A DNA stretch of 64,000 nt from Schlesneria sp. (GTDB lineage: Bacteria > Planctomycetota > Planctomycetia > Planctomycetales > Planctomycetaceae): assembly GCA_028291515.1 (NCBI GenBank), contig JAQGHU010000044.1, forward strand, positions 1-64,000. The letters are read 5' to 3'. Positions 1 to 64,000 of this stretch are shown in pieces. Each line of letters opens with the position of its first letter. Position 1 is the first letter of the stretch. The translations under genes were made by a program, and so were the position numbers. Under the pieces are notes generated by a model, which had not been told where the DNA came from, did not search any database, and worked only from the letters and a program-made list of their open reading frames with translations.

Positions 1-475
1 GTTGCTGCGGCGAAGCGGATTGACGCAGCGTCACATAGGCGGGTATTGGTTGCAGCCGAGGGGGCAGACAGAATCCCGTACCGATCGCGATTGTTCGAAT
101 TCCGATTCCACGAGCGGCCAGGAGCGCTGTCGGGCTGTAATCAGCCAGCAACAGATCCGGTCGGATGACATCAAACAGGTTCCGCCAAGCTGCAATCCGA
201 GCAGCGAGGTCCGCTATATTCGCGAAGCCCACATTATGCAACACGTGCGATAGCGACACCGTCGGCTCTATGATCCGATCAGGCGGATGGAGCGAAAGCG
301 GGGCTTGCCATAGCTGAAGTGACAGGCCCGCAAAAGCTCGACTGGCCCGCGCCAAGTCCCGCGACACCACATGCACACGATGACCGCGCGTCAGCAGTTC
401 TTGCAGCATTTCCCGGTGCGGATTCAAGTGGCCTTGGCCACCTCCCAGTTCCCACGCGAATAACACTTTCGTCAT
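1..475 (-). CDS. Glycosyltransferase, MGT/GT1-like, N-terminal part (runs off left edge)
   Basis: The reverse strand is open from ATG at 475 to the window edge, giving 158 residues with no stop. It begins MTKVLFAWELGGGQGHLNPH, the glycine-rich N-terminal loop of GT-B glycosyltransferases of the UDP-glucosyl/macrolide type. A GHRVHVVSRDL strand-turn and a DVIRPDLLLADYSP segment follow, where the family places the acceptor-side Rossmann fold. The nucleotide-sugar-binding C-terminal half lies outside the window, so donor and acceptor cannot be inferred. It is divergent from the giant gene at 827. Family assignment is fairly secure; substrate is unknown. Confidence 0.72.
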   Translation of the reverse strand, partial: MTKVLFAWELGGGQGHLNPHREMLQELLTRGHRVHVVSRDLARASRAFAGLSLQLWQAPLSLHPPDRIIEPTVSLSHVLHNVGFANIADLAARIAAWRNLFDVIRPDLLLADYSPTALLAARGIGIRTIAIGTGFCLPPRLQPIPAYVTLRQSASPQQ

Positions 476-826
476 GTTCTAGTTATCTCATCCTATATGA
501 TTCTGAATTAATCGTCAGTAATAAGCTGAAGGCTGGCAAGGGGCGTTAAATCGCCGTAGCGTTTCGCGTCTCATCTTAAAGCACTGGTGTATCACCGTTC
601 CTCTTTCGTTTCCAATGTCGTCATCCTGTCTGTGGTGATTTGTCATTTCTCGTTCGGGTTGTGTTCGTTTTGTCAGTGAACGGGAGGCGACTCTGATCGT
701 CGCCATGCGGATGGCAGGTTCGGCGAGATATCTGCGGTTTTCCAGATGAGAAGTTCGGTTTTTCGTGGCGAGGCCGTGACCGGTGCTGGCTGACTGGTCA
801 CACGAAACTCTGACGGAGCGTGTCTG
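476..826. other. Intergenic region between divergent genes
   Basis: This 351-base stretch lies between the divergent glycosyltransferase and the giant surface protein and should carry both promoters. I see a usable ribosome binding site for the rightward gene (ACGGAG at 813-818, eight bases before ATG 827) but no convincing -35/-10 pair. The reverse-strand reading frame crossing it continues antisense into the giant gene and does not look like a protein. Confidence 0.5.
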
Positions 827-3800
827 ATGCTGTTGTTCAACTGGCTGGTGGCGTTGCGGAATCGTCTGCGGTCTTTCACACATCGCCGTCCCCAAGTCGT
901 CACCCGGCGGCGAAGGCAGTCCCTGTCGAGCATTGCGGCGATCGTGGAAGTCCTGGAGCCCCGCCGCGTGATGAGTGCCGTCGCTGCGGTAGACGACAGC
1001 TATCAGGTTCAGCAGCAAGCCCAGATGATGACCGCCCCGCCGATCCTGATGGACGTGCTGTCGAACGACACCAGCACTGGGGGAGCGATGACCATCACGT
1101 CCGTGCAGACTCCCGGCTACGGCTCGGTGTCGATCCAGCACGCGAGCAGTGGCAGCGGCAGTTCCTCGGGCAGTGGTTCTGGCAGTTCCCTTCCCGATCA
1201 ATTGCTGTTCACGCCCTCTTACGGTTACACCGGCACTGAAACGTTCACCTACACCGTATCCGACGCGGCGGGTGATCATTCCACCGCGACTATCACAGTG
1301 ACGGTATTGCCAGCCAGCGGTTCTGGCAGTGGCTCATCCTCGGGCAGCGGTTCCTCTTCGACGAGCGGTTCGGGGAGCACCTCCACATCGGGTAGCGGAT
1401 CTTCGTCGGGCTCTGGCAGCACATCCACTTCCGGAAGCGGGAGCAGTTCGACTTCTGGTAGCGGCAGCGGTTCTTCGTCGGGCAGCGGTAGCGGTTCCGG
1501 CTCATCCAGCGGATCATCAGCCCCCGTCGTCTCTGGCTTGATGAATGGTTCCGGCAGCACGACCGGTGGGACGACGGTTTACATCAGCGGCTCGGGCTTC
1601 AGCCAGGCGACGCAGGTGCTGTTCGGCAGCACGCTCGCTACGTCGTTCACGATCAACTCGGATTCGTCGATCACCGCGGTTGCCCCGCCGCACGTCCAGG
1701 GGAACGTCGATGTTATCGTCGTCTCCCCCACTGGGGCGTCCAGCATCACCCTCTCCGATCAGTTCAGCTATCAAGCTCCGATCGGCGTACCGACAGTCAC
1801 CAACGTCACTCCCGGAACGGAAACGATTTCCGGCGGTGATTCAATCACGATCACCGGCAGCGGCTTCACGAACGCAACATCCGTGTCATTCGGCGGGACG
1901 CTGGCCTACGGATTCTCGGTGATGTCCGACACGACCATCGTCGCGGTCGCCCCCAGCCACATGTCGGGTCAGATCGATGTACAGGTGACGACCAGTGCCG
2001 GGACTTCGCAGGCCACTGCCAGCGATCATCTGGCCTACACCACCCCCGTTCTGACACCCGCCGTCACCGGGCTCACCGTTGGCACGGGGACCAGCGGGGG
2101 CGGGACCAGTGTCACGATCATGGGAGCCAACTTCACCAACGTCAGTGCGGTCTGGTTCGGCAGTGTCCAGGCGACCTCGTTCACCGTGAACTCGGCCAAT
2201 TCCATCACCGCAATTACGCCCGCAGAAGGTATCGGCTCAGTTGATGTCAGAGTGACGAACAGCGCCGGAACTTCCGGGGTGACGCCTGGTGACCAATTCA
2301 CATTCCAGTCGATGTCTCCGACAGTAACCGGCTTGTCGACGACCTCCGGTTTGGGCACGGGCGGTTCGTCAATCGTGATCACCGGGACCAACTTCCAGGG
2401 ATCGACCGCAGTCTACTTTGGCGGTGTTGCCGCCAGCTTCATGGTGACCGGCCCGAACTCGATCACCGCGGTGACACCGGCCGTAGCCGCCGGTGTGGTG
2501 GACGTGACGGTGGTGTCGTCGAATGGGACCTCGACGATCTCCAGCGCCGATCAATTCACCTTTACCGCGGCCCAGGTGCCGCCGACCGTCACCGGTGTGA
2601 CCCCACCTGCCAGCGGCTCACTGACGATCACCGGGGCCAACTTCGTCGGTGTTTCGACCGTGACGATTGGCGGCCAGAGCGTTGGTTTCATGGTGCTGTC
2701 GAGCACTTCCATCATGGCCAGCGTGCCGTCGACACTGACGGGAACCGTCGATGTGACCGTGACCACGTCGAGTGGCACGTCGGCCGTCTCGATGGCTGAC
2801 CAGGTCGCGCTCGGTTCGGGTTCCTCAGGTTCCGGCTCGGGCTCAGGAAGTGGCAGCGGTTCCGGTAGCGGATCATCCGGCACCAGTGGTAGCGGGTCGT
2901 CCGGTTCGGGTTCCTCTGGCAGCGGTAGCGGTTCGACGAGTGGTAGTGGCAGCGGCACCTCAGGTTCAGGCTCTGGCAGCAGCGGTTCGTCTGGTACGCC
3001 CTCCACGTATGGCATGTACGTGGTTCCCACCAACGCGGGCGATCCATTCAACGGACAGTACGTCGGGTCGGTCCTGTCCTACCAGCCGTATGTGCCGACG
3101 GGACCGGATTCGCCACCTTCCACACCCAGCTTGAATCCACAATATTCCTACTCGGCCTACGGGTCCACATCGACGGATGGCGGGACGATTCCGATCACCG
3201 GCGGTTCTAGCTACACCAACGCTGACGGCTCGGTCTTCACGGAGGTGATCACTGGCAGCGAAACGTTCACCTACGCGCAATCGACAGTCCGAGACTACGG
3301 CACCTCGACCGGCGGGCTCGGCTACACCGTGACCGACTCCCTGCACATCACGATCCATATGGACTACGGGATCACCGATACTCTCACGGCGGCCGACGGT
3401 ACGGGGTACACCAAGACGATGACCCGCACCGACGACCTGCACTGGGACAGCAGCGTCGTGCAAGGCGGTACTTCCACCTATTCGCGAGACGATCACTCGG
3501 TGGTGCATAATTCTGACCAGGAAACGGGCTTGGATAGCAACGGATCGGCCACTCGAATCACGCTGAACGGCAGTTCCACCGACGATCGCGACGACCAGAT
3601 GTCGTGGACCACGACCCCGAGCGGGACGAACGGGACATTCCAGCACACCGACAGCGGTAACGACTCGCTGGCGATGACATCGACCACGAATACCGGCACA
3701 GACACTGAAAGCGGGAACTCTAGCGGGACCGACAACTGGAATATTGACGACCAGAGCACATTCAACTGGACGGCGGCCGGCATCAAAACCGGTAACGCCA

Positions 3801-6800
3801 CCGTGACGGCGAGCGCGTCGGGGAATGACAACTACCTCGACAACGATACGAAACAGTGGACCACGGTCACCCCCGACACTTACGGTTCGACCACCGTCAT
3901 CGACACCGCGACGACGAAGGACAAGGGGAACGACGAATACAGCCTCTCCCGAAATGCCACTGCTACCATCAACACCAGTGGCTTCATCACAAGCAGCGAA
4001 ACCGTCGATGAAACAGATGATGGAGCCGATGACTATACGACCAGTGATGTCGGCACGGTCGATACTACGGAAACGCTGGCGGATGGTTCGGTCGTCACTG
4101 GCCATGACGATTTCGATGACTCCAACGAAGACAAGTCGAACTACGATGACAGTGACGATGAGACTGATGCGACCGGCGTCAACGGCAGCGATCAGTTCCA
4201 CGAGGAAGAGGAAGACGACGACGAGTTCGACTTATCCAACGAAGAAACGATCAACCTGACATCGACCGGGCAGTCTGGCCTGACGACGGCGGTGATGTTG
4301 AGCGACAAGTCCTCGGACGATGGCTCGCTGAAGCGAGATGATCAGCTCGACGACGACGAAACACTGAATGCGTACAAGTGGGACTTGGGCGACGAGTACA
4401 CGTTCGAGGACGAAGAACACGAACAGGACACGGCGACCGACACGCTGGTCATCACCGTTGCCACGCACGGCCTGATCGCGCCCGGGGAACAATTCGATTC
4501 GACCGAGACGCTCCGAATCACCGACACATCCCACACGAAGGACGACGAGGATGATGCAGGAACGGAGGAAGACGAACCGAACAGCGCCGATACCGAAGAC
4601 GATACGCGGCATGACACGTTCCACGAGGACGACGATCTGAAGATCACGGACGATGTGGATTCGACCGACACGCAGACGCTCGCCGACGGCACGGTGATCA
4701 CGACGACTTCCGCCAACGTGGATGTCGAGGAGTTGCAGGATATCGAGGACGACACGGATGACGACGAGCATTCCGTCGCCGTGACTGGCGTGTCGAGCGA
4801 TGATGATGACTTCTCCGACGAATTCGATGAGACAGACGACTATTTTGAGCTCGATTCGGTCAGTCAATCGGTCGTGATCCCGATCGCAGGCGGCACACTT
4901 CGTATGGGGAGCACGAGTTCGTTCCAGGAAACCGGGGATGCCTATGAGTCCGACGTGGAAAACGGCGAGCGGCTCTCAGGAGCGACGAACAGCGTCGTTC
5001 ACGAGACCGACCGGCTCGACCTGTCCAACGAAGACGCCGGGACGGAGAGCTTCCAGGACTATTTCCAGCTCTCGACAACCGATCCGGTGACGGGCGTGGT
5101 GACCAGCATCCAGGCGTCGGACAATGACTCGAATCAGTTCACCGACTCGTTGCTAGATCGCCGGTACCAGCGCACAGGCACAGATGTCGGTGACGGTACC
5201 GATGGTGAGACCGGCCCGGCCTATACCGATTACGGAAGCTCCGGTGGCACGGACAACTACGACAACCAGAGCCACCTGCAGATCACGATTCAAGGCAGCC
5301 CGACCCCCGGCGTCACGATCGACTTCGAAGAACACCTCGACGAAGAAGATCAGGGCGGCGACTTCGAAGACGATTCGATTGCCGGAACCACCCCGCACGA
5401 CGACACCGAATCCGACACCTTCAACGGCCACGACCACATTACCGAAACCGGTGGCGGGCATAATAAGATCGCGATCGACACTTCGTCGGACGATGGTCAC
5501 GGGAACTCGGTAACCTACCATGAGGAAGACAACGAGACCGACACGATCGACGAGGAGGTCGACGACGAGGATGACGGCACCGAAAACTGGAATGTTACGA
5601 ACGGACTGACGACATCAGATACCGAGCATGACACCGATACCGAAAACGGCACGCTCGACAATGAAGCCAACGCAACGACGATCACTCAAAGAACTATCAC
5701 CTCAGTCGATCCGACTACGGGCCTACAGGTGACGTTTTCCATTACCGACAACTCGACCGACGACATTACTGAAATTGAATCGCTCAATGAAACTGACCAG
5801 CACGTCGGCGGCAGTGCGAACAGCGACGAGATTTCCGGCGACGTCGATATCACCGAACACGAACAGATCGGGGACCAGAAACAGCAAACGATCCACCTGA
5901 TTGGTACGGATAGTCACGGGAACACGTACAACTTGACCGGTGTTTCTAACTTGATTGTGACTGAGGCACTCAATTCAGGCGACGACATCTCGGAAGCCAC
6001 GACCGCAACCACTACCGAAACTCGTAGCGAAGAGGCCACTGTTGACGAACAAGATAGCGAGACCCTATCCGGAACGATGTCATTCGTCGATCCGACGACG
6101 GGCATCATTACAGCTGTCACCGTGAATGATGAATTCACTGACACACTGCACGATCAGGAAACCGATGGGGATACGTCGGTCACACCGCTGACATCCGCCA
6201 ATCACACACCCACCGACACGTTGACATCGACGGAAGGGGGCACGAATGTTGCGAGTCTGAAAATTGACGAAAACGTTACCGAGACCAATCCGGACGGTAC
6301 GCCGGTTTCGACGACTAACACGCTGCCTCAATCAGTTCACGCATCCGCTACCGACACCGAGACATCAACGAATGGCGTGGAGTCAGACGCGGTGACGTTC
6401 GTGGATTCGACAGGGGACAACGCACCGACATTTAGCAGCGGCCCGGCCGATTTCTCAGTTCCGATCGGTTCGACGCCGACTGGACTTGCCATCTCTGCAA
6501 TGGGCAGTTCGAGCGATCCCGTCGCGTATTCGATCAACGGAACCAATATCGCGACGATTGACGCCACGACAGGGGCGCTGACCTTCACCGGTTCTGTCGC
6601 CACCTGTTCCGCTTTCACTGTCACGGCGACTGATACCGTAACGGGCAGTTCTACCACCGAAACCGTGCAGATCACCGCAGTAGATGCGAATCTGTTGTCG
6701 GCGTGCTTTGCTCCCGGTACCCCGATCCGCGTTCCTGGCGGATTCAAGAGAATCGAGGAAATTCAGGTGGGCGACTATGTTCTCTCCCGGGATGAACATC

Positions 6801-8197
6801 GCCCCGACAGCCCGGTCGTCAAGCGACGCGTGGAACTGGTTTTCCATACTGACGGCCAATTGTGCGAATTGACGATTTCCGGCCGCACGATCCGCACTAC
6901 GCGCGAGCACCGGTTCCACCTGTACGGCGGCGACTGGGTGGCGGCGAAGGAATTGCAACCAGGTTCGCAGTTAACGTCACTGGACGGCCCGCCCCTGACA
7001 GTGGAGTCCATTGCTCCGACTCCAATTCTGACCAGCGTCCACAACATGCGAGTCGCCGAAGACCATACGTACTTCGTCGGCGAAGAGAGCTGGGGTTGGA
7101 GCGTCTGGGCGCACAATGAGTACGATCCGGGTGCATCGCCCTTCGGAGCGAATCGGACTCTATGGCAACGGGCAAAAGAGGCGATTAGTGACACTCTCAG
7201 CACCGACACGTTGAGTGATATGGCGGCGATCGGCCCATCGTGGCTCAGCGATTACTTTTTTCCCGATCTCGGGGCCGCTACGATGGTTGTGAGTGCCCCA
7301 GCGCGCGCCGCAGCGAGCCTCGTATTTGTCGGCGACGTGACGGTTCAAGAAGCGCGGATTTTGGATGATTCGATAAATGGGAGGTCAACTTCAGACGTTC
7401 CGATTGATCTCTCACGCGCCGCGAAAACAGCGATCTCATTCGCCCCATTGGGCCCGCTAAGTCAGTACCCGCTAGTTGGCAAAGGAGTAGCGGGATACGT
7501 CACGATCACCAGCGGCGCGACAGCGATTGGGAATATCAGGAACGAGGATTATGTCCAGGGTGCCGTGAATTTGACATTCACGGGGATGGGCGCGTACAGC
7601 CTATTACCAAATCGCTTGCCCACCAGTCCATCAAATAATTCGCAAAAGTTTCAGAAATTCTCACAAGAACTTATCAATGACGTAGTTACACCAATAGAAG
7701 AGCCACTTCCATTTCCCGAGCCCCAAGGAGTAGTGACTGCTATCGCCGAGAACGGGAAAATCGTGCAATCGGTACCGGCGACCGGCTATCATGGAACCAG
7801 CGGAATAACGGTGGAGGAGGCAGCTGCAAACGGACTGCCAGGGGGTGGTACAAACTGGAATTTGGCTGAACACGTTGCGGGGGCTGCGGACAGTGCTTTC
7901 CGCGGAATGGCTCCAAGCCCCGGAAGGGCCGGTTCGTCAGCTCTGCAAACGCCTGCTGAATTTGCGCGCGATGGTGGTATCGTTGTAGAAGTTGATAATG
8001 TGCCGGGCTTCGATACGGCTCAGCATGCGCCAAATGTCGTCGGCCGGATGGTAAAGGGAGAGGCAGAAATTGCGACCCCACGAAAGATTCCGACCGAGCG
8101 CATTATCCGCATTGGAGAAGTCGGGCTAGACAAGCATGGCAGAGAGATCGTTGTTAAATGGCATCCAAACATCAATTATAAGCCTATCGCGGAGTGA
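827..8197 (+). CDS. Giant LEPR-motif surface/secreted protein with TIG repeats, Hint domain and ADP-ribosyltransferase-like toxin C-terminus
   Basis: 2,456 residues. The N-terminus is basic and carries LEPRRVMS at residues 43-50, the LEPR-XLL-type element found on large exported planctomycete proteins. Then: a cadherin/Big-like domain (~51-160), a Ser-Gly linker (~162-232), five IPT/TIG Ig-like repeats (~232-663) each ending in a DVxVxxxxGTS-like strand, a second Ser-Gly linker (~663-725), a very long Asp/Thr/Ser/Glu-rich region (~800-1860), another cadherin-like domain (~1866-1955), and a Hint autoprocessing domain (~1958-2098) starting ACFAPGTPIRVPGG with the conserved first Cys and a TREHRF block. 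After the Hint come ~220 variable residues and a C-terminal domain (~2318-2456) with GYHGTS, SAFRG and EAEIATPRKIPTERI, which resembles ADP-ribosyltransferase folds. This order is that of a polymorphic toxin: export and stalk, releasing peptidase, toxin tip. ATG 827 has RBS ACGGAG. The toxin fold is inferred from short motifs only. Confidence 0.82.
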   Translation: MLLFNWLVALRNRLRSFTHRRPQVVTRRRRQSLSSIAAIVEVLEPRRVMSAVAAVDDSYQVQQQAQMMTAPPILMDVLSNDTSTGGAMTITSVQTPGYGSVSIQHASSGSGSSSGSGSGSSLPDQLLFTPSYGYTGTETFTYTVSDAAGDHSTATITVTVLPASGSGSGSSSGSGSSSTSGSGSTSTSGSGSSSGSGSTSTSGSGSSSTSGSGSGSSSGSGSGSGSSSGSSAPVVSGLMNGSGSTTGGTTVYISGSGFSQATQVLFGSTLATSFTINSDSSITAVAPPHVQGNVDVIVVSPTGASSITLSDQFSYQAPIGVPTVTNVTPGTETISGGDSITITGSGFTNATSVSFGGTLAYGFSVMSDTTIVAVAPSHMSGQIDVQVTTSAGTSQATASDHLAYTTPVLTPAVTGLTVGTGTSGGGTSVTIMGANFTNVSAVWFGSVQATSFTVNSANSITAITPAEGIGSVDVRVTNSAGTSGVTPGDQFTFQSMSPTVTGLSTTSGLGTGGSSIVITGTNFQGSTAVYFGGVAASFMVTGPNSITAVTPAVAAGVVDVTVVSSNGTSTISSADQFTFTAAQVPPTVTGVTPPASGSLTITGANFVGVSTVTIGGQSVGFMVLSSTSIMASVPSTLTGTVDVTVTTSSGTSAVSMADQVALGSGSSGSGSGSGSGSGSGSGSSGTSGSGSSGSGSSGSGSGSTSGSGSGTSGSGSGSSGSSGTPSTYGMYVVPTNAGDPFNGQYVGSVLSYQPYVPTGPDSPPSTPSLNPQYSYSAYGSTSTDGGTIPITGGSSYTNADGSVFTEVITGSETFTYAQSTVRDYGTSTGGLGYTVTDSLHITIHMDYGITDTLTAADGTGYTKTMTRTDDLHWDSSVVQGGTSTYSRDDHSVVHNSDQETGLDSNGSATRITLNGSSTDDRDDQMSWTTTPSGTNGTFQHTDSGNDSLAMTSTTNTGTDTESGNSSGTDNWNIDDQSTFNWTAAGIKTGNATVTASASGNDNYLDNDTKQWTTVTPDTYGSTTVIDTATTKDKGNDEYSLSRNATATINTSGFITSSETVDETDDGADDYTTSDVGTVDTTETLADGSVVTGHDDFDDSNEDKSNYDDSDDETDATGVNGSDQFHEEEEDDDEFDLSNEETINLTSTGQSGLTTAVMLSDKSSDDGSLKRDDQLDDDETLNAYKWDLGDEYTFEDEEHEQDTATDTLVITVATHGLIAPGEQFDSTETLRITDTSHTKDDEDDAGTEEDEPNSADTEDDTRHDTFHEDDDLKITDDVDSTDTQTLADGTVITTTSANVDVEELQDIEDDTDDDEHSVAVTGVSSDDDDFSDEFDETDDYFELDSVSQSVVIPIAGGTLRMGSTSSFQETGDAYESDVENGERLSGATNSVVHETDRLDLSNEDAGTESFQDYFQLSTTDPVTGVVTSIQASDNDSNQFTDSLLDRRYQRTGTDVGDGTDGETGPAYTDYGSSGGTDNYDNQSHLQITIQGSPTPGVTIDFEEHLDEEDQGGDFEDDSIAGTTPHDDTESDTFNGHDHITETGGGHNKIAIDTSSDDGHGNSVTYHEEDNETDTIDEEVDDEDDGTENWNVTNGLTTSDTEHDTDTENGTLDNEANATTITQRTITSVDPTTGLQVTFSITDNSTDDITEIESLNETDQHVGGSANSDEISGDVDITEHEQIGDQKQQTIHLIGTDSHGNTYNLTGVSNLIVTEALNSGDDISEATTATTTETRSEEATVDEQDSETLSGTMSFVDPTTGIITAVTVNDEFTDTLHDQETDGDTSVTPLTSANHTPTDTLTSTEGGTNVASLKIDENVTETNPDGTPVSTTNTLPQSVHASATDTETSTNGVESDAVTFVDSTGDNAPTFSSGPADFSVPIGSTPTGLAISAMGSSSDPVAYSINGTNIATIDATTGALTFTGSVATCSAFTVTATDTVTGSSTTETVQITAVDANLLSACFAPGTPIRVPGGFKRIEEIQVGDYVLSRDEHRPDSPVVKRRVELVFHTDGQLCELTISGRTIRTTREHRFHLYGGDWVAAKELQPGSQLTSLDGPPLTVESIAPTPILTSVHNMRVAEDHTYFVGEESWGWSVWAHNEYDPGASPFGANRTLWQRAKEAISDTLSTDTLSDMAAIGPSWLSDYFFPDLGAATMVVSAPARAAASLVFVGDVTVQEARILDDSINGRSTSDVPIDLSRAAKTAISFAPLGPLSQYPLVGKGVAGYVTITSGATAIGNIRNEDYVQGAVNLTFTGMGAYSLLPNRLPTSPSNNSQKFQKFSQELINDVVTPIEEPLPFPEPQGVVTAIAENGKIVQSVPATGYHGTSGITVEEAAANGLPGGGTNWNLAEHVAGAADSAFRGMAPSPGRAGSSALQTPAEFARDGGIVVEVDNVPGFDTAQHAPNVVGRMVKGEAEIATPRKIPTERIIRIGEVGLDKHGREIVVKWHPNINYKPIAE
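1312..1522 (+). repeat. Ser-Gly(-Thr) coding repeat, linker 1
   Basis: Degenerate in-frame repetition of GGC-AGC-type codons encodes about 70 residues of Ser, Gly and some Thr between the first cadherin-like domain and the TIG repeats of the giant protein. It probably forms a flexible, protease-resistant linker. Such tracts are prone to replication slippage, so its length may vary between strains. Confidence 0.85.
2815..3000 (+). repeat. Ser-Gly coding repeat, linker 2
   Basis: A second in-frame Ser-Gly tract of about 60 residues joins the fifth TIG repeat to the acidic region of the giant protein. Composition and codon pattern match linker 1, suggesting expansion of one ancestral unit. Confidence 0.85.
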
Positions 8198-8566
8198 GTG
8201 GTGAACAACATCCAATACGACGGTAGTCGGGAGGACGCATATATGGAAGCTGCATACCAATATACGTGCGGAAACATCAATGAAGCAGCATCTGGATTTG
8301 AAGCATTATCGAGAAGTGGCCACCCGGCTGCAACATCTTACTTGGCCATGATATATCTTCACGATTTACATGACACAGAACGCGGAATAGAACTGTACGA
8401 GTTGGCTGTGTCACAAGGGGATAGCGATGCGGCCTATAATCTTGGAGCCCTTTACAGGACCGGCGCTTGGGGGATCCCAAAGGATCCGGCCAAAAGCAGA
8501 GCGTATCTTATTCAATCACAAGCGATGGGATGTAAGCTCTCTGTGGCGGACTTCTTGAAAGAATGA
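8198..8566 (+). CDS. Sel1-repeat protein, candidate immunity protein for the giant toxin
   Basis: 122 residues with two recognisable Sel1-like (TPR-related) repeats: the first around AATSYLAMIYL, the second DAAYNLGALYRTGAWGIPKD. The GTG start at 8198 directly follows the TGA of the giant gene (8195-8197), so translation is probably coupled. A second GTG at 8201 is an alternative. No signal peptide, so the product is cytosolic. Position, size and composition fit the immunity partner of a polymorphic toxin, which would bind the C-terminal domain and protect the producer. Sel1 family membership is clear from sequence. The immunity role is inferred from genomic context only. Confidence 0.7.
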   Translation: MVNNIQYDGSREDAYMEAAYQYTCGNINEAASGFEALSRSGHPAATSYLAMIYLHDLHDTERGIELYELAVSQGDSDAAYNLGALYRTGAWGIPKDPAKSRAYLIQSQAMGCKLSVADFLKE

Positions 8567-8693
8567 CGCGCACAGGTCCGGGAAAGGTTCATTATTGTCG
8601 AAGTGATTGGGGATCGCTAGCGTTTTGGAGTCGCAATGGCGAGGGTGACAGCGGTTGTTTGACAAGCCGGCCGATTACGGCGCTATTAACGAC

Positions 8694-9447
8694 AAGAAAA
8701 GGTGCAGGAACCATTTCTGGGCAGGCGGCGTCGGAATTGTTAACATTGAGTGATGGGACGACCACTGCGAGCTGCCGAGGCTGGGTATGTTTATCATGTC
8801 CTGAACCGTGCTAACGCGCGGATGACAATCTTCGAGAAGGATCAGGATTACGAGGCATTTGAGCGGGTGCTGACCGAGGCAGTGGAACGGACGAAGACTC
8901 GACTGTTGGCGTATTGTGTGATGCCGAATCATTGGCACCTCGTGGTGTGGCCTCAAGCCGATGGGGAATTGTCAGACTTTGTTGGCTGGCTCACGTTGAC
9001 ACATACGCAGCGCTGGCACGCTCATCGTCACACCGCCGGCACCGGACATGTCTACCAGGGGCGTTTCAAGTCCTTTCCCGTCCAGCAGGACGAGCACTTC
9101 TACACCGTCTGCCGTTATGTCGAGCGGAATGCACTGCGGGCCAACCTCGTGGCTCAGGCGGAACAGTGGCGCTGGAGCAGCCTGTCCCGCTGGCTGACGG
9201 GAAATGCTGCGCAGAAATCGCTACTGGCAGCTTAGCCGACTCCGCGCCGGCCCCAGTGGGTGGATCACGTGAATACCCCGCAAACCGAGGACGAACTGGC
9301 GGCATTGCACCGCTGCGTCCAACGCGGTTGCCCCTATGGAAGTGAGGCCTGGGCGAGTACGACGACGCAGAAACGTGGCCTGGAAATAACCCTCCGCCCG
9401 CGCGGCCGACCAAAGAACTCCTAATTTGGTTCCTGGCACCTTTTTCT
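8694..9447. mobile_element. RAYT-type element with REP-like imperfect inverted ends
   Basis: AAGAAAAGGTGCAGGAACCATTT at its left end (given here only as key parts: AAAAGGTG and GGAACC, from 8694) is mirrored at the right by GGTTCCTGGCACCTTTTTC (9428-9446). Between them lies one Y1/HUH tyrosine transposase gene. This is the usual layout of REP-associated tyrosine transposases, which act on palindromic REP sequences. The same palindrome core recurs at 11048, 11294 and 11930. No target-site duplication was identified. Confidence 0.6.
8753..9424 (+). pseudogene. REP-associated tyrosine transposase (Y1/IS200-like), interrupted by an in-frame amber stop
   Basis: The frame from ATG 8753 shows an N-terminal YHVLNRANARM segment, the metal-binding HUH motif in MPNHWHLVVWP, GHVYQGRFKSFPVQ, and the catalytic-tyrosine region CRYVERNALRANLV. 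At 9233-9235 a TAG follows KSLLAA. The sister copy at 11183-11938 has TGG (Trp) there. Beyond the TAG the same frame continues for 62 codons with close similarity to the sister C-terminus (PTPRRPQWVDHVN) and ends at TAA 9422-9424. The gene is therefore a 223-codon transposase broken at codon 161. The catalytic core precedes the stop, so a truncated product could retain partial activity. Confidence 0.85.
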
Positions 9448-9513
9448 ATCTGGACAAAATTTTCATCAAGGGATGGGAGCAGTACAAACGTGTTTTCGGA
9501 GGTTAACGCGCAA

Positions 9514-9969
9514 ATGGTTACATCAATCAGTTGGGCGGCAGCTGAAGCGGTGCTCCAAGATCTACTTCCTGGTTGCAAGTCATTCGCGCCCGACACAATC
9601 GCAGATGCGGCCAGGGAACAAGGGTATGAAGTCGAATTCGTGCCAATGGCTGATTGGGAGAGCCGAACTGATCGGGATATTCTTGATGTAATCATCAAGA
9701 TCCCCGTGGAAACAACTGAAAATATGATTGTCATTACGGAGGCGTCTTATTTCAGAGACGCTGGACCATTCTCTATGTCTGGTTCCGACTTTTGTACATT
9801 TCCTGAGCAACATTTTGTCGACTATGGAGAATGTGCGGTCGGTGGTGATTTTGTCGTGTTACGACCACAGCAACATTTTGTGATACTTTTTCACCACGAA
9901 GGATATTTTGCTTCGATTGATACCAGTAGCGGCCTCGGAAAAGCGGAGAAGCCAATCCGAGCTGAGTAG
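9514..9969 (+). CDS. Hypothetical protein, candidate orphan immunity protein
   Basis: About 151 residues from ATG 9514, which has GGAGG at 9498-9502; the frame is also open from GTG 9490. I do not recognise the family. It is a small acidic cytosolic protein, without signal peptide or membrane segment, and with beta-rich alternation such as DVIIKIPVETTENMIVITEAS and FVILFHHEGYFASID (short excerpts). It sits between two decayed transposases and just before a toxin-like fragment, downstream of the main toxin/immunity pair. That is typical for displaced immunity genes in polymorphic-toxin loci. Function is inferred from position only. Confidence 0.55.
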   Translation: MVTSISWAAAEAVLQDLLPGCKSFAPDTIADAAREQGYEVEFVPMADWESRTDRDILDVIIKIPVETTENMIVITEASYFRDAGPFSMSGSDFCTFPEQHFVDYGECAVGGDFVVLRPQQHFVILFHHEGYFASIDTSSGLGKAEKPIRAE

Positions 9970-9981
9970 TCCACTCCCGAG

Positions 9982-10593
9982 TTGTCGTTTGGGACACACA
10001 TCTACGGAAAAATTCGAGCAGTCAAAGCGGAGTCACTCTTTGATGGCGGAAAAGGGGACAGGTCCATTGTTAATAAGGAGGGGCGGGCTGCACGCTCCCT
10101 CGCACAACAATCCATAAATGGACCTGTCCCCTTTTCTCCCTCTGGAGCCGCCGCACGGTACGCAAGCATTGTCGAATCGCTTGATGATGCAACAATTGCG
10201 AGAATTGCAAACGAATCTGGACTTCCCGAGAATGTCATTCGTTCCGTGAAGTCACACTTGTTTGAGACTGTCTATGAGGTTGCTATCGGACCAAATACCA
10301 TTAGAGTAGGTAAGTTTGCGCCGTACAACGAAATCGCTGAAGTTTGGGAGTCAGCGTTAAATGGACAGGGAATCGATCCCCTAAAACGCTTAGTCGGCCA
10401 TGAGTATCTTGAACATACCCTAATGAAGCATCTGGACCTTCCGTACGTTCCGTCCGATCCAGCATACTGGAATGCTTATCCAAAACTGCATCCGACGCAC
10501 TTCGGGGCACATGACCTTTCACCAAATCCTTGGAATGGGAAGCTGTCAGATGCGCAAATGAAGCTCTGGGAAACATTCCTCCACGCACAGTAA
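9982..10593 (+). CDS. Orphan toxin-like C-terminal module (unrecognised family) carrying a REP palindrome
   Basis: Open frame of 203 codons with only a TTG as first start; the preceding in-frame stop is the TAG of the upstream gene. From about residue 50 it reads as a compact domain: VESLDDATIARIANESGLP, VIRSVKSHLFETVYEVAIGP, then LVGHEYLEHTLMKHLDLPY and HFGAHDLSPNPW. The HEYLEH and GAHDL histidine/acidic motifs look like active-site residues, but I cannot name the family. The first ~50 codons include the 86-base palindromic element at 10050-10135, so the original 5' part was probably lost. It is followed 14 bases later by a small gene, as in a toxin/immunity pair. It is probably a displaced, start-less toxin cassette. 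Confidence 0.5.
   Translation: MSFGTHIYGKIRAVKAESLFDGGKGDRSIVNKEGRAARSLAQQSINGPVPFSPSGAAARYASIVESLDDATIARIANESGLPENVIRSVKSHLFETVYEVAIGPNTIRVGKFAPYNEIAEVWESALNGQGIDPLKRLVGHEYLEHTLMKHLDLPYVPSDPAYWNAYPKLHPTHFGAHDLSPNPWNGKLSDAQMKLWETFLHAQ
10050..10135. repeat. REP-like palindrome with 19-bp perfect arms
   Basis: Left arm AAAAGGGGACAGGTCCATT (10050-10068) is exactly mirrored by AATGGACCTGTCCCCTTTT (10117-10135) around a 48-base loop. The arms resemble the REP-like ends of the neighbouring RAYT elements (AAAAGG core), and a half-copy lies at 12551. It is a likely non-autonomous element mobilised by a RAYT. Confidence 0.8.
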
Positions 10594-10607
10594 TTTTAGG
10601 AGGGCCG

Positions 10608-11033
10608 ATGGCGATTGAAGACGCTCGACGAGAAATGACCGCGCTGGAAAGCATCACATCAGATTTTGACGAACGGAAGGCCGGCGAATATGCAAGCCTT
10701 GTCCGAGTCTACGTCGAGCGAGCCAAGGAGTTCCTAAATCGCAGCGGCGTCCCACAATACGGTTCGCTAGTTGATGTGTTGAATGGAGGCATTAATGCCC
10801 TGCCTGATGAACTCGCCGTTCGCCTCGATAAGTGGATGAATCGCCAACCGGAGTATTCTCCGTTTATTCGGAAAACAGTGAAATACTATCTCCTCAGTGT
10901 TCTGAACGACAACGTGGACTCAGATGTCTATTCGCCTCTCATTGACGTTATACGACTGGGTGGTGATTTCTACATTGAAAACGGAACCTTTTTCATTCGT
11001 GATGCAGTTCGTGTTCCAGGGCACATTGGATAG
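10608..11033 (+). CDS. Hypothetical protein, candidate immunity protein for the adjacent toxin-like fragment
   Basis: 141 residues from ATG 10608, preceded by an excellent AGGAGG (10598-10603); a longer frame from 10530 is disfavoured because it overlaps the upstream gene. Mostly helical and acidic, with segments such as FDERKAGEYASLVRVYVERA and VRLDKWMNRQPEYSPFIRK. No signal peptide or transmembrane helix. Family not recognised. It lies 14 bases after the toxin-like frame, which is the normal position of a cognate immunity gene. Role is inferred. Confidence 0.6.
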   Translation: MAIEDARREMTALESITSDFDERKAGEYASLVRVYVERAKEFLNRSGVPQYGSLVDVLNGGINALPDELAVRLDKWMNRQPEYSPFIRKTVKYYLLSVLNDNVDSDVYSPLIDVIRLGGDFYIENGTFFIRDAVRVPGHIG

Positions 11034-11127
11034 GAGAAACGAGCAACAAGAAAAGGTGCCGGATAAGAAAAGGGGATAAGCCCCAATAAATATTGACAGG
11101 TTCGGTGGCTGGGCGTGGTTTGTGGTG

Positions 11128-11260
11128 ATGCCGCGAACTGCACGTCACGCGCCGGGAGGAATGCTGTTCCACGTTCTCAATCGTGGAAATGCGCGCGATC
11201 AAATCTTTGACAAGGACGCCGATTACGCTGCCTTTGAAAAGGTATTGGCCGAGACACAAG
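11128..11260 (+). pseudogene. N-terminal remnant of a second RAYT transposase
   Basis: ATG 11128 opens MPRTARHAPGGMLFHVLNRG followed by NARDQIFDKDADYAAFEKVL, a standard N-terminus of the REP-associated Y1 transposase family. It differs in sequence from the neighbouring copy. Similarity stops near 11260, where the 16-base tandem duplication begins; the HUH motif and catalytic tyrosine are missing. Confidence 0.75.
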
Positions 11261-11938
11261 CTCAAGTCTTCGAGGAGACAAGTCTTCGAGGAGAAAAAGG
11301 TGTCAGGTGTCCTCAATCGCGCCAATGCGCGGATGACGATCTTTGAGAAGGATGAGGATTACGAGGCGTTTGAGCGTGTGCTGGCCGAGGCCGTCGAACG
11401 CACCAAGACGCGACTGCTGGCCTATTGTCTGATGCCGAATCACTGGCATCTGGTGGTCTGGCCTCAATCGGATGGCGAACTGTCGGCTTTCGTGGGCTGG
11501 CTGACATTGACGCACACGCAGCGCTGGCACGCTCATCGTCACAGCGCCGGCACCGGACATGTCTACCAGGGCCGCTTCAAATCGTTTCCCGTTCAGGAGG
11601 ACGAGCACTTCTACACGGTCTGCCGCTATGTCGAGCGAAATGCGTTGCGAGCGAACCTGGTCTTGCAGGCGGAGCAGTGGCGATGGAGCAGCCTGTCGCG
11701 CTGGCTGACGGGGACGCCCGCCCAGAAGTCACTGCTGGCCGCCTGGCCAACGCCTCGCCGGCCCCACTGGGTCGATCACGTCAATCGTCCGCAGACCGAT
11801 GCAGAATTGGCGGCACTGCAGCGCTGTCTGCACCCCTACGGCAGCGAGAGGTGGGCTAAGACAACGACGCGCAAACTCGGCCTGGAAATGACACTCCGCC
11901 CCCGCGGAAGGCCCAAGAAGTCATCATTTGGTTCCTGA
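11183..11938 (+). pseudogene. REP-associated tyrosine transposase (Y1/IS200-like), 5'-truncated
   Basis: The family-like sequence starts at about 11309 (VLNRANARMTIFEKD) and continues through MPNHWHLVVWP (HUH motif), GHVYQGRFKSFPVQ and CRYVERNALRANLV (catalytic Tyr) to a complete C-terminus ending RPRGRPKKS. The natural start and about 15 residues are gone; the ~42 codons ahead of 11309 are read out of frame from the older RAYT remnant. The sister copy at 8753 retains the N-terminus (MGRPLRAAEAGYVYH) but has a stop further on, so neither copy is fully intact. An abnormal start at 11183 could still give a protein with all catalytic residues. Confidence 0.75.
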
Positions 11939-12035
11939 CACCTTTTTCTTCCCTACAAAACTTTGCCTCGCAGTGTTGGGCATCAGTCTCCACTGTTTCC
12001 GGGCGTCGAATTCTAAAACGAGGAGCAGATCTGCA

Positions 12036-12536
12036 ATGATGACTGAACCAAATGGACGCAGTTGCATGCCCGGTTCTGATGACGTTTCCGCAGATGGAGG
12101 AGTCTTTGAAGAGCTTCGCCAGCAGTTCCGAATCTTCGTCAGTGACGATGTTCTATTCCGAAAGTTTGTCGAGTTCTGCAACGCGAAGGCGAGACAGTCG
12201 GGCCGACTGGCTTTCTGGCAAGCAGAACTTTGGAATTCCTTTGTTGCCAAGAATCGTGAAGCCGCAGTTTTCGCCGATGCTGCGATCTTGGAAGCATTTC
12301 ATGTGTGCCATATTCACATGTTGCCCCTGCAGAGTGTGGAGATTCCCATTCAAAAGGGATTGTGGTCCGTTACTCGCACTCCAGATATCGACGCCCAGAT
12401 CAATCGAGAGGCTCCATTCTCCGAATCATATTGCCTGGATTCATCAGCATGGGGTAACGCAACTCATGTCACTGTTGATCATTGTGATGAATGCGTCGCC
12501 GAGAGAAGAAGAATTGAGGGCACCGGCACTCCTTGA
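12036..12536 (+). CDS. Hypothetical protein
   Basis: 166 residues from ATG 12036 (a second ATG follows at 12039), with GAGGAG at 12020-12025; the frame is open further upstream into transposon DNA, so the internal start is preferred. It reads as a soluble protein: FEELRQQFRIFVSDDVLFRK, FVEFCNAKARQSGRLAFWQA, and a Cys-containing tail VDHCDECVAERRR. I do not recognise the family. Being in the same accessory block as the orphan toxin and immunity-like genes, it may be another immunity gene, but nothing in the sequence proves it. Confidence 0.5.
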   Translation: MMTEPNGRSCMPGSDDVSADGGVFEELRQQFRIFVSDDVLFRKFVEFCNAKARQSGRLAFWQAELWNSFVAKNREAAVFADAAILEAFHVCHIHMLPLQSVEIPIQKGLWSVTRTPDIDAQINREAPFSESYCLDSSAWGNATHVTVDHCDECVAERRRIEGTGTP

Positions 12537-12985
12537 TTCGAAGGGCTCGGAAAAGGGGACAGGTCGGACAGGTCCCTTTTTGCATTCCCCCCTTTTGCAT
12601 CCCCACGCCGGAAGAGACCGAAGCGCGAGCCTTCGGTCGAGTCGAAGTCGCGGTGGTCTGCACAGACACCTGGCAGCCAGGGCAGGATGCTCCAATGCCA
12701 GGGATATCCCTTAGTTGGTCGGCCAGTGCGGACGGGGGCTGGCACCGGCAGCGTTAGGCGACTTGCGATTTGCGGCAGCCAGGTTTGCTCGTGGGTGATC
12801 AGTGAAGCGACTGCCGCGCGACGAGGAAGGCGAACAGCCAATCGGTCGCCCAGCCGGAACATCGCGTTGTCCCAGCCTGCATCGACCTGCTGGATTGGTA
12901 GCTGGGCCAAGTCTGGATGTTGATCCAGCAGCAGGCTGCGGACCAACGCTTCGTCAATGTGATGTTCAGCGGCGGGAGTGCCCAT
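12479..12985 (-). pseudogene. Aminoglycoside phosphotransferase/choline-kinase family, 3'-truncated
   Basis: From ATG 12985, about 105 residues match the N-lobe of the APH family: VDAGWDNAMFRLGDRLAVRL (nucleotide-binding hairpin), PRRAAVASLITHEQTWLP, and LTLPVPAPVRTG..GYPWHWSILPWLPG. After about 12660 the frame reads repeat-derived sequence (LSPFPSPSNQG and so on) to the stop. The catalytic HGDxxxxN loop and the metal-binding Asp of the ~300-residue family are absent. A REP-like repeat sits at the breakpoint. It is a dead fragment; the original substrate is unknown. Confidence 0.75.
12551..12580. repeat. REP-like hairpin (AAAAGGGGAC / GTCCCTTTTT)
   Basis: AAAAGGGGACAGGTC at 12551-12565 followed by GACAGGTCCCTTTTT (12567-12581) forms a short hairpin of the same family as the 19-bp-arm palindrome at 10050-10135. 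It lies at the point where the aminoglycoside-phosphotransferase similarity on the other strand is lost. Confidence 0.55.
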
Positions 12986-13013
12986 TAATTGTGGATGTTT
13001 CGTCGTAATTGCA

Positions 13014-13445
13014 TCACGGCTCCAATCTATGCCAGATCAGCAAGAGGATTGACAAGGTGCCGCCGAGGCAGATGACAAGGAGCGATAAAAACAGCACTGG
13101 GGGAAGCCAGACGATGGTATTCTTGAGCCGTGCCAGACGACGAGCTTCTCGGCAGTAAGCGTATGTTGAGATCATCAGAGAAACCGTTGCGGCCGCGGTC
13201 AGAACGACAGCAATGGCATGACTGGTGCGGACCCAATTTGTTCCCGCCAGGACACTCGCCCGATGCATCGCCTCGGCCCCTTTATCCAGGGCCAGCCCGG
13301 CTGACATGAATGTGAACGCTGTGCGCACCCAGGAGAGTTGTGTGCGATCCAACGCGAGCTGGGTGCTGGCCACAGCTAGATCAAGACGTGGATCGATTTC
13401 CTGTTCGGCCAGGATGCGAATTTGTTGCTCATTGGTCTGAACCAT
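13014..13445 (-). CDS. DUF202 family membrane protein
   Basis: 143 residues. LALDRTQLSWVRTAFTFMSA at ~31-50 is the hallmark of DUF202/YidH-like inner-membrane proteins (L-A-x-x-R-T-x-L-x-W-x-R-T). Hydrophobic segments follow at ~40-55, ~72-92 and ~115-137. The molecular role of the family is not established. It lies 21 bases downstream of the PiT transporter gene and is probably in the same transcript (rhodanese, PiT, DUF202). Confidence 0.8.
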   Translation of the reverse strand: MVQTNEQQIRILAEQEIDPRLDLAVASTQLALDRTQLSWVRTAFTFMSAGLALDKGAEAMHRASVLAGTNWVRTSHAIAVVLTAAATVSLMISTYAYCREARRLARLKNTIVWLPPVLFLSLLVICLGGTLSILLLIWHRLEP

Positions 13446-13466
13446 GTCTCGTGCAACCTCGCGCCG

Positions 13467-14423
13467 TTAGAACCAGGAAATCACACCGTAGGCGATGGCC
13501 GCCAAGATCGCCCCGCAGGGGACAGTGCTGACCCAGGCGAGCAGGATTTCTCCGACCGTTCGCCACTTCGCCTGGCCCGTCGTCACTCCCATGCCGAGCA
13601 GTGAACCGACGCTGACATGGGTGGTGCTGACGGGAAGACTATGAAAGCTGGCGGTTGTGACCAGGCCCGCTGTCACAAGGCTGGCGGCAAAGCCCTGGCC
13701 GGGGTTCATCGCGGTGACTTTCTTGCCGAGCGTTTCCGCGACTTTATCAGCATCGAGTAAACCGCCGAGAGCGATGACGATCGCGATGATCAGGCCGCCC
13801 CAGCGGGCGTCGAAGCCCGGAACCACGAGCAAGAGCGCCACCATCTTCGGTGTGTCATTCAGGCCGCGAGCAAAGCTGGCCGCGCCGGCGCTAATGTAGT
13901 GCAGCACATCCAGCGTGCGAGTGCGATGGTCGGGAGCGAGTCGCAAAGATCTTAAGATCAGGTATGTCAGCCCCCCTAAGACGGCAGCCACGATCGGACT
14001 GAAGAACAGGGGGTAGAGGAAGTTTTTCCCGAGTGCCGTAAACTGAACTTCGGTGCCGCTACCGGCCAGGCCCGCTCCTAACAACGCACCGACCAAGGCG
14101 TGCGTGGTCGAGACGGGGAAGCCGAGTCTTGTCGCGAGGAAGCTGGTCAACGCGGCCCCGATGGCGACCGCGGTTAGAAATTCGGGGGACTGCAATAGCG
14201 AATCTGGAACGATGCCGCGACCGCTGAATTTCTTGAGCATCCCCTCTGCCAGAAACATCGCCGCCAGAGACCCCGCGAATGTGGTCGCGGTCCCCCAATA
14301 GAGAGCCGTGCGGAGCGTGGTCGTGCCGCTACCGTAGAGCGAAGCCACACCCTTAAAGTTAGCGTTCGCTCCGTTCGTGAAGGCCACGAAGCAGACCGCG
14401 AGAAACAGTACGGAGGTCAACAC
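13467..14423 (-). CDS. PiT-family inorganic anion transporter (phosphate or sulfate permease)
   Basis: 318 residues, almost entirely hydrophobic with about ten membrane segments. Both inverted PiT repeats are visible: N-terminal FTNGANANFKGVASLYGSG with FPVSTTHALVGALLGAG, and C-terminal FARGLNDTPKM with LPVSTTHVSVGSLLGMG. It is shorter than E. coli PitA because the central loop is missing. The usual GANDVANA-type signature is replaced by NGANANFKG and GLNDTPKM. The gene starts 10 bases after a periplasmic-type rhodanese, and PiT relatives include sulfate permeases (CysP type). Family is certain; substrate is open between phosphate and sulfur oxyanions. Confidence 0.88.
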   Translation of the reverse strand: MLTSVLFLAVCFVAFTNGANANFKGVASLYGSGTTTLRTALYWGTATTFAGSLAAMFLAEGMLKKFSGRGIVPDSLLQSPEFLTAVAIGAALTSFLATRLGFPVSTTHALVGALLGAGLAGSGTEVQFTALGKNFLYPLFFSPIVAAVLGGLTYLILRSLRLAPDHRTRTLDVLHYISAGAASFARGLNDTPKMVALLLVVPGFDARWGGLIIAIVIALGGLLDADKVAETLGKKVTAMNPGQGFAASLVTAGLVTTASFHSLPVSTTHVSVGSLLGMGVTTGQAKWRTVGEILLAWVSTVPCGAILAAIAYGVISWF

Positions 14424-14433
14424 GTGGTAGACC

Positions 14434-15348
14434 TCACTTTGCTTTGTTCTCTTTCGTTTCGGTGGGATGCTGCTTCAAGGACGCGTATTCTTTCCACGAT
14501 CCTTCATACAGCCGCACGTTGGGATACTTGGCGACGTGCTTCAAATAGAATCGCAGCAGGCTTCCTTCGCGAGACGTGCCACAGTAGACGATGATCTCTT
14601 TGTTTGGTTCCAGTCCAGCCGATTCGAGTTCGGCCTTCATCTGCGAGGAGGGCTTGAACTTGTGAGTGTTGTCTTTCTCCATCAGGCGCGCCCAGTGGAA
14701 GCTGACCGCGCCTGGGATATGACCCTTTCGCAACCAGACATCATCTTCGCCGATGTACTCGTTGTGGGGGCGAGCATCGACGAGCACGACTCCGGGTTTT
14801 CTTTTTCGTTCCAGCAGTTCATCGACGGCAATCGCGATCTCTTTGTTTCCCTTGTCGGGCAGTGTCCCCGGAGCATTGCCAAAGTATTCCTGGGTTGCGG
14901 GCAACTTGGCCTGTTTCCAGGCAGGAAGACCACCGTCGACGATGCGAATGTCTTTGACGCCGAACTTTTCCAGCACGTAAGCGACCATGCTGGCGCTCAG
15001 GATTTCATCGTTGGGAAGAACGTCTCCGGTCGCATAGATCAGATGGGTGCGATTGCGATCGACGCCGGCTCGAATCAGCAATGCCTTGGTGATGTCATCA
15101 GGCAGATACTGGACTGGAACGCCATTCTCGGTGCCGCGAAGCGTATCGAAGTTGAGATGATGCGCGGTGGGAAGGTGGCCGCGGAAGTAATCCTTGTAGC
15201 CTCCGCGAGTATCCAGCACGACGGGCCGCCGGCTGGCGTCCGCATTCTGAATGAGTTGATTGGCATCGGCAGGCGAAATGATACCGATTTCCGCTCGAGC
15301 AACATTTGCAACGAGCAGCAACGTGAAGGCAGTGACGAGTAGTTTCAT
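14434..15348 (-). CDS. Exported tandem-rhodanese sulfurtransferase
   Basis: 304 residues from ATG 15348; a longer frame to 15474 runs through the inverted repeat at 15380-15462 and is rejected because the ATG opens a signal peptide (MKLLVTAFTLLLVANVARA). Two rhodanese domains follow. The first (~25-150) contains VVLDTRGGYKDYFRGHLP but lacks the active-site cysteine (YATGD there). The second (~165-290) has VLVDARPHNEYIG and the loop IVYCGTSREGS with catalytic Cys. This fits thiosulfate/3-mercaptopyruvate sulfurtransferases (SseA type) that move sulfane sulfur to cyanide or thiols, here in the periplasm. It is first gene of an operon with the PiT transporter and DUF202 protein. Confidence 0.87.
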   Translation of the reverse strand: MKLLVTAFTLLLVANVARAEIGIISPADANQLIQNADASRRPVVLDTRGGYKDYFRGHLPTAHHLNFDTLRGTENGVPVQYLPDDITKALLIRAGVDRNRTHLIYATGDVLPNDEILSASMVAYVLEKFGVKDIRIVDGGLPAWKQAKLPATQEYFGNAPGTLPDKGNKEIAIAVDELLERKRKPGVVLVDARPHNEYIGEDDVWLRKGHIPGAVSFHWARLMEKDNTHKFKPSSQMKAELESAGLEPNKEIIVYCGTSREGSLLRFYLKHVAKYPNVRLYEGSWKEYASLKQHPTETKENKAK

Positions 15349-15379
15349 GGATGATGGTCGGGTTGTGATTGAGATAAAT

Positions 15380-15462
15380 GTAGGGTGCGTGCAGTCTTCG
15401 GAACGCACCAGTGATATTCGTTGGGAGAAGATGGAGTGTTCCGAAGACTGCACACACCCTAC
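15380..15462. repeat. Inverted-repeat intergenic element, copy 1
   Basis: GTAGGGTGCGTGCAGTCTTC...GGAACGCACC on the left is mirrored by GTTCCGAAGACTGC...CACCCTAC on the right over 83 bases. A second copy with the same arms (GTAGGGTGCG, GTCTTCGGAACGCACC) is at 29159-29239. Only the loop and a few arm positions differ, so this is a dispersed palindromic family. Confidence 0.85.
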
Positions 15463-15499
15463 CTGCTGTTGCAATCTTACTCATTGATGTCGCGAATCG

Positions 15500-16558
15500 T
15501 TACTGCACGACGCAATTGGGCCGGATCGTCTTGAACACGAGAATTCCGGCTGGAGTGGCCTGCGTATAGTAGATCCACAGCTCTGACAGGGCTGGTAGCT
15601 CGGCAAGATCTCGGAAGGAAGCGTCTGTGGCCTGGGTGCCGTGCAGATGCAGTGATGACAAAGTTTTGATCGCCGTCAGGTCTTTGATACCAGCATCGCT
15701 GATTGGAGTTCCGCCGATGTCCAACTCTGTGAGGGCTGGCAGTTGAGTCAAATCCTTCATTCCAGCATCCGAGATCGCGGTTGTTGTCAGATAAAGAGTT
15801 TTCAATTGCTTCATTGTCGCAATCGACTTCAGGCCATCATCTGTGATGTCGGTTCCTGCGAGAAAGAGAACCGCAAGATTGGGGTGAGACTTCGCGATTG
15901 CCGCCAATCCGACATTCGTAATTTCTGTCCCATTCACGTAGAGGGTGTCGAGTGTCTTCAGGTCAGCCAATTTTTGCAGGCCCGCGTCGGTGACTTCGGT
16001 CCTATCCAGGCAGAGCGCCCGCAGTCGTTTGAACTTGGCAAAAGTGGGAATACCTGCATCGGAGATCTTGGTGTTCTCCAGGAACAGAACCTCCAGGTTT
16101 GGCACCGCAGCAAGGCTCTCCATTCCAGCGTTTGTGACATCGCAATCGCCAAGGTTCAAGTACGTCAGATGTTCAAGCTTCACCAGACTCGCGAGGCTTT
16201 CATCTGTTACTTTGGTCTCGTTCAATCTCAGGGCGAAAGAGAAGGGGAGGTCCACCAGCTTTTTCAACTCGGTGTTGCCGATCCCGTTGGCTCCCGAGAA
16301 CGTCGGTAGCGGAGTCGTCAGCGGCGCGTTGTCGCCCGCTTCGTCATAAGAAATCCCTAGCTGGTCCAACAGCTTGATGGCCGCTTCCAATTGTTCGCGG
16401 GGAACATTCGGTGTTGCTTCGACAGGCTTGTCAGAGGGTTGAGAAACGATCGGAGTTGCGGTCGACTCCTTCGCTTTTGGCGGCGCGGATGGGTTTGAAC
16501 AACCAGCAGCAGGCAAAAACAAACAGGTCACTATGCCAACGAAGCGAATCAGCTTCAC
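15500..16558 (-). CDS. Leucine-rich-repeat lipoprotein
   Basis: 352 residues from GTG 16558 (AAGGAC upstream). The start is chosen because it gives a lipoprotein signal, VKLIRFVGIVTCLFLPAAGC, with lipobox Cys at residue 20; the frame from 16648 adds 30 non-signal residues. A Ser/Pro/Lys linker and an N-terminal region (~60-110) precede about ten LRRs of ~24 residues with the consensus L..L..L..T.ITD.GL..IA, which is the cysteine-containing/internalin-like type frequent in planctomycetes. No catalytic domain is visible. Probably anchored to a membrane and used for protein contact; partner unknown. Confidence 0.83.
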   Translation of the reverse strand: MKLIRFVGIVTCLFLPAAGCSNPSAPPKAKESTATPIVSQPSDKPVEATPNVPREQLEAAIKLLDQLGISYDEAGDNAPLTTPLPTFSGANGIGNTELKKLVDLPFSFALRLNETKVTDESLASLVKLEHLTYLNLGDCDVTNAGMESLAAVPNLEVLFLENTKISDAGIPTFAKFKRLRALCLDRTEVTDAGLQKLADLKTLDTLYVNGTEITNVGLAAIAKSHPNLAVLFLAGTDITDDGLKSIATMKQLKTLYLTTTAISDAGMKDLTQLPALTELDIGGTPISDAGIKDLTAIKTLSSLHLHGTQATDASFRDLAELPALSELWIYYTQATPAGILVFKTIRPNCVVQ

Positions 16559-16677
16559 GAATACGTCCTTTAAGTTAAGAGTACGGTGATCGAGGACGTA
16601 TTCTGGCGTGCGGAGCTTCGAATGCCCAGTCAATCCGAGGAACGTCATATCAAAAAAGAAGGGCGACTATTTGTGAC

Positions 16678-17133
16678 CTATCTCTGCTCGACGAGTGCCG
16701 CCAGCTTCTTGAGCGACTGTTGCCAGCCGTATTCGTTGTCGGCTGGAGCGACTCCCGGTGGCAGACCCTCGTGGACACCGTGCAAATCGGTGCTGCCATT
16801 GGCATCGACCAACGACGTTGTGATGGTCATCTCACCCTGCATTGCCGGATCGGTCGTTTCAAACTCGACCACTTCAATGATCTGTTCATTTTCGACGAGC
16901 TTTAAGAACCGGCCGTGATACGTGTCTGTGTGCGCGGTCGTCTTACCTGCGTCGTCTGTGGTGTATGTGAGTGAGACTCGGAACGAACCTCCTTCGCGAG
17001 CGTCGAACTCATGCACGTGAGAGGTCATGCCGTTGGGCACTCTCCACTGCGCGATCGCCTGCGGATCAAGCAGAGTGCGATAGACGGCCGCTCGTGATGC
17101 GTTGATGTGCTGGCTGACGCGAGTTGATGTCAT
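16678..17133 (-). CDS. SRPBCC/AHSA1-like domain protein
   Basis: 151 residues from ATG 17133 (the upstream extension to 17211 has no support). Typical AHSA1/START-like layout: ISASRAAVYRTLL-type opening (here INASRAAVYRTLLDPQAIAQW), EFDAREGGSFRVSLTY, GRFLKLVENEQIIEVVEFET, MTITTSLVDANGSTDL and C-terminal helix GWQQSLKKLAALVE. These proteins form a helix-grip fold with a hydrophobic cavity. In bacteria they often come with ArsR regulators, but none is adjacent here. Ligand unknown. Confidence 0.82.
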   Translation of the reverse strand: MTSTRVSQHINASRAAVYRTLLDPQAIAQWRVPNGMTSHVHEFDAREGGSFRVSLTYTTDDAGKTTAHTDTYHGRFLKLVENEQIIEVVEFETTDPAMQGEMTITTSLVDANGSTDLHGVHEGLPPGVAPADNEYGWQQSLKKLAALVEQR

Positions 17134-17482
17134 CGCTTGAAAGTAGCAGAGGCCTGTGAGATGGGCAAGGTGTTGCTTGGCTCTGCCGTTACGCCAGCCG
17201 CTTCGTTGCAACTTCGTTGTGTGAAAATGGGACGCTGCTGCGTCCTTGAACCGGCGGCAATCCCATCAAGGTTTGTGCCATCTGCTGTCATCTCTTATAG
17301 AGAACTCGCAAATCAGCTCAGAAATGTTGTGATCTGGACATCATGACACGACGTTTAGCAATTCAGGCATGTCTGGCACGATTCGAGCATAGTCACGCTG
17401 AAGTCATATCGACTGATTCAGGACCGCTCTTCCAGTTCCTGTGTCCATGATTCGTCCGTTCCCTTTTTCTACGGGGCCGATC

Positions 17483-19246
17483 ATGACCGTTGAGCCTGTG
17501 TCTGTCTCTCCGGTGTCGCAACCTGCGGTTCCCCAGTCGAGAAGTCGACTGCGGCGACTGATCTGTTCACAGAACCCGTTCTACTTACTCAGCGTCTGTT
17601 TTGTCTTGCATGCCTCTGCGCAGTGGTTTCACTCGGACAGTGGCGAATCGTTCTCACCGTGGCCGCTGCTTGGTCTGACAGTGGGATATATCGCGCTGCT
17701 GGCCGTCACGGGGTTTGTGATCGTGAGATTTGGCAAGGTCTGGGACGACGCTCGCTCGATTCTATTGTTGATCCTGTTGCTGTTTGTCGAGATGTCGTTG
17801 ATCTTTGACGAAACGCTGGTCAGAGAACCCGATACCGGTAGGCGACTATTGATCGCCGGGTTGATCTTTTCGATGGTGCTTTCCGAGATCCTGCTGCTGG
17901 GCCTGAAGATCCGTCTGCCGTGGTTGTTTCGAGTTCCTTATCATCTATTGCTTGGGTTGTTGTTCCTGTATCCGCTGCTGCTGGCCGGTAAGAACACGCT
18001 GCAAATGCAGACGGTGTCGTGGTTGATTCTGGCGTTTCCCACCGTTGCGGGCGGGATCTTGCTGACGCTGCTGCCAGCGATTCGGCGAGGCCCGAAGTAC
18101 ACGCAGGACAATGGCACGCCCTGGCGATGGCCCTGGTATCCTTGGTCCTTATTTGTGTTTCTGGCCTTCTGCATCGCCTTTCGAACCTACGCGATCAGCC
18201 TGTCGTTCGATCCGGTGTTTGGCGAATCACTGACGGCCGCTTTAAGCTTCGAATCGACGTTTGGCCTGTATTTTCTGATTCCGCTTGTGTTCGCTGTCGG
18301 CCTGCTGCTGATGGAAGCCGGGTTGGTTTCGAAACACGACGGAGCAATTCGACTGGCCTTGTGGGTTCCAATGATCTGCTTGGTGATGGCACTGCCGCCT
18401 GCATCGGCGTCGGGGACTTATCAGGCCTTTGCTTTGCGAGTGACCGAGCAAGTTGGATCGCCAATCTGGTTGACCTTGCTGCTGTCTGCTGCGTTTTATG
18501 GCTATGCGATGGTTCGCCGCGTCGTGACCGCGAATGTGTTGATGGCCTGGTCGCTGATCGCTGCCTCTCGCATTAGTCCTCAAATGCTCAATGTGACGTT
18601 GTCGACACAGCCGATTATCTGGCCGCTGGTATTGCTGGCCGTGATCGAATTTGCGAGAGGGATTCAGCGAGGCAACTCGCGCGAGGTCTTTGTCAGTCTG
18701 ATGATCGTCATCGCCGCGCTGCAGCCATGGCTGCAGCCAATGGGACAGACGAATACTCGATCGCTGCTGATCGTGGGTGGGCTAGTGACGATCGCTCTGT
18801 TGGGGACCGGCGCGGCCTTTCGAGATGATTTTGCCTGGTTGCTCCGGATCGTCGGCGGGCCGTTGTTGTTGCTGGTCACGATGGCCGGCGCGGTCTTGAG
18901 CCATGGGGCAGGTTCACTGTCGGCGATCTGGTACACAGTCGCGGTGGTCGCTATCACGACGGTCATCGCCTTCGCGTACGGTGCCGCAGTCCAGATGCGG
19001 CTGTATCAACTGTGCGGTTGGACCAGCGGGTTGTTGGGGACGCTCGTGATCATCGTTGAGGCCGTTTCTCTGCTATTGCATGAGAGTGGTTGGAGGGGAG
19101 CGACCTCGTTCTCAGTCGGGATCGGCTGGTTCGTGGTTGCCGTCGTCATCAGTTGCTGGAAGGCGGGTTGGCTGCGATCCCTTGGCCCTTGGTTCGGGGG
19201 GATGCTGACATCGCGGTCCGAGCGGCTAGACCTCAATTTCTATTAG
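17483..19246 (+). CDS. Polytopic membrane protein, unknown function
   Basis: 587 residues from ATG 17483 (MTVEPVSVSPVSQP); GTG 17441 and ATG 17447 are possible earlier starts without a clear RBS. After a soluble, proline-rich N-terminus of about 30 residues the protein has roughly 15 hydrophobic helices with short loops, among them FYLLSVCFVLHASAQWF, LLGLTVGYIALLAVTGFVIV and LLLVTMAGAVLSHGAG. No transporter signature, nucleotide-binding motif or charged catalytic cluster is recognisable. It converges on the ABC permease gene, with 15 bases between the two stops, so it is not part of that operon. A role in lipid or polysaccharide handling would be a guess. Confidence 0.7.
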   Translation: MTVEPVSVSPVSQPAVPQSRSRLRRLICSQNPFYLLSVCFVLHASAQWFHSDSGESFSPWPLLGLTVGYIALLAVTGFVIVRFGKVWDDARSILLLILLLFVEMSLIFDETLVREPDTGRRLLIAGLIFSMVLSEILLLGLKIRLPWLFRVPYHLLLGLLFLYPLLLAGKNTLQMQTVSWLILAFPTVAGGILLTLLPAIRRGPKYTQDNGTPWRWPWYPWSLFVFLAFCIAFRTYAISLSFDPVFGESLTAALSFESTFGLYFLIPLVFAVGLLLMEAGLVSKHDGAIRLALWVPMICLVMALPPASASGTYQAFALRVTEQVGSPIWLTLLLSAAFYGYAMVRRVVTANVLMAWSLIAASRISPQMLNVTLSTQPIIWPLVLLAVIEFARGIQRGNSREVFVSLMIVIAALQPWLQPMGQTNTRSLLIVGGLVTIALLGTGAAFRDDFAWLLRIVGGPLLLLVTMAGAVLSHGAGSLSAIWYTVAVVAITTVIAFAYGAAVQMRLYQLCGWTSGLLGTLVIIVEAVSLLLHESGWRGATSFSVGIGWFVVAVVISCWKAGWLRSLGPWFGGMLTSRSERLDLNFY

Positions 19247-19261
19247 CAGTTTCTGTCGGTA

Positions 19262-22003
19262 CTAGCGCCCAAAGGAAATCCTGGTTCTTCGCGAATCGAA
19301 GACGAAGTAGATCAGGGCGGCAGTGATCCAGAGGAGGTGGTAAGTCAGGACCGCCCCTTGCAGGCCTTTGGGTTTGGGGATGGCGATCTGAGGTGTGTCG
19401 GTCGAGTCGACTTCGTAGTAGTTTCGGTCTCGCAGATCGTAGTATCGCGTGCCGACGGGGAAAGATTTGGTAAACGTTGATTCCGGAATGGTCGGGTTGA
19501 TCTCTACGAGTTCGAAGTTGGTTTCCTGGGTAGCGATGAGTTCGAGTTCGTCGGAGTTGGCAGCATCGCCCGATCTGGCGTAGCTCTGCTGAATGATCTG
19601 TTTGGGGTAGGCGATCGGCCCGGCGTCGAGCCAATTGTTGCAGGTGATGATCTGACGGATTGTGATCTGGTGGTCGGCCATTCGAAATGATTCATGTTGC
19701 AGATGGACCGGCCAGTCGTTGCGGGTCAGATTCAGCGTGATCTGGTAACGATGATCGTAGTCTGTTTGAGTTCCAACTGGTGCAGGGAACGGCTTCTGTT
19801 CACCCTGCATGTCGAGAAGCTGTTCGCCATCGACTTCTCGCAAGATCACCGTTCGTTGAGGCATCGGGTTGGAAAGCTGAGACAACATGCCGCTGAGTGC
19901 CGGCAATGAGGGAATTAGAGTGCGAATGAGTTTGTCCGGTGTGACAAATGGATCGGGCGGCGGTTCGGGCATGGACATGACTGTTCCGTCCATGTTGGCA
20001 CTCGAAGGGTGGGGCGTGAAGTCACGCCGAACTGATCCGTCGTATGTTGTCCTCGTCACGACTTGCCCATCGGCGTTGAATTGCGTCCATGCGCGGCGAG
20101 TTCCATCGGTGTAGAAGTCATACATTTGTTGTTCGACCCGCATCTTTTGTGCTGGTCGTCTTCGCGACACGGGGCTGTGGCCAGACGCATAAGAAGTCGG
20201 AAAGCGTTCCGTTCTAATCACCGCGCGAAGATGCAGGTGTTTCAGCAACTCGTCTCGTTCATGGATGCGAATATCGATATCGGTCAGATCGGGTGGTTCG
20301 GCACAGAGCGCGTTCGAGTTCCAAACGAATAGGGTCAGTAGCAGGAGCGCGCGGCCCGATGGCAGGACGATCGGAGGAACGACCATGCGACGGGCGAAGA
20401 GAGTAGCACCGACGATCAGTGCGACAACGACACCATACACAAGCGGGTAGCCCGCGGAAGTGAGGTCGGCGGTTCCTGTGTCGCGCTCCAGTTGATTGAG
20501 CCGGTTGTAGACATTCATTGTGGACAATTGAGGATAGACCGGAATCGACTGCAGAATACTGTCCAGCAGGAAAAAGAGCATGAGCGCCGCGACAGCGGCG
20601 GGAATGGGCCGCCGCCAGCGGCAGATCACCGCGACTGTGAACGTATAGATCATGGTGTGCAGCAGAGGTATGCAGGCGGCGAATGCAATGCCGACGCGGC
20701 CAAGATCGGATTGATAGGATGACGATTTGGCGAGCAGCGCGGGGATGATATCGAGCGTGATCAATAGGGCGGCCAATCCGACGACGAATTTCGTCCAGAA
20801 CCAGCGGGTCGGTGAGATGGGTCGAGACCGCCAGAACTGTTCCAAGCCAGATTTCAGCTCTGATGAAAAGATCGCCACGGCAACGATTGCTCCCCACAAG
20901 TACCCAACGATCCAAGTGCTGGATGGCAGTTCTCCGGCAAATTGGGCCGCCAGAGAAGCCTGCCCGCGCATCTCATTCAGCGTAACACAGGTGATCAGAC
21001 CGGCCATCAAGAATCCGACCAGGCAGAGTGAGACCGATTGTCGAGTATTCAGCCAGACGAGCGCGCCGATTTGACCGGGCCAGCGGAATCCGAGTCCGGG
21101 CAGCAAGCCACCTAGTCGACGTATTAATCCGGCGATTCGTCCGGTGGCGAGAGAGCGCGAGAGATCGAGTCGGCATCCGTATCGTCTGGCGAATATCGTC
21201 CCCAATCCAAGCGTGATCAAAACGTTGATGACCACTGGTCCGAGGATCAGCGGGGCCAATTCGAGATCTGTGTAGATCGAGCCATCCCACTCCCCGTATC
21301 CCCAAGTGATCGCGAAGTTTCCTGGCAAGACAGCGCTGATCCAGTCCGCCGCGAAGTAGGATCCCGCTCGCTCCATGCTTGATCGGATTGAGGAAAGTGA
21401 AGTTGAGATCAAGGCGACGAGGGCACCGACCAGGCCGGCGGATTCTTCAGATCGGCACCAGCTTCCGACAAGAGACAGTAGGGTGACAGTGTGGATGGCC
21501 AGTACGACGGCAATCGCGGTCGTGGTCCAGAGAAAACAGATTGCATCGATCCGAGAAATACTGGGCCGATCAGGAAGTCGGATCGTGGTGGCCCCCAAGC
21601 CGTAGTCGGCTGGTCGCAATTCTGCCTGCTCAATCAAGCCGCTAGCCAACAACGTCGTGATCAGCAGTGCGCCGCACAGAATTGGAATTGTCAGACAACC
21701 CCAGGCTCCCAGCAATCGTCCCCAGGCGATCTGCCTTAACGAAACGGGGAGTGCCGCCGAGAAGCGTAGGGTTCGTTGTGAGGACTCACCATTGGCCGTG
21801 GACATGGCGAGCAAAATCGCGCCCAGCCAGGTGAACATGAGGCAAGACCCGAAGTACGACGCGACGAAGGCTCGCGTGTGGTACTCGACTTCGTACGCGA
21901 TGCAATAGCCGAGATTCAGGAAGAGCAGGCCCAGAGCGCACCAGAAGAACTGGCGACGTTCGGACCATTCTTTGATCAGCAGACTGCGAAATGCTGGTGA
22001 CAT
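19262..22003 (-). CDS. ABC-2-type transporter permease fused to a periplasmic C-terminal domain
   Basis: 913 residues from ATG 22003. Residues ~1-570 hold about twelve membrane helices in two ABC-2/ABC-transporter-permease-like halves (first starts FRSLLIKEWSERRQFFWCAL, second about IGALVWLNTRQSVSLCLVGF). After a helix near 570-590 comes a ~280-residue extracytoplasmic region rich in beta strands (MRVEQQMYDFYTDGTRRAW, TTYDGSVRRDF, YQITLNLTRNDWPVHLQHES) that resembles LolA/outer-membrane lipoprotein-sorting-like folds. One final membrane helix follows (LTYHLLWITAALIYFVF) near the end. It is last gene of the GntR-ATPase-permease operon. Substrate unknown; the soluble domain may bind a lipid or a cell-wall ligand. 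Confidence 0.75.
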   Translation of the reverse strand: MSPAFRSLLIKEWSERRQFFWCALGLLFLNLGYCIAYEVEYHTRAFVASYFGSCLMFTWLGAILLAMSTANGESSQRTLRFSAALPVSLRQIAWGRLLGAWGCLTIPILCGALLITTLLASGLIEQAELRPADYGLGATTIRLPDRPSISRIDAICFLWTTTAIAVVLAIHTVTLLSLVGSWCRSEESAGLVGALVALISTSLSSIRSSMERAGSYFAADWISAVLPGNFAITWGYGEWDGSIYTDLELAPLILGPVVINVLITLGLGTIFARRYGCRLDLSRSLATGRIAGLIRRLGGLLPGLGFRWPGQIGALVWLNTRQSVSLCLVGFLMAGLITCVTLNEMRGQASLAAQFAGELPSSTWIVGYLWGAIVAVAIFSSELKSGLEQFWRSRPISPTRWFWTKFVVGLAALLITLDIIPALLAKSSSYQSDLGRVGIAFAACIPLLHTMIYTFTVAVICRWRRPIPAAVAALMLFFLLDSILQSIPVYPQLSTMNVYNRLNQLERDTGTADLTSAGYPLVYGVVVALIVGATLFARRMVVPPIVLPSGRALLLLTLFVWNSNALCAEPPDLTDIDIRIHERDELLKHLHLRAVIRTERFPTSYASGHSPVSRRRPAQKMRVEQQMYDFYTDGTRRAWTQFNADGQVVTRTTYDGSVRRDFTPHPSSANMDGTVMSMPEPPPDPFVTPDKLIRTLIPSLPALSGMLSQLSNPMPQRTVILREVDGEQLLDMQGEQKPFPAPVGTQTDYDHRYQITLNLTRNDWPVHLQHESFRMADHQITIRQIITCNNWLDAGPIAYPKQIIQQSYARSGDAANSDELELIATQETNFELVEINPTIPESTFTKSFPVGTRYYDLRDRNYYEVDSTDTPQIAIPKPKGLQGAVLTYHLLWITAALIYFVFDSRRTRISFGR

Positions 22004-22050
22004 GATGGGGGCTCGAGAGACGAGTGACGAGGCCTTGTGAGGAGGAGAAC

Positions 22051-22965
22051 TCAGGCTTTGGAGGCCATGGCGGTGTCGCTCCATTTTTCGGGTCGGCCGA
22101 TGACGTAGGCTTCGAAGATGTCGTCCAGGGTCATGCCGGACGCAGAGACCAGATGACCTTCGGATGTTAGCTCGTCTAGGAAATGTCCCGCGTCGTCGAT
22201 GACGATTTCGAATTGTTCTCCCGCGCGGCGGACGTCGAGCAGGCCGGTCGGGGCAGGGCGTTGCCGGACGATTTCCGCTGAGAGGACCAATCGCTGCACA
22301 TCTTCTCGAAGCGATTCCGTCGGACCTTGCCGCACGATGCGGCCGCGATCGAGGATCGCCACTTGATCGGCGACCGCTTCGACTTCGTCCAGCAGGTGTG
22401 AGCTGTAGATGACTGTTCGGCCTTCGGCCTGCAGATGTTCGACAAGGTCGCGATTGAACTCTTTGCGCGACACGGGATCGAGGCCGAGTGCGGGATCGTC
22501 GAGGATCACGACTTGCGGAGCATGGGCCAGGGCCACCGCGAGTCCGAGCTTGACGGACTGGCCCTTCGACAAGCGTTCAATCCGGACCTGTCGGGGGATG
22601 TCGAATCGCTTGAGGTAACTATCGGCGAGCGAGGTATTCCAATGAGGATAGAACGGCTGTAGAAAGCGGCAGAGTTCGATGGCGGTCATCCAGCCGTACA
22701 TCGATTGATCTTCGGCTAGATAGCCGACTCGACGACGAAGTTCTACAGATTCGGTGGCGGGGTTGCAGCCCGCGACCTTGAGGCTGCCGGAATCGACGGG
22801 GAGCAGGCCCAGTAGAGCGCGAATCATCGTCGTTTTGCCGGTGCCATTGCGTCCGAGCAACGCCACAGTCTGACCCGCGGGGACCTCTAGAGTGACATCC
22901 TGCAGGACCACGTGTGGGCCGAATGATTTATGCAGATGTTGAACGGAGATGGCAGAGTCGCTCAT
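22051..22965 (-). CDS. ABC transporter ATP-binding protein (YtrB/CcmA-like)
   Basis: 304 residues. Walker A GRNGTGKTT (38-46), Q-loop GYLAEDQ (Q87), signature LSKGQ (132-136), Walker B VVILDDPALGLDP (152-164) and switch His in VIYSSHLLDE. The Walker B catalytic glutamate is replaced by aspartate (Asp157). The C-terminal ~70 residues form the extension seen in drug/lipid-export ATPases of the YtrB/NatA type. It lies between the GntR regulator (56 bases upstream) and the permease (47 bases downstream); all three should form one envelope-stress-type operon. Confidence 0.9.
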   Translation of the reverse strand: MSDSAISVQHLHKSFGPHVVLQDVTLEVPAGQTVALLGRNGTGKTTMIRALLGLLPVDSGSLKVAGCNPATESVELRRRVGYLAEDQSMYGWMTAIELCRFLQPFYPHWNTSLADSYLKRFDIPRQVRIERLSKGQSVKLGLAVALAHAPQVVILDDPALGLDPVSRKEFNRDLVEHLQAEGRTVIYSSHLLDEVEAVADQVAILDRGRIVRQGPTESLREDVQRLVLSAEIVRQRPAPTGLLDVRRAGEQFEIVIDDAGHFLDELTSEGHLVSASGMTLDDIFEAYVIGRPEKWSDTAMASKA

Positions 22966-23021
22966 TGTTTGCCTCGCTTGGTGAAGTCGTCAGAACCTTG
23001 ATTGCAATACATCTTCCCCGG

Positions 23022-23417
23022 TTACTGTTGCTGCTTTCGAGCCGCGGCCAAGGCGGACGTCAATCGGGCTCGGAAGTCCACTGCGGAATAGCCCAGCATC
23101 ACCCCTTGGTGGATGAGGGCATCAAATTCCTTCTGGAACTTTTCCCGCTGGAGCGCCAATTGGGCATCCGCTTGCGTCTTCGGTGGGCAGACGTAGGTTC
23201 CGTCGCCATGTCGAAGTTCGATCAGGCCCTCAGCGGCCAGTCGTTCGTAGATCCGAAACACCGTATTGACGTTGACGGCTAGTTGCTGCGCCAGTTCCCG
23301 GACCGAGGGGAGCTTTTGTCCCTCCGTCAACAACCCTGACAAGCACTGCGACCGCAGCTGCTCGGCAATCTGTCGAGAGATGGGAATGGACGATCCGCGT
23401 TCGATGTGCACAAACAT
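23022..23417 (-). CDS. GntR-family transcriptional regulator, YtrA subfamily
   Basis: 131 residues. N-terminal winged helix: PISRQIAEQLRSQCLSGLL, EGQKLPSVRELAQQLAVNVN, TVFRIYERLAAEGLIELRHG, DGTYV. The effector part is only ~50 residues (QREKFQKEFDALIHQGVMLG), as in YtrA regulators, which repress adjacent ABC-transporter genes and respond to cell-envelope antibiotics. It is first gene of the operon with the ATPase and permease. A near-perfect 10-bp inverted repeat overlaps its own promoter (23428-23471), so autorepression is likely. Confidence 0.9.
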   Translation of the reverse strand: MFVHIERGSSIPISRQIAEQLRSQCLSGLLTEGQKLPSVRELAQQLAVNVNTVFRIYERLAAEGLIELRHGDGTYVCPPKTQADAQLALQREKFQKEFDALIHQGVMLGYSAVDFRARLTSALAAARKQQQ

Positions 23418-23427
23418 TGGGACACCT

Positions 23428-23471
23428 CACAAGTGTTCACAGTACTATAACAGTTGTGAAATAGGTGTCAA
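23428..23471 (-). promoter_or_regulatory. Sigma-70-type promoter with overlapping GntR operator
   Basis: On the reverse strand TTGACA (23471-23466) and TATAGT (23449-23444) are separated by 16 bases. The inverted repeat CACAAGTGTT (23428-23437) and AACAGTTGTG (23449-23458), with one mismatch between arms and an 11-base centre, covers the -10 element and start site. The regulator's ATG begins only 11 bases beyond the operator. This layout suits repression by the YtrA-like protein encoded immediately downstream. Confidence 0.72.
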
Positions 23472-23805
23472 TGTTTTTGGGGCGAGAATCTGGCGCGAAG
23501 GTCGGTCCCTTTTGTGAGCCAAGGGTTCGAGGAATGATGCTTCAGCCTCTGTCCTCAGGCCCAAGGGGGGGCGGAACATTACCTGGCCGGGGCCCTTCGG
23601 CCGCCCCTTGGGTCTGAAAACTACGCGCCCGAACGATCGTTCGGATCATGAAGTGTAGGACGCTGAAAATGCGTCAAGCGTTGCTCGTTGAGCCTAAAAA
23701 CGGCACGTTGACGATAGGATATTAGATGCCAATGCCGGATCGACAACCGCTGTGTCGCGTGAAGCCATGAGGTCGGTCGAAGCCGTGACGATAGCCGAAC
23801 CGCGA
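23472..23805. other. Intergenic region with a GC-rich inverted repeat
   Basis: No gene seen. At 23556-23615 the arms CAGGCCCAAGGGGGGGCGG and CCGCCCCTTGGGTCTG form a GC-rich hairpin around a ~26-base loop. This could be another dispersed palindrome or a terminator for the DUF1508 gene, although no T-run follows the stem. Confidence 0.5.
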
Positions 23806-24138
23806 CTAAGTGAGATCCTCGACAGCGGCAGTCGGTGCGTTGGCCTTAACCGATTCGATCCCTGTTTCCATGGCCGTCTTTGATGAGTACATTTGGCTTC
23901 GTCCAAGTGCTTCGCCGTTCGCGGCTTTGAGAACGAAGTAGGGCTCGTCGGCACTTGATGTCTTGCGCTCATAGCGGGCATCGTTCGGTGCGTTGACCTT
24001 CACCGACTCAATCCCCTTGTTCGCATTAGCCTTGGCCGTGAACTGCTCGCTGCTGAGGATGATCTCGCCGTTTCCGGCTTTCAGATGGAAGTAGAACTGA
24101 CTGTTGGAAGATTTTGCGATCTCGAACTTCGCTGCCAT
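23806..24138 (-). CDS. DUF1508 (YegP-like) protein
   Basis: 110 residues built from two DUF1508 repeats: FEIAKSSNSQFYFHLKAGNG with EIILSSEQFTAKANANKGIE, and RKTSSADEPYFVLKAANGEA with LGRSQMYSSKTAMETGIESV. Each repeat ends with KxNAP. The family forms a small beta-beta-alpha tandem fold (E. coli YegP) of unknown biochemical role. Well-placed GAGGAGG upstream of the ATG (about 24142-24148) indicates strong translation. No operon partner. Confidence 0.9.
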   Translation of the reverse strand: MAAKFEIAKSSNSQFYFHLKAGNGEIILSSEQFTAKANANKGIESVKVNAPNDARYERKTSSADEPYFVLKAANGEALGRSQMYSSKTAMETGIESVKANAPTAAVEDLT

Positions 24139-24467
24139 GTCGACCTCCTCTATGATGAAAAGTGACTGTCATGCGCAGGGTCGGCGAACGGAACGCCTTG
24201 AGAATACGTCCGCGGGGCAGATTTCTCAATCTTTAACGCCATCGTGAGCGAATCTAGCGGAGAGTGCGCCGTCTACTCTCAGTCTTCAGTCCCGGTAGGG
24301 ACGACAGAAGACGATTGTGTCAAAATGACTTCGGCCTCTCATCAACGAGTGATCTGTCGTCCCTCCGGGACTTCGAACTTGATTCGGGCCAGACCCACCG
24401 TTGAAACGGTGGGCTATTATCCGTCGTCCCTACCGGGACTGTAGACCGACGCGACAACCAACGCCGA
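24139..24467. other. Intergenic region, mostly occupied by a dispersed palindromic repeat
   Basis: 329 bases between the DUF1508 and alcohol-dehydrogenase genes. Apart from the RBS of the former, its main content is the composite repeat annotated at 24288-24441. No open frame of coding character. Confidence 0.6.
24288..24441. repeat. Composite palindromic repeat (AGTCCCGGTAGGGACGAC family)
   Basis: The module AGTCCCGGTAGGGACGAC (24289-24306) recurs inverted twice, as GTCGTCCCTCCGGGACT (24357-24373) and GTCGTCCCTACCGGGACT (24423-24440). Between the two inverted copies is the hairpin CCCACCG / CGGTGGG (24394-24413). Nested arms of this kind are characteristic of mobile palindromes rather than regulatory hairpins. 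Confidence 0.75.
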
Positions 24468-25529
24468 TTACTCGGACTTGAGGGACGCCATGTCGATTGA
24501 GAAGCGGTATTTCACGTCTTGCTTAATCATCCGCGCGTAGGCTTCGTTGATCTTCTGAATGGGGATCACTTCCACGTCGGAGGTGATGTTGTGTTCACCA
24601 CAGAAGTTGAGCATCTCCTGCGTTTCGGCGATGCTACCGATGGGCGAACCGGACAGGCTGCGGCGTCCCATGATCAGGCCGAATGCCGAGACGGGCAGGG
24701 GCTTATCGGGGGCACCGACCAGCGTGATGTTACCGTCGCGAGTCAGCAGGTTGATGTAGGCGTTGATGTCATGTTCCGCGGCGACGCAATCGAGGATGAA
24801 GTCGAAGCTGCCCGCGTGCTTCTGCATCTCGTCGGCGTTGCGGGAGACGACGACTTCGTCAGCACCAAGCCGTAAGGCGTCGTCCTTCTTGTTGGGCGAT
24901 GTCGTGAAGACGACTGTGTGAGCTCCGAAGGCATGCGCGAATTTGACTCCCATGTGGCCCAATCCGCCCAGCCCGACGACGCCGACTTTCTTGCCCTCGG
25001 TGACGCCCCAGTGACGCATCGGCGAGTAAGTCGTGATGCCGGCACACAACAGCGGTGCGGCAGCGGAGAGATTGAGGTTGGCCGGGATGTGGAGCACGAA
25101 TCCTTCGTCGACGACCACGCTCTCTGAGTAACCTCCATAAGTCACTGCGGCTGTCTTGTGCCGGTCTGGCGAACCGTATGTGAGAACCTGGTTGGGGCAA
25201 AACTGTTCCAGGCCAGCGCGACAGTTGGGGCAGGTATGATCCGAATCGACCAGGCAACCGACGCCGACGCGGTCTCCTTGCTTGAACTTCGTCACGCCTG
25301 ATCCAACATTGGTCACCCGACCGACAATTTCGTGGCCGGGCACGCAGGGGTACACTGCGGGCATTATCGCGTGCCATTCGTCACGTGAGTAATGCAGATC
25401 GGAATGGCAGACGCCGCAGAACAGGATTTCAATCTGTACGTCGCGATCAGTCGGATTGCGACGCTGGATTGTGTCCGCAGCCAGGGGCGAGGTTGCACTG
25501 GCAGCAGAGTAGGCTTTGGCTTTGTACAT
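24468..25529 (-). CDS. Zinc-dependent NAD(P)-alcohol dehydrogenase (YahK/cinnamyl-alcohol-dehydrogenase type)
   Basis: 353 residues from ATG 25529; an open extension to 25841 crosses the divergent promoter region and is rejected. Catalytic zinc ligands lie in FCGVCHSDLHYSRDEW and PGHEIVG; the structural zinc site is CLVDSDHTCPNCRAGLEQFC. Rossmann motif VGLGGLGHMGVKFA at ~175-188 and substrate domain to the end. This is the medium-chain CAD/YahK subgroup, usually NADP-dependent and broad for aldehydes. It is divergent from an AraC regulator at 25738, with 208 bases between, a common pairing for aldehyde-responsive dehydrogenases. Confidence 0.93.
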   Translation of the reverse strand: MYKAKAYSAASATSPLAADTIQRRNPTDRDVQIEILFCGVCHSDLHYSRDEWHAIMPAVYPCVPGHEIVGRVTNVGSGVTKFKQGDRVGVGCLVDSDHTCPNCRAGLEQFCPNQVLTYGSPDRHKTAAVTYGGYSESVVVDEGFVLHIPANLNLSAAAPLLCAGITTYSPMRHWGVTEGKKVGVVGLGGLGHMGVKFAHAFGAHTVVFTTSPNKKDDALRLGADEVVVSRNADEMQKHAGSFDFILDCVAAEHDINAYINLLTRDGNITLVGAPDKPLPVSAFGLIMGRRSLSGSPIGSIAETQEMLNFCGEHNITSDVEVIPIQKINEAYARMIKQDVKYRFSIDMASLKSE

Positions 25530-25737
25530 GTTGATTAATGCTCCGTGTGGATGGTTTGCGGACAGGCTGGCAATAGATGGAAACTGCCACGGTGGACGCC
25601 AGCATGGTATGTCGAGTTTGCAAAAAATCGGTAGCACGATCGTCCGAAGCGATTGCCTAATCCTCCACGACTTTCGGAATGGAGGATAACCGTGAGAACT
25701 CTTGTCCCTTATACTTAGCGTCCGTAGTGGACAAATC

Positions 25738-26634
25738 ATGCGAAGAGGTGACACGGTGAACGACCTGGCAGCGCTCGTATCGGCAATCGGGCGGCAGACG
25801 AACGAAGATGGCGTGTATAACACGGCCATACCGGCGCTCATGCTCTATCGCTCCTCGGGCCCAACGGATCTCACTGCTGTGGTGTACGAGCCTTCGCTGT
25901 GTATTGTCGCGCAAGGGGCCAAGGAGGTGCTGCTGGCCGATGAAACGTACCGGTACGATCCGGCGCACTCTCTGCTTGTGTCGGTCGATCTCCCTGTTGC
26001 CGGTCGAGTCGTTGAGGCGTCGCCCACCCGCCCATGCCTGGTGTTGCGGATCACGATCGATCCCGCCGTCGTTGGAGAACTATTGGCTGACTCCGTGTCC
26101 GGCCCGCTGCAAGGTCCACTCGCGCGTGGCATGGGGGTGACTCCCGTTGAGCCGCCACTGCTGAACGCTGTGACTCGACTTGTCGCAATGCTCGATTATC
26201 CGCAGGACATTGTGTCGCTGTCGCCACTCGTGCTACGCGAGATTACCTACCGAGTGCTGACTGGGCCACAAGGGCTGCGGCTGCGACAGATCGCGGCACC
26301 TGGTGCACCAGCCCAGCGTATTGCCGCGGCGATCAGGTGGCTGAAGAATCACTTCGCGGCCCCGTTCCGGATTGAAGACCTCGCCAAGCACATCCGGATG
26401 AGTCCCTCGGCACTGCATCTGCACTTCAAGAGCGTCACTGCGATGAGCCCGCTGCAATACCAGAAACGACTGCGTCTGGAAGAGGCTCGCCGGCTGATGC
26501 TGGGTGACGGTTTGGAAGCGGCAACGGCTGCGTTCCGCGTCGGCTATGAAAGCCCGTCGCAGTTCAGCCGAGAATATCGCCGCATGTTCGGAGCGCCACC
26601 GCGCCAAGATGTGGCTGGACTGAAGGTTGATTGA
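25738..26634 (+). CDS. AraC-family transcriptional regulator
   Basis: 298 residues from ATG 25738; GTG 25756 with AAGAGG ahead is an alternative. The N-terminal AraC_N cupin-like domain includes YEPSLCIVAQGAKEVLLADE and SLLVSVDLPVAGRVVEASPT. The two C-terminal HTH motifs (~190-295) are IEDLAKHIRMSPSALHLHFK and AAFRVGYESPSQFSREYRRM. This subgroup typically sits divergent from oxidoreductases and activates them. Here it probably controls the zinc alcohol dehydrogenase at 24468-25529. The effector is not deducible. Confidence 0.92.
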   Translation: MRRGDTVNDLAALVSAIGRQTNEDGVYNTAIPALMLYRSSGPTDLTAVVYEPSLCIVAQGAKEVLLADETYRYDPAHSLLVSVDLPVAGRVVEASPTRPCLVLRITIDPAVVGELLADSVSGPLQGPLARGMGVTPVEPPLLNAVTRLVAMLDYPQDIVSLSPLVLREITYRVLTGPQGLRLRQIAAPGAPAQRIAAAIRWLKNHFAAPFRIEDLAKHIRMSPSALHLHFKSVTAMSPLQYQKRLRLEEARRLMLGDGLEAATAAFRVGYESPSQFSREYRRMFGAPPRQDVAGLKVD

Positions 26635-26730
26635 TGCCGACAGTGGTTTGAGTTCAGTTCGAACGATTCGTCTCTTTGTCGAGAATCGAGTCGGTGATAC
26701 GATCTCGATCCAATCAGTTGCCAAGCATTT

Positions 26731-27135
26731 ATGAAAGGGATGGCCTGTGTCGTTCGCACCTGTCGTATCTCTTCAATCGTACTGCTTTTAGTCGCAGGCA
26801 TCGGTTGTCATGGTGCGCCGAAGAACATCAGTCCTTTTGAGGTTACTGAAAAGGTCCCCGTTGGAGCGAGTGAGTCAACGGCACGCCGGCTAATGGAGGC
26901 AAACGGATTTACTTGTACTCGGGTGCAGGATGGTGCTTTTCGCACGCGAGAGCGTGATGCGGAAGGTGACGTGATAAAAGAGCACGAACACCTACGATTT
27001 CTCGACTGTCGTCGTACAGACAAAGCAGGCATTAGGAATGGTCTCGTGACCGCAGTGTCACGCGTTGGAATTGTCCTTGACGGTGATTCGAGAGTGGAAC
27101 GAGTTCTGATTTGGCAAGACTTGACTGGGTTGTAG
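26731..27135 (+). CDS. Small lipoprotein, unknown function
   Basis: 134 residues. The N-terminus MKGMACVVRTCRISSIVLLL continues to VAGIGC, a lipobox with Cys at residue 26. The remaining ~108 residues contain VPVGASESTARRLMEANGFT, a short helix-turn seen in several exported lipoproteins, and a hydrophilic middle with Glu/Arg pairs. I do not recognise a family. Independent gene downstream of the AraC regulator. Confidence 0.72.
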   Translation: MKGMACVVRTCRISSIVLLLVAGIGCHGAPKNISPFEVTEKVPVGASESTARRLMEANGFTCTRVQDGAFRTRERDAEGDVIKEHEHLRFLDCRRTDKAGIRNGLVTAVSRVGIVLDGDSRVERVLIWQDLTGL

Positions 27136-27218
27136 TATCAGAGATTTCGGTCCAACCTGAAATGAGTAGGGTACTCGTTCCAGATGAAGTCGAAGGTGCC
27201 ATAAGGATGTGAGCCTAG

Positions 27219-27758
27219 GACGCCGAGTTCCACGCGACGACACTCGCGGCGCATCAGCCGCTGGAGGGTTTTGATTTCTCGACAACTCCCGAGTCTTTGC
27301 GCGAGATACTGCTCACGCAGCAGATTCCTGTGTGGTTACGTCAGTTGCAGAACTGCCCACGAAACCGGGATAACACATTGGCGCTGGTACTGACCGACAT
27401 CCGGCCGCAACCCGACGCCGTCTTTAAGAAGGTGAATAGTCTTCTTGGGCACTGGACTCGCGAAGACTTTGATCACCGAACAAGCAGGTTGCCGCTTACG
27501 TTGACCCGCTCAACGATCCGGAAAGTTGTGGCTTTCTCAGCGATCCGCTCACGCGCGCTGGGCGAAGGTGGAAATCTATCGAGATTGAACGAGTACCTGA
27601 TCCATCGAGAGACGCAGTTCCGTGATCCGTTCGCTGGCGATTTCGTTCACCTCGGTCTGTTGTTCGCATTGACCCATGGGCCGCAGCCCCTAGATTATGT
27701 TAGCCGGGCCAGGCAACGTGATCAGGTCGTCAGTGATTTCGTATCGAAAGCAGGTTTA
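27219..27758 (+). other. Open frame of protein-like composition ahead of the bestrophin gene (extension or gene remnant)
   Basis: The bestrophin frame is open for 180 codons upstream of its likely ATG (27759), back to a TAG at 27216. Its sequence looks coding (TPESLREILLTQQIPVWLRQ, LNEYLIHRETQFRDPFAGDF, VHLGLLFALTHGPQPLDYVS), yet its earliest plausible start is TTG 27297. No bestrophin has such a domain and I do not recognise it. Possibilities: the 3' part of a lost gene whose frame happens to join, or a lineage-specific N-terminal domain. Confidence 0.4.
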
Positions 27759-28679
27759 ATGGCTTCTGCGCGTGAACTCGAAAATTTTTGGCGCGAGGTG
27801 TTTGCCCTGCGCGGCTCGGTGACTCTGCAAGTGCTTCCACGCGTGTTGACGTTTGGGGCGATCGCGGCGGCGATCTGGATCGTTAACGAAGTGACCCATG
27901 AATTTGACTTTCATCTGGCCGTAGCGCCGTATGAAGTGGCAGGTGCTGTCCTAGGCCTGTTGCTCGTGCTGCGCACTAACGCTGGATATGACCGTTGGTG
28001 GGAGGCCCGCAAGCTTTGGGGCGGGATCGTCAATCAATCTCGGAATCTGGCAATCAGCGGTCTGTCATATGGCCCGAGTGATCCCCTCTGGCAGGCCCGA
28101 TTCGTGCGCTGGGTTGCCGCCTTTCCGCATGTCGCGCGTTGCAGTCTGCGGGGGGAACGTGATCTACCGGCAGTGGCGGCATTACTCAACAATGAAGACG
28201 TGACAAGAATTGTGGCTGCGGGACATATGCCGACTGTCGTCGCGCTTACGCTGGCGCAGATGCTTCGTCAGGCCGTAGACGACGGCAGCATGGATCGCAT
28301 GGCTTTTCTGCAGGTGGACAAGGAGCGAGCCACGTTGATTGATCACATCGGAGCATGTGAACGGATCTTCAAGACGCCGCTGCCGCGTGTCTACGGCATT
28401 ACGATCCGGCGATTCATTTTCCTGTTCCTGGCGGCGCTGCCATTTGCACTGCTGGACAAGGTCGGTGCCTTAACACCGCTCGTGACGATGTTTGTGGCCT
28501 ACCCGATCCTGGCACTCGACCAGACAGGGGTCGAACTGCAACAACCCTTCGCAACCAACAGGCTCGGCCACCTGCCTCTGGACGACATCTCCCAGACAAT
28601 CGAAAAGAACCTAAGCGATCTGTTGCAACTGGTGCAGGAAACGACAGACGATGTCTCAACGGAAAGCTCAGCATCGTAG
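27759..28679 (+). CDS. Bestrophin/UPF0187-family ion-channel-like membrane protein
   Basis: 306 residues from ATG 27759 (CAGG five bases upstream). Bestrophin landmarks in order: RELENFWREVFALRGSVTLQ, first helices LTFGAIAAAIWIVNEV and YEVAGAVLGLLLVLRTNAGY, the signature DRWWEARKLWGGIVNQSRNL, a helical cytosolic part, TPLPRVYGITIRRFIFLFLA, and AYPILALDQTGVELQQPFA. Bacterial members form pentameric cation- or anion-selective channels in the inner membrane. The frame is open upstream (see 27219-27758). Confidence 0.88.
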   Translation: MASARELENFWREVFALRGSVTLQVLPRVLTFGAIAAAIWIVNEVTHEFDFHLAVAPYEVAGAVLGLLLVLRTNAGYDRWWEARKLWGGIVNQSRNLAISGLSYGPSDPLWQARFVRWVAAFPHVARCSLRGERDLPAVAALLNNEDVTRIVAAGHMPTVVALTLAQMLRQAVDDGSMDRMAFLQVDKERATLIDHIGACERIFKTPLPRVYGITIRRFIFLFLAALPFALLDKVGALTPLVTMFVAYPILALDQTGVELQQPFATNRLGHLPLDDISQTIEKNLSDLLQLVQETTDDVSTESSAS

Positions 28680-28687
28680 GTCGTCCA

Positions 28688-29053
28688 CTACTTGTCTTGG
28701 CCCACCGTCTCGGCCTGGTATGTCCAGCCGCACGCTGAGCAGTTGTCTGTCTTCCCCATTGTCTGCCCACAGGCCAAGCAACGAAGTGGCTCGTCATTCT
28801 CGTCTTCGCGAAGGTTGGCAATCCTGCGGGTCTGTGCCCGCAGAATGATTTCTCGGGCAGTGTCGACTTGCGATTCCGCTACCAAAAGCCGAGGAGCAGT
28901 ACACCAGCCCAGAGGATATTCACCACCTTGGAGGCTTTCGCCGTCGATCTCGGCTTGAATGCCGGCGGCTTCCATTGCGATTTGAATCGTGTGCGCCTCG
29001 ATGAGGTCAGCAGCTCGGAACGCTTCGACAAACCGAGTGTCTGTGTATTCCAT
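28688..29053 (-). CDS. DUF2007-domain protein with C-terminal zinc ribbon
   Basis: 121 residues. The N-terminal domain (~5-75) has the DUF2007 pattern: VEAFRAADLIEAHTIQIAME, AAGIQAEIDGESLQGG, APRLLVAESQVDTAREIILR. The tail (~88-112) has two CxxC pairs, LRCLACGQ and CSACGW, spaced like a zinc ribbon. Members are described as putative signal-transducing proteins related to PII-like folds. No operon partner. Confidence 0.82.
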   Translation of the reverse strand: MEYTDTRFVEAFRAADLIEAHTIQIAMEAAGIQAEIDGESLQGGEYPLGWCTAPRLLVAESQVDTAREIILRAQTRRIANLREDENDEPLRCLACGQTMGKTDNCSACGWTYQAETVGQDK

Positions 29054-29158
29054 CGTGGCCCTCGCAAGTCAATTTCGTGATCGCTGCTGTAACACGCATG
29101 TGATGTTACTTCTCAAGGGTTCGCTGTCAATCTCTTGTCAGCGTTGGAGCGGAGAGCG

Positions 29159-29239
29159 GTAGGGTGCGCGGAGTCTTCGGAACGCACCACCAGCGCGATC
29201 TGCGAAATCATGGTGGGTTCCGAAGACTCCACGCCCTAC
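29159..29239. repeat. Inverted-repeat intergenic element, copy 2
   Basis: GTAGGGTGCG and GTCTTCGGAACGCACC on the left and GGGTTCCGAAGACT with GCCCTAC on the right match the element at 15380-15462. The element lies between the DUF2007 and MotA/TolQ/ExbB-like genes. Confidence 0.85.
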
Positions 29240-29251
29240 GACTCAACATCT

Positions 29252-29806
29252 CTACGGTTTAACTGCGGGTTTGACAAACGAACGGAAGATCGACCCCAGC
29301 GTCGCCACCAGATAGCTGGGAGCCATCATCACCAGGCCGAGCATCGGGTTGAGCAGCGAAGAGGCGACACCGTCGGAGATCTCAGATGCTTTGATAGCGG
29401 CGTCGCTCATCGCGATGACTTGGAGCGACGCGATCAGCCCTTTTAACGTACCGAACAGGCCGAGCCAGAATGGAATCGGCACGATGAACACGAGCGCAGC
29501 GCACGCGAACGGGCCTTGGCCACGAATCACGATGAACAGCGTCAGCACAAAACAGGTGAACCCCGCTCCCAAGACGAGCAGGCCGACTAGTCCCATGGAG
29601 CGGATCATCCACCCCACATATGATTCCTGCCGGTGAGAACGAAGCTCTTCTCTCGCGAATTCCTGCGCATCCACAGCGTGAGCATCGCCATGATCGGCCG
29701 CCTGATGCTTATCGGGATGCGTCGCTTCCTGTGCGAGGACGACCGATCCACAGAACAGCAGGCCCACGAAGAACGATGCGAGACGGAAGCGAAGGCTGGT
29801 CCACAT
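29252..29806 (-). CDS. MotA/TolQ/ExbB proton-channel-like membrane protein
   Basis: 184 residues from ATG 29806, chosen because it opens a signal sequence (MWTSLRFRLASFFVGLLFCG, cleavage after VLA); the frame from 29884 adds 26 residues without signal character. A His/Asp-rich periplasmic stretch (~30-55) precedes three membrane helices: SMGLVGLLVLGAGFTCFVLT, FACAALVFIVPIPFWLGLFG, and GVASSLLNPMLGLVMMAPSY. The last two have the small-residue pattern of TolQ/ExbB. No ExbD/TolR partner is adjacent, so its energy-coupling role is uncertain. Confidence 0.66.
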   Translation of the reverse strand: MWTSLRFRLASFFVGLLFCGSVVLAQEATHPDKHQAADHGDAHAVDAQEFAREELRSHRQESYVGWMIRSMGLVGLLVLGAGFTCFVLTLFIVIRGQGPFACAALVFIVPIPFWLGLFGTLKGLIASLQVIAMSDAAIKASEISDGVASSLLNPMLGLVMMAPSYLVATLGSIFRSFVKPAVKP

Positions 29807-29884
29807 GAGGTGTCTTCCCTGATTGTGCGTCCGATGAGCCGCGGGTGCGTGAAGCGAACCAAGTGAAATGTCCAACGCCTTCAT

Positions 29885-30100
29885 GCTACCAGACCGATCC
29901 TCCGCTGCCAGTCCGTAATATGGTCCTCCGGACGAGTCTGATTCGGGTGTTTAATCAGAACAGATCACGGTGAGAGTGTATTTCTCAGTGAAATGCCGTC
30001 AAGTTCCTGTCGGAGTGTGACATGAGCTATTGAGCAGCATCGCCGACCTTCCAGCCAGCCAGCCGCCTCGATCACCTTCCGTTTTGTGACGTCCATTAGT
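29885..30100. other. Intergenic region without recognisable features
   Basis: 216 bases between two reverse-strand genes, holding the 3' end of the sulfatase transcript and the upstream side of the MotA-like gene. I see no promoter pair, hairpin or coding frame worth reporting. Confidence 0.4.
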
Positions 30101-31507
30101 CTAGTTTACAGCTGCGTTCGCGCGGCGCTGCGCACGTCTCGGATTTGCGGCGGCCTGCTTGGTGACTTCCTTGGCGTTCTGGGCCGGGAGCAACTTCGCG
30201 AGTTCGGCTTTCTTCGTTGCGTGTTCGGGGCGATTAGCCAGGTTCGTCCATTCTTTTGGATCTGCAGTCTCGTCGTAGAGTTCTTCGTCGCCGTTGGCAT
30301 AGCGGATATAGCGCCAGCCTTCCGTGCGGACGGCATGGTTGTTGAAGCCAAAGGTAGTGATCGCTGGTTGTGTCCATTCTGATTTCGGGTCAGCCAGCAG
30401 CGAACGGAGGCTCTTACCTTCGACATGCTTGGGTGTGGGAATCCCTGCGAGGTCGGTGAGTGTCGGGTAGATCGACATGAAGTCGACGGTACGGTCACTC
30501 GACGTGCCTGGCTTGGTGATGCCAGGCACGACCCAGATCAACGGGGCGCGGGTCGCTTCTTCCCACAGGGAAAATTTCCGCCAGTGCTGTTTCTCTCCAA
30601 GGTGCCAGCCGTGATCGCCCCACAGGACGATGATCGTGTTGTCTCGTTCGGGGCTCTTGTCAAGCGCGTCGAGCAGGCGACCGATCTGTCCGTCGGTGAA
30701 CGAAATGGCGGCGAGGTACGCCTGCACGGCTTCTTTCCAACGACCCGATTCCAGCATCTCTTTATGGTCGCCATCTGGTTTGGCCATTTTGATCCCGGCG
30801 GGCGGAATGTCCGCGAGGTCTTCCGGCGGTGCTTCGGGCAGCACGATTTTGTCGAGCGGGTGCAGGTCATAATACTTGCGAGGAACATTCCAAGGCATGT
30901 GTGGTTTGAACAAGCCAACCGTCAGCAGCAGTGGCTTCTCGCGTTTCTTCTGCAACTGTTCGATGCCGTAGTTCACGACCTTCCACTCACGCAGATCTTC
31001 GTCCTTGCAGTCGAGTGGTGCGAACTTGATTCCTCCGACGCCAGTGTCCCCAGTTGGAACTGGATCTTTGCCAGGGCTGGCGAGAAAGTCGTCCCATTCG
31101 GATCGTCGAGCGAAACTCTCGTGATAGATCTTTCCTGCGCCAACGACATTGTAGCCCGCCTTGCGGAACGTCGTCGTCAGGGGCAAGTCTTCGGAAATCG
31201 TCGGCCGCCAGTCGTTGTTGTTCGTATAGACTCCACTGGTTGACGGCCGCAAGCCAGTCATCAGCGATGTACGTGACGGATTGCAGAGTGGTGCAGCGCA
31301 GTAAGCCCGGTTGAACTTCATGCCGCGAGCGGCCAGTCGATCGAGATTGGGAGTAATCGTCTGCGCATTGCCATCGAGGAAGCCGACCCAGTCGTTCAGG
31401 TCGTCCACAGCAATGAACAGCACGTTCGGCTTCTTCCCCTCAGCGGCATCCACCACCGAGACCATCAACAGCAGAATCATGCCGAGAGTTTGCAGAGGTC
31501 GTATCAT
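30101..31507 (-). CDS. Exported sulfatase, iduronate-2-sulfatase type (formylglycine-dependent)
   Basis: 468 residues from ATG 31507, with signal peptide MIRPLQTLGMILLLMVSVVD; the extra 20 codons upstream are not needed. Type-I sulfatase motif CNPSRTSLMTG at 75-85, whose Cys75 is converted to formylglycine. Metal-binding residues in VLFIAVDDLNDW (Asp-Asp), GDHGWHLGE and KPHMPWNVP. The C-terminal subdomain contains YIRYANGDEELYDETADPKE, typical of choline- and iduronate-sulfatase relatives. It acts outside the cytoplasm on sulfated glycans or steroids; the natural substrate is unknown. Planctomycetes carry many such genes. A distinct sulfatase-modifying enzyme is not in this window. Confidence 0.94.
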   Translation of the reverse strand: MIRPLQTLGMILLLMVSVVDAAEGKKPNVLFIAVDDLNDWVGFLDGNAQTITPNLDRLAARGMKFNRAYCAAPLCNPSRTSLMTGLRPSTSGVYTNNNDWRPTISEDLPLTTTFRKAGYNVVGAGKIYHESFARRSEWDDFLASPGKDPVPTGDTGVGGIKFAPLDCKDEDLREWKVVNYGIEQLQKKREKPLLLTVGLFKPHMPWNVPRKYYDLHPLDKIVLPEAPPEDLADIPPAGIKMAKPDGDHKEMLESGRWKEAVQAYLAAISFTDGQIGRLLDALDKSPERDNTIIVLWGDHGWHLGEKQHWRKFSLWEEATRAPLIWVVPGITKPGTSSDRTVDFMSIYPTLTDLAGIPTPKHVEGKSLRSLLADPKSEWTQPAITTFGFNNHAVRTEGWRYIRYANGDEELYDETADPKEWTNLANRPEHATKKAELAKLLPAQNAKEVTKQAAANPRRAQRRANAAVN

Positions 31508-31796
31508 CGAAATGTTCCGTGGATGATTGATTGTTTTGGTTTGAACAGTTGGCGGAGCAGGGGGCAATCACTTCTTATGAGTTGCCGCTCCGCGCTAATT
31601 GTAACTTGAGACAGGGCGACTTCGGGACCGTCCTCGCAAATGGGGAGAGCCGTTTCGGCGAATAGACTGCTGCCAGATGTCTGGTCAGGATCCACTTCGA
31701 ATGAAGAAGGCTCGGATTAATCCGTCACCACGATAAACCGGCTGCAATAGTCATTTGACCCGCTGTGATTGTCAACGGTTCCCCGCGGCCCGCACC

Positions 31797-32204
31797 CTAC
31801 GGACGCCTGGTCGGCCAATCTGTTCCAAGATGGGGCCCGACCCAGGTGTCATCCCCGGCGAGCGACTTCGCGACCATGTCCGGTTCGAAAATGAACCATG
31901 CTCCGAAGTAGCAATCGAACCACCACCCGGGGGCAACCTCCAGACAACCCTCACTGATGGAGAGTTCTTCCCCGACATCGTCAACCCAAGCGTCAATGGG
32001 GTCAATCCAGTCATTTGACCAGATGATCATATCGTCATCCATCTGAATGTTGCTGGTCTGTCGACTGACGAAGATGATCAGTTCTCCATCAAACGCCATG
32101 ACGTAAACGGCAGGCTTCCCCTCAATTGTGGGGATCATCCCTCGTGCGGCCTCCTTGTGCCTGGCCGAGTCTTCGGGCGATGGGTAGGGACGCGACATAC
32201 TCAT
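31797..32204 (-). CDS. Hypothetical protein
   Basis: 135 residues from ATG 32204 (a second ATG at 32198). Aromatic-rich, acidic small protein: GKPAVYVMAFDGELIIFVSR, DDMIIWSNDWIDPIDAWVDD, APGWWFDCYFGAWFIFEPD. No signal peptide. No family recognised; composition is protein-like and codon use matches the neighbours, so I consider it real. It stands alone. Confidence 0.6.
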   Translation of the reverse strand: MSMSRPYPSPEDSARHKEAARGMIPTIEGKPAVYVMAFDGELIIFVSRQTSNIQMDDDMIIWSNDWIDPIDAWVDDVGEELSISEGCLEVAPGWWFDCYFGAWFIFEPDMVAKSLAGDDTWVGPHLGTDWPTRRP

Positions 32205-32530
32205 TAGTAATCACTCCACTCGGCGTTCCCAAAGGCGACAATTGCCGGGATTTGATCTGCGGTCGCAGCACGATTGTAACGTATTCCCATCGGCCACTCT
32301 TGGAGATCGTGAGAGCGATCGATCGCGGGCGAACTGGAAGTGGAACGGCCGATTGACTTCGAAGGGTTAGATGCTGTGCCATATCGCCATATTCCGTGGT
32401 TCGCCTAGGTTTCCTGTTCGTGCAGATTCGCGAGATTCGTGGTTACCGCATTCGGAGCGAATTTCCTTCTGGTCGCTCACACAGTAGTCTGCCTGTCCGG
32501 TACTGATCAGTTCTTCAAGGAGTCCAACTT
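32205..32530. other. Promoter region of the oxidoreductase/sulfotransferase cluster
   Basis: 326 bases upstream of the iorB-like gene. AAGGAG at 32516-32521 precedes its GTG start by nine bases. A short dispersed motif (TTCGTGCAGATTCGCGAGATTCGTGGT, key part TTCGTGCAGATTCG) lies at ~32416-32442 and again at ~57546-57572. No clear -35/-10 pair. Confidence 0.5.
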
Positions 32531-33148
32531 GTGACCCTCGAAAATAGTAAGACGACAACAACCTTGATTGCGGGATTGGGCGGTCAGGGGGTCGTTCTGG
32601 CAAGTGGGGTGCTGGCTCAAGCAGCTCTGCTGGCGGGTTATGATGTCTGCCAGAGTGAGATGCATGGTCTAAGCCAGCGATTTGGCAGCGTCTCATGCCA
32701 GGTGCGTCTGGGAACGGGGCTCTATTCTACACATCGTGGCCATAAGGCGGTGGATCTGCTGCTGTCGCTGGAAGGGTTTGAGGCGTTCAAGCAGTTGCCG
32801 TTCCTGCGTCCCGATGGGATCGCTCTGGCCAATCGACTTTGGCGCAAGCCTACGGTTGCCAAGCCACCTACGGCGGCATCGCCGGCGTCGACATCCTCTC
32901 CAGCGCAACTGAATGACCCCCGGATCAGTTGGTTTCCGGGGACCGAGGCGACTGGGCAGGCCAATTGTCCGCGAAGTCTGAATTTCTACATGCTCGGGGT
33001 GCTATCGACGCGAATGGAAATCGATGATATGTACTGGCAGGAAGCCATCGAATCATCGACGTCGAGCCGTGGAAGGAATGTCAATCACGAGATGTTCGCT
33101 ACGGGTCGACAAGTGGCAATACGATCGGAGGCGTGTCGATCGCTTTAA
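32531..33148 (+). CDS. Indolepyruvate:ferredoxin oxidoreductase, beta subunit-like (2-oxoacid oxidoreductase gamma domain)
   Basis: 205 residues from GTG 32531 (AAGGAG upstream). The N-terminus LIAGLGGQGVVLASGVLAQA and SEMHGLSQRFGSVSCQVRLG are standard motifs of the IorB/PorG domain, which docks onto the TPP subunit. The matching alpha subunit is encoded three genes downstream (35512). Together they oxidatively decarboxylate arylpyruvates (from Trp, Phe, Tyr) to arylacetyl-CoA with reduction of ferredoxin. The last ~30 residues (ATGRQVAIRSEACRSL) are less conserved. First gene of a five-gene cluster. Confidence 0.87.
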   Translation: MTLENSKTTTTLIAGLGGQGVVLASGVLAQAALLAGYDVCQSEMHGLSQRFGSVSCQVRLGTGLYSTHRGHKAVDLLLSLEGFEAFKQLPFLRPDGIALANRLWRKPTVAKPPTAASPASTSSPAQLNDPRISWFPGTEATGQANCPRSLNFYMLGVLSTRMEIDDMYWQEAIESSTSSRGRNVNHEMFATGRQVAIRSEACRSL

Positions 33149-33235
33149 TCGTATTTCAGAGCGGATGAACAGGATGTCGCCGCGCTGATTCAGAAAGGTT
33201 ACGGATATCCTGCAAGTAGAAGCCTACGGTGAACA

Positions 33236-34453
33236 ATGAGGGTGGAATCCCGACAAGAGAAATACGGCTCATCGCAGGGAATTTTCAGTATTTGGCAGGG
33301 GATGGATATCCCTAACTGGTGCCGCCTGCTAGCGGGTGTGCCACCCATTCATTGGACGCAGGCTTTGCGGCTGGCGCTCGTGTCGGGGATGAGTGTCAGC
33401 AATTCCGTCTTCAAAGTGATCGAGCATCTCGTGCATGGTGCTGAACTGAAGCGGTATGAACTCCAGAATCCTCCTGTGTTCATCCTGGGGCATTGGCGCA
33501 GTGGCACGACGCTGCTGCACGAGTTGCTTTCCAATGATCCACGGATGATCTGCCCGAATCTGTATCAAATCCTGTCGCCACATCACTGCCTGTTGACCGA
33601 GCCTGTGGTGGCCCCCCTGACGGGATGGATTCTGCCCAAGACGCGGCCGATGGACAACATGCGCATCAGTTGGGACGCGCCGCAGGAAGATGAGACGGCC
33701 CTTTGCAATCTGACAGGACTATCACCGTACATGATGCTGGCCTATCAGGGACAGCGCTGGAAGTACGAGCGATTCTTTGAACTGCAGGATTTGACTCCAC
33801 CAGAGAAACAACGCTGGACGACAGCCTTCACCACATTTCTGAAGAAGGTGGCCCTGCGTCACGAGAAGAAGTTAGGCGCACCACTGCCGGGACAGCGGAT
33901 GTTGCTGAAGTCGCCGACACACACGTACCGAATCCGCTTGTTACTGGAACTGTTTCCCGATGCCCAGTTCATTCACATCGTGCGGAACCCGTATGATGTC
34001 TTTAATTCGGCAATGCATCTGAGAGACCGGTTGTTCGAGTCGAATGCCTTGGGAGTTCCGCGGCACGAAGGTGCGGAAGAAGATGTTTGCACGATGTACG
34101 ACCATCTGTTCAAAGTCTTCGAAGCAGGCCGGCACTTGGTGGCTCCGAAACAGTTTCATGAACTGAAATACGAAGCCCTGGAGCAGGATCCTGTTGGGGA
34201 ACTCGAGAAGATTTATACCCGGTTTGGTTTCGGTGATTTCGAAGCATTGAGAATAAAACTGGACGGTCAACTCGATTTGCACCGCCAATTCCGTAAGAAT
34301 CGGTTTGATATGGCGGAAGAGACCAAGCAGCGGATCTACGATCGCTGGCAGTCGGTCTTCGAACGTTATGATTATCCGAGTGGGCTCGCGGGGGCTCCGC
34401 AGGTGGTCCAGGCACCGCATCTGAATCGGTCTCGGTCTACGAAGCACTACTAG
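33236..34453 (+). CDS. PAPS-dependent sulfotransferase
   Basis: 405 residues. The 5'-phosphosulfate loop is FILGHWRSGTTLLHELL (82-98) and the 3'-phosphate motif is FIHIVRNPYDVFNSAMHL at about 245-262. KSPTHTYRIRLLLELF lies between them and RDRLFE follows. This is the Sulfotransferase_3-like family, which transfers sulfate from PAPS to hydroxyl or amino groups of small molecules or lipids. No signal peptide, so it is cytosolic. Its stop (TAG 34451-34453) overlaps the GTG of the acyltransferase gene by one base, so expression is coupled. Confidence 0.9.
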   Translation: MRVESRQEKYGSSQGIFSIWQGMDIPNWCRLLAGVPPIHWTQALRLALVSGMSVSNSVFKVIEHLVHGAELKRYELQNPPVFILGHWRSGTTLLHELLSNDPRMICPNLYQILSPHHCLLTEPVVAPLTGWILPKTRPMDNMRISWDAPQEDETALCNLTGLSPYMMLAYQGQRWKYERFFELQDLTPPEKQRWTTAFTTFLKKVALRHEKKLGAPLPGQRMLLKSPTHTYRIRLLLELFPDAQFIHIVRNPYDVFNSAMHLRDRLFESNALGVPRHEGAEEDVCTMYDHLFKVFEAGRHLVAPKQFHELKYEALEQDPVGELEKIYTRFGFGDFEALRIKLDGQLDLHRQFRKNRFDMAEETKQRIYDRWQSVFERYDYPSGLAGAPQVVQAPHLNRSRSTKHY

Positions 34454-35481
34454 TGGGACACGGTGTCCTAGCAGGTTTGAAGCAACACGAGATGTTGCGG
34501 CAGGAGCAACTCGCTGGAATGTCCGAAGGTTTATGGTTCGAGTCTGCCCAAGCACCGGGAGCAGAGTGCGGCGACACTTTGTCGCACATGAATTGGTTGT
34601 TTCCTGGTCTGGGATGTCGCTATGTCGGAATGGGACATGATCTATTCGATCGACCTGGGATCGCTGGAAAGCTGATTCGCCAGGCTGAAGAGGCGCTCGG
34701 CTATCCACTGGCTCCCGTTTGCCTCGAGGGTTCCGGTCGCAAGATTGTCTCGCCGCGTCAAGAAGCTCAGGCGATCTATGTGATCAATTGCGCCTATGCG
34801 GCGGCGCTGCGAGAGCACGGACATTTTCCAAACGCGGTGTTGGGTCATAGCTTGGGAACCTGGTCTGCAGCCTGGGTCGCAGGCGTCTACGATTTTCTGA
34901 CTGGCTTGGAACTGATTACGCATGTGGAACTGCTGTTAGAAGAACTGGCGGATGGCCACGATCTGGCTATGGGAGCGATCATCGGGCTCGATGAGGTGAC
35001 GGTTGAAGATGCGCTGACCGCGAAGAGTGGAATCACAATAGCGAACTTCAATTCACCGGCTCAGTTTGTCATTGGCGGGCCGGGCAAAGACGTGGACGAC
35101 GTGTTACACGCGGCCTTGGTCCGTGGTGCAAAACAGGCTAAGCGACTACCCACCGGTCGGGCCATCCATACCCCCTGGATGCAAGAGGTCGCCAACAAGC
35201 TTAAGCTACGGCTGGATCAGGTATCCTGGTCGGACCCGAAGGTCCCATTTGTGGCATGCGACTGCGCAAACAAGTTGGGCACCGCCACAGAAGTCCATCG
35301 CTTTTTCTCAATTTTTCTGGCGCAGCCCGTGCGGTGGCAACAGAGCTTTTGTACCCTCAGTGGTGTTAACACGTCTCCGTTTTTGGAAGTGGGACCTGGC
35401 ACACTGCTGAAGACCCTTGCCTGGTTCATCGATTCGTCCGTCGTGGTACGCAGTGCCACCGACTGCCTCGAAGTTGCGTAG
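34453..35481 (+). CDS. FabD/AT-like acyltransferase lacking the malonate-binding arginine
   Basis: 342 residues from GTG 34453, overlapping the sulfotransferase stop; ATG 34492 is an alternative, since the family domain begins at MNWLFPGLGCRYVGMG (residue 46). Nucleophile elbow GHSLG (131-135, Ser133) and catalytic His in TGRAIHTPWM (His239) are present, with IIGLDE and ANFNSPAQFVIGGP as in FabD. Aligned to E. coli FabD, Arg117 (MRGKFM), which binds the malonyl carboxylate, is replaced by Val158 (ITHVELLLEE). The Gln of PGQGSQ is Leu. The enzyme should thus prefer an uncharged acyl group. Substrate inferred from context: the arylacetyl thioester made by the IorAB-like proteins. Confidence 0.88.
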   Translation: MGHGVLAGLKQHEMLRQEQLAGMSEGLWFESAQAPGAECGDTLSHMNWLFPGLGCRYVGMGHDLFDRPGIAGKLIRQAEEALGYPLAPVCLEGSGRKIVSPRQEAQAIYVINCAYAAALREHGHFPNAVLGHSLGTWSAAWVAGVYDFLTGLELITHVELLLEELADGHDLAMGAIIGLDEVTVEDALTAKSGITIANFNSPAQFVIGGPGKDVDDVLHAALVRGAKQAKRLPTGRAIHTPWMQEVANKLKLRLDQVSWSDPKVPFVACDCANKLGTATEVHRFFSIFLAQPVRWQQSFCTLSGVNTSPFLEVGPGTLLKTLAWFIDSSVVVRSATDCLEVA

Positions 35482-35511
35482 TGTAACTTTCTCCGATTGG
35501 ATTCGGTGACA

Positions 35512-37383
35512 ATGACGTCGAGTGACTCTCAAACCTCTTCGCCTCCTTTCAGTCCAATCACCAGCAAGCGAGTTCTGCTCTCCGGCAATCAAGCGGTTGC
35601 ACGAGGAGGGTACGAATGTGGTGTCACCGTGGCAACAAGCTATCCCGGGACCCCCTGCACGGAGATTTTGGAGACACTCGCCACCTATGATTCGATCAAG
35701 GCGATGTGGTCCGCAAATGAGAAGGTCGCGCTGGAGACGGCGCTGGGGGCCGCATTTGCCGGGGCTCGAGCCCTGGTGTCGATGAAGCATGTTGGACTGA
35801 ATGTCGCCGCAGATCCGCTGTTCTCGTCAGCCTATACTGGCATCAATGGTGGGTTAGTCATCGTCGTCGGCGACGATCCTTCGGCCAACAGTTCGCAGAA
35901 CGAGCAAGACAGTCGGCACTACGCACGGGCCGCGAAGCTACCGATGCTGGAGCCGTCGAACAGCCAGGAGATCAAAGATCTGATGGCTTATGCGTTCGAA
36001 CTGAGTGAACAGTTCGATACACCGGTAATCCTCCGATTGACGACGCGCCTCTGTCATTCGAAGACCGTTGTCAGGCTGGGGACGCCACCAAAGAATCCAA
36101 GGGGCGCCAGCGGGTTCGTTCGCGACTTCGACAAGTTCGTGCTGCTGCCACGGCAAGCGCTGCTCAGACACTCGGTAATTGAAAACCGCCTGCTGGCACT
36201 CGCAGAGAATGCCGAGAAGCTGCCTTTCAACGTCACCGAGATCCGAGATCGCGACTTGGGAATTGTGACAGCGGGGATGGCCTATAACTATGTGCGGGAA
36301 GCGTTCCCTGACGCGTCCATCTTGAAGCTCGCACAGACGTTTCCGTTGCCTGCCAAACTGATTAGGGAATTCGCCACTGAAGTGAATCGCTTGCTGGTGA
36401 TCGAGGAATTAGACCCATTCCTCGACGAACAGATTCGGGCTTTGGGTGTCACTGTCGAACAAGCCGATTGGTTGCCTCGAGTTGGTGAGCTCTCGCCCGA
36501 GCGGATCGAACGCAGCCTGGCTCGTGGAACGCCACAGCCGCTCGAAAAAGGCGACGAAGCGATTCCGCCGCGGGCTCCTCGCATTTGCGCTGGCTGCCAG
36601 TATCTGGGCGTCTATACCGCGATTGCTCGTCTGGGCGTCACCGTGGCCGGGGATATCGGCTGTTACACGCTGGGTTCGCTCTCGCCCTGGAATGCGATCG
36701 ACACCGTCGTCTGCATGGGGGCCAGCATCGGCACGGCCTTGGGCATGGAGAAGGCTCTGGGAGAAGAGTCGCACGGCAAGGTTCTGGCGATTATCGGCGA
36801 CGGGACGCTGCTTCATTCCGGACTGGCGCCACTGTTGGACTTCGTCCACAACGGCGGTCGAGGGACGATCCTGATCATGGATAATTCCACGACAGCGATG
36901 ACCGGATTGCAGGGTCACTCGGGCAATGGGAAGCTCGCTCAAGGCGAGAACTCGGCGGGCCATGGAATCGATCTGGAGAAGCTCGTTCGGGCGCTGGGTG
37001 TCGAATGGGTGCGCGTGGCCGATCCCTATAACCTAGAAGAGACCGAAGCGATATTGCGAGAAGCCTTGGACTACGCCGGGCCGGCCGTGGTCATTAGTCG
37101 AGCCCCTTGCCTGCTGATCAAGCCCAAGCCGCCTGTGCAGCGGGCTCAATGGAACGCCGAAGCTTGCACCGGATGTGGTGACTGCTTCGAGGTCGGTTGT
37201 GTTGCGATTGAACCGCAGGAATTCCAAGGGCGATACGCCCCCAAGATCAGTCAGGATCTTTGCGTGGGCTGCACCCTGTGCGTTCAGGTCTGCCCCGAGG
37301 GTGCTCTCAAGCCGCGTCCTGTGAGTGGTGATCTGATCGAGTTGGGAATGTGGAAGCCGCAAGCCCAGCCGATGTCGCGCTGA
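35512..37383 (+). CDS. Indolepyruvate:ferredoxin oxidoreductase, alpha subunit
   Basis: 623 residues from ATG 35512 (TTG 35497 is a weaker start). Order: pyrimidine-binding domain (GVTVATSYPGTPCTEILETL, EKVALETALGAAFAGARALV), linking domain, TPP domain with GDIGCYTLG and GDGTLLHSGL (427-436) through MDNSTTAMTGLQGH, and a C-terminal ferredoxin part with CTGCGDCFEVGC and CVGCTLCVQVCP for two [4Fe-4S] clusters. Full length for IorA. It catalyses oxidative decarboxylation of arylpyruvates to arylacetyl-CoA. Unlike the usual adjacent iorAB, its beta subunit is separated by a sulfotransferase and an acyltransferase gene. Confidence 0.94.
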   Translation: MTSSDSQTSSPPFSPITSKRVLLSGNQAVARGGYECGVTVATSYPGTPCTEILETLATYDSIKAMWSANEKVALETALGAAFAGARALVSMKHVGLNVAADPLFSSAYTGINGGLVIVVGDDPSANSSQNEQDSRHYARAAKLPMLEPSNSQEIKDLMAYAFELSEQFDTPVILRLTTRLCHSKTVVRLGTPPKNPRGASGFVRDFDKFVLLPRQALLRHSVIENRLLALAENAEKLPFNVTEIRDRDLGIVTAGMAYNYVREAFPDASILKLAQTFPLPAKLIREFATEVNRLLVIEELDPFLDEQIRALGVTVEQADWLPRVGELSPERIERSLARGTPQPLEKGDEAIPPRAPRICAGCQYLGVYTAIARLGVTVAGDIGCYTLGSLSPWNAIDTVVCMGASIGTALGMEKALGEESHGKVLAIIGDGTLLHSGLAPLLDFVHNGGRGTILIMDNSTTAMTGLQGHSGNGKLAQGENSAGHGIDLEKLVRALGVEWVRVADPYNLEETEAILREALDYAGPAVVISRAPCLLIKPKPPVQRAQWNAEACTGCGDCFEVGCVAIEPQEFQGRYAPKISQDLCVGCTLCVQVCPEGALKPRPVSGDLIELGMWKPQAQPMSR

Positions 37384-37405
37384 GGCTGGTCAGAACGAGA
37401 ATGTC

Positions 37406-38530
37406 ATGAAATATCTGTTGTTAACCGGTGCGACGGGCCTTGTCGGGCGCTATCTGCTACGCGACCTCTTGCAGCGCGGCCATGCGGTTGCCGTTATCGT
37501 TCGTAGCGATGGCGAACAAACTGCCGCCGATCGCATTGAAGAAATCGTGCGCATGTGGGACCAGCGCGGCGAAGTCACCTTGCCGCGGCCGATCTGTCTG
37601 GAAGGGGATGTTACGGCTGCTGGCCTTGGCCTGAACGACGAAGGTCGAGCATGGGTTGCCGAGCACTGCGACACCATGATTCATAACGCCGCTTCACTGA
37701 CGTTCCGCGGTGCGGATCGAGCCGGAGAACCCTGGCGTACAAATCTCGGCGGCACTCGCTATGTGATCGAATTCTGTCGCGACGTTGGTATTCGCAAGTT
37801 CCACTACGTCTCAACCGCTTATGTCTGCGGCAACCGCGAAGGGGTCATCCTCGAAGACGAATTGGATGCGGGGCAGGAGTTCCGCAACGAGTACGAACAG
37901 AGCAAGTTCCTGGCGGAGCAATTGGTACGCAACTCTGATTGCCTCGACACTCCGACCGTCTATCGGCCTGCGGTGATCGTCGGCGATTCAGTGACGGGAT
38001 ATACGAACACGTATCACGGTCTCCTTCATCATTTGAAGTTCATGGCGGTCCTGTTCAAGAACATGGAGCCTGGCCCGGATGGCAGGCGTCATGTGCCTCT
38101 ACGCCTGAACATGACCGGTGACGAGCAACGGAACATGGTGACGGTCGATTGGGTCTCGGCCGTGATGGTTCGCCTGTACGAGACGCAGGCTGCCCATGGC
38201 GGGACCTATCATTTGTCGCCAACGCATCCGATGACGCCTCGTGATTTGATCAAGGCTGTGGAAAGCTACTTCCATGTCTATGGAGCCGAGTTCGTCGGTC
38301 CGCTGGCCGCCAGTGAACGGAACGACGCGGAACAGAAGGCCGACGAATCGCTCGATCTGTACGAATCGTACGCCACGACCGACCCAACCTTCGACATCAC
38401 CAACATGCTGCGATTCGCAGGCGACATCGTTTGCCCTCGCGTCGACGAAGCCCTGATCCACCGCTTCATCGACTTTGGAGATGCCGACAAATGGGGCAAA
38501 CGCCCCCGTAAGAAGCCACGTCCCGTGTAG
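37406..38530 (+). CDS. Thioester-reductase-like NAD(P)-dependent dehydrogenase (extended SDR)
   Basis: 374 residues; starts 22 bases after the oxidoreductase. Rossmann loop LLTGATGLVGRYLLRDLLQR at 4-23, DTMIHNAASLTF, NLGGTRYVIEFCRDVGIRKF, HYVSTAYVCG and the active-site YEQSKFLAEQLV (Tyr and Lys) place it in the NAD_binding_4 group (Lys2-type reductase domains, fatty-acyl reductases). These enzymes reduce acyl-thioesters to aldehydes or alcohols. The C-terminal ~120 residues are less conserved, with a basic tail (KRPRKKPRPV). Last gene of the cluster; an aldehyde- or alcohol-forming step is the natural inference. Confidence 0.83.
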   Translation: MKYLLLTGATGLVGRYLLRDLLQRGHAVAVIVRSDGEQTAADRIEEIVRMWDQRGEVTLPRPICLEGDVTAAGLGLNDEGRAWVAEHCDTMIHNAASLTFRGADRAGEPWRTNLGGTRYVIEFCRDVGIRKFHYVSTAYVCGNREGVILEDELDAGQEFRNEYEQSKFLAEQLVRNSDCLDTPTVYRPAVIVGDSVTGYTNTYHGLLHHLKFMAVLFKNMEPGPDGRRHVPLRLNMTGDEQRNMVTVDWVSAVMVRLYETQAAHGGTYHLSPTHPMTPRDLIKAVESYFHVYGAEFVGPLAASERNDAEQKADESLDLYESYATTDPTFDITNMLRFAGDIVCPRVDEALIHRFIDFGDADKWGKRPRKKPRPV

Positions 38531-38945
38531 GCCGATAGAATCGCGCGACGGCTTGACGATGCTTCCAGAGCGGGTGGGTGGGCGGGGTTGGTACCTGCAC
38601 TGAGGACTTTGAACTGACGGCAGGTACCGGTGCGACTTGCGCGGCGATTCTACTATTGAAGATGGAATTGCTCGCTGTGAGGTGACCACGACATTTTTTG
38701 ATCCTTTTCCCGCGAGATTCGTTGCTTACCAGCGGTGGCGTCGACAACTGGCGGCAGTCTGAGACGCAATGATTGATGCTGTTTTTCTGGAAGGTCTACG
38801 GGTGAGGTCGACATCCACTGAGATTTCGACAAGGTACAACTCGTTGTGGCAGTTGCATTTGGGTAATTAGGCCTTTGTTAGTTCCTTCGCAGGAAAGTCC
38901 GTGTGACTTAGCTGTTTCATTTTGTGCTTTTGAAGGAAATTCGCG
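38531..38945. other. Intergenic region with a short inverted repeat
   Basis: 415 bases without a credible gene. A perfect 9-base inverted repeat, GGTACCTGC (38590-38598) and GCAGGTACC (38620-38628), follows the cluster and could be part of a weak terminator. A strong RBS (GAAGGAAAT, 38932-38940) precedes ATG 38946. Confidence 0.5.
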
Positions 38946-39974
38946 ATGTCCAGTCCAGCGGCCGCTCGTCAACTCGACACCGAATTGGATCAATTCTCCG
39001 ACGATGGCTCAGGTTTTGAGGATTCATCCCCGTTTGGATTGCAGGGACTGGCCAAGAAGAAGATCCGGATCATCAAGCCGGAATCCATCACTCGTTTCGC
39101 CGTCGACCTGGCCTCAATAGCCACGCGTAAGCAAATTCAAGACCCGAAGTTCGTTACGGGTCAGTTGAAGAGCCATTCGGAATGGTACGACGAGTACCAG
39201 ATCGTGCATCTGATCGAGAAGTCACTCTGGATTCAGGGACGCAGCGATCTGGTGATGACGTTGACACGCAATCCCAAACGAATTCCCGATAATCCTCCGC
39301 CCAAGGTCAAGCAGGCTTTGTTTGAGGCTCGCATGTACCATCGCGACGCGACGATCTGGTACGGAGTGCCATTATTCAGTGATGAAAAGAATGCCGACGG
39401 ACTGCCCATTCCCGTAACGGCAGACGAGGTTTGCCGAGAGGCGCGCCGCCGAATAGAAGCGGCGCAGCAACTCGCGCTGCGTTGGCTCTGGTGCTTTCGA
39501 ATCGTCATGGTGTTCGCCAGCATCGCTGCTTTTTGCTGGCAATTCGGCTTGGCAGTCAAACGACGGATTCAATCTATCTGCCACGGGATCACACGGTATT
39601 GGCAGCGCAGCCGGGAGGATTCTCGCAGACGTGATCGTGCCCGATTTACGGCTGACTGGGAATATGGTCGCTATGGCTATGCGACAACAATAGTCCCTGA
39701 ACACCAGACGTGGCTTGGACAGATCCTGGAAGCGACTCGAACGGTTTTCGACACTCCGGCTGTTTCAGCGGCGTCTTCATTCGTAGGAGCAACCGCCGCT
39801 CCACTGCTCGTCATCAAATTTGTCCCACTACTGTTCGTGCCAATCGTGGTGGTTTCGTGTGACCCGTTCCTGTTTGTCGAACTTCGGGAAGAGCCGGGAA
39901 AACTGCGGCACATAGGCCATTGGTACTGGCAAAAGCGAGATAGTGGTCGCGATAAGCTGCACCTGCACGTTTAA
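38946..39974 (+). CDS. Membrane protein of unknown function
   Basis: 342 residues; ATG 38946 has GAAGGA upstream. The N-terminal ~165 residues are soluble, acidic at first, with ITRFAVDLASIATRKQIQDP. A membrane helix follows at ~178-202 (WLWCFRIVMVFASIAAFCWQ), then a very basic stretch (YWQRSREDSRRRDRARF), and another hydrophobic segment at ~285-305 (APLLVIKFVPLLFVPIVVVS). C-terminal tail charged. No family recognised; it stands alone. Confidence 0.65.
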   Translation: MSSPAAARQLDTELDQFSDDGSGFEDSSPFGLQGLAKKKIRIIKPESITRFAVDLASIATRKQIQDPKFVTGQLKSHSEWYDEYQIVHLIEKSLWIQGRSDLVMTLTRNPKRIPDNPPPKVKQALFEARMYHRDATIWYGVPLFSDEKNADGLPIPVTADEVCREARRRIEAAQQLALRWLWCFRIVMVFASIAAFCWQFGLAVKRRIQSICHGITRYWQRSREDSRRRDRARFTADWEYGRYGYATTIVPEHQTWLGQILEATRTVFDTPAVSAASSFVGATAAPLLVIKFVPLLFVPIVVVSCDPFLFVELREEPGKLRHIGHWYWQKRDSGRDKLHLHV

Positions 39975-40258
39975 GGGATGTTTTCTTCGAACTGTGATTC
40001 AACGTGTCGCGCTCGCTAGATGGCAGCAGCTTTCGGCGTCACGCGAGATCGAGTGGGACAACTGCTTGAATCGCTCCGGATAGAGCGCAACTGAGTCGGA
40101 GGAAACTGTCCGCTCTTCGAACAAGTCCGCCGTGAAACCGCTATGCAGTCTCTGGCGAAGAAGGACATTTCAAAAAACAGTGAACTCGTTCCGAAGGGAT
40201 GAGTTGCAAGACCCCGCTGAAATTGACCCGTTGCTTTTCGCCTCAAAACGATGAAAGA

Positions 40259-41113
40259 ATGCGATTCAGGAGAAAGTTCTTCGCGTGCGAATTCCTGGCC
40301 GCGGCAGCGCTGATGTCTTCAGCCATGATCACTTGGGCGGATGAACCCGAAAAGACGAAGGACGCGGAACTAACCGCCAAGCGTTACGAGGTGATGGAAA
40401 AACGCATGGCAACTGTGAAGGTGAAATCGGATACTGAGGGCTTTCCCGAGTTGTTCTCAGCCAAGCCGATCTTTCGCTACACGGACCCGGCTCGCCAATA
40501 CGTTGCAGCGGCGGTTTGGAAGCTGGGCGAAGAAGGACGGCCGAGGGCGATCATCACCACGGAACTCCATCGACAGTACTATGGTAAGCCTCGCATTGTC
40601 TATGAGTACCTTTCGCTGTCATCGACGAAATTCACCGCGACCGGCGGCGACATGCAGTGGGCTCCCGAAGGAACGACGTTGGAATTCAAACCGGTTCCGG
40701 GTACTCAAGCGCCCGACGAAACGCCTCAACGCCGACTGCTGCAACTCAGAGCGATCGCCAAACGATTCGGGGGCGAAGAACTGGTCGGCACGGAGAAGTG
40801 CGAACTGCGTCTGCTGCCGCAACCGATCGATCGCTACACGCCTTCGTCGGCCGACCGCGCCGATGGAGCCATCTTCATCGCCGCCTACGGTACGAACCCC
40901 GAGGCCGTTCTGTTCGTCGAGTCGGATGGCAAGACGTGGAGCTACGCCGCGGGCCGCCTCGCCGGTGCAGCGACGATCTCGCTGACGATCGACGGCACCA
41001 CCGCCTGGGAGGGCGCACCCGTCCAATACGGCTGGAATCAACCGTACACCGGCTCCAATGCTCCGGCCGAAATCCCTGGAGTCGCGCAGGACGGAAGTGA
41101 AATCAAAGAGTAG
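40259..41113 (+). CDS. Exported hypothetical protein
   Basis: 284 residues from ATG 40259. The signal peptide MRFRRKFFACEFLAAAALMS with cleavage after TWA supports this start over ORF start 40199. The mature protein is Ala/Glu/Arg-rich with no membrane segment: FRYTDPARQYVAAAVWKLGE, ELHRQYYGKPRIVYEYLSLS and ELRLLPQPIDRYTP. Sequence pattern resembles planctomycete secreted proteins without assigned domain. I do not recognise the function. Confidence 0.72.
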   Translation: MRFRRKFFACEFLAAAALMSSAMITWADEPEKTKDAELTAKRYEVMEKRMATVKVKSDTEGFPELFSAKPIFRYTDPARQYVAAAVWKLGEEGRPRAIITTELHRQYYGKPRIVYEYLSLSSTKFTATGGDMQWAPEGTTLEFKPVPGTQAPDETPQRRLLQLRAIAKRFGGEELVGTEKCELRLLPQPIDRYTPSSADRADGAIFIAAYGTNPEAVLFVESDGKTWSYAAGRLAGAATISLTIDGTTAWEGAPVQYGWNQPYTGSNAPAEIPGVAQDGSEIKE

Positions 41114-41307
41114 TTCCGACCAGTGATCACTAAATGACGCGATCGAATGAAGACGCAGAACAGTGGCCAGTTTGACGGCAAGAGGAAAATTGAACTCAGC
41201 AGCGCCCATTAGACGAATGCGTTGCGGATACGTTCTCTCAGATCCCGAACCAGTTGAGCTTCTGGGTTTCGCCTCTTCCGAACGCGCAATCCTTACTGTG
41301 ATAAAGA

Positions 41308-41345
41308 CAAACAGCCCTTTACCGAGATCGGTAAAGGGCTGTTTG
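41308..41345 (-). terminator. Rho-independent-like terminator of the initiator tRNA
   Basis: A 16-base perfect stem, CAAACAGCCCTTTACC (41308-41323) and GGTAAAGGGCTGTTTG (41330-41345), with a six-base loop. It lies ten bases beyond the tRNA 3' end in its direction of transcription and is followed on that strand by TCTTTAT. Confidence 0.8.
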
Positions 41346-41354
41346 TTCTTCAAG

Positions 41355-41428
<74 letters not shown>

Positions 41429-41573
41429 TCAGGGTGTTCCTCTTTGTGGGAGGAGACAAGTAGTATATCGGCCACTCTTGGGAAGGGAAGGGAGTCGAGT
41501 TGCGTTTTTCGGAAATCGAGACATGCTAAATGGATACAGCGTCCCATTTCTCGGCACAGGTGAGACAACCGGA

Positions 41574-42251
41574 ATGAAAAATAGAGCGATCAAGACGGCT
41601 TTAGCGGTGTGGGTATTGGGTTTGTGCGCTGTCCTTCCTGCGCAAGACGCGAAGCCGGCAGTGGATAAGTGGGAAGCCGAGATTCGGAAGTTTGAGGAGG
41701 CAGATCAGAAGTCGCCTCCGGCCGAAGGGGCGAATGCCTTTATTGGTAGCTCCAGCATCCGGATGTGGAAGCTGGGGAGTTCGTTTCCGAATCGTAGTTG
41801 TCTCAACCGCGGTTTTGGCGGATCGGAGATGGCTGATTCGGCTCGATATGTCGATCGGATCGTACTTTCAGCGAAGCCGAAGGTGATCGTCCTGTATGCG
41901 GGCGATAATGACATCGCGAACAAGAACAGGCCGACTCAGGTACGAGATGGATACCGAATCTTCCGCGACAAGGTGCAGGCCACATTGCCAGAGACAGTGA
42001 TTGTGTTGATCGGCCTGAAGCCAAGTCCCAGTCGGTGGAAACTACGCGAGGCGGCATTGGAGGCAAATCAGCTACTGCGAGCGGAAGTGATGGCGGGGAC
42101 GAATCAGACGTTTGTGGATGTCTGGCCGGCGATGCTCGGCGAAGACGGGATGCCCAATCCCGAACTGTTCCAGAAAGACAACCTGCACATGACCGATGCG
42201 GGGTATCGGATCTGGAACGAACTGATCGAACCGCATCTGGTTGGGAAATGA
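41574..42251 (+). CDS. Exported SGNH/GDSL hydrolase
   Basis: 225 residues from ATG 41574. The signal peptide MKNRAIKTALAVWVLGLCAV precedes LPAQ; upstream in-frame sequence to 41163 spans the tRNA on the other strand and is rejected. SGNH blocks: GSSSIRMW (block I, nucleophile Ser), NRGFGGSEM (block II Gly), YAGDNDIANKNRP (block III Asn) and DNLHMTDAGY (block V Asp-His). This subgroup resembles PAF-acetylhydrolase-like and carbohydrate-esterase-like exported enzymes; substrate unknown. Confidence 0.88.
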   Translation: MKNRAIKTALAVWVLGLCAVLPAQDAKPAVDKWEAEIRKFEEADQKSPPAEGANAFIGSSSIRMWKLGSSFPNRSCLNRGFGGSEMADSARYVDRIVLSAKPKVIVLYAGDNDIANKNRPTQVRDGYRIFRDKVQATLPETVIVLIGLKPSPSRWKLREAALEANQLLRAEVMAGTNQTFVDVWPAMLGEDGMPNPELFQKDNLHMTDAGYRIWNELIEPHLVGK

Positions 42252-42346
42252 TGGCGTCGTTGGGAATATAGTTCTTATCGGTCCCATAGGTCCTATCAAT
42301 TCGAAGCGATAGGACTTATGCGACCACTGGGATCTATAGCATCTCA

Positions 42347-43738
42347 TCAAAAGTCCGCGTTCTTGGGTGTTCTGGGGAAGGGGATACAGTCGCGGATGTT
42401 GGTCATGCCGGTGACCAACTGGACGGTGCGTTCCAGGCCCAGGCCGAAGCCACTGTGTGGGACGGTGCCGTACTGGCGCAGTTCCAAGTACCACCAGTAG
42501 TCTTCGGGATTCAAGTTACATTCTTTCATGCGGTCGATCAGGACTGCGTGGCGCTCTTCGCGCTGGCTACCGCCGATGATTTCGCCGATACGCGGAACTA
42601 GGACATCCATTGCCCGCACGGTTTTGCCGTCTTCGTTGCAGCGCATGTAGAACGATTTGATCTCGCGCGGGTAGTCGGTCAGGATTACCGGCTGCTTGAA
42701 ATGCTGCTCGGTCAGGAAGCGTTCGTGTTCGGATTGCAGGTCCTTGCCCCAACTGATGGGGTATTCGAACTTCTGTCCGGATTTTTCCAGGATGTCGACC
42801 GCCTCGGTGTACGTGAGGCGGATGAAGTCGTGTTCGACGATGTTCTGCAGTGAGGCCAGCAGCGTCGGTTCGATCCGCTCGTTGAAGAACGCCAGGTCTT
42901 CAGCGCAGTTCTCCATCACATCTTTGACAACCTTTCGCACGAACGCTTCGGCGAGGTCCATGTTGTCTTCGAGTTCGTAAAACGGCATCTCGGGCTCGAC
43001 CATCCAGAACTCGGCGAGGTGTCGCGTCGTATTGGAGTTTTCCGCGCGGAAGGTGGGGCCGAACGTATAAACGTCGCCGACGGCCGTCGCGAAGATTTCG
43101 CCTTCGAGTTGCCCGCTGACGGTCAGTCCGGCCTTCTTGCCAAAGAAGTCGTGTTCGTAGTTGACCGGACCTTTGAAAGTCTGCAGCTTCGCGAGATCGA
43201 GCGTGGTCACTTGAAAGACCTGGCCGGCTCCTTCGCAATCGCTGGTCGTGATGATCGGCGTCTGCACATAGAGGAAACCGAGTTCCTGGAAGAAGTGATG
43301 GATCGATGCGCACAGAGCGTTGCGAACTCGGGCGATGGCTCCGAAGGTGTTCGTTCGTGGACGCAGATGCGCTTTCTCGCGCAGGAACTCGAAGCTGTGT
43401 CCTTTTTTCTGCAGAGGGTAAGTCTGCGGGTCGGCGGTCCCCAGGACTTTCAGGCTGCGCGCATGAACTTCGACGCGTTGGCCTTTGCCGGGCGACTCTT
43501 TGACTTCGCCAATGATGGCGACGCTGGCACCGGTATGGATCTGCTTGATCGAGGTGGCGTAGTCGGGGACGCTGGCATCGACGACGACTTGCACGTTGGC
43601 CATGCAGCTGCCGTCGTTGACTTCCAGAAAGGCGAAATCCTGCTTGGACTCCCGCTTGGTTCGGACCCAACCGCGAAGATCGACTTCGGTTCCGGGAGAG
43701 ACTGTTTTCAGAATCTGCACCACCTTGCTGCGCGTCAT
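42347..43738 (-). CDS. asnS: Asparaginyl-tRNA synthetase
   Basis: 463 residues, full length for AsnRS. N-terminal OB-fold anticodon-binding domain ([20 protein letters not shown]), motif 2 [20 protein letters not shown] and motif 3 [15 protein letters not shown] of class IIb synthetases. The asparagine-specific version is indicated by [16 protein letters not shown], since AspRS has a different motif-2 loop. Activates Asn with ATP and charges tRNA-Asn in the cytosol. Single gene; no operon partner. Confidence 0.97.
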
Positions 43739-43890
43739 GAATTCGATCCATCGATCTGAGGATGTCGGGAAGCCAATCTCGCCAGAGATTGGGGATTGCT
43801 AATGGCAGCCAATCTGGAGGGAGTGGCTGCGAAGTCAGAAATCCAACCGAAGGAAGTTTCCCTATTCGCATTTGAAGATGCAAACGAAAA

Positions 43891-43916
43891 CGGCCCCTGG
43901 AAATTTCCAGGGGCCG
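43891..43916 (-). terminator. Terminator of the Cys/Pro-rich protein gene
   Basis: Perfect hairpin CGGCCCCTGGAA / TTCCAGGGGCCG (43891-43916), followed on the reverse strand by TTTTCGTTTG. It lies about 60 bases past the stop of the 43976-45466 gene. Confidence 0.85.
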
Positions 43917-43975
43917 CTGTTTACTGTAGTACCCCAATCTTTTTGGATTGGTTATCGCTTAGGCCAACCCGCTAA

Positions 43976-45466
43976 CTAGTTCAAGAGACCGAGCAGGGTG
44001 GACATGCGGCTTGGGCGGCTGTTGGAAGCCTTCTTCTCTTCTGGTGGAACTGGAGCAGGAGCGGCGTTGTCATTCATTGGGGCAACTGCTGGGCCACCGG
44101 CTGGGGCACAGCCATTGCTGCAGCCAGTCGAGCAACCAGCGGTCGTGCAACCTTTGTCGCAGCAACCCTTAACAACGTCGTATCCACACAGGCGGAGAGC
44201 CTGTTCAGCTTGACGAACCACACCACGATCACAGTCACCCAGAGCACAGGTCAGGGCGGCGGTGACTTCGGGGCAGCAGCAGCAGTTCTTGCGAACTTGA
44301 TCGCCGATTTCATCGGCAGCTTCACGTCGGACGCGTTCATCAGCATCATTCAGAGCGTAGACGAAGGCCGTCATGATCTCTGGATTGCAGATGCAATCAT
44401 AACGATTGCCCAGCTTGCGGATGGCAGCACGTCGTTGACGAGCGTAGCAGGCGGTTTGCGATGTGTAGATCAACTGAGCAATTGCACAGGGATCAGCACA
44501 GCACTTTGGCGTGCAGCTAGTCGTGCAGCTGGCTGGAGCGGCACACGCTGGTGCAGCACAAGCTGGAGCGGCACAGGCAGGAGCACATGTTGACGAGCAA
44601 CATGACTTCTTGAAGCAGGACTTGCCGAACAAGCCATGCAGACCCTTGAAGCAGCAACCCTTTGTACCACAGCCCGTTGAGCAGCAGCCGGTAGCGGCTG
44701 GAGCGGAACAAGCTGGAGCACAGGCAGCGGCTGGAGCGGAACAAGCTGGAGCACAGGCAGCGGCTGGAGCAGCACAACCAGGACCGACCGGACCGCAGTT
44801 AGCGGCTGGAGCGGCACAGGCTGGAGCACAAGCAGCTGCTGGAGCAGCACAACCAGGACCAACTGGACCACAGTTGGCAGCAGGAGCCGCACAAGCTGGA
44901 GCACAGTTAGCTGCTGGAGCGGCACAACCTGGAGCACAGGCTGGACCACAGTTCGCGGCAGGAGCGGCACAAGCTGGTGCACAGTTGGCTGCGGGAGCAG
45001 CACAACCTGGAGCACAAGCAGGACCACAGTTAGCAGCAGGAGCGGCACAAGCTGGCGCACAGGCGGCAGCAGGAGCAGCACAGGCTGGGGCACAGGCTGC
45101 TGGAGCAGCACAAGCAGGAGCACAAGCGGCAGGAGCAGCACAAGCTGGAGCACAGGCTGCAGCAGGAGCGGCACATGCTGGTGCACAGTTGCCGGCACCA
45201 GCTGGAGCACAGCAGCTCGCTGGAGCACAGCTGCTGTCGCAGCATGGTGGCTTGATGTCCGAACATCGTCGTTGATAAGTATGGACCGTTGGGCAACAAG
45301 GCTTCACGATCACCGGTCGGCAACAAGCCGGCGTGCACGAAGACGTGCAACAGCTGGCTTTCGAGGCGCCGCAGCACCCCGAATTGCCATGTAACCACCC
45401 GGCTTCAGCCAGGCTGGCCATGCTCATCGCAGCGAGCACAGCCCCAGACATCTTGATCCATCGCAT
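43976..45466 (-). CDS. Exported Cys/Ala/Pro-repeat protein with C-terminal HEAT-like region
   Basis: 496 residues. AAGGAGA upstream of ATG 45466; signal peptide [20 protein letters not shown] with cleavage after AEA. A Cys-rich head ([15 protein letters not shown]) leads to a ~220-residue tract of the unit [10 protein letters not shown] and variants [10 protein letters not shown]. Next come [17 protein letters not shown], a second short Cys/Pro tract, and a ~110-residue helical part ([50 protein letters not shown]) reading like HEAT/PBS repeats with added cysteines. Planctomycete walls are protein-rich with cystine bridges, so a structural wall role is attractive, but it is inferred. Strong own terminator and no operon partner suggest high expression. 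Confidence 0.78.
44690..45215 (-). repeat. Coding minisatellite in the Cys/Pro-repeat gene
   Basis: About 520 bases of degenerate 12-33-base units built on GCTGGAGCGGCACAAGC. Some 60-90-base blocks recur almost unchanged (for example at ~44760-44840 and ~44840-44930), showing recent duplication. Each encodes [14 protein letters not shown] sequence. Confidence 0.85.
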
Positions 45467-45486
45467 AGAAGAACGTCTCCTTCCCT

Positions 45487-46196
45487 TGGGAATCTCGAAC
45501 CTTGGGTCGTCCTAACCCACGGAACCTAGGTGTCGGTCAGTCGTGGAATTCCAGGCGGCTGAACCGCGCCGCCTGCGACGCGCGTCGCAATTACCTCGGC
45601 TGGGCCATCACCTCGTTCCGGTCGTTACGACCGTCGAACGTACGTCGTCCACAAAACAACTTCCGCAGGCGCCAACTCGGCGCCATGTATCTTTCGAACG
45701 ATCCACCCATTGTCTCCGGGTGGATCGCATCGGTTCGTTTTGGCGGGACTAGCACAATTGATCGGTAGGGAGGGGCAGCAGCCTTGAATCTCTCAAACCG
45801 TTATTTCGCAATGTGTTTACGTCAATTTCGGTGCCGGTTGAAGCGTTAATGCCGCTTGGTCAAGATGCACACGAGTTTGACGGCCAAATGCGATCGATTC
45901 GCCACGATTACGAGGCAAGATGGGAGAGGTATCTCAGTTGCCGTAGTTTGCGGGCGAGTGTTTTGGTCCTGCCGTTAATACCCGTAACGACAGGCTGGAA
46001 CCACAGTGTGTGGAAGCCCAAATTTGCGATATCAACTGGGATAAGCGGACGCTTCCGGATGAGAGGCCGTAAATGACGGCGCGCGATGTGGTTCAACTGT
46101 CAAGGAGATGGTTGGTCATCCTGACACGTTGCCAAAAACGGCCAGTCATTGACCGTTCTGTCGCTCACTTATGGGGCGGAGCCAGACCCTGAGACA
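45487..46196. other. Long intergenic region upstream of the Cys/Pro-repeat gene
   Basis: About 700 bases between the Cys/Pro-repeat gene and the end of the rmlA gene. Short open frames on both strands lack coding character. An unusually long 5' leader for the repeat-protein gene is possible, but no riboswitch fold or reliable promoter is evident. Nothing else supportable. Confidence 0.45.
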
Positions 46197-47078
46197 TCAA
46201 TCGGCAGAAACTGCCAGTTCCAGCAGGTATTGTCCGTAGGAATTGTTTTTCATGGGCTCTGCCAGCCGTCGCAACTGATTGGCATCTATATAGTGCATGC
46301 GCCACGCGATCTCTTCCGGGCAGGCAACCTTTAAGCCCTGTCGCGTTTCCAGGACGCTCACAAAGTTTGACGCTTCCAGCAAGGACTGATGGGTTCCGGT
46401 GTCGAGCCAGGCGGTTCCGCGACCGAACACTTCAACGCTAAGGGTTCCGCGTTGCAGGTATTCTCGATTCACATCGGTGATTTCGAGTTCGCCGCGGGGC
46501 GACGGTTTCAGGGCGCGGGCGATCGCGGGGGCTTCGCTGTCGTAAAAGTACAATCCGGTAACGGCATAGTTCGAGCGGGGGACCGCGGGTTTCTCTTCCA
46601 GTTCCGTTGGCTTGCCGGCGGCATCGAGCACGACGACGCCATAACGCTCGGGATCACGAACGTGGTAGGCGAAGACGGTGGCCCCCGTCTGAATCGAGTT
46701 TGCCGACTGCAGAGACTGCGCCAGGTTATGGCCGTAGAAGATATTGTCACCCAGGATCAGGCACGATGGCTGACCGCTGAGAAAGTCTTCCGCAATGATC
46801 AGGGACTGAGCGATCCCCTTGGGCTCTGGCTGTTCGGCATACGCGAACTTCAGCCCCCACTCACTGCCATCGCCGAGCAGTCGGCGAAACGAAGGGAGAT
46901 CCTGAGGGGTGCTGATCACCAGGATCTCACGGATCCCGGCCAGCATCATGGTCGACAGCGGATAGTAGACCATCGGCTTGTCGTACACCGGCATGAGCTG
47001 CTTGCTGACGACTCGCGTGGACGGATGCAGTCGAGTTCCCGATCCCCCGGCGAGGATAATTCCTTTGCGTGTCGTCAT
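46197..47078 (-). CDS. rmlA: Glucose-1-phosphate thymidylyltransferase
   Basis: 293 residues, full length. Nucleotidyltransferase signature [20 protein letters not shown] (6-25) with [20 protein letters not shown], and the family motifs [29 protein letters not shown], and [11 protein letters not shown]. Converts dTTP and glucose-1-phosphate to dTDP-glucose, first step toward dTDP-rhamnose and related sugars. It is last gene of a three-gene nucleotide-sugar operon; rmlB, rmlC and rmlD are not in the window. Confidence 0.96.
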
Positions 47079-47144
47079 GCATCTCGCTCCGAATGAATGT
47101 GGCGAATCGTCTGATGTGATGTTCAGGAAGATCGGGCGAGGTTG

Positions 47145-48086
47145 TTAGACTCGAGCAAGTTCGCTGCGATAGTACTCAACCGTCTTCGCGAGACCCGCCT
47201 GCAGATCAACGGTCGGCGACCAGCCCAGCAGCGAACGGGCTTTGGTGATGTCGGGACAGCGCTGCTTGGGGTCGTCTTGCGGCAGCGATACATGCACGAT
47301 CTTGGATTTTGATTCGGGAATCTGCTTCAAGACCTGCTCGGCTAACTGCAGCATCGTGTATTCGCCGGGATTGCCGATGTTGACGGGGCCTGTTTCTTTG
47401 TCCTGGTCCATCAACAGCATCATGCCGCGCAGCAAGTCATCCACGTAACAGAACGATCGCGTTTGCAGGCCGTTGCCATAAATGGTCAGCGATTCACCAC
47501 GCAGGGCCTGCGTAATGAAGTTGGAGATCACTCGCCCGTCGTTCGGATCCATCCGGGGGCCATACGTATTGAAGATCCGGATGATGCGGACTTCCAGATT
47601 GTGCTCCTGGTGATAGTTCATGCACAGTGACTCGGCGACTCGTTTGCCCTCGTCGTAGCAACTGCGCGGACCGAGCGGATTGACGTTGCCCCAGTAGCTT
47701 TCTGGCTGTGGATGAACGGTGGGGTCTCCATACACTTCCGATGTCGATGCGTGCAGGATGCGGGCTTTGCAACGTTTGGCCAGCCCGAGCACATTCACGA
47801 CGCCGACCGTGGATGTCTTGATCGTCTTGATCGGGTTATACTGATACGCCACCGGCGAGGCAGGGCAGGCCAGGTTGTAGATCTGGTCCGCTTCCAGCGC
47901 GATCGGTTGCACGATGTCGTGCCGGATCAATTCGAAACGGGGATTGGCGAGCAGATGCGCGACATTCTGCTTCCGGCCCGTAAAGAAGTTATCCAGGCAA
48001 ATGACATTGTCACCTCGTTCGAGCAGTCGCTCGCAAAGGTGGCTTCCCAGAAATCCGGCTCCGCCGGTGACGAGTATCGATCGCAT
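47145..48086 (-). CDS. UDP-glucuronate decarboxylase (UDP-xylose synthase type)
   Basis: 313 residues. Rossmann motif [20 protein letters not shown] at 5-24; [34 protein letters not shown], diagnostic for UXS; catalytic Ser/Tyr/Lys in [10 protein letters not shown] and [20 protein letters not shown]. Oxidises and decarboxylates UDP-glucuronate to UDP-xylose in the cytosol. Begins three bases after the UDP-glucuronate 4-epimerase gene, which uses the same substrate. Confidence 0.93.
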
Positions 48087-48089
48087 GAA

Positions 48090-49097
48090 TCAAACCTTGT
48101 GATAATCTCGGTACCAATTGACAAATCGCTGAATCCCAGTCTCGATCGGCGTGCTGGGGCGGAACCCGACATCGCGGATCAAGTCATCCACATCGGCATA
48201 CGTCGCAGGGACATCGCCATCCTGCATCGGCAGGAAATTCTTTTTCGCCTCGACTCCCAACGTCTCTTCGAGTGTCCGAATCATGTGCATCAGTTCGACC
48301 GGCTGATTGTTGCCGATGTTGTAGACGCGATACGGAGCACGGCTGGTGGCTGGATCGGGTCGATCGCCCGACCAGTCTTTATTTCCGGTAGGAACATTGT
48401 CCGCCGTGCGAATCACGCCTGTGGCAATGTCGTCGATGAAGGTGAAGTCACGTCGCATCTGGCCGTTGTTGAACACATCGATCGGCTTACCTTCGAGGAT
48501 CGCCTTGGTGAACAACCACATCGCCATGTCGGGCCGACCCCAAGGTCCGTACACCGTGAAGAATCGCAATCCGGTGGTCGGCAGCTGATACAGGTGGCTG
48601 TACGTATGCGCAATCAACTCGTTCGCCTTCTTCGTCGCGGCGTACAGGCTGAGCGGATGGTCAACGTTGTGATGGATCGAGAACGGCATCGTGGTGTTGG
48701 CACCATAGACGGAACTCGATGAGGCATACACCAGATGCTTCACGCCATGGTGGCGGCAGGCTTCCAAGATGTTCACGAATCCCACGACGTTGCTGTCGAT
48801 ATAAACGTGTGGGTTCGTGATGGAATATCGAACGCCCGCCTGAGCCGCCAGGTTGATCACGACATCGAATTTTTCGGTCGCGCAAAGTTGCGTTAATCGG
48901 TCGCGATCGGCCAGATCCATTTCTTGGAAGCGGAAGCCGGGCTTGCCAGTCAGCCGTGCGAGGCGGTCGTGCTTAAGCTGGACCGTGTAATACGGATTGA
49001 GATTGTCCAAGCCGACGACTTCGTCGCCGCGGTCGAGCAGCAAGGTGCTGACATGCATCCCAATAAAACCGGCTGCGCCGGTGACGAGATACTTCAT
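48090..49097 (-). CDS. UDP-glucuronate 4-epimerase-like sugar epimerase
   Basis: 335 residues. VTGAAGFIGMHVSTLLLDRG, GLDNLNPYYTVQLKHDRL, VINLAAQAGVRYSITNPHVY and SSSSVYGANTTMPFSIHHNV are the standard sequence blocks of the GAE/CapI family; catalytic Tyr and Lys lie in YAATKKANE. Interconverts UDP-glucuronate and UDP-galacturonate. First gene of the operon with UDP-xylose synthase and RmlA, so the locus supplies acidic and pentose sugars for surface polysaccharide. Glycosyltransferases using them are not in this window. Confidence 0.92.
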   Translation of the reverse strand: MKYLVTGAAGFIGMHVSTLLLDRGDEVVGLDNLNPYYTVQLKHDRLARLTGKPGFRFQEMDLADRDRLTQLCATEKFDVVINLAAQAGVRYSITNPHVYIDSNVVGFVNILEACRHHGVKHLVYASSSSVYGANTTMPFSIHHNVDHPLSLYAATKKANELIAHTYSHLYQLPTTGLRFFTVYGPWGRPDMAMWLFTKAILEGKPIDVFNNGQMRRDFTFIDDIATGVIRTADNVPTGNKDWSGDRPDPATSRAPYRVYNIGNNQPVELMHMIRTLEETLGVEAKKNFLPMQDGDVPATYADVDDLIRDVGFRPSTPIETGIQRFVNWYRDYHKV

Positions 49098-49321
49098 CCG
49101 ATCCGTTCTCCGTCAGGATTCCCGCTGAACGTCGTCTCTGGCCATCCGTGTGCGGCAATCAGCGTCAGTCGCCGCGTTCGCGGATCATCGACGATTTGAC
49201 GCTGCAAGCCAAGAGATGTGTCGCACGAATTCCTATGAACGCATGCCTGGCCAATGGATCGGTCAAGTCCCAGGGGCCGATCGCCGTACGATGCTTTCCA
49301 GACGGAAGCGGTACTTTTGGG

Positions 49322-50221
49322 TTATTTCGACTTATCCGATTCCCAGATTTCGATCACCAGTCCGTCCGGGTCGGCCACCATCATGAACTGACCATCTCCC
49401 TCATCGATGATATCCACGCCGTGATCTGCAAATCTCTTGGCGGTCTCCACAAGATCGTCTACTTCCAGCCAAAGCATCATCATGGCATGCGTGGGGAATG
49501 CTGCCGGCGATTTCGAGGCCGCGTTTGGTAGCAGCGTGAGGTCGATTTCGCCGAGACGATACCAGTGACCGATGTTGTTGTCCGTCGGAAGCGGTGTGGC
49601 ACCCAACACGGTGCTATAGAACTCGGCAGAGCGTCTGGCGTCGGTGCAAGCGATCGTGATCGCCCGCACGCGGAACGTCGGTTTGTGAGTTGATTTCTTC
49701 GGCTTCTTCGCCGTTTTCGTGACCAGCGGTTTCACAACGGCAGTCTCGGGCGAGTCTGTCGGAATGAACGTCTCGTAGACGATCAGCCGCCCCGTCCAGT
49801 CCGCGAAGACTTGATCTACGATCAACTTCACTTTCTTCCAGGACAAGCCACCATATCCGACGCCGATGCGGGGCATGGCGATACTTTCGACGCGTTCGGC
49901 GTCAGCCAAGGTTCGCACCGTCCTCAAGGAGATTTCTATCGCTTCATAGCTGGCTCGGGCATGCCAGATTTTCTCCTGAGTTCCCAAATTGAAGACCCAC
50001 GGTAAGTCATCAGACTTCCAGAGCCAGGCGTCACCGAGGTTGAATTCGCGAGGCTGTGCTTTGCACTTCCTGCGAAATTCCTCATACATGTCTGGATATC
50101 GTTCACGAAAACCAGTGGCGACACCCGCTCCCATCGAACCTTGGCAATTGCAGCCATGAGCGAAGGCCTGTGCGGCAACAGTATTGGCGAAGAGGTCACC
50201 AGCGATGTACTCAATTGACAC
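49322..50221 (-). CDS. Macro-domain protein (ALC1/TARG1-like) fused to a glyoxalase/VOC domain
   Basis: 299 residues. The macro domain (1-~152) contains YIAGDLFANT, GCNCQGSMGAGVATGFRERY, LGTQEKIWHARASYEAIEIS and MPRIGVGYGGLSWKKVKLIV. This matches the TARG1/ALC1/DarG-type branch that binds ADP-ribose or removes it from Glu/DNA. A Lys-rich linker (KTAKKPKKSTHKP) leads to a VOC domain (~178-299) with TIACTDARRSAEFYSTVLGA and ADPDGLVIEIWESD. The VOC part lacks an obvious first metal-binding His. Enzyme pairing is unusual, and a joint substrate is not obvious. Single gene. Confidence 0.88.
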   Translation of the reverse strand: MSIEYIAGDLFANTVAAQAFAHGCNCQGSMGAGVATGFRERYPDMYEEFRRKCKAQPREFNLGDAWLWKSDDLPWVFNLGTQEKIWHARASYEAIEISLRTVRTLADAERVESIAMPRIGVGYGGLSWKKVKLIVDQVFADWTGRLIVYETFIPTDSPETAVVKPLVTKTAKKPKKSTHKPTFRVRAITIACTDARRSAEFYSTVLGATPLPTDNNIGHWYRLGEIDLTLLPNAASKSPAAFPTHAMMMLWLEVDDLVETAKRFADHGVDIIDEGDGQFMMVADPDGLVIEIWESDKSK

Positions 50222-50320
50222 GCTATACCTTCCAAGAAAGTGCTCTCGACTATTTCAATTCGGCGAAGATGAAACGGGGTAGAGCCATTAGCCGAGCAGC
50301 GGCGCGAGATCGCCACTTGA

Positions 50321-52192
50321 CTACGCCTTGCGAATGAATTCGGCGGCGTAGCTGCGGACGCGTTGTCCGTTGAGGACGTGGAACATGCGTAGCTGCTGCA
50401 CTGTTTCCTGGCTGAAGCGGCCCAGGGGGACATGGATCAGGACCTTGCCGAATCGCTTGGCGAGCCGTCGCCAGGCGGGACCTGGAGGTGCGGAACTTAA
50501 GAGCGCGATGTGACGCTCTTCGGCGTGGTAGCAGGCTGCGGCCAGCAGGCGTTCTTCCATGGTGTCCGCGAAGTCGAAACGGCGGTTCGACCAGATGTCG
50601 GGAACTGGACGGGGCGGGAACAGGAACATCGCGCCCCCATAGGTCGCCTGACCGATGCCGGGGCCGACCATGTTCTCGAGATAATTCGTGGCGAACAGGG
50701 CCAGCGTCGATTCATCATGATGTTCGGCGTGCCAAGTCACTCGCCAAGGATAATCGCGCGGGTCGGCGGGGCTGTCGAACAGCATGACCGCGCAGTCCAG
50801 ACGTCCGCGGTTCGGTGGCTGGACTTTGACATACAGCTCGCCGCTGTGCCAATTGCGCAGCGTCTCGCGAATGTCCAAGCCATCCTTCAGGCTGGTACTG
50901 AACTTTTCACTACGGGCCAGGTCCGTCCCGAGCAAGTTGAGGGCCGAGTCTTTTACGTGCGTGCGGAACCGTTCAATCGCAACGTCTTCCACTGGCCAAC
51001 TGCATTGATGATAGGGGTTCCAGCGCATCTGCCATTCTTCCTGCTTCGGCTTGGGCGGCTGCGGCTTCAGCTTGCACGTGCCCCATTCGAGTGATTGGCC
51101 GGGCAGTCGTGTCTTGAGTTCGATCAGATCGCCGTCGGGCAAATGGCCCCGGTCAATTCCCAAACGAACCGTCGGAAACGGAATTCGTTCTTGAAATGGA
51201 TACTCGCGCATCGTCTGCATCAGCGAGATCGCGAACTGATCTCCACACGTTTGCTGTGCCGCTTCGACCAGCGTCGACATTGTTGGCGTCATGCGACGTT
51301 CGATCAGCGTCAAATTGCGGACGTATTGCAGATAGATCCGGAGCAACTTCGGCGTGATCTTGCGGGCTCGATTGCCGAGTTCCGCTTTATAGTGATCGCG
51401 TGCGACCAGCAGCATTGCCTTGACGCCATCGATCGACAGGTTTTCGTCCGATTCGAGTTCAAAGCGGGCTCGTTCGTACAGTCCCGTAATGAAAGGGAGT
51501 TCCCCCAGCACAAACAACAATGTCTCCGGATCGGCCTCGAAGATGGACGTCTCTTCCACATCGTCGTGCTCGGTGGCCTCGATCTTTTGGTCGACATAGG
51601 CTTCGCGGACCCATGGCCAGTCAACGATTGAGCAGACGAACAGGATCCGTTCGTGCCGCTCTTCAAGTTCCCGCAGGCGAGCCGCCATATGAATCACTCG
51701 CTCGCGCGGTTGACCTTCAGGCAATCGTCCGATGCTGGGGAGCAATGCGGCCGCAAATTTCTCGCTGGAGACGTGCTTCAGGGCGTAAGGGTCCGGCAGT
51801 CCGGCCGCGTAACTTTCGAACTTGGCGGTTTCGAGATCGATGAACTCTCGTTTAATCCGTTCCTGTGCGGCGATGCGCAGGGCCGTGATCACACCCTGGC
51901 ACGGATCGATGGGGACATAGCTGAAGACTCGTTCGTCGTCCGGTTCCTCTTCGGCGTCGCCCTTCCATTCGCCTGCCCAACTGGAAGTGGTCTCTTCCTG
52001 CATGACCAGGGAAACATTCGGCAGGAATTCGATCGCCCGTTCCACATCCATTTGGAATGACGGAGGCAACGGGACGGCCAGACAATCGAAATGATGCGAC
52101 AGCATCACGCGACGGACTTCAACCGCAAAATCTCCGCTCCCATGAATGATGGGAAGGCAGGTGATTCGGTCGCTGAATTGAAGGACGTTCAT
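50321..52192 (-). CDS. Large soluble protein of unknown function, partner of an AAA ATPase
   Basis: 623 residues, no signal peptide or membrane segment. The N-terminal ~200 residues contain IIHGSGDFAVEVRRVMLSHH, FSYVPIDPCQGVITALRIAA, and ERHERILFVCSIVDWPWVRE. That pattern (HG near the start, a DP motif, and a hydrophobic strand before a Trp/Asp) recalls the TraB/ChaN/Tiki-like superfamily and DUF5682 proteins linked to MoxR ATPases, but this is tentative. The middle is helical; the C-terminal half has CSWPVEDVAIERFRTHVKD and aromatic segments. It follows the AAA ATPase gene by 63 bases, so the two proteins probably work together. Confidence 0.68.
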   Translation of the reverse strand: MNVLQFSDRITCLPIIHGSGDFAVEVRRVMLSHHFDCLAVPLPPSFQMDVERAIEFLPNVSLVMQEETTSSWAGEWKGDAEEEPDDERVFSYVPIDPCQGVITALRIAAQERIKREFIDLETAKFESYAAGLPDPYALKHVSSEKFAAALLPSIGRLPEGQPRERVIHMAARLRELEERHERILFVCSIVDWPWVREAYVDQKIEATEHDDVEETSIFEADPETLLFVLGELPFITGLYERARFELESDENLSIDGVKAMLLVARDHYKAELGNRARKITPKLLRIYLQYVRNLTLIERRMTPTMSTLVEAAQQTCGDQFAISLMQTMREYPFQERIPFPTVRLGIDRGHLPDGDLIELKTRLPGQSLEWGTCKLKPQPPKPKQEEWQMRWNPYHQCSWPVEDVAIERFRTHVKDSALNLLGTDLARSEKFSTSLKDGLDIRETLRNWHSGELYVKVQPPNRGRLDCAVMLFDSPADPRDYPWRVTWHAEHHDESTLALFATNYLENMVGPGIGQATYGGAMFLFPPRPVPDIWSNRRFDFADTMEERLLAAACYHAEERHIALLSSAPPGPAWRRLAKRFGKVLIHVPLGRFSQETVQQLRMFHVLNGQRVRSYAAEFIRKA

Positions 52193-52255
52193 AAAACCTC
52201 GTCGCTCTCTTTTCTTCCCCTCGTTACTTTCCTCTCGTCACTCGTCACGTCTTAT

Positions 52256-53206
52256 CTATTCTTCTTCATCCTCTTCGTCGTAGTCGGGGTGCAATGGGTC
52301 GTTCGGATCGAAGAAGAAGTCACCTAGTCCCATGGGCATGGTGTTGCCGCCGAGGGATTGCTGACGCCGCTTCGCCGTCTCGTTCAAGTCGATTGCTTCT
52401 TCGCCCAGGCAGTTGATCAGGGCTTCCTGCCAGACCAGGTCTTTGGCGACCGGATGAGTCGGGTCTTGAGCCAAACGCTTCATCGCGTAGCGCAGGACGT
52501 TCATACCGTCTCGTGTGGAGAAGTCCAGGTTCAACTGATGCGATTGCTGCAGGAAGTCGACTGTCAGATTCAGCATCTCGGGTTCGGCGAAGGGAAGATG
52601 ATAATGCAAGATCGCCAGTTCGTCATGTCGTTGCGGATGCCCCACCGTCAGCGTCGGCTGCAGGCGGCTGAGGATGTAGTCGGGGATCTCGAATGTCGAT
52701 TCGTCGTCATTCATGGTGACGGCGCAGCGGAAGTCTTTGTGAGCATGAATCGTGATTCCCGCGACGATCGATTCCACGTAGCGACGATGATCGAGTAGTG
52801 GCGCCAGGCTGGCCCACGACTTCTCGTTCATGCGGTTTCCTTCGTCGAGGATACAGATTCCACCGCGGACCATGGCTGTGACCAGAGGTGAAGCGTGGTA
52901 CTTGATGCGTCCGCTTTCGGCAAGAACGGGCGTCACCAGCAAGTCTTCGGGACGCGTGTCAGCCGTACACTGATAAATGTAGAGATCCTGCTTGCGAGTG
53001 CGACCGGCCGAGATCGCGAGCGTGGTCTTGCCGATGCCGGGCGTGCCGACGATGCGTGGAGCCAGCGGCAGGTCTTTCTCGTCAATCACCAGCCAGCAGG
53101 CCAGCAGTTGCATGAGGATCTCGCGCTGGCCGATCCACTCACCCGCCGAATCGTCGGGCTGGTTCAGATGCAGCACGACACCACCAATTTCGACTTGATC
53201 TGTCAT
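52256..53206 (-). CDS. AAA ATPase, AAA_5/MoxR-like
   Basis: 316 residues from ATG 53206; ATGs at 53230 and 53287 are possible but the ATPase starts later. Walker [10 protein letters not shown] (54-62), Walker [13 protein letters not shown] (115-126), sensor-1 region [17 protein letters not shown] with Asn, and an Arg-finger-like [10 protein letters not shown]. The sequence block [20 protein letters not shown] and the DEGNRM motif are typical of the MoxR/CbbQ-related AAA_5 group. Such ATPases remodel or load partners, usually a von Willebrand protein, which is missing here. The following gene is the likely partner. Acidic C-terminus (DYDEEDEEE). Confidence 0.87.
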
Positions 53207-53336
53207 CGATTGCTCTATTCCCAAAATCATGGTGCATGAGGTCGGCTCAAGACGTCCCAGCGTTTCCGCCTTGCTGTCCGCGGCCACTTTCGATCATATC
53301 TCCCCGCCGGACGCCATGCATCCTCAGGATAAAATC

Positions 53337-54110
53337 ATGTCCACAATCCAGACGCCCTCGGATCAGCCAGTCGTCATTCATCCCGCGAGTCCCTCAGTCG
53401 TTCATTCGGATGTCAAGTTACTCGAAGGACCGCGCTCGCGGATCGATGAGTTCCTGCGAGTCGTCAAAATCGCGATCGAATTTATCCGCGGTTATCGCGC
53501 GCTGCATTGGACCGGTCCCTGTATCACGGTGTTTGGTTCCACTCGATTTAAAGAGGGAGACGCCAGCTATGAGCTGGCACGCCTTACCGGCGCGGCGATC
53601 GCCAAGCTTGGTTATACGGTCATGACAGGTGGTGGCCCTGGCATCATGGAGGCGGCGAATCGAGGCGCCAAAGATGTGGGTGGTGGTTCGATCGGCTGCA
53701 ATATCATGTTGCCGGTCGAACAGGAAGCGAATCCCTATCTGGACAAGATGGTTTTGTTTCAGCATTTCTTCGTGAGAAAGGTGATGCTGGTCAAGTATTC
53801 GCAAGCGTTCCTGATTTTTCCAGGCGGCTTCGGAACGCTGGACGAAGCGTTCGAAGCGGCGACATTGATTCAAACAGGAAAGGTGAATCGATTTCCGCTG
53901 GTCTTCGTCGGCGTGGAGTACTGGCAACCACTATTCGATTTCCTGCGCGGGACGCTATTAAAACACGGGGCCATCGCTCAGGACGACTTCGATTCGTTGT
54001 TGCTGACCGATTCAATTGATGACATCTGTCATGCGCTGAAGAAGTGTCCCGCGTCACCACAAGAGGCGGCTCGCAAGGAGCGGCACTGGTGGAAGCTCTG
54101 GCGAGAGTAG
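53337..54110 (+). CDS. LOG-family protein (cytokinin-riboside 5'-monophosphate phosphoribohydrolase-like)
   Basis: 257 residues from ATG 53337 (CAGGAT upstream). Nucleotide-binding motifs GGGPGIMEAANRGAKD and PGGFGTLDEAFE are those of the LOG/TIGR00730 family, formerly annotated lysine decarboxylase. VFGSTRFKEGDASYELARLT precedes them. Family enzymes cleave nucleoside 5'-monophosphates to base and ribose-5-phosphate; in bacteria their role is often salvage. The N-terminal 40 residues are an extra segment. Divergent from the AAA ATPase gene. Confidence 0.92.
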   Translation: MSTIQTPSDQPVVIHPASPSVVHSDVKLLEGPRSRIDEFLRVVKIAIEFIRGYRALHWTGPCITVFGSTRFKEGDASYELARLTGAAIAKLGYTVMTGGGPGIMEAANRGAKDVGGGSIGCNIMLPVEQEANPYLDKMVLFQHFFVRKVMLVKYSQAFLIFPGGFGTLDEAFEAATLIQTGKVNRFPLVFVGVEYWQPLFDFLRGTLLKHGAIAQDDFDSLLLTDSIDDICHALKKCPASPQEAARKERHWWKLWRE

Positions 54111-54331
54111 ACGGTCGTCGCGTTGTTCATTCGTCTCCTGCGTCGTATTTGTCCTATTCTTGGATGTGACTAATAGGACCAATTGGACAAACTCCGCTTG
54201 AATACCATTGATTGGTTGGTGAAGAACGTAACGCGTGCAGATGTGATTCGGCTGTGGTAGAACCTTGTCCGGCCGACTGTCGTAGTCGGCTTACGTGGCG
54301 TCCTCTTCAATGACAGTCGGAGCGAAGCACC

Positions 54332-55045
54332 ATGCGATTGGCATCTTGGTTGTTGACGATTTGTGTGTTCGGCGCGTTAGTTCAATCGGCTGTGGCTCAA
54401 GAGAGTGACACCGTTAAGCCGGTTCCACGCGATGCGGGTTGGATGAAGCGGCACGATTCGTTCAATGAACGAGTCAAGAAAGGCAACGTCGATCTGATTT
54501 TCATCGGCGATTCGATCACGCAAGCTTGGGAAGGGCCTGGCAAACAAGTCTGGGCCGACACCTATGCCAAGCGCAATGCCGTAAACCTCGGTATCGGTGG
54601 CGATCGGACTCAGCATGTGCTGTGGCGATTGGAGAATGGCAATATCGAAGGGATCAAGCCGAAGTTGGCGGTGATCATGATCGGCACCAATAATTCCGGT
54701 AACAATACCAGTGAGCAGATCGCCGAAGGGATCACCGCCATCGTCCACAAGTTGCGCGAGAAGCTCCCCGAAACGAAGATCCTGCTGCTGGGAATTTTCC
54801 CTCGCGGTGTCGATGATGAAGACGCCAAACGCAAAGTGAATGCTGGGGCCAACGCGATAGTGGCCAAGCTGGCTGACGGCAAGATGGTCGAATACTTGGA
54901 TATCGGTCCCAAGTTCCTCGACGACAAGCATGTGCTGAGCAAAGACGTGATGCCGGACTTGCTGCATCTGACACCCGCCGCTTACAAGATCTGGGCAGAT
55001 TCGATCGAAGAGCATGTAGCTCGGATGATGGGCGAAACGAAGTAG
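54332..55045 (+). CDS. Exported SGNH hydrolase, PAF-acetylhydrolase-like
   Basis: 237 residues. Signal peptide [20 protein letters not shown] with cleavage after AVA. SGNH blocks: [12 protein letters not shown] (Ser61), [16 protein letters not shown] (Gly), [10 protein letters not shown] (Asn) and [10 protein letters not shown] (Asp/His). The GGDRT and TNNSGN motifs match the PAF-AH beta/gamma-like group, often esterases on acetylated glycans. Followed 17 bases later by a HAD phosphatase gene on the same strand, with which it may be cotranscribed. Confidence 0.92.
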
Positions 55046-55062
55046 AAGTTGGAGTGACAAGA

Positions 55063-55893
55063 GTGACGCGCGATTTGGCTGGGCTGCGTTCTGTGCGTGG
55101 CGTGTTGTTTGATATGGATGGTGTGATCTACGTTGGAACCAAGCCGTTGGCTGGGGTCCAGCAGGCGATCGACTACCTGGCCGAGACAGGTCGCAAGTTC
55201 TTGTTCGTCACGAACAACGCCAGCAAGACGCCTGAGCAGTTCGTCAAGCGTCTGGTAGAGATGGATATTCATATCCAGCCCGAACAGGTGCTGGGCAGTG
55301 CCGAGGCGACCGCCAGTTGGTTGGCGAGTCAAATGGGACAACCGGGCTGGCCCCGCGGCCCGGTGATTGTCATGGGACAGGACGGCCTGAAGGTCGCCTT
55401 GCAGAAGAATGGTTTTGAACTGACCACCGATCCCGATGCGGCGACCTATGCTGTGGCGGGGATCAACTTTCATCTGACCTACGACGAACTGGCGAACGTG
55501 ACGCTGGCGATTCGCCGCGGGGCGAAGTTCATCGGCACGAATTCGGATGCGACATTTCCGAGCGAACGCGGCTTCTTGCCAGGTGCCGGCAGTATTCTGG
55601 CTTTGCTGACAACGGCCAGCGGCCAGCAGCCGCAGGTGATCGGCAAGCCCAATCGCGGCATGTACGAACAGGCGATGGCGCGGCTGAACGTGACGCCCGA
55701 TCAAACGCTGATGGTGGGTGATCGGTATGACACAGATATCTCAGGGGCGATTCCGCTGGGGTTGTGGACTGCCGGTATTTTGACGGGGATCAGCACGCGA
55801 AATGACTTCGAACAGGCCGCTCCGCGCCCGGATCTGATTGTGAACGATCTGCCGGATCTGGTCGCTCAGCTTCGCAACGCCGACAACAGCTAG
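55063..55893 (+). CDS. HAD-IIA family phosphatase (NagD/phosphoglycolate-phosphatase type)
   Basis: 276 residues from GTG 55063 (GGAG eight bases upstream); GTG 55054 would add three residues. HAD motif [13 protein letters not shown] (nucleophile Asp, acid Asp), motif [13 protein letters not shown], motif III Lys in [13 protein letters not shown], motif [15 protein letters not shown]. The large C2 cap between motifs II and III is the type IIA seen in NagD and p-nitrophenyl/phosphoglycolate phosphatases. Cytosolic; substrate unknown. Confidence 0.93.
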
Positions 55894-55916
55894 TCGCGAG
55901 TCCCCAAACCGCTCCC

Positions 55917-56347
55917 GGTGAGCCGCGTTGCGGCAGCACGCGGATAACTTCTTTGCGCGCGTCGCTGAAGAAGAAAAGGCAGTTTTCACGCGAAGCCGCG
56001 GAGGCGCGAAGAAGAGAGGGGGAATAGAGCAGGGGGTGCAGTTGCCTGCGCGGGCAGTGAGTGCGTGGATGCGGTTATCAACGCGAAGGCGCAAAGTCGC
56101 AAAGGGAAGAGGAGAAATAAGGGGGATCAGGTACGGTGGTTTTTTGTCTCACTCTTTCTGTTCTTACTTTGCGTCTTAGCGCCTTTGCGACCTTGCGTTG
56201 AAACCATCTCCATGCTGATGTGGTCACTGTCCACGCCTTGCCGACTCTCTTTTCCCCTCTATTCTTCGCGTGAAAACTGCTTCGTTTCTGGTTTTCTGGT
56301 TCGGTCAGCCGGTAAATTATCCGCGTGCTGACGCAGCGCGGCTCACC
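55917..56347. repeat. Nested long palindromic element, copy 1
   Basis: Terminal arms GGTGAGCCGCG...CACGCGGATAACTT (55917-) and ATTATCCGCGTG...CGCGGCTCACC (to 56347) are inverted. Inside are two further inverted pairs: a TCACGCGAAG module (from ~55987) with its partner CTTCGCGTGAAA (~56266), and GGTTATCAACGCGAAGGCGC (~56073) with GCGCCTTTGCGACC...GTTGAAACC (~56180-56205). The second copy is at 57103-57513. No coding frame of real character. Confidence 0.78.
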
Positions 56348-56485
56348 CGGGGTTGTTGGGGAGGCTTCGCTTTGTGGTGGGTGAATGCGGACGCTCTTTC
56401 TGTTTCGGTTGCATCCCGGCTTCCGGCCCCGTAAGGTGTCGTCGCCTGAGCCGCCCCATATCCTTTCGGCCCTGATGTCGCTCCG

Positions 56486-57061
56486 ATGATTCTGACCGGC
56501 GAAGAAATCAAGTCGCAGTTGGGCAAGAACATTCTGATCGACCCGTTCGATGAGAAGCAGCTCAATCCCAATAGCTACAATCTGCGTCTGCACGACGAAC
56601 TGATCGTGTACGAAGAGATCGTGCTTGATGTGCGCCGTCCGAACCGATACCGGCGGCATATTATTCCGCCCGAAGGATTCGTGCTGCAGCCGCAGCAACT
56701 CTATCTGGCTCGGACTATCGAACGGACGGAAACTCACAATTACGTCCCAATGCTGGAAGGTCGCTCGTCGATCGCCCGCCTCGGCTTGTTCGTTCACGCT
56801 TCCGCTGGCGTCGGTGATATTGGCTTCAGCGGCTACTGGACGCTGGAACTGGTGGCTGTGCATCCGATCCGAATCTATCCCGGCTTGCCGATCTGCCAGA
56901 TCCTGTACATGACGGTGCAGGGGGAGATCAGCGAGTATCGCAGCAGCGGCAAATACCAGAATAACCAAGACATTCAACCTAGTCTGCTCTTCAAAGAACT
57001 GCAGCAGCCCGCGAAAGACCAGCAGATGCGGTTGTCGTTCGGGCAGGAACTGTCTGAGTAG
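56486..57061 (+). CDS. dcd: dCTP deaminase
   Basis: 191 residues, full length for Dcd. LNPNSYNLRLHDELIVYEE and the family signature EGRSSIARLGLFVHASAGVG then DIGFSGYWTLELV; catalytic Glu121 lies in YWTLEL. Deaminates dCTP to dUTP for dTMP synthesis; a bifunctional dUTPase activity cannot be judged. The gene is enclosed by two copies of the long nested palindrome (55917-56347 and 57103-57513). Confidence 0.96.
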   Translation: MILTGEEIKSQLGKNILIDPFDEKQLNPNSYNLRLHDELIVYEEIVLDVRRPNRYRRHIIPPEGFVLQPQQLYLARTIERTETHNYVPMLEGRSSIARLGLFVHASAGVGDIGFSGYWTLELVAVHPIRIYPGLPICQILYMTVQGEISEYRSSGKYQNNQDIQPSLLFKELQQPAKDQQMRLSFGQELSE

Positions 57062-57102
57062 TGGTGGAAGAGTCGACCACGAATAAGGCGAAGAGAAGAG
57101 GT

Positions 57103-57513
57103 TCTCACGCGGAGACGCGAAGTCGCGGAGAGAAGATGAAGCGGTGCGAACTGGTGCGTGGGTCGGGGGGGTGATCGCAACGGGATGGTGATCAACGCGA
57201 AGGCGCTAAGTCGCAAAGGAAGACAAGAGAAGGGTGATTTGGCCGACACCGCTCCGACTTCCCGGTGGTTCACTTCTGTTGTGAGATATTCCGACGGTTT
57301 CTCTCTGTTCTGATCTTTGCGTCTCAGCGCCTTTGCGACTTCGCGTTGATAACCGCCCCGATGCGAACGCGATTCCTTCCCAAGTGTTGCTCACTCGATT
57401 TCGTCCTAGCCCTTTTTTCCTCCGCGACTTCGCGGGTTCGCGTGAAAACTGTCTTTTCTTTTTCAACAACGTGCGAGCGAAGTTATCCGCGTGCTGACGC
57501 AGCGCGGCTCACC
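57103..57513. repeat. Nested long palindromic element, copy 2
   Basis: Contains TCACGCGGAGACGCGAAGTC (~57104) with its inverted partner GACTTCGCGGGTTCGCGTGA (~57425), and GTGATCAACGCGAAGGCGCT (~57187) with GCGCCTTTGCGACTTCGCGT...TGATAACC (~57328-57355). It ends in the same terminal arm as copy 1 (TTATCCGCGTGCTGACGCAG, to 57513), but the left terminal arm is absent. Confidence 0.78.
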
Positions 57514-57676
57514 TGAAGAGTGTGCCTGCCCGTTTGCCTGTCTTTATTCGTGCAGATTCGTCTGATTCGTGGTCAAATCTGTCTTCGGCGCTTGCGGGTC
57601 TAAAAACAAAAAGGGCCAGGTCGCTCAACGAGTGGAACGTTGACGCTGACCTGACCCCTCGGTCCGCTGCAGCAGA

Positions 57677-59182
57677 TTACTCGGCCTTCACGACCACGAA
57701 GAATTTGCGTCCGTCGCTGGATCGCACGTTCAGAACGAGACCATCTCCCTTGGAAAATTGATCTCGGGCCTTTTCGTATTCTTCGACAGTTGTGACGACT
57801 TGGCCGCCCGCTTTTTCGATCACGTCGCCTGCTTTCAGGCCGGCGGCTTGAGCAGGGCTGCCTTCTTCGATGCCACTGATCACCAGGCCGGTGGTCGTGC
57901 CGGTGACGCCGAATTGCTTGGCGAGGTCTTTCGTCAGAGCACGAACTTCCACACCCAGCGAATCAAACTTGCTGGCTCGCTGTGGTGCCGGTTCTTCGTC
58001 GTGATTTGACGCGACACTCAGGTTCTTCGGCATTTCGGCCACCGTAAGGGTCAGCGTTTCGTGCTTGCCACCGCGAGAGATCTGCACGGGATAGCTTTTG
58101 CCAATCGCGAGTTGTTCGACGGCTCCTTGCAGAGATGTGGGGTCGTTGATTGGCGTTTCATTCAACTTCAGGATCAGGTCGCCAGGTTCCAGGCCGGCTT
58201 TTTCGGCAGGTGAGCCGGGCAGCACGGACCGGACCAACGCACCTTCCCGAACCTTCAAGTTAAACTGGCGAGCGGTCTGGGCATCGACGGCTTTGATTTC
58301 GGTGCCGATGTAACCGCGGGTCACTTCACCGTTGGCGATCAACTTCTGACTGACCCATCCGGCGATGTGGCTGGGGATGGCGAAGCCGATTCCGTCGTAG
58401 CCGCCGCTTTCGGTCGCGATGGCGGTGTTGATCCCGATCACTTCGCCGCGCAGGTTGATCAGCGGGCCGCCGCTGTTACCGGGGTTGATCGCGGCATCGG
58501 TCTGTAGGAAGTCGGCTCGAGCGGTGATGCGATTGCTGCGGCCTTTGGCACTGATAATCCCGGCCGTCACTGACATGTCCAGGCCGAATGGGCTGCCGAT
58601 AGCCAGCACCCAGTCGCCGACTTGAGTCAAGTGGCTGTCGCCTAGTTGCAGTGGTTTCAGGCCCGAGGCATCGATGCGAACGATCGCCACGTCTGTTCGT
58701 GGGTCGGTCTTGATGTCGCGACCGATGAATTCTCGCCCATCGGACAGGCGGACTTTGACTTCGTCGGCACCGTTCACGACGTGGTTGTTCGTGAGGATGA
58801 TTCCGCTGCCATCAATGATGAAGCCCGAGCCCATGCCTCGGCGAGGCGGCATCGCACGGCCACGTCCTCGATTGCGGAACATTTCGTCGGCGCGAGGGTC
58901 ATTGCGGAAGAACTCACGCAGGGGAGCAGGGATTTCGTCCTCGCCAACTTGGGGGTTCCGGCCCTGGACCTGCTTCATGTGAGTGATGGTCTCAATCGAA
59001 ACGATGCTGGGCGTGGCTTCGGCAGCGACGGCGCGGAAGGCCGCCGAGAGTTCATCGGCTTTGGGAGCCGAGGGGATCGCCACCGCTTCCTGCTTGTGCG
59101 TCCATGTGACAGCGCTGACGGCAAGAGCGCCTGCTGCCATCGACATCATCAGTGTCTGACGAATTGAAGTACCTGTCGACAT
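57677..59182 (-). CDS. Periplasmic serine protease, HtrA/DegP family with two PDZ domains
   Basis: 501 residues from ATG 59182 (AAGGAGA upstream; the 23-codon extension to 59251 is rejected). N-terminal signal-anchor MSMAAGALAVSAVTW. Trypsin-like domain with His134 (LTNNHVV), Asp164 (TDVAIV) and Ser237 (NPGNSGGPL), then two PDZ domains (~290-380, GTEIKAVDAQTARQFNLKVR, and ~410-495, SLGVEVRALTKDLAKQFGVT). A Gly/Arg-rich insert (FRNRGRGRAMPPRRGMG) precedes the protease domain. Degrades or holds misfolded periplasmic proteins. Single gene. Confidence 0.95.
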   Translation of the reverse strand: MSTGTSIRQTLMMSMAAGALAVSAVTWTHKQEAVAIPSAPKADELSAAFRAVAAEATPSIVSIETITHMKQVQGRNPQVGEDEIPAPLREFFRNDPRADEMFRNRGRGRAMPPRRGMGSGFIIDGSGIILTNNHVVNGADEVKVRLSDGREFIGRDIKTDPRTDVAIVRIDASGLKPLQLGDSHLTQVGDWVLAIGSPFGLDMSVTAGIISAKGRSNRITARADFLQTDAAINPGNSGGPLINLRGEVIGINTAIATESGGYDGIGFAIPSHIAGWVSQKLIANGEVTRGYIGTEIKAVDAQTARQFNLKVREGALVRSVLPGSPAEKAGLEPGDLILKLNETPINDPTSLQGAVEQLAIGKSYPVQISRGGKHETLTLTVAEMPKNLSVASNHDEEPAPQRASKFDSLGVEVRALTKDLAKQFGVTGTTTGLVISGIEEGSPAQAAGLKAGDVIEKAGGQVVTTVEEYEKARDQFSKGDGLVLNVRSSDGRKFFVVVKAE

Positions 59183-59526
59183 TGTTGACTCTCCTTTAGG
59201 GTCTGTGCGAATTTCGCCGACATCGTCGCTGCATGGAACGTCCGGATGCATCCGCCGCGGGAGTCTTTGAAATTCGGTTCTATCTTACCGAGCCGGGCAA
59301 GGGCCACCCCAATGGGCTGGCAGAAGGCTTGTCACCGGAAATCGTGCGATGAATCAACTACGTGAATATTCGTCTCATTGTTGGAAATTCCCGACCCGTG
59401 GCAAAATCGCGGCGGATTGACACCTGAGGGTGGAAGAAATATAGAAGAGAGCGCAAGTCTCGATTTTGTAAGACATTTCATAATATTCAGGTCGGCCGTT
59501 CGCGGCAGTTAGTTCGGAAGCTGAGC
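59183..59526. other. Intergenic region between divergent htrA-like and rnc genes
   Basis: 344 bases. It holds the RBS and upstream region of the protease gene and a good promoter for rnc at 59417-59445. No gene or hairpin of note. Confidence 0.6.
59417..59445 (+). promoter_or_regulatory. Sigma-70-type promoter for rnc
   Basis: TTGACA (59417-59422), 17-base spacer, TATAGA (59440-59445). The likely transcript starts near 59452, giving a ~75-base leader before ATG 59527. Both hexamers and spacer are near consensus. Confidence 0.7.
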
Positions 59527-60259
59527 ATGACTGAGCAACTGGAGGTCGATCGTCTGGCGGAGACCTTCGCGATTTGTGAGCAGGCGCTGCAATATCAGTT
59601 TCGTGATCGAGACTTGTTGCTGCGCTGTTTAACGCATGCGTCGATCGCGCGAATTCGACTCGAATCGAACGAGCGACTGGAGTTTCTGGGGGATGCGATC
59701 CTGGGGGCGATCGTCTGCGAGCAGTTGTTCTCGTTGTACCCCGAGAAGACCGAAGGCGAGCTGACGCGAGTGAAGTCGGTGGTGGTGAGTCGTACCACGT
59801 GTGCGAAGATCAGCGCCGATCTGGGACTCGATCGCTGCCTGCAACTGGGCAAGGGACTGGCCGATAACGAACTGATCCCACTGTCGATCATGGCGGCTGT
59901 GTTCGAATCGCTGGTGGCGGGCGTGTATCTCGACGGCGGATTCGATGCGGTCAGCGTGCTCGTTCGAAGAGCGATGGGGCCAGAGATCGAACGGACCGTC
60001 GAGACGAGTCACGGCAAGAATTATAAGAGCTTGCTGCAGCAGGTGGCTCAAAAGAACAACCGCGCGATGCCGAGCTACGAGTTGCTCGACGAGAAGGGGC
60101 CGGATCACTCGAAGTGCTTCAAGATCGCGGTGCGCATCGCGTCTGAAGCTTATGCTCCGGCTTGGGGGCCCAACAAGAAAGAAGCGGAGCAACGCGCCGC
60201 GGAAAACGCGTGGTGCCAGATCCAAGGTCAAGAGCCGCCGAATGCGGCAGAGATGAGTT

Positions 60260-60261
<2 letters not shown>
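59527..60261 (+). CDS. rnc: Ribonuclease III
   Basis: 244 residues. RNase III signature NERLEFLGDAIL (48-59) holds the catalytic Glu/Asp; second catalytic region is AAVFESLVAGVYLDGG. A C-terminal double-stranded-RNA-binding domain (~165-235) shows KSLLQQVAQKNNRAMPSYEL, FKIAVRIASEAYAPAWG and KKEAEQRAAENAW. Cleaves rRNA precursors and structured mRNAs. The stop codon TAG (60259-60261) lies within the left end of the 60260-60420 palindrome. Own promoter at 59417. Confidence 0.96.
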
Positions 60262-60420
<159 letters not shown>

Positions 60421-60438
60421 AAGCATCTTGTCTCTGGC

Positions 60439-61146
60439 CTACTGATCGAGCACTTTCAACATCGTGTCGGCGACGAACTTGTCGCCTGCTTCGTTCAGGT
60501 GAACTCGATCTGATGTCAGGATGCCCTTGTCGGCATTTTCTGGGTTGTGGTCCTTCAGGTGATCGACGAACGCTTTGCGCAGATCACACAGAGGTAGCTT
60601 GAGTTCTTTGGCGAGGCCGCGGCTGAGGTCTGCGTACTGATCGAGCTTGGCGTCGAGTGAGTTCGCGCCATCTTTCTTTTCGCCGATGACTGTGGGTGTG
60701 CAGAGTACGACGGTAGCCCCCGCCTTGTGCAATTGGCCGATGATGTCTTTCAGTCCGGCCGCGAAGGCGTCGGGCAGGGTGCCTCGGGCGGGATCTTGCT
60801 CGCCGTGCCAGACGTCGTTGATGCCGATATAGATCACGACGATCGTCGGCTTGCGATCGAGAACGTCTTTTTGCAGGCGACGCTGCAGGTCGGGCACCTT
60901 GTTACCGCTGATACCGGCTCCAATGACTTCGATTCCCAGATCGCCGTGCTTTTCGGTCAACGTCTTGCGAATGACGCGGACGTAGCCCTTATCGTGGCTG
61001 TCGCCACCTTGAGTGATCGAGTCGCCCAGGAAGACGATTCGGTCGCCTTTTTTCAGCTTCACGGAGGGGTCTTCAGCACGACTTCGATCACTCATCGTCG
61101 CTAACAATGCACACACCATCATTCCACAAATAACACGGCGCAACAT
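60439..61146 (-). CDS. Exported SGNH/GDSL hydrolase
   Basis: 235 residues from ATG 61146 (AGGAGA upstream; the 102-codon upstream extension overlaps the aldolase 3' side and is rejected). Signal peptide MLRRVICGMMVCALLATMSD to about SRA. SGNH blocks: RIVFLGDSITQGGDS (Ser), GAGISGNKVPDL (Gly), IYIGINDVWHGEQDP (Asn), SDRVHLNEAGDKF (Asp/His). Close in layout to rhamnogalacturonan-acetylesterase-like lipases of planctomycetes; substrate unknown. It follows the aldolase gene on the same strand but a hairpin separates them. Confidence 0.9.
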   Translation of the reverse strand: MLRRVICGMMVCALLATMSDRSRAEDPSVKLKKGDRIVFLGDSITQGGDSHDKGYVRVIRKTLTEKHGDLGIEVIGAGISGNKVPDLQRRLQKDVLDRKPTIVVIYIGINDVWHGEQDPARGTLPDAFAAGLKDIIGQLHKAGATVVLCTPTVIGEKKDGANSLDAKLDQYADLSRGLAKELKLPLCDLRKAFVDHLKDHNPENADKGILTSDRVHLNEAGDKFVADTMLKVLDQ

Positions 61147-61200
61147 CTCGGATCTCCTGGGTAATCGAACAACATCACATCTGGCGGCCCTTAAATAACA

Positions 61201-61238
61201 CGACCGGCAGCATGGTGCAAACACCACGCTGCCGGTCG
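61201..61238 (-). terminator. Hairpin terminator-like structure after the aldolase gene
   Basis: 17-base stem with one G-T wobble, CGACCGGCAGCATGGTG (61201-61217) and CACCACGCTGCCGGTCG (61222-61238), four-base loop. On the reverse strand it is followed by TGTTATTTAA rather than a clean T-run. Confidence 0.6.
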
Positions 61239-61268
61239 AAGATTCGAACTCAGAGGCGAGTCGGTGCG

Positions 61269-62345
61269 TTACTTCAAGCGGCCTGAGGCCATCAGCTTGC
61301 TGGCGTTGCCGGCTTGGCCGAAGGAGATCATGCGCGCGAGGCAGATCTTCTTCATTGCTTCTCGGGCTGGCTTCAGGTATTCGCGTGGGTCGAACTTGTC
61401 TGGCGTTTCGGCGAAGACCTTGCGGATCGCGCCGGTCATTGCCATGCGGCAATCGGTGTCGACATTGATCTTGCGGACGCCGTGCTTGATCCCGCGTTGA
61501 ATTTCTTCGACGGGCACGCCGTAGGTCTCGCCCATCTTGCCGCCGAACTTGCGGATGATGTCCTGCAGTTCTTCAGGAACGGACGAACTGCCGTGCATGA
61601 CGAGGTGCGTGTTTGGCAGGCGTCGGTGAATTTCTTCGATCAGCGACATCTTCAGCACTTCGCCGGTGGGCTTCTTCTTGAACTTGTAGGCACCATGGCT
61701 GGTCCCGATCGCAACGGCGAGGGCATCGACACCGGTGGCGGCGACGAATCGCTCGGCTTCGTCCGGGTCGGTCAGGTGCGACATCGCGCCTTCGGGTTCG
61801 GGTTCTTGTTCGAGGTCGGCGTCGTGGCTGTGACGTTCGCCTGGTTCACCAGCGAGTTGAGGATCGACGGGACCGTGATCCTTGGCCGGAGCGTGATCGA
61901 TCGAACCGAGGCAGCCGATTTCGCCTTCGACCGAGACGCCCTTGGCGTGAGCGGCCTTGACGACGTCGGCGGTCACTTTGACGTTGTAGTCGAATGACGC
62001 CGGGGTCTTGGCGTCTTCCATCAGCGACCCGTCCATCATGACCGACGTGAAGCCGTATTTGATGGCGCTGAAGCAGGTTTCAGGGCTGTTACCGTGATCC
62101 TGGTGCATCACGACCGGGATCTCGGGATACAGTTCCGCAGCGGCGAGCATCAGGTGTCGCAGGTAATTGTCCTGCGAGTAACTACGAGCCCCGCGCGAAG
62201 CCTGCACGATGACTGGAGAATCGGTTTCCTTGGCGGCTTCCATGATCGCCTGGATCTGCTCCATGTTGTTGACGTTGAAAGCAGCCACGCCGTAGTTATT
62301 TTCGGCGGCATGGTCGAGAACGGATCGAAGCGGAACCAAAGGCAT
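61269..62345 (-). CDS. fba: Class II fructose-1,6-bisphosphate aldolase
   Basis: 358 residues; CAGGAG upstream of the [36 protein letters not shown] (Asp and His, catalytic/zinc), [21 protein letters not shown] (zinc His), [13 protein letters not shown] (zinc His) and [12 protein letters not shown] (phosphate-binding). This is the IIB-type of Calvin cycle/glycolysis enzymes. A ~38-residue acidic/His-containing segment ([20 protein letters not shown] onward, 150-187) is longer than the corresponding loop of common homologues. Converts fructose-1,6-bisphosphate to DHAP and glyceraldehyde-3-phosphate. Confidence 0.96.
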
Positions 62346-62580
62346 TTGTCGAACTCCTGAAACACAAAACGAAACTGTTATCTGGATCTCGTTTGGCGAG
62401 TCCTTCCCCGGGAGGAACTCAAAAAACGATCGAGGGCGTGCAATCTGATGCGTAGACTACCTGAACGCATGGGTTGGCGCGAAGCGTTCGCCACCGAATC
62501 CCGGTCGCGGCAGTCAGGATTGATCTGTTGGCTGGCAAAACGTATCGAGAATGACAGTTCTTTGGTTGCCGAGTGGCAAT

Positions 62581-63786
62581 TCAGTCGGAGTCCGGCGTCT
62601 CGTATTCTTCCGCAAGCCCGAAGACGAAGCGACTCCATTCGGGGTCCTGCGGTTCGGCGAGAATCGCGCCAATCCGACCATCGTCGACGGAATTGACCCA
62701 TTCCAGAAATCCGGGGGCCGTCTGGACCGTCATTGGCACGGCAGCCAGAGGAATAATCACCCCCAGAACTTCAGCGAGTTCGTCGGCAGAGCCATATCGG
62801 TCGCCGGCCTTTTTGGCAAGCAGATATTCGACAACGTCCTGGATTCCCTGAGGGATATCTGGATCAAACTCCGTGACCGGACGTGGGGTCTCCTCTGCAT
62901 GACGCAACATCTGGCGCATGGGGTTTTTGTCAGGGAAGGGAACCTGCCCCGTCAAGCAGTGATAGAATGTGCATCCCAGGCTGTACAGATCGTCGTAAGG
63001 GGTTGCCGAATGGGGATCCATCGCTTGATGAGCCGACATGTACGCGTAAGTCCCCAGTACACTCTCAACCTGTTGATTGATGGTCAATTCGTCCTCTTCG
63101 CCGTCGATGGAATCGACAAACGACAGCGCGTCGCGAGCGGCACCGAAGTCCATGATTTTCACGATCCCTTGGTCGGAAATCCAAAGATTTGCCGGACAAA
63201 TATCGCGATGAACAATGTCATTCGAATGGACATGCGCCAATCCCAGCGCGGCCTGCTGGATGACTTGGCAAGCGGTGACATGGTCCAGTCGTCCTTCTCG
63301 ATCTAGCTTCTGTTCGAGTGTTTCACCGTTCAACGCTTCCAGCGCGATGTACGGAATCGTGCCGACGCGGCCAACCTGAAACGTCTTGACCACATACGGG
63401 TTGTCGACCTGCAACGAAACGCGAGCTTCTCGGCCCAGTCGCGCGGTGAGTTCCGGATCCTGATTCAGAGTGGCGGGGAAGATCTTCAGGCTGACGGGTT
63501 GACCGAATTCAGCCTGCTCCGCCTGATAGACGTCGCCGAGACGTCCCGCTGTAATTCGGCCAGTGACTCGATACGGTCCCAGTAGATAAGGGCCGGCAAT
63601 TCCCGCGAGGATGGCCTGAGCCTGGAAATCGGTCAGTTCACGCTCTGCCACGAGCCAACGGACAAACGCGTCTCCTTCCGTCGCCTGACGATTTCCTTCC
63701 AGCCAGCTTTGCTGGAACTCATGGAAACGGTCTTCGGACAGCAGCTGCCCGCCAACAATCAACTCGCGTACTTGGTCCAGATTCAT
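62581..63786 (-). CDS. Serine/threonine protein-kinase-like protein with degenerate motifs (possible pseudokinase)
   Basis: 401 residues. N-terminal ~65 residues (FQQSWLEGNRQATEGDAFVR) are the region found ahead of kinase domains in planctomycete kinases. Kinase domain (~72-350): glycine loop ITAGRLGDVY (first Gly replaced by Thr), VAIK-type Lys101 (VSLKIF), HRD at 193-195 in HRDICPANLWI where the catalytic-loop Lys is Cys197, DFG at 213-215, and GTYAYMSAHQA where APE is expected. The C-terminal ~50 residues are acidic. Lys, His-Arg-Asp and DFG remain, so low activity is possible. No transmembrane helix. Confidence 0.87.
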   Translation of the reverse strand: MNLDQVRELIVGGQLLSEDRFHEFQQSWLEGNRQATEGDAFVRWLVAERELTDFQAQAILAGIAGPYLLGPYRVTGRITAGRLGDVYQAEQAEFGQPVSLKIFPATLNQDPELTARLGREARVSLQVDNPYVVKTFQVGRVGTIPYIALEALNGETLEQKLDREGRLDHVTACQVIQQAALGLAHVHSNDIVHRDICPANLWISDQGIVKIMDFGAARDALSFVDSIDGEEDELTINQQVESVLGTYAYMSAHQAMDPHSATPYDDLYSLGCTFYHCLTGQVPFPDKNPMRQMLRHAEETPRPVTEFDPDIPQGIQDVVEYLLAKKAGDRYGSADELAEVLGVIIPLAAVPMTVQTAPGFLEWVNSVDDGRIGAILAEPQDPEWSRFVFGLAEEYETPDSD

Positions 63787-63944
63787 GATCGGTGGCCCTA
63801 CTGATGACGAATGCTGCGAAGTATCGAAAACAATCTACCGAGTTTGGTTCATGACGCATATCGTTTCGCGAAATTGAGGAAATCGCCGCCGAAATCGAGG
63901 TTGTGTCACTTGCTCGGCCATTTCAATCACGAGACGATTCGACC

Positions 63945-64000
63945 ATGAAGCCCGCTCTGAAAGCCGCTGGATTTCTGATCCTCTTATTTGCGATTCCGAT
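63945..64000 (+). CDS. Start of an exported protein (runs off right edge)
   Basis: ATG 63945 opens MKPALKAAGFLILLFAIP, the beginning of a signal peptide, and the frame continues to the window end. Divergent from the kinase gene, with 158 bases between. Nothing else can be said. Confidence 0.5.
   Translation, partial: MKPALKAAGFLILLFAIP

Follow-up and report, generated by a model that had tools for sequence, protein, structure and literature searches.

A conserved pairing of an altered FabD-like acyltransferase with an IorAB-type oxidoreductase in a small set of Pirellulaceae

In the available part of one report, the malonate-binding arginine is needed for malonyl groups and its absence is diagnostic of the acyl hydrolases of trans-AT polyketide synthases (PKSs), in which that position is usually Gln or His; Gln12 (as Gln or His) and Phe200 are strictly conserved in these hydrolases, and GHSL is the transferase form of the motif (PMC11775670). 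ZhuC, according to the accessible text of another report, is related to FabD and is required when the R1128 PKS is primed with units other than acetate; the authors call its role unclear (PMC340942). In the partly accessible literature returned by our search, no description was found of the gene combination reported here or of a link between IorA and an acyltransferase.

We analyzed a stretch of 64,000 nucleotides from Schlesneria sp. (contig JAQGHU010000044.1; hereafter, the window). Between positions 32531 and 38530, the list of open reading frames (ORFs) contains five genes on the plus strand in the domain order iorB, sulfotransferase, acyltransferase (AT), iorA, and reductase, and all five products exceeded the curated Pfam cut-offs. 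The iorB-like gene (32531–33148; 205 aa) matched POR at 89.5 bits, the sulfotransferase gene (33236–34453; 405 aa) matched Sulfotransfer_3 at 121.9 bits against a cut-off of 27, and the FabD-like AT gene (34453–35481; 342 aa) matched Acyl_transf_1. These are followed by the iorA-like gene (35512–37383; 623 aa from its ATG start), with the domains POR_N, TPP_enzyme_C, and Fer4, and by a stand-alone thioester reductase-like gene (37406–38530; 374 aa), which matched NAD_binding_4 at 159.1 bits. From the ORF list and inspection of the junction bases, the intergenic gaps are 87, −1, 30, and 22 bases. The gap of 30 bases presupposes that iorA begins at the ATG at 35512 and not at the alternative TTG at 35497, and the gap of −1 presupposes a GTG start of the AT at 34453, which is uncertain because relatives vary in length ahead of the conserved WLFPG. 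The motif AAGGAG lies at 32517–32522, upstream of the GTG start of iorB, and scans of the locus for promoters and terminators gave results at chance level. Upstream of the cluster, the opposite strand carries a sulfatase gene and a small ORF without a Pfam match; downstream, the next plus-strand ORF of at least 90 aa begins 415 bases past the reductase.

The AT was found in 13 of 170 Pirellulaceae genomes, representing 6 of 58 genera. A profile (A2) built from 11 ATs and run on the same 170 genomes separated the same 13, with full-length ATs scoring 497–562 bits and a fragment in one genome (G491) scoring 247 bits, against at most 193 bits for everything else. An independent search for IorA in these 170 genomes returned the cluster-type IorA in the same 13, with no discordant genome. 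Because the separate searches return the same 13 genomes, the AT and the cluster type of IorA never occur apart in this set, and we regard the coupling of the AT to IorAB as strong.

The genes are arranged as AT-iorA-iorB in 11 of the 13 cluster genomes, including G491, in which contig ends interrupt the cluster and the pieces are consistent with this order across the break. The other two, the window genome and G015, have the order iorB-sulfotransferase-AT-iorA; only there are iorA and iorB separated, while elsewhere they are adjacent and follow the AT. Of ten measured loci, seven (L128–L134) have an overlap of 1 or 4 bases between AT and iorA, and in the other three the gene starts could not be fixed for this comparison. 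An alpha/beta hydrolase gene of one family (Pfam on two of the four) lies ahead of the AT in G534–G536 and G491. The G015 genes share 70% (iorB), 76% (sulfotransferase, in the same place), 63% (AT), and 86% (IorA) identity with those of the window genome, and no reductase match was found in the 19 kb around the G015 cluster. Among the window genome and 58 relatives (59 genomes in total), a close IorA match (86%) occurred only in G015, with none in the 14 congeners among them.

All five genes occur together in 1 of the 13 cluster genomes and four of them in 2, while the three-gene core of AT, iorA, and iorB occurs in all 13. By inspection, no further gene was common to all loci examined, and no carrier protein gene was seen within the core. 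The conserved unit is the three genes AT, iorA, and iorB, not the five-gene set. An earlier reading made from the sequence alone (the sequence-only reading) had treated all five genes as one pathway and had made its case depend on a conserved neighborhood. That reading is partly supported: such a neighborhood exists for the core, and the tie that it drew between IorAB and the FabD-like protein is borne out by the identical set of 13 genomes, out of 170, that hold them; the five-gene cluster and pathway are not conserved, as 2 of the 13 clusters contain the sulfotransferase and 1 contains the reductase.

Outside this group of genomes, the AT search across a phylum draw of 392 genomes gave seven matches at E ≤ 1e-60. 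The window genome and G015 scored more than 500 bits, and the five others scored 205–211 bits, near the best FabD-range score of the family search (193 bits). IorA matches were found in 69 of the 392 genomes at E ≤ 1e-60; the window genome and G015 aside, full-length matches showed about 36–50% identity, with a few fragments higher. Among 28 such loci that we fetched (L033–L060), iorB lay near iorA in 24, and neither an AT nor a sulfotransferase was found in any of them within about 1.5 kb of flank per locus. A scan with two peptide patterns yielded 26 IorA-related loci at 37–42% identity, with an iorB match in 25; none had an AT, sulfotransferase, or reductase match, and no cluster member was among them. 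An IorA fragment at a contig end in G375 (61–62% identity) is preceded by PTA_PTB and acetokinase-family genes, and the 12.8 kb examined there contained no AT, sulfotransferase, or iorB match.

AsnS served as a one-gene control for descent. Its identity was 86–90% in five congeners, 79% in G015, 74–75% in g319, 71–72% in g311, and 68% in g321, while that of IorA was 86% in G015, 73–75% in g311, 70–71% in g321, and 67–68% in g319. G015 is nearest by both genes; g319 is next by AsnS and last by IorA. The sporadic pattern of the cluster may stem from an old presence in the family followed by losses, or from transfer between its members.

The window IorA scored 647.8 bits against TIGR03336 over nearly its full length, 3 bits under the cut-off of 650.9, and at most 128.5 bits against other 2-oxoacid families. 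For IorB, the best NCBIfam score was 133 bits (NF005322), against a cut-off of 237. Because both subunits score under the NCBIfam cut-offs, the substrate may not be an aryl compound. In a quick tree of 68 IorA sequences, in which the rows L003 and L004 stood on very long branches, 12 cluster IorAs formed one branch with an SH-aLRT value of 100. At five iorA loci checked outside the cluster, the neighbors include PTA_PTB and acetokinase-family genes in L087 and an ADP-forming-type CoA ligase gene in L065, while the neighbor checked in L063, L067, and L074 is unrelated. Since only two of these five loci have a CoA-ester-consuming neighbor, a gene next to iorA need not encode its acyl acceptor. 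Paa catabolism was also considered as a fate of the acyl-CoA; it is unlikely because the Paa ring-oxygenase family (PF05138) was absent from all 17 genomes searched (13 with the cluster and 4 congeners), the control being positive in 4 of 14.

The AT scored 187.8 bits against the FabD model TIGR00128 (cut-off 260.9), and its best relatives in the PDB were FabD (4rr5, E = 1.5e-35) and DisD (E = 9.9e-34), with PksD far weaker (E = 1.2e-12). We compared the pocket residues of the 13 cluster ATs with those of 21 FabDs from the family, 20 of them fetched and one from L148. Three of the fetched stretches, which were kept, contain one or two stop codons where the profile match overran the open frame, and one cluster AT is cut off ahead of the catalytic His region, so that counts there are out of 12. 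The predicted nucleophile Ser133 (GHSLG; codon 34849–34851, plus strand as for all codons given here) is present in 13/13 cluster ATs and 21/21 FabDs, and the catalytic His239 (codon within 35164–35169) in 12/12 and 21/21. The glutamine of the GQG motif is replaced by Leu in 13/13 cluster ATs (Leu53 in the window, 34609–34611) versus Gln in 21/21 FabDs; the malonate-binding arginine by Val, Ile, or Thr in 13/13 (Val158) versus Arg in 21/21; the glycine that follows it by Glu in 13/13 (Glu159, both codons within 34924–34929) versus Gly in 21/21; and the phenylalanine preceding the catalytic His by Met, Ile, or Val in 12/12 (Ile238, within 35164–35169) versus Phe in 21/21. A second pocket glutamine of FabDs, which we take to be Gln63 in E. 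coli numbering, is Ala or Ser in the cluster ATs. These five positions are altered in every cluster AT covered relative to the 21 FabDs, without exception.

Of the hydrolase marks, the absence of the arginine is shared by 13/13 cluster ATs, although the residue in its place is Val, Ile, or Thr; Gln12 is Leu in 13/13, Phe200 is Met, Ile, or Val in 12/12, and the AT-like GHSL motif is retained in 13/13. Judged by these residues, the cluster AT matches neither malonyl transferases nor trans-AT acyl hydrolases in full, and no trans-AT PKS was found beside it in the loci examined. The pocket appears suited to a larger, uncharged acyl group, and the loss of the phenylalanine ahead of the catalytic His suggests room for a larger group. 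What the sequence-only reading had named at this locus was recovered: five genes with the gaps given above, an IorAB-type oxidoreductase (POR_N, TPP_enzyme_C, Fer4, and POR, with TIGR03336 as the best family), and a FabD-like protein whose missing malonate arginine distinguishes all 13 cluster ATs from the control FabDs.

The two accessory genes are distributed differently from the core. Sulfotransferase relatives at E ≤ 1e-40 were found in 43 of the 392 phylum genomes, the next best after G015 having about 45% identity, and the window genome has a second copy in a different context (C75). The reductase passed the Pfam cut-off and scored 146.1 bits against TIGR01746 (cut-off 213.35) and 88.6 bits against the MxaA reductase 4u7w (E = 3.7e-24). 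It adjoins the core only in the window genome, and the best homologue in G015 (46%) lies elsewhere in that genome (691483). Reductase homologues at E ≤ 1e-25 occur in 34 of the 59 genomes, the window's own included, and in 13 of these 34 a homologue has, within 13 kb, a FabD-size gene (4) or a long AT ORF of the size of a PKS (9). A PKS with the domains KS-AT-ACP-KR-DH stands beside one reductase relative (L143), and a ketoacyl synthase lies near another (L148), together with, by eye, a second KS, an ACP-like ORF, a FabD, and a PlsX-like ORF. Because relatives neighbor such genes, ACP-bound substrates are plausible for this reductase family.

From the gene content, the linkage of AT and IorA, the pocket changes, and the retained Ser and His, we infer a three-enzyme module. 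IorAB would form an acyl-CoA by oxidative decarboxylation of a 2-oxoacid, using CoA and ferredoxin; going by its family, the substrate is most likely an arylpyruvate, with Trp, Phe, or Tyr as the parent amino acid. IorAB requires some acceptor for this acyl group, and the AT, which stands by iorA throughout the cluster clade, is for that reason the likely one. Having lost the carboxylate-binding arginine and gained a Glu, it would take the group onto Ser133 and pass it to an acyl carrier protein, acting as a bridge between CoA and ACP. Genes outside the cluster would take up the product in most relatives, where it might, for instance, serve as an unusual starter unit in fatty acid or polyketide synthesis. 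In the window genome, the reductase fed by this bridge would convert the carrier-bound group into an aldehyde or an alcohol, and the sulfotransferase would add sulfate to a hydroxyl group. Against it stand the failure to see a carrier protein gene in the core, the missing malonate arginine, the subthreshold scores of IorA and IorB, the rarity of the two accessory genes among the clusters, and the unrelated neighbors of iorA at three of five other loci. We put this mechanism forward tentatively, rating it somewhat below an even chance. The cluster points to a route, so far undescribed, by which amino acids would give rise to carrier-bound acids. A sulfated alcohol as the product is a guess with modest support, and the sulfated arylethanol proposed in the sequence-only reading is weak, since the five genes occur together only in the window genome. 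A more specific version, which we consider unlikely, casts the FabD relative as an aromatic-acyl loader: the module would prime ACPs with arylacetyl units, leading to new aryl-capped lipids or polyketides in Pirellulaceae (reduced and sulfated in the window genome), with Glu159 contacting an indole NH or phenol OH.

The main rival to acyl transfer is hydrolysis to the free acid. If the AT were an acyl-CoA or acyl-ACP hydrolase, it would act with IorAB to convert an arylpyruvate into free arylacetate, such as indole-3-acetate, and reduced ferredoxin, with CoA freed. Loss of the malonate arginine fits this, being diagnostic of trans-AT acyl hydrolases in the accessible part of the source, but the same text gives Gln12 and Phe200 as conserved, and these are Leu (13/13) and Met, Ile, or Val (12/12) here, alongside GHSL in its transferase form (PMC11775670). 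A free-acid product requires no further gene in the 11 clusters that consist of the core, and other iorA loci adjoin genes leading from acyl-CoA to acid, namely those of L087 and L065; such neighbors could, however, conserve the thioester that a hydrolase would waste. Hydrolysis would also leave the window reductase without a thioester. Overall, we judge it improbable, if a serious competitor.

The identity of the acyl group and the membership of the accessory genes can also be read differently. The module might instead supply fatty acid or polyketide synthesis with a priming acyl thioester that is branched or short and not aryl, the name IorAB then being misleading on the substrate. The separate branch of the cluster IorAs and the shortfalls from the NCBIfam cut-offs (3 bits for IorA and about 100 bits for IorB) agree with this, but IorA is far nearer to TIGR03336 than to any other 2-oxoacid family, and the missing Phe next to the catalytic His suggests room for a larger group; we think a non-aryl product rather unlikely. 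The proposed mechanism for the core would still stand if the sulfotransferase and reductase were chance neighbors belonging to unrelated pathways, which is a further possibility. Their occurrence in only two and one of the 13 clusters, and the abundance of relatives of both in the family, favor such an arrangement, while the common strand, the short gaps, and the placement of the sulfotransferase at the same site in two genera with 76% identity speak for a connection. We give chance association a substantial probability, a little short of even.

If the acyl-transfer mechanism is true, it would add a function to the FabD fold, one recognizable from a clear set of residue changes and from the shared occurrence of the AT and IorAB in 13 of 170 genomes. 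It would also offer a way into the question of how planctomycetes put keto acids to use in making lipids or secondary metabolites, and would suggest a role for an aryl-type, ferredoxin-linked oxidoreductase in genomes without a detected Paa ring-oxygenase family. The three-gene core is small, making direct expression and testing feasible.

Compared with known systems, the window oxidoreductase shares with IorAB (TIGR03336, TIGR03334) the POR_N and TPP_enzyme_C domains, the C-terminal Fer4, and a separate POR subunit, but the pair falls under the family cut-offs, lies on its own branch, and is tied to an AT; moreover, iorB is parted from iorA by two genes in the window. The reductase shares by sequence the NAD-binding fold of thioester reductases (MxaA, 4u7w), whereas it lacks an adenylation or carrier domain and scores under the TIGR01746 cut-off. 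The cluster AT belongs by sequence to the fold family of FabD (TIGR00128), with which it shares the Ser and His, but it replaces the Arg, the GQG Gln, the second Gln, the Gly, and the Phe, and scores under the cut-off. Like the trans-AT acyl hydrolases PksD and PedC, it is without the malonate Arg; unlike them, it has Leu for Gln12, lacks Phe200, and retains GHSL, and PksD is a much weaker match than FabD or DisD. The nearest described idea is ZhuC, likened here by its description in the accessible text: it too is a FabD relative linked to an unusual starter unit, but its partners are a KSIII-type enzyme and an ACP, within a type II PKS (PMC340942).

In four of the cluster genomes (G534 to G536, and G491, whose cluster is cut by contig ends), the FabD-like acyltransferase is preceded by an alpha/beta hydrolase gene, located at 8357-9340 in locus L136 and at 8180-9190 in locus L138. 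This hydrolase could be an additional part of the route in those genomes.

Many Pirellulaceae genomes carry a sulfotransferase about 43% identical to that of the window, and these relatives share an RPMDN stretch with it. When four such loci (L139, L140, L141 and L142) were compared by eye, the neighbours of the sulfotransferase gene differed among them. The sulfotransferase cluster has a sulfatase gene close upstream, on the opposite strand (window 30101-31567, minus strand; Pfam Sulfatase and SGSH_C); this sulfatase had no match in the locus compared from G015, the other genome with a window-like gene order and sulfotransferase.

Two further ORFs of the window were noted. The ORF listed at 41163-42251 (plus strand) spans a tRNA-Met gene of the opposite strand (41354-41428, minus); the N-terminal portion of this ORF is unlikely to be genuine protein, with the true start further in. 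The second, a 496-aa ORF (43976-45466, minus strand), contains long tandem repeats rich in Cys, Ala and Pro (a 14-residue stretch, not shown), with the repeat arrays at approximately 44532-45235 and a HEAT_2 match near the C-terminal part.

An iorA arrangement other than the acyltransferase cluster was observed in L087, a locus from a distant planctomycete, where an acetokinase-family gene and a PTA_PTB gene precede the start of iorA at the contig end (10266-12779). This arrangement probably serves keto acid fermentation with energy gain.
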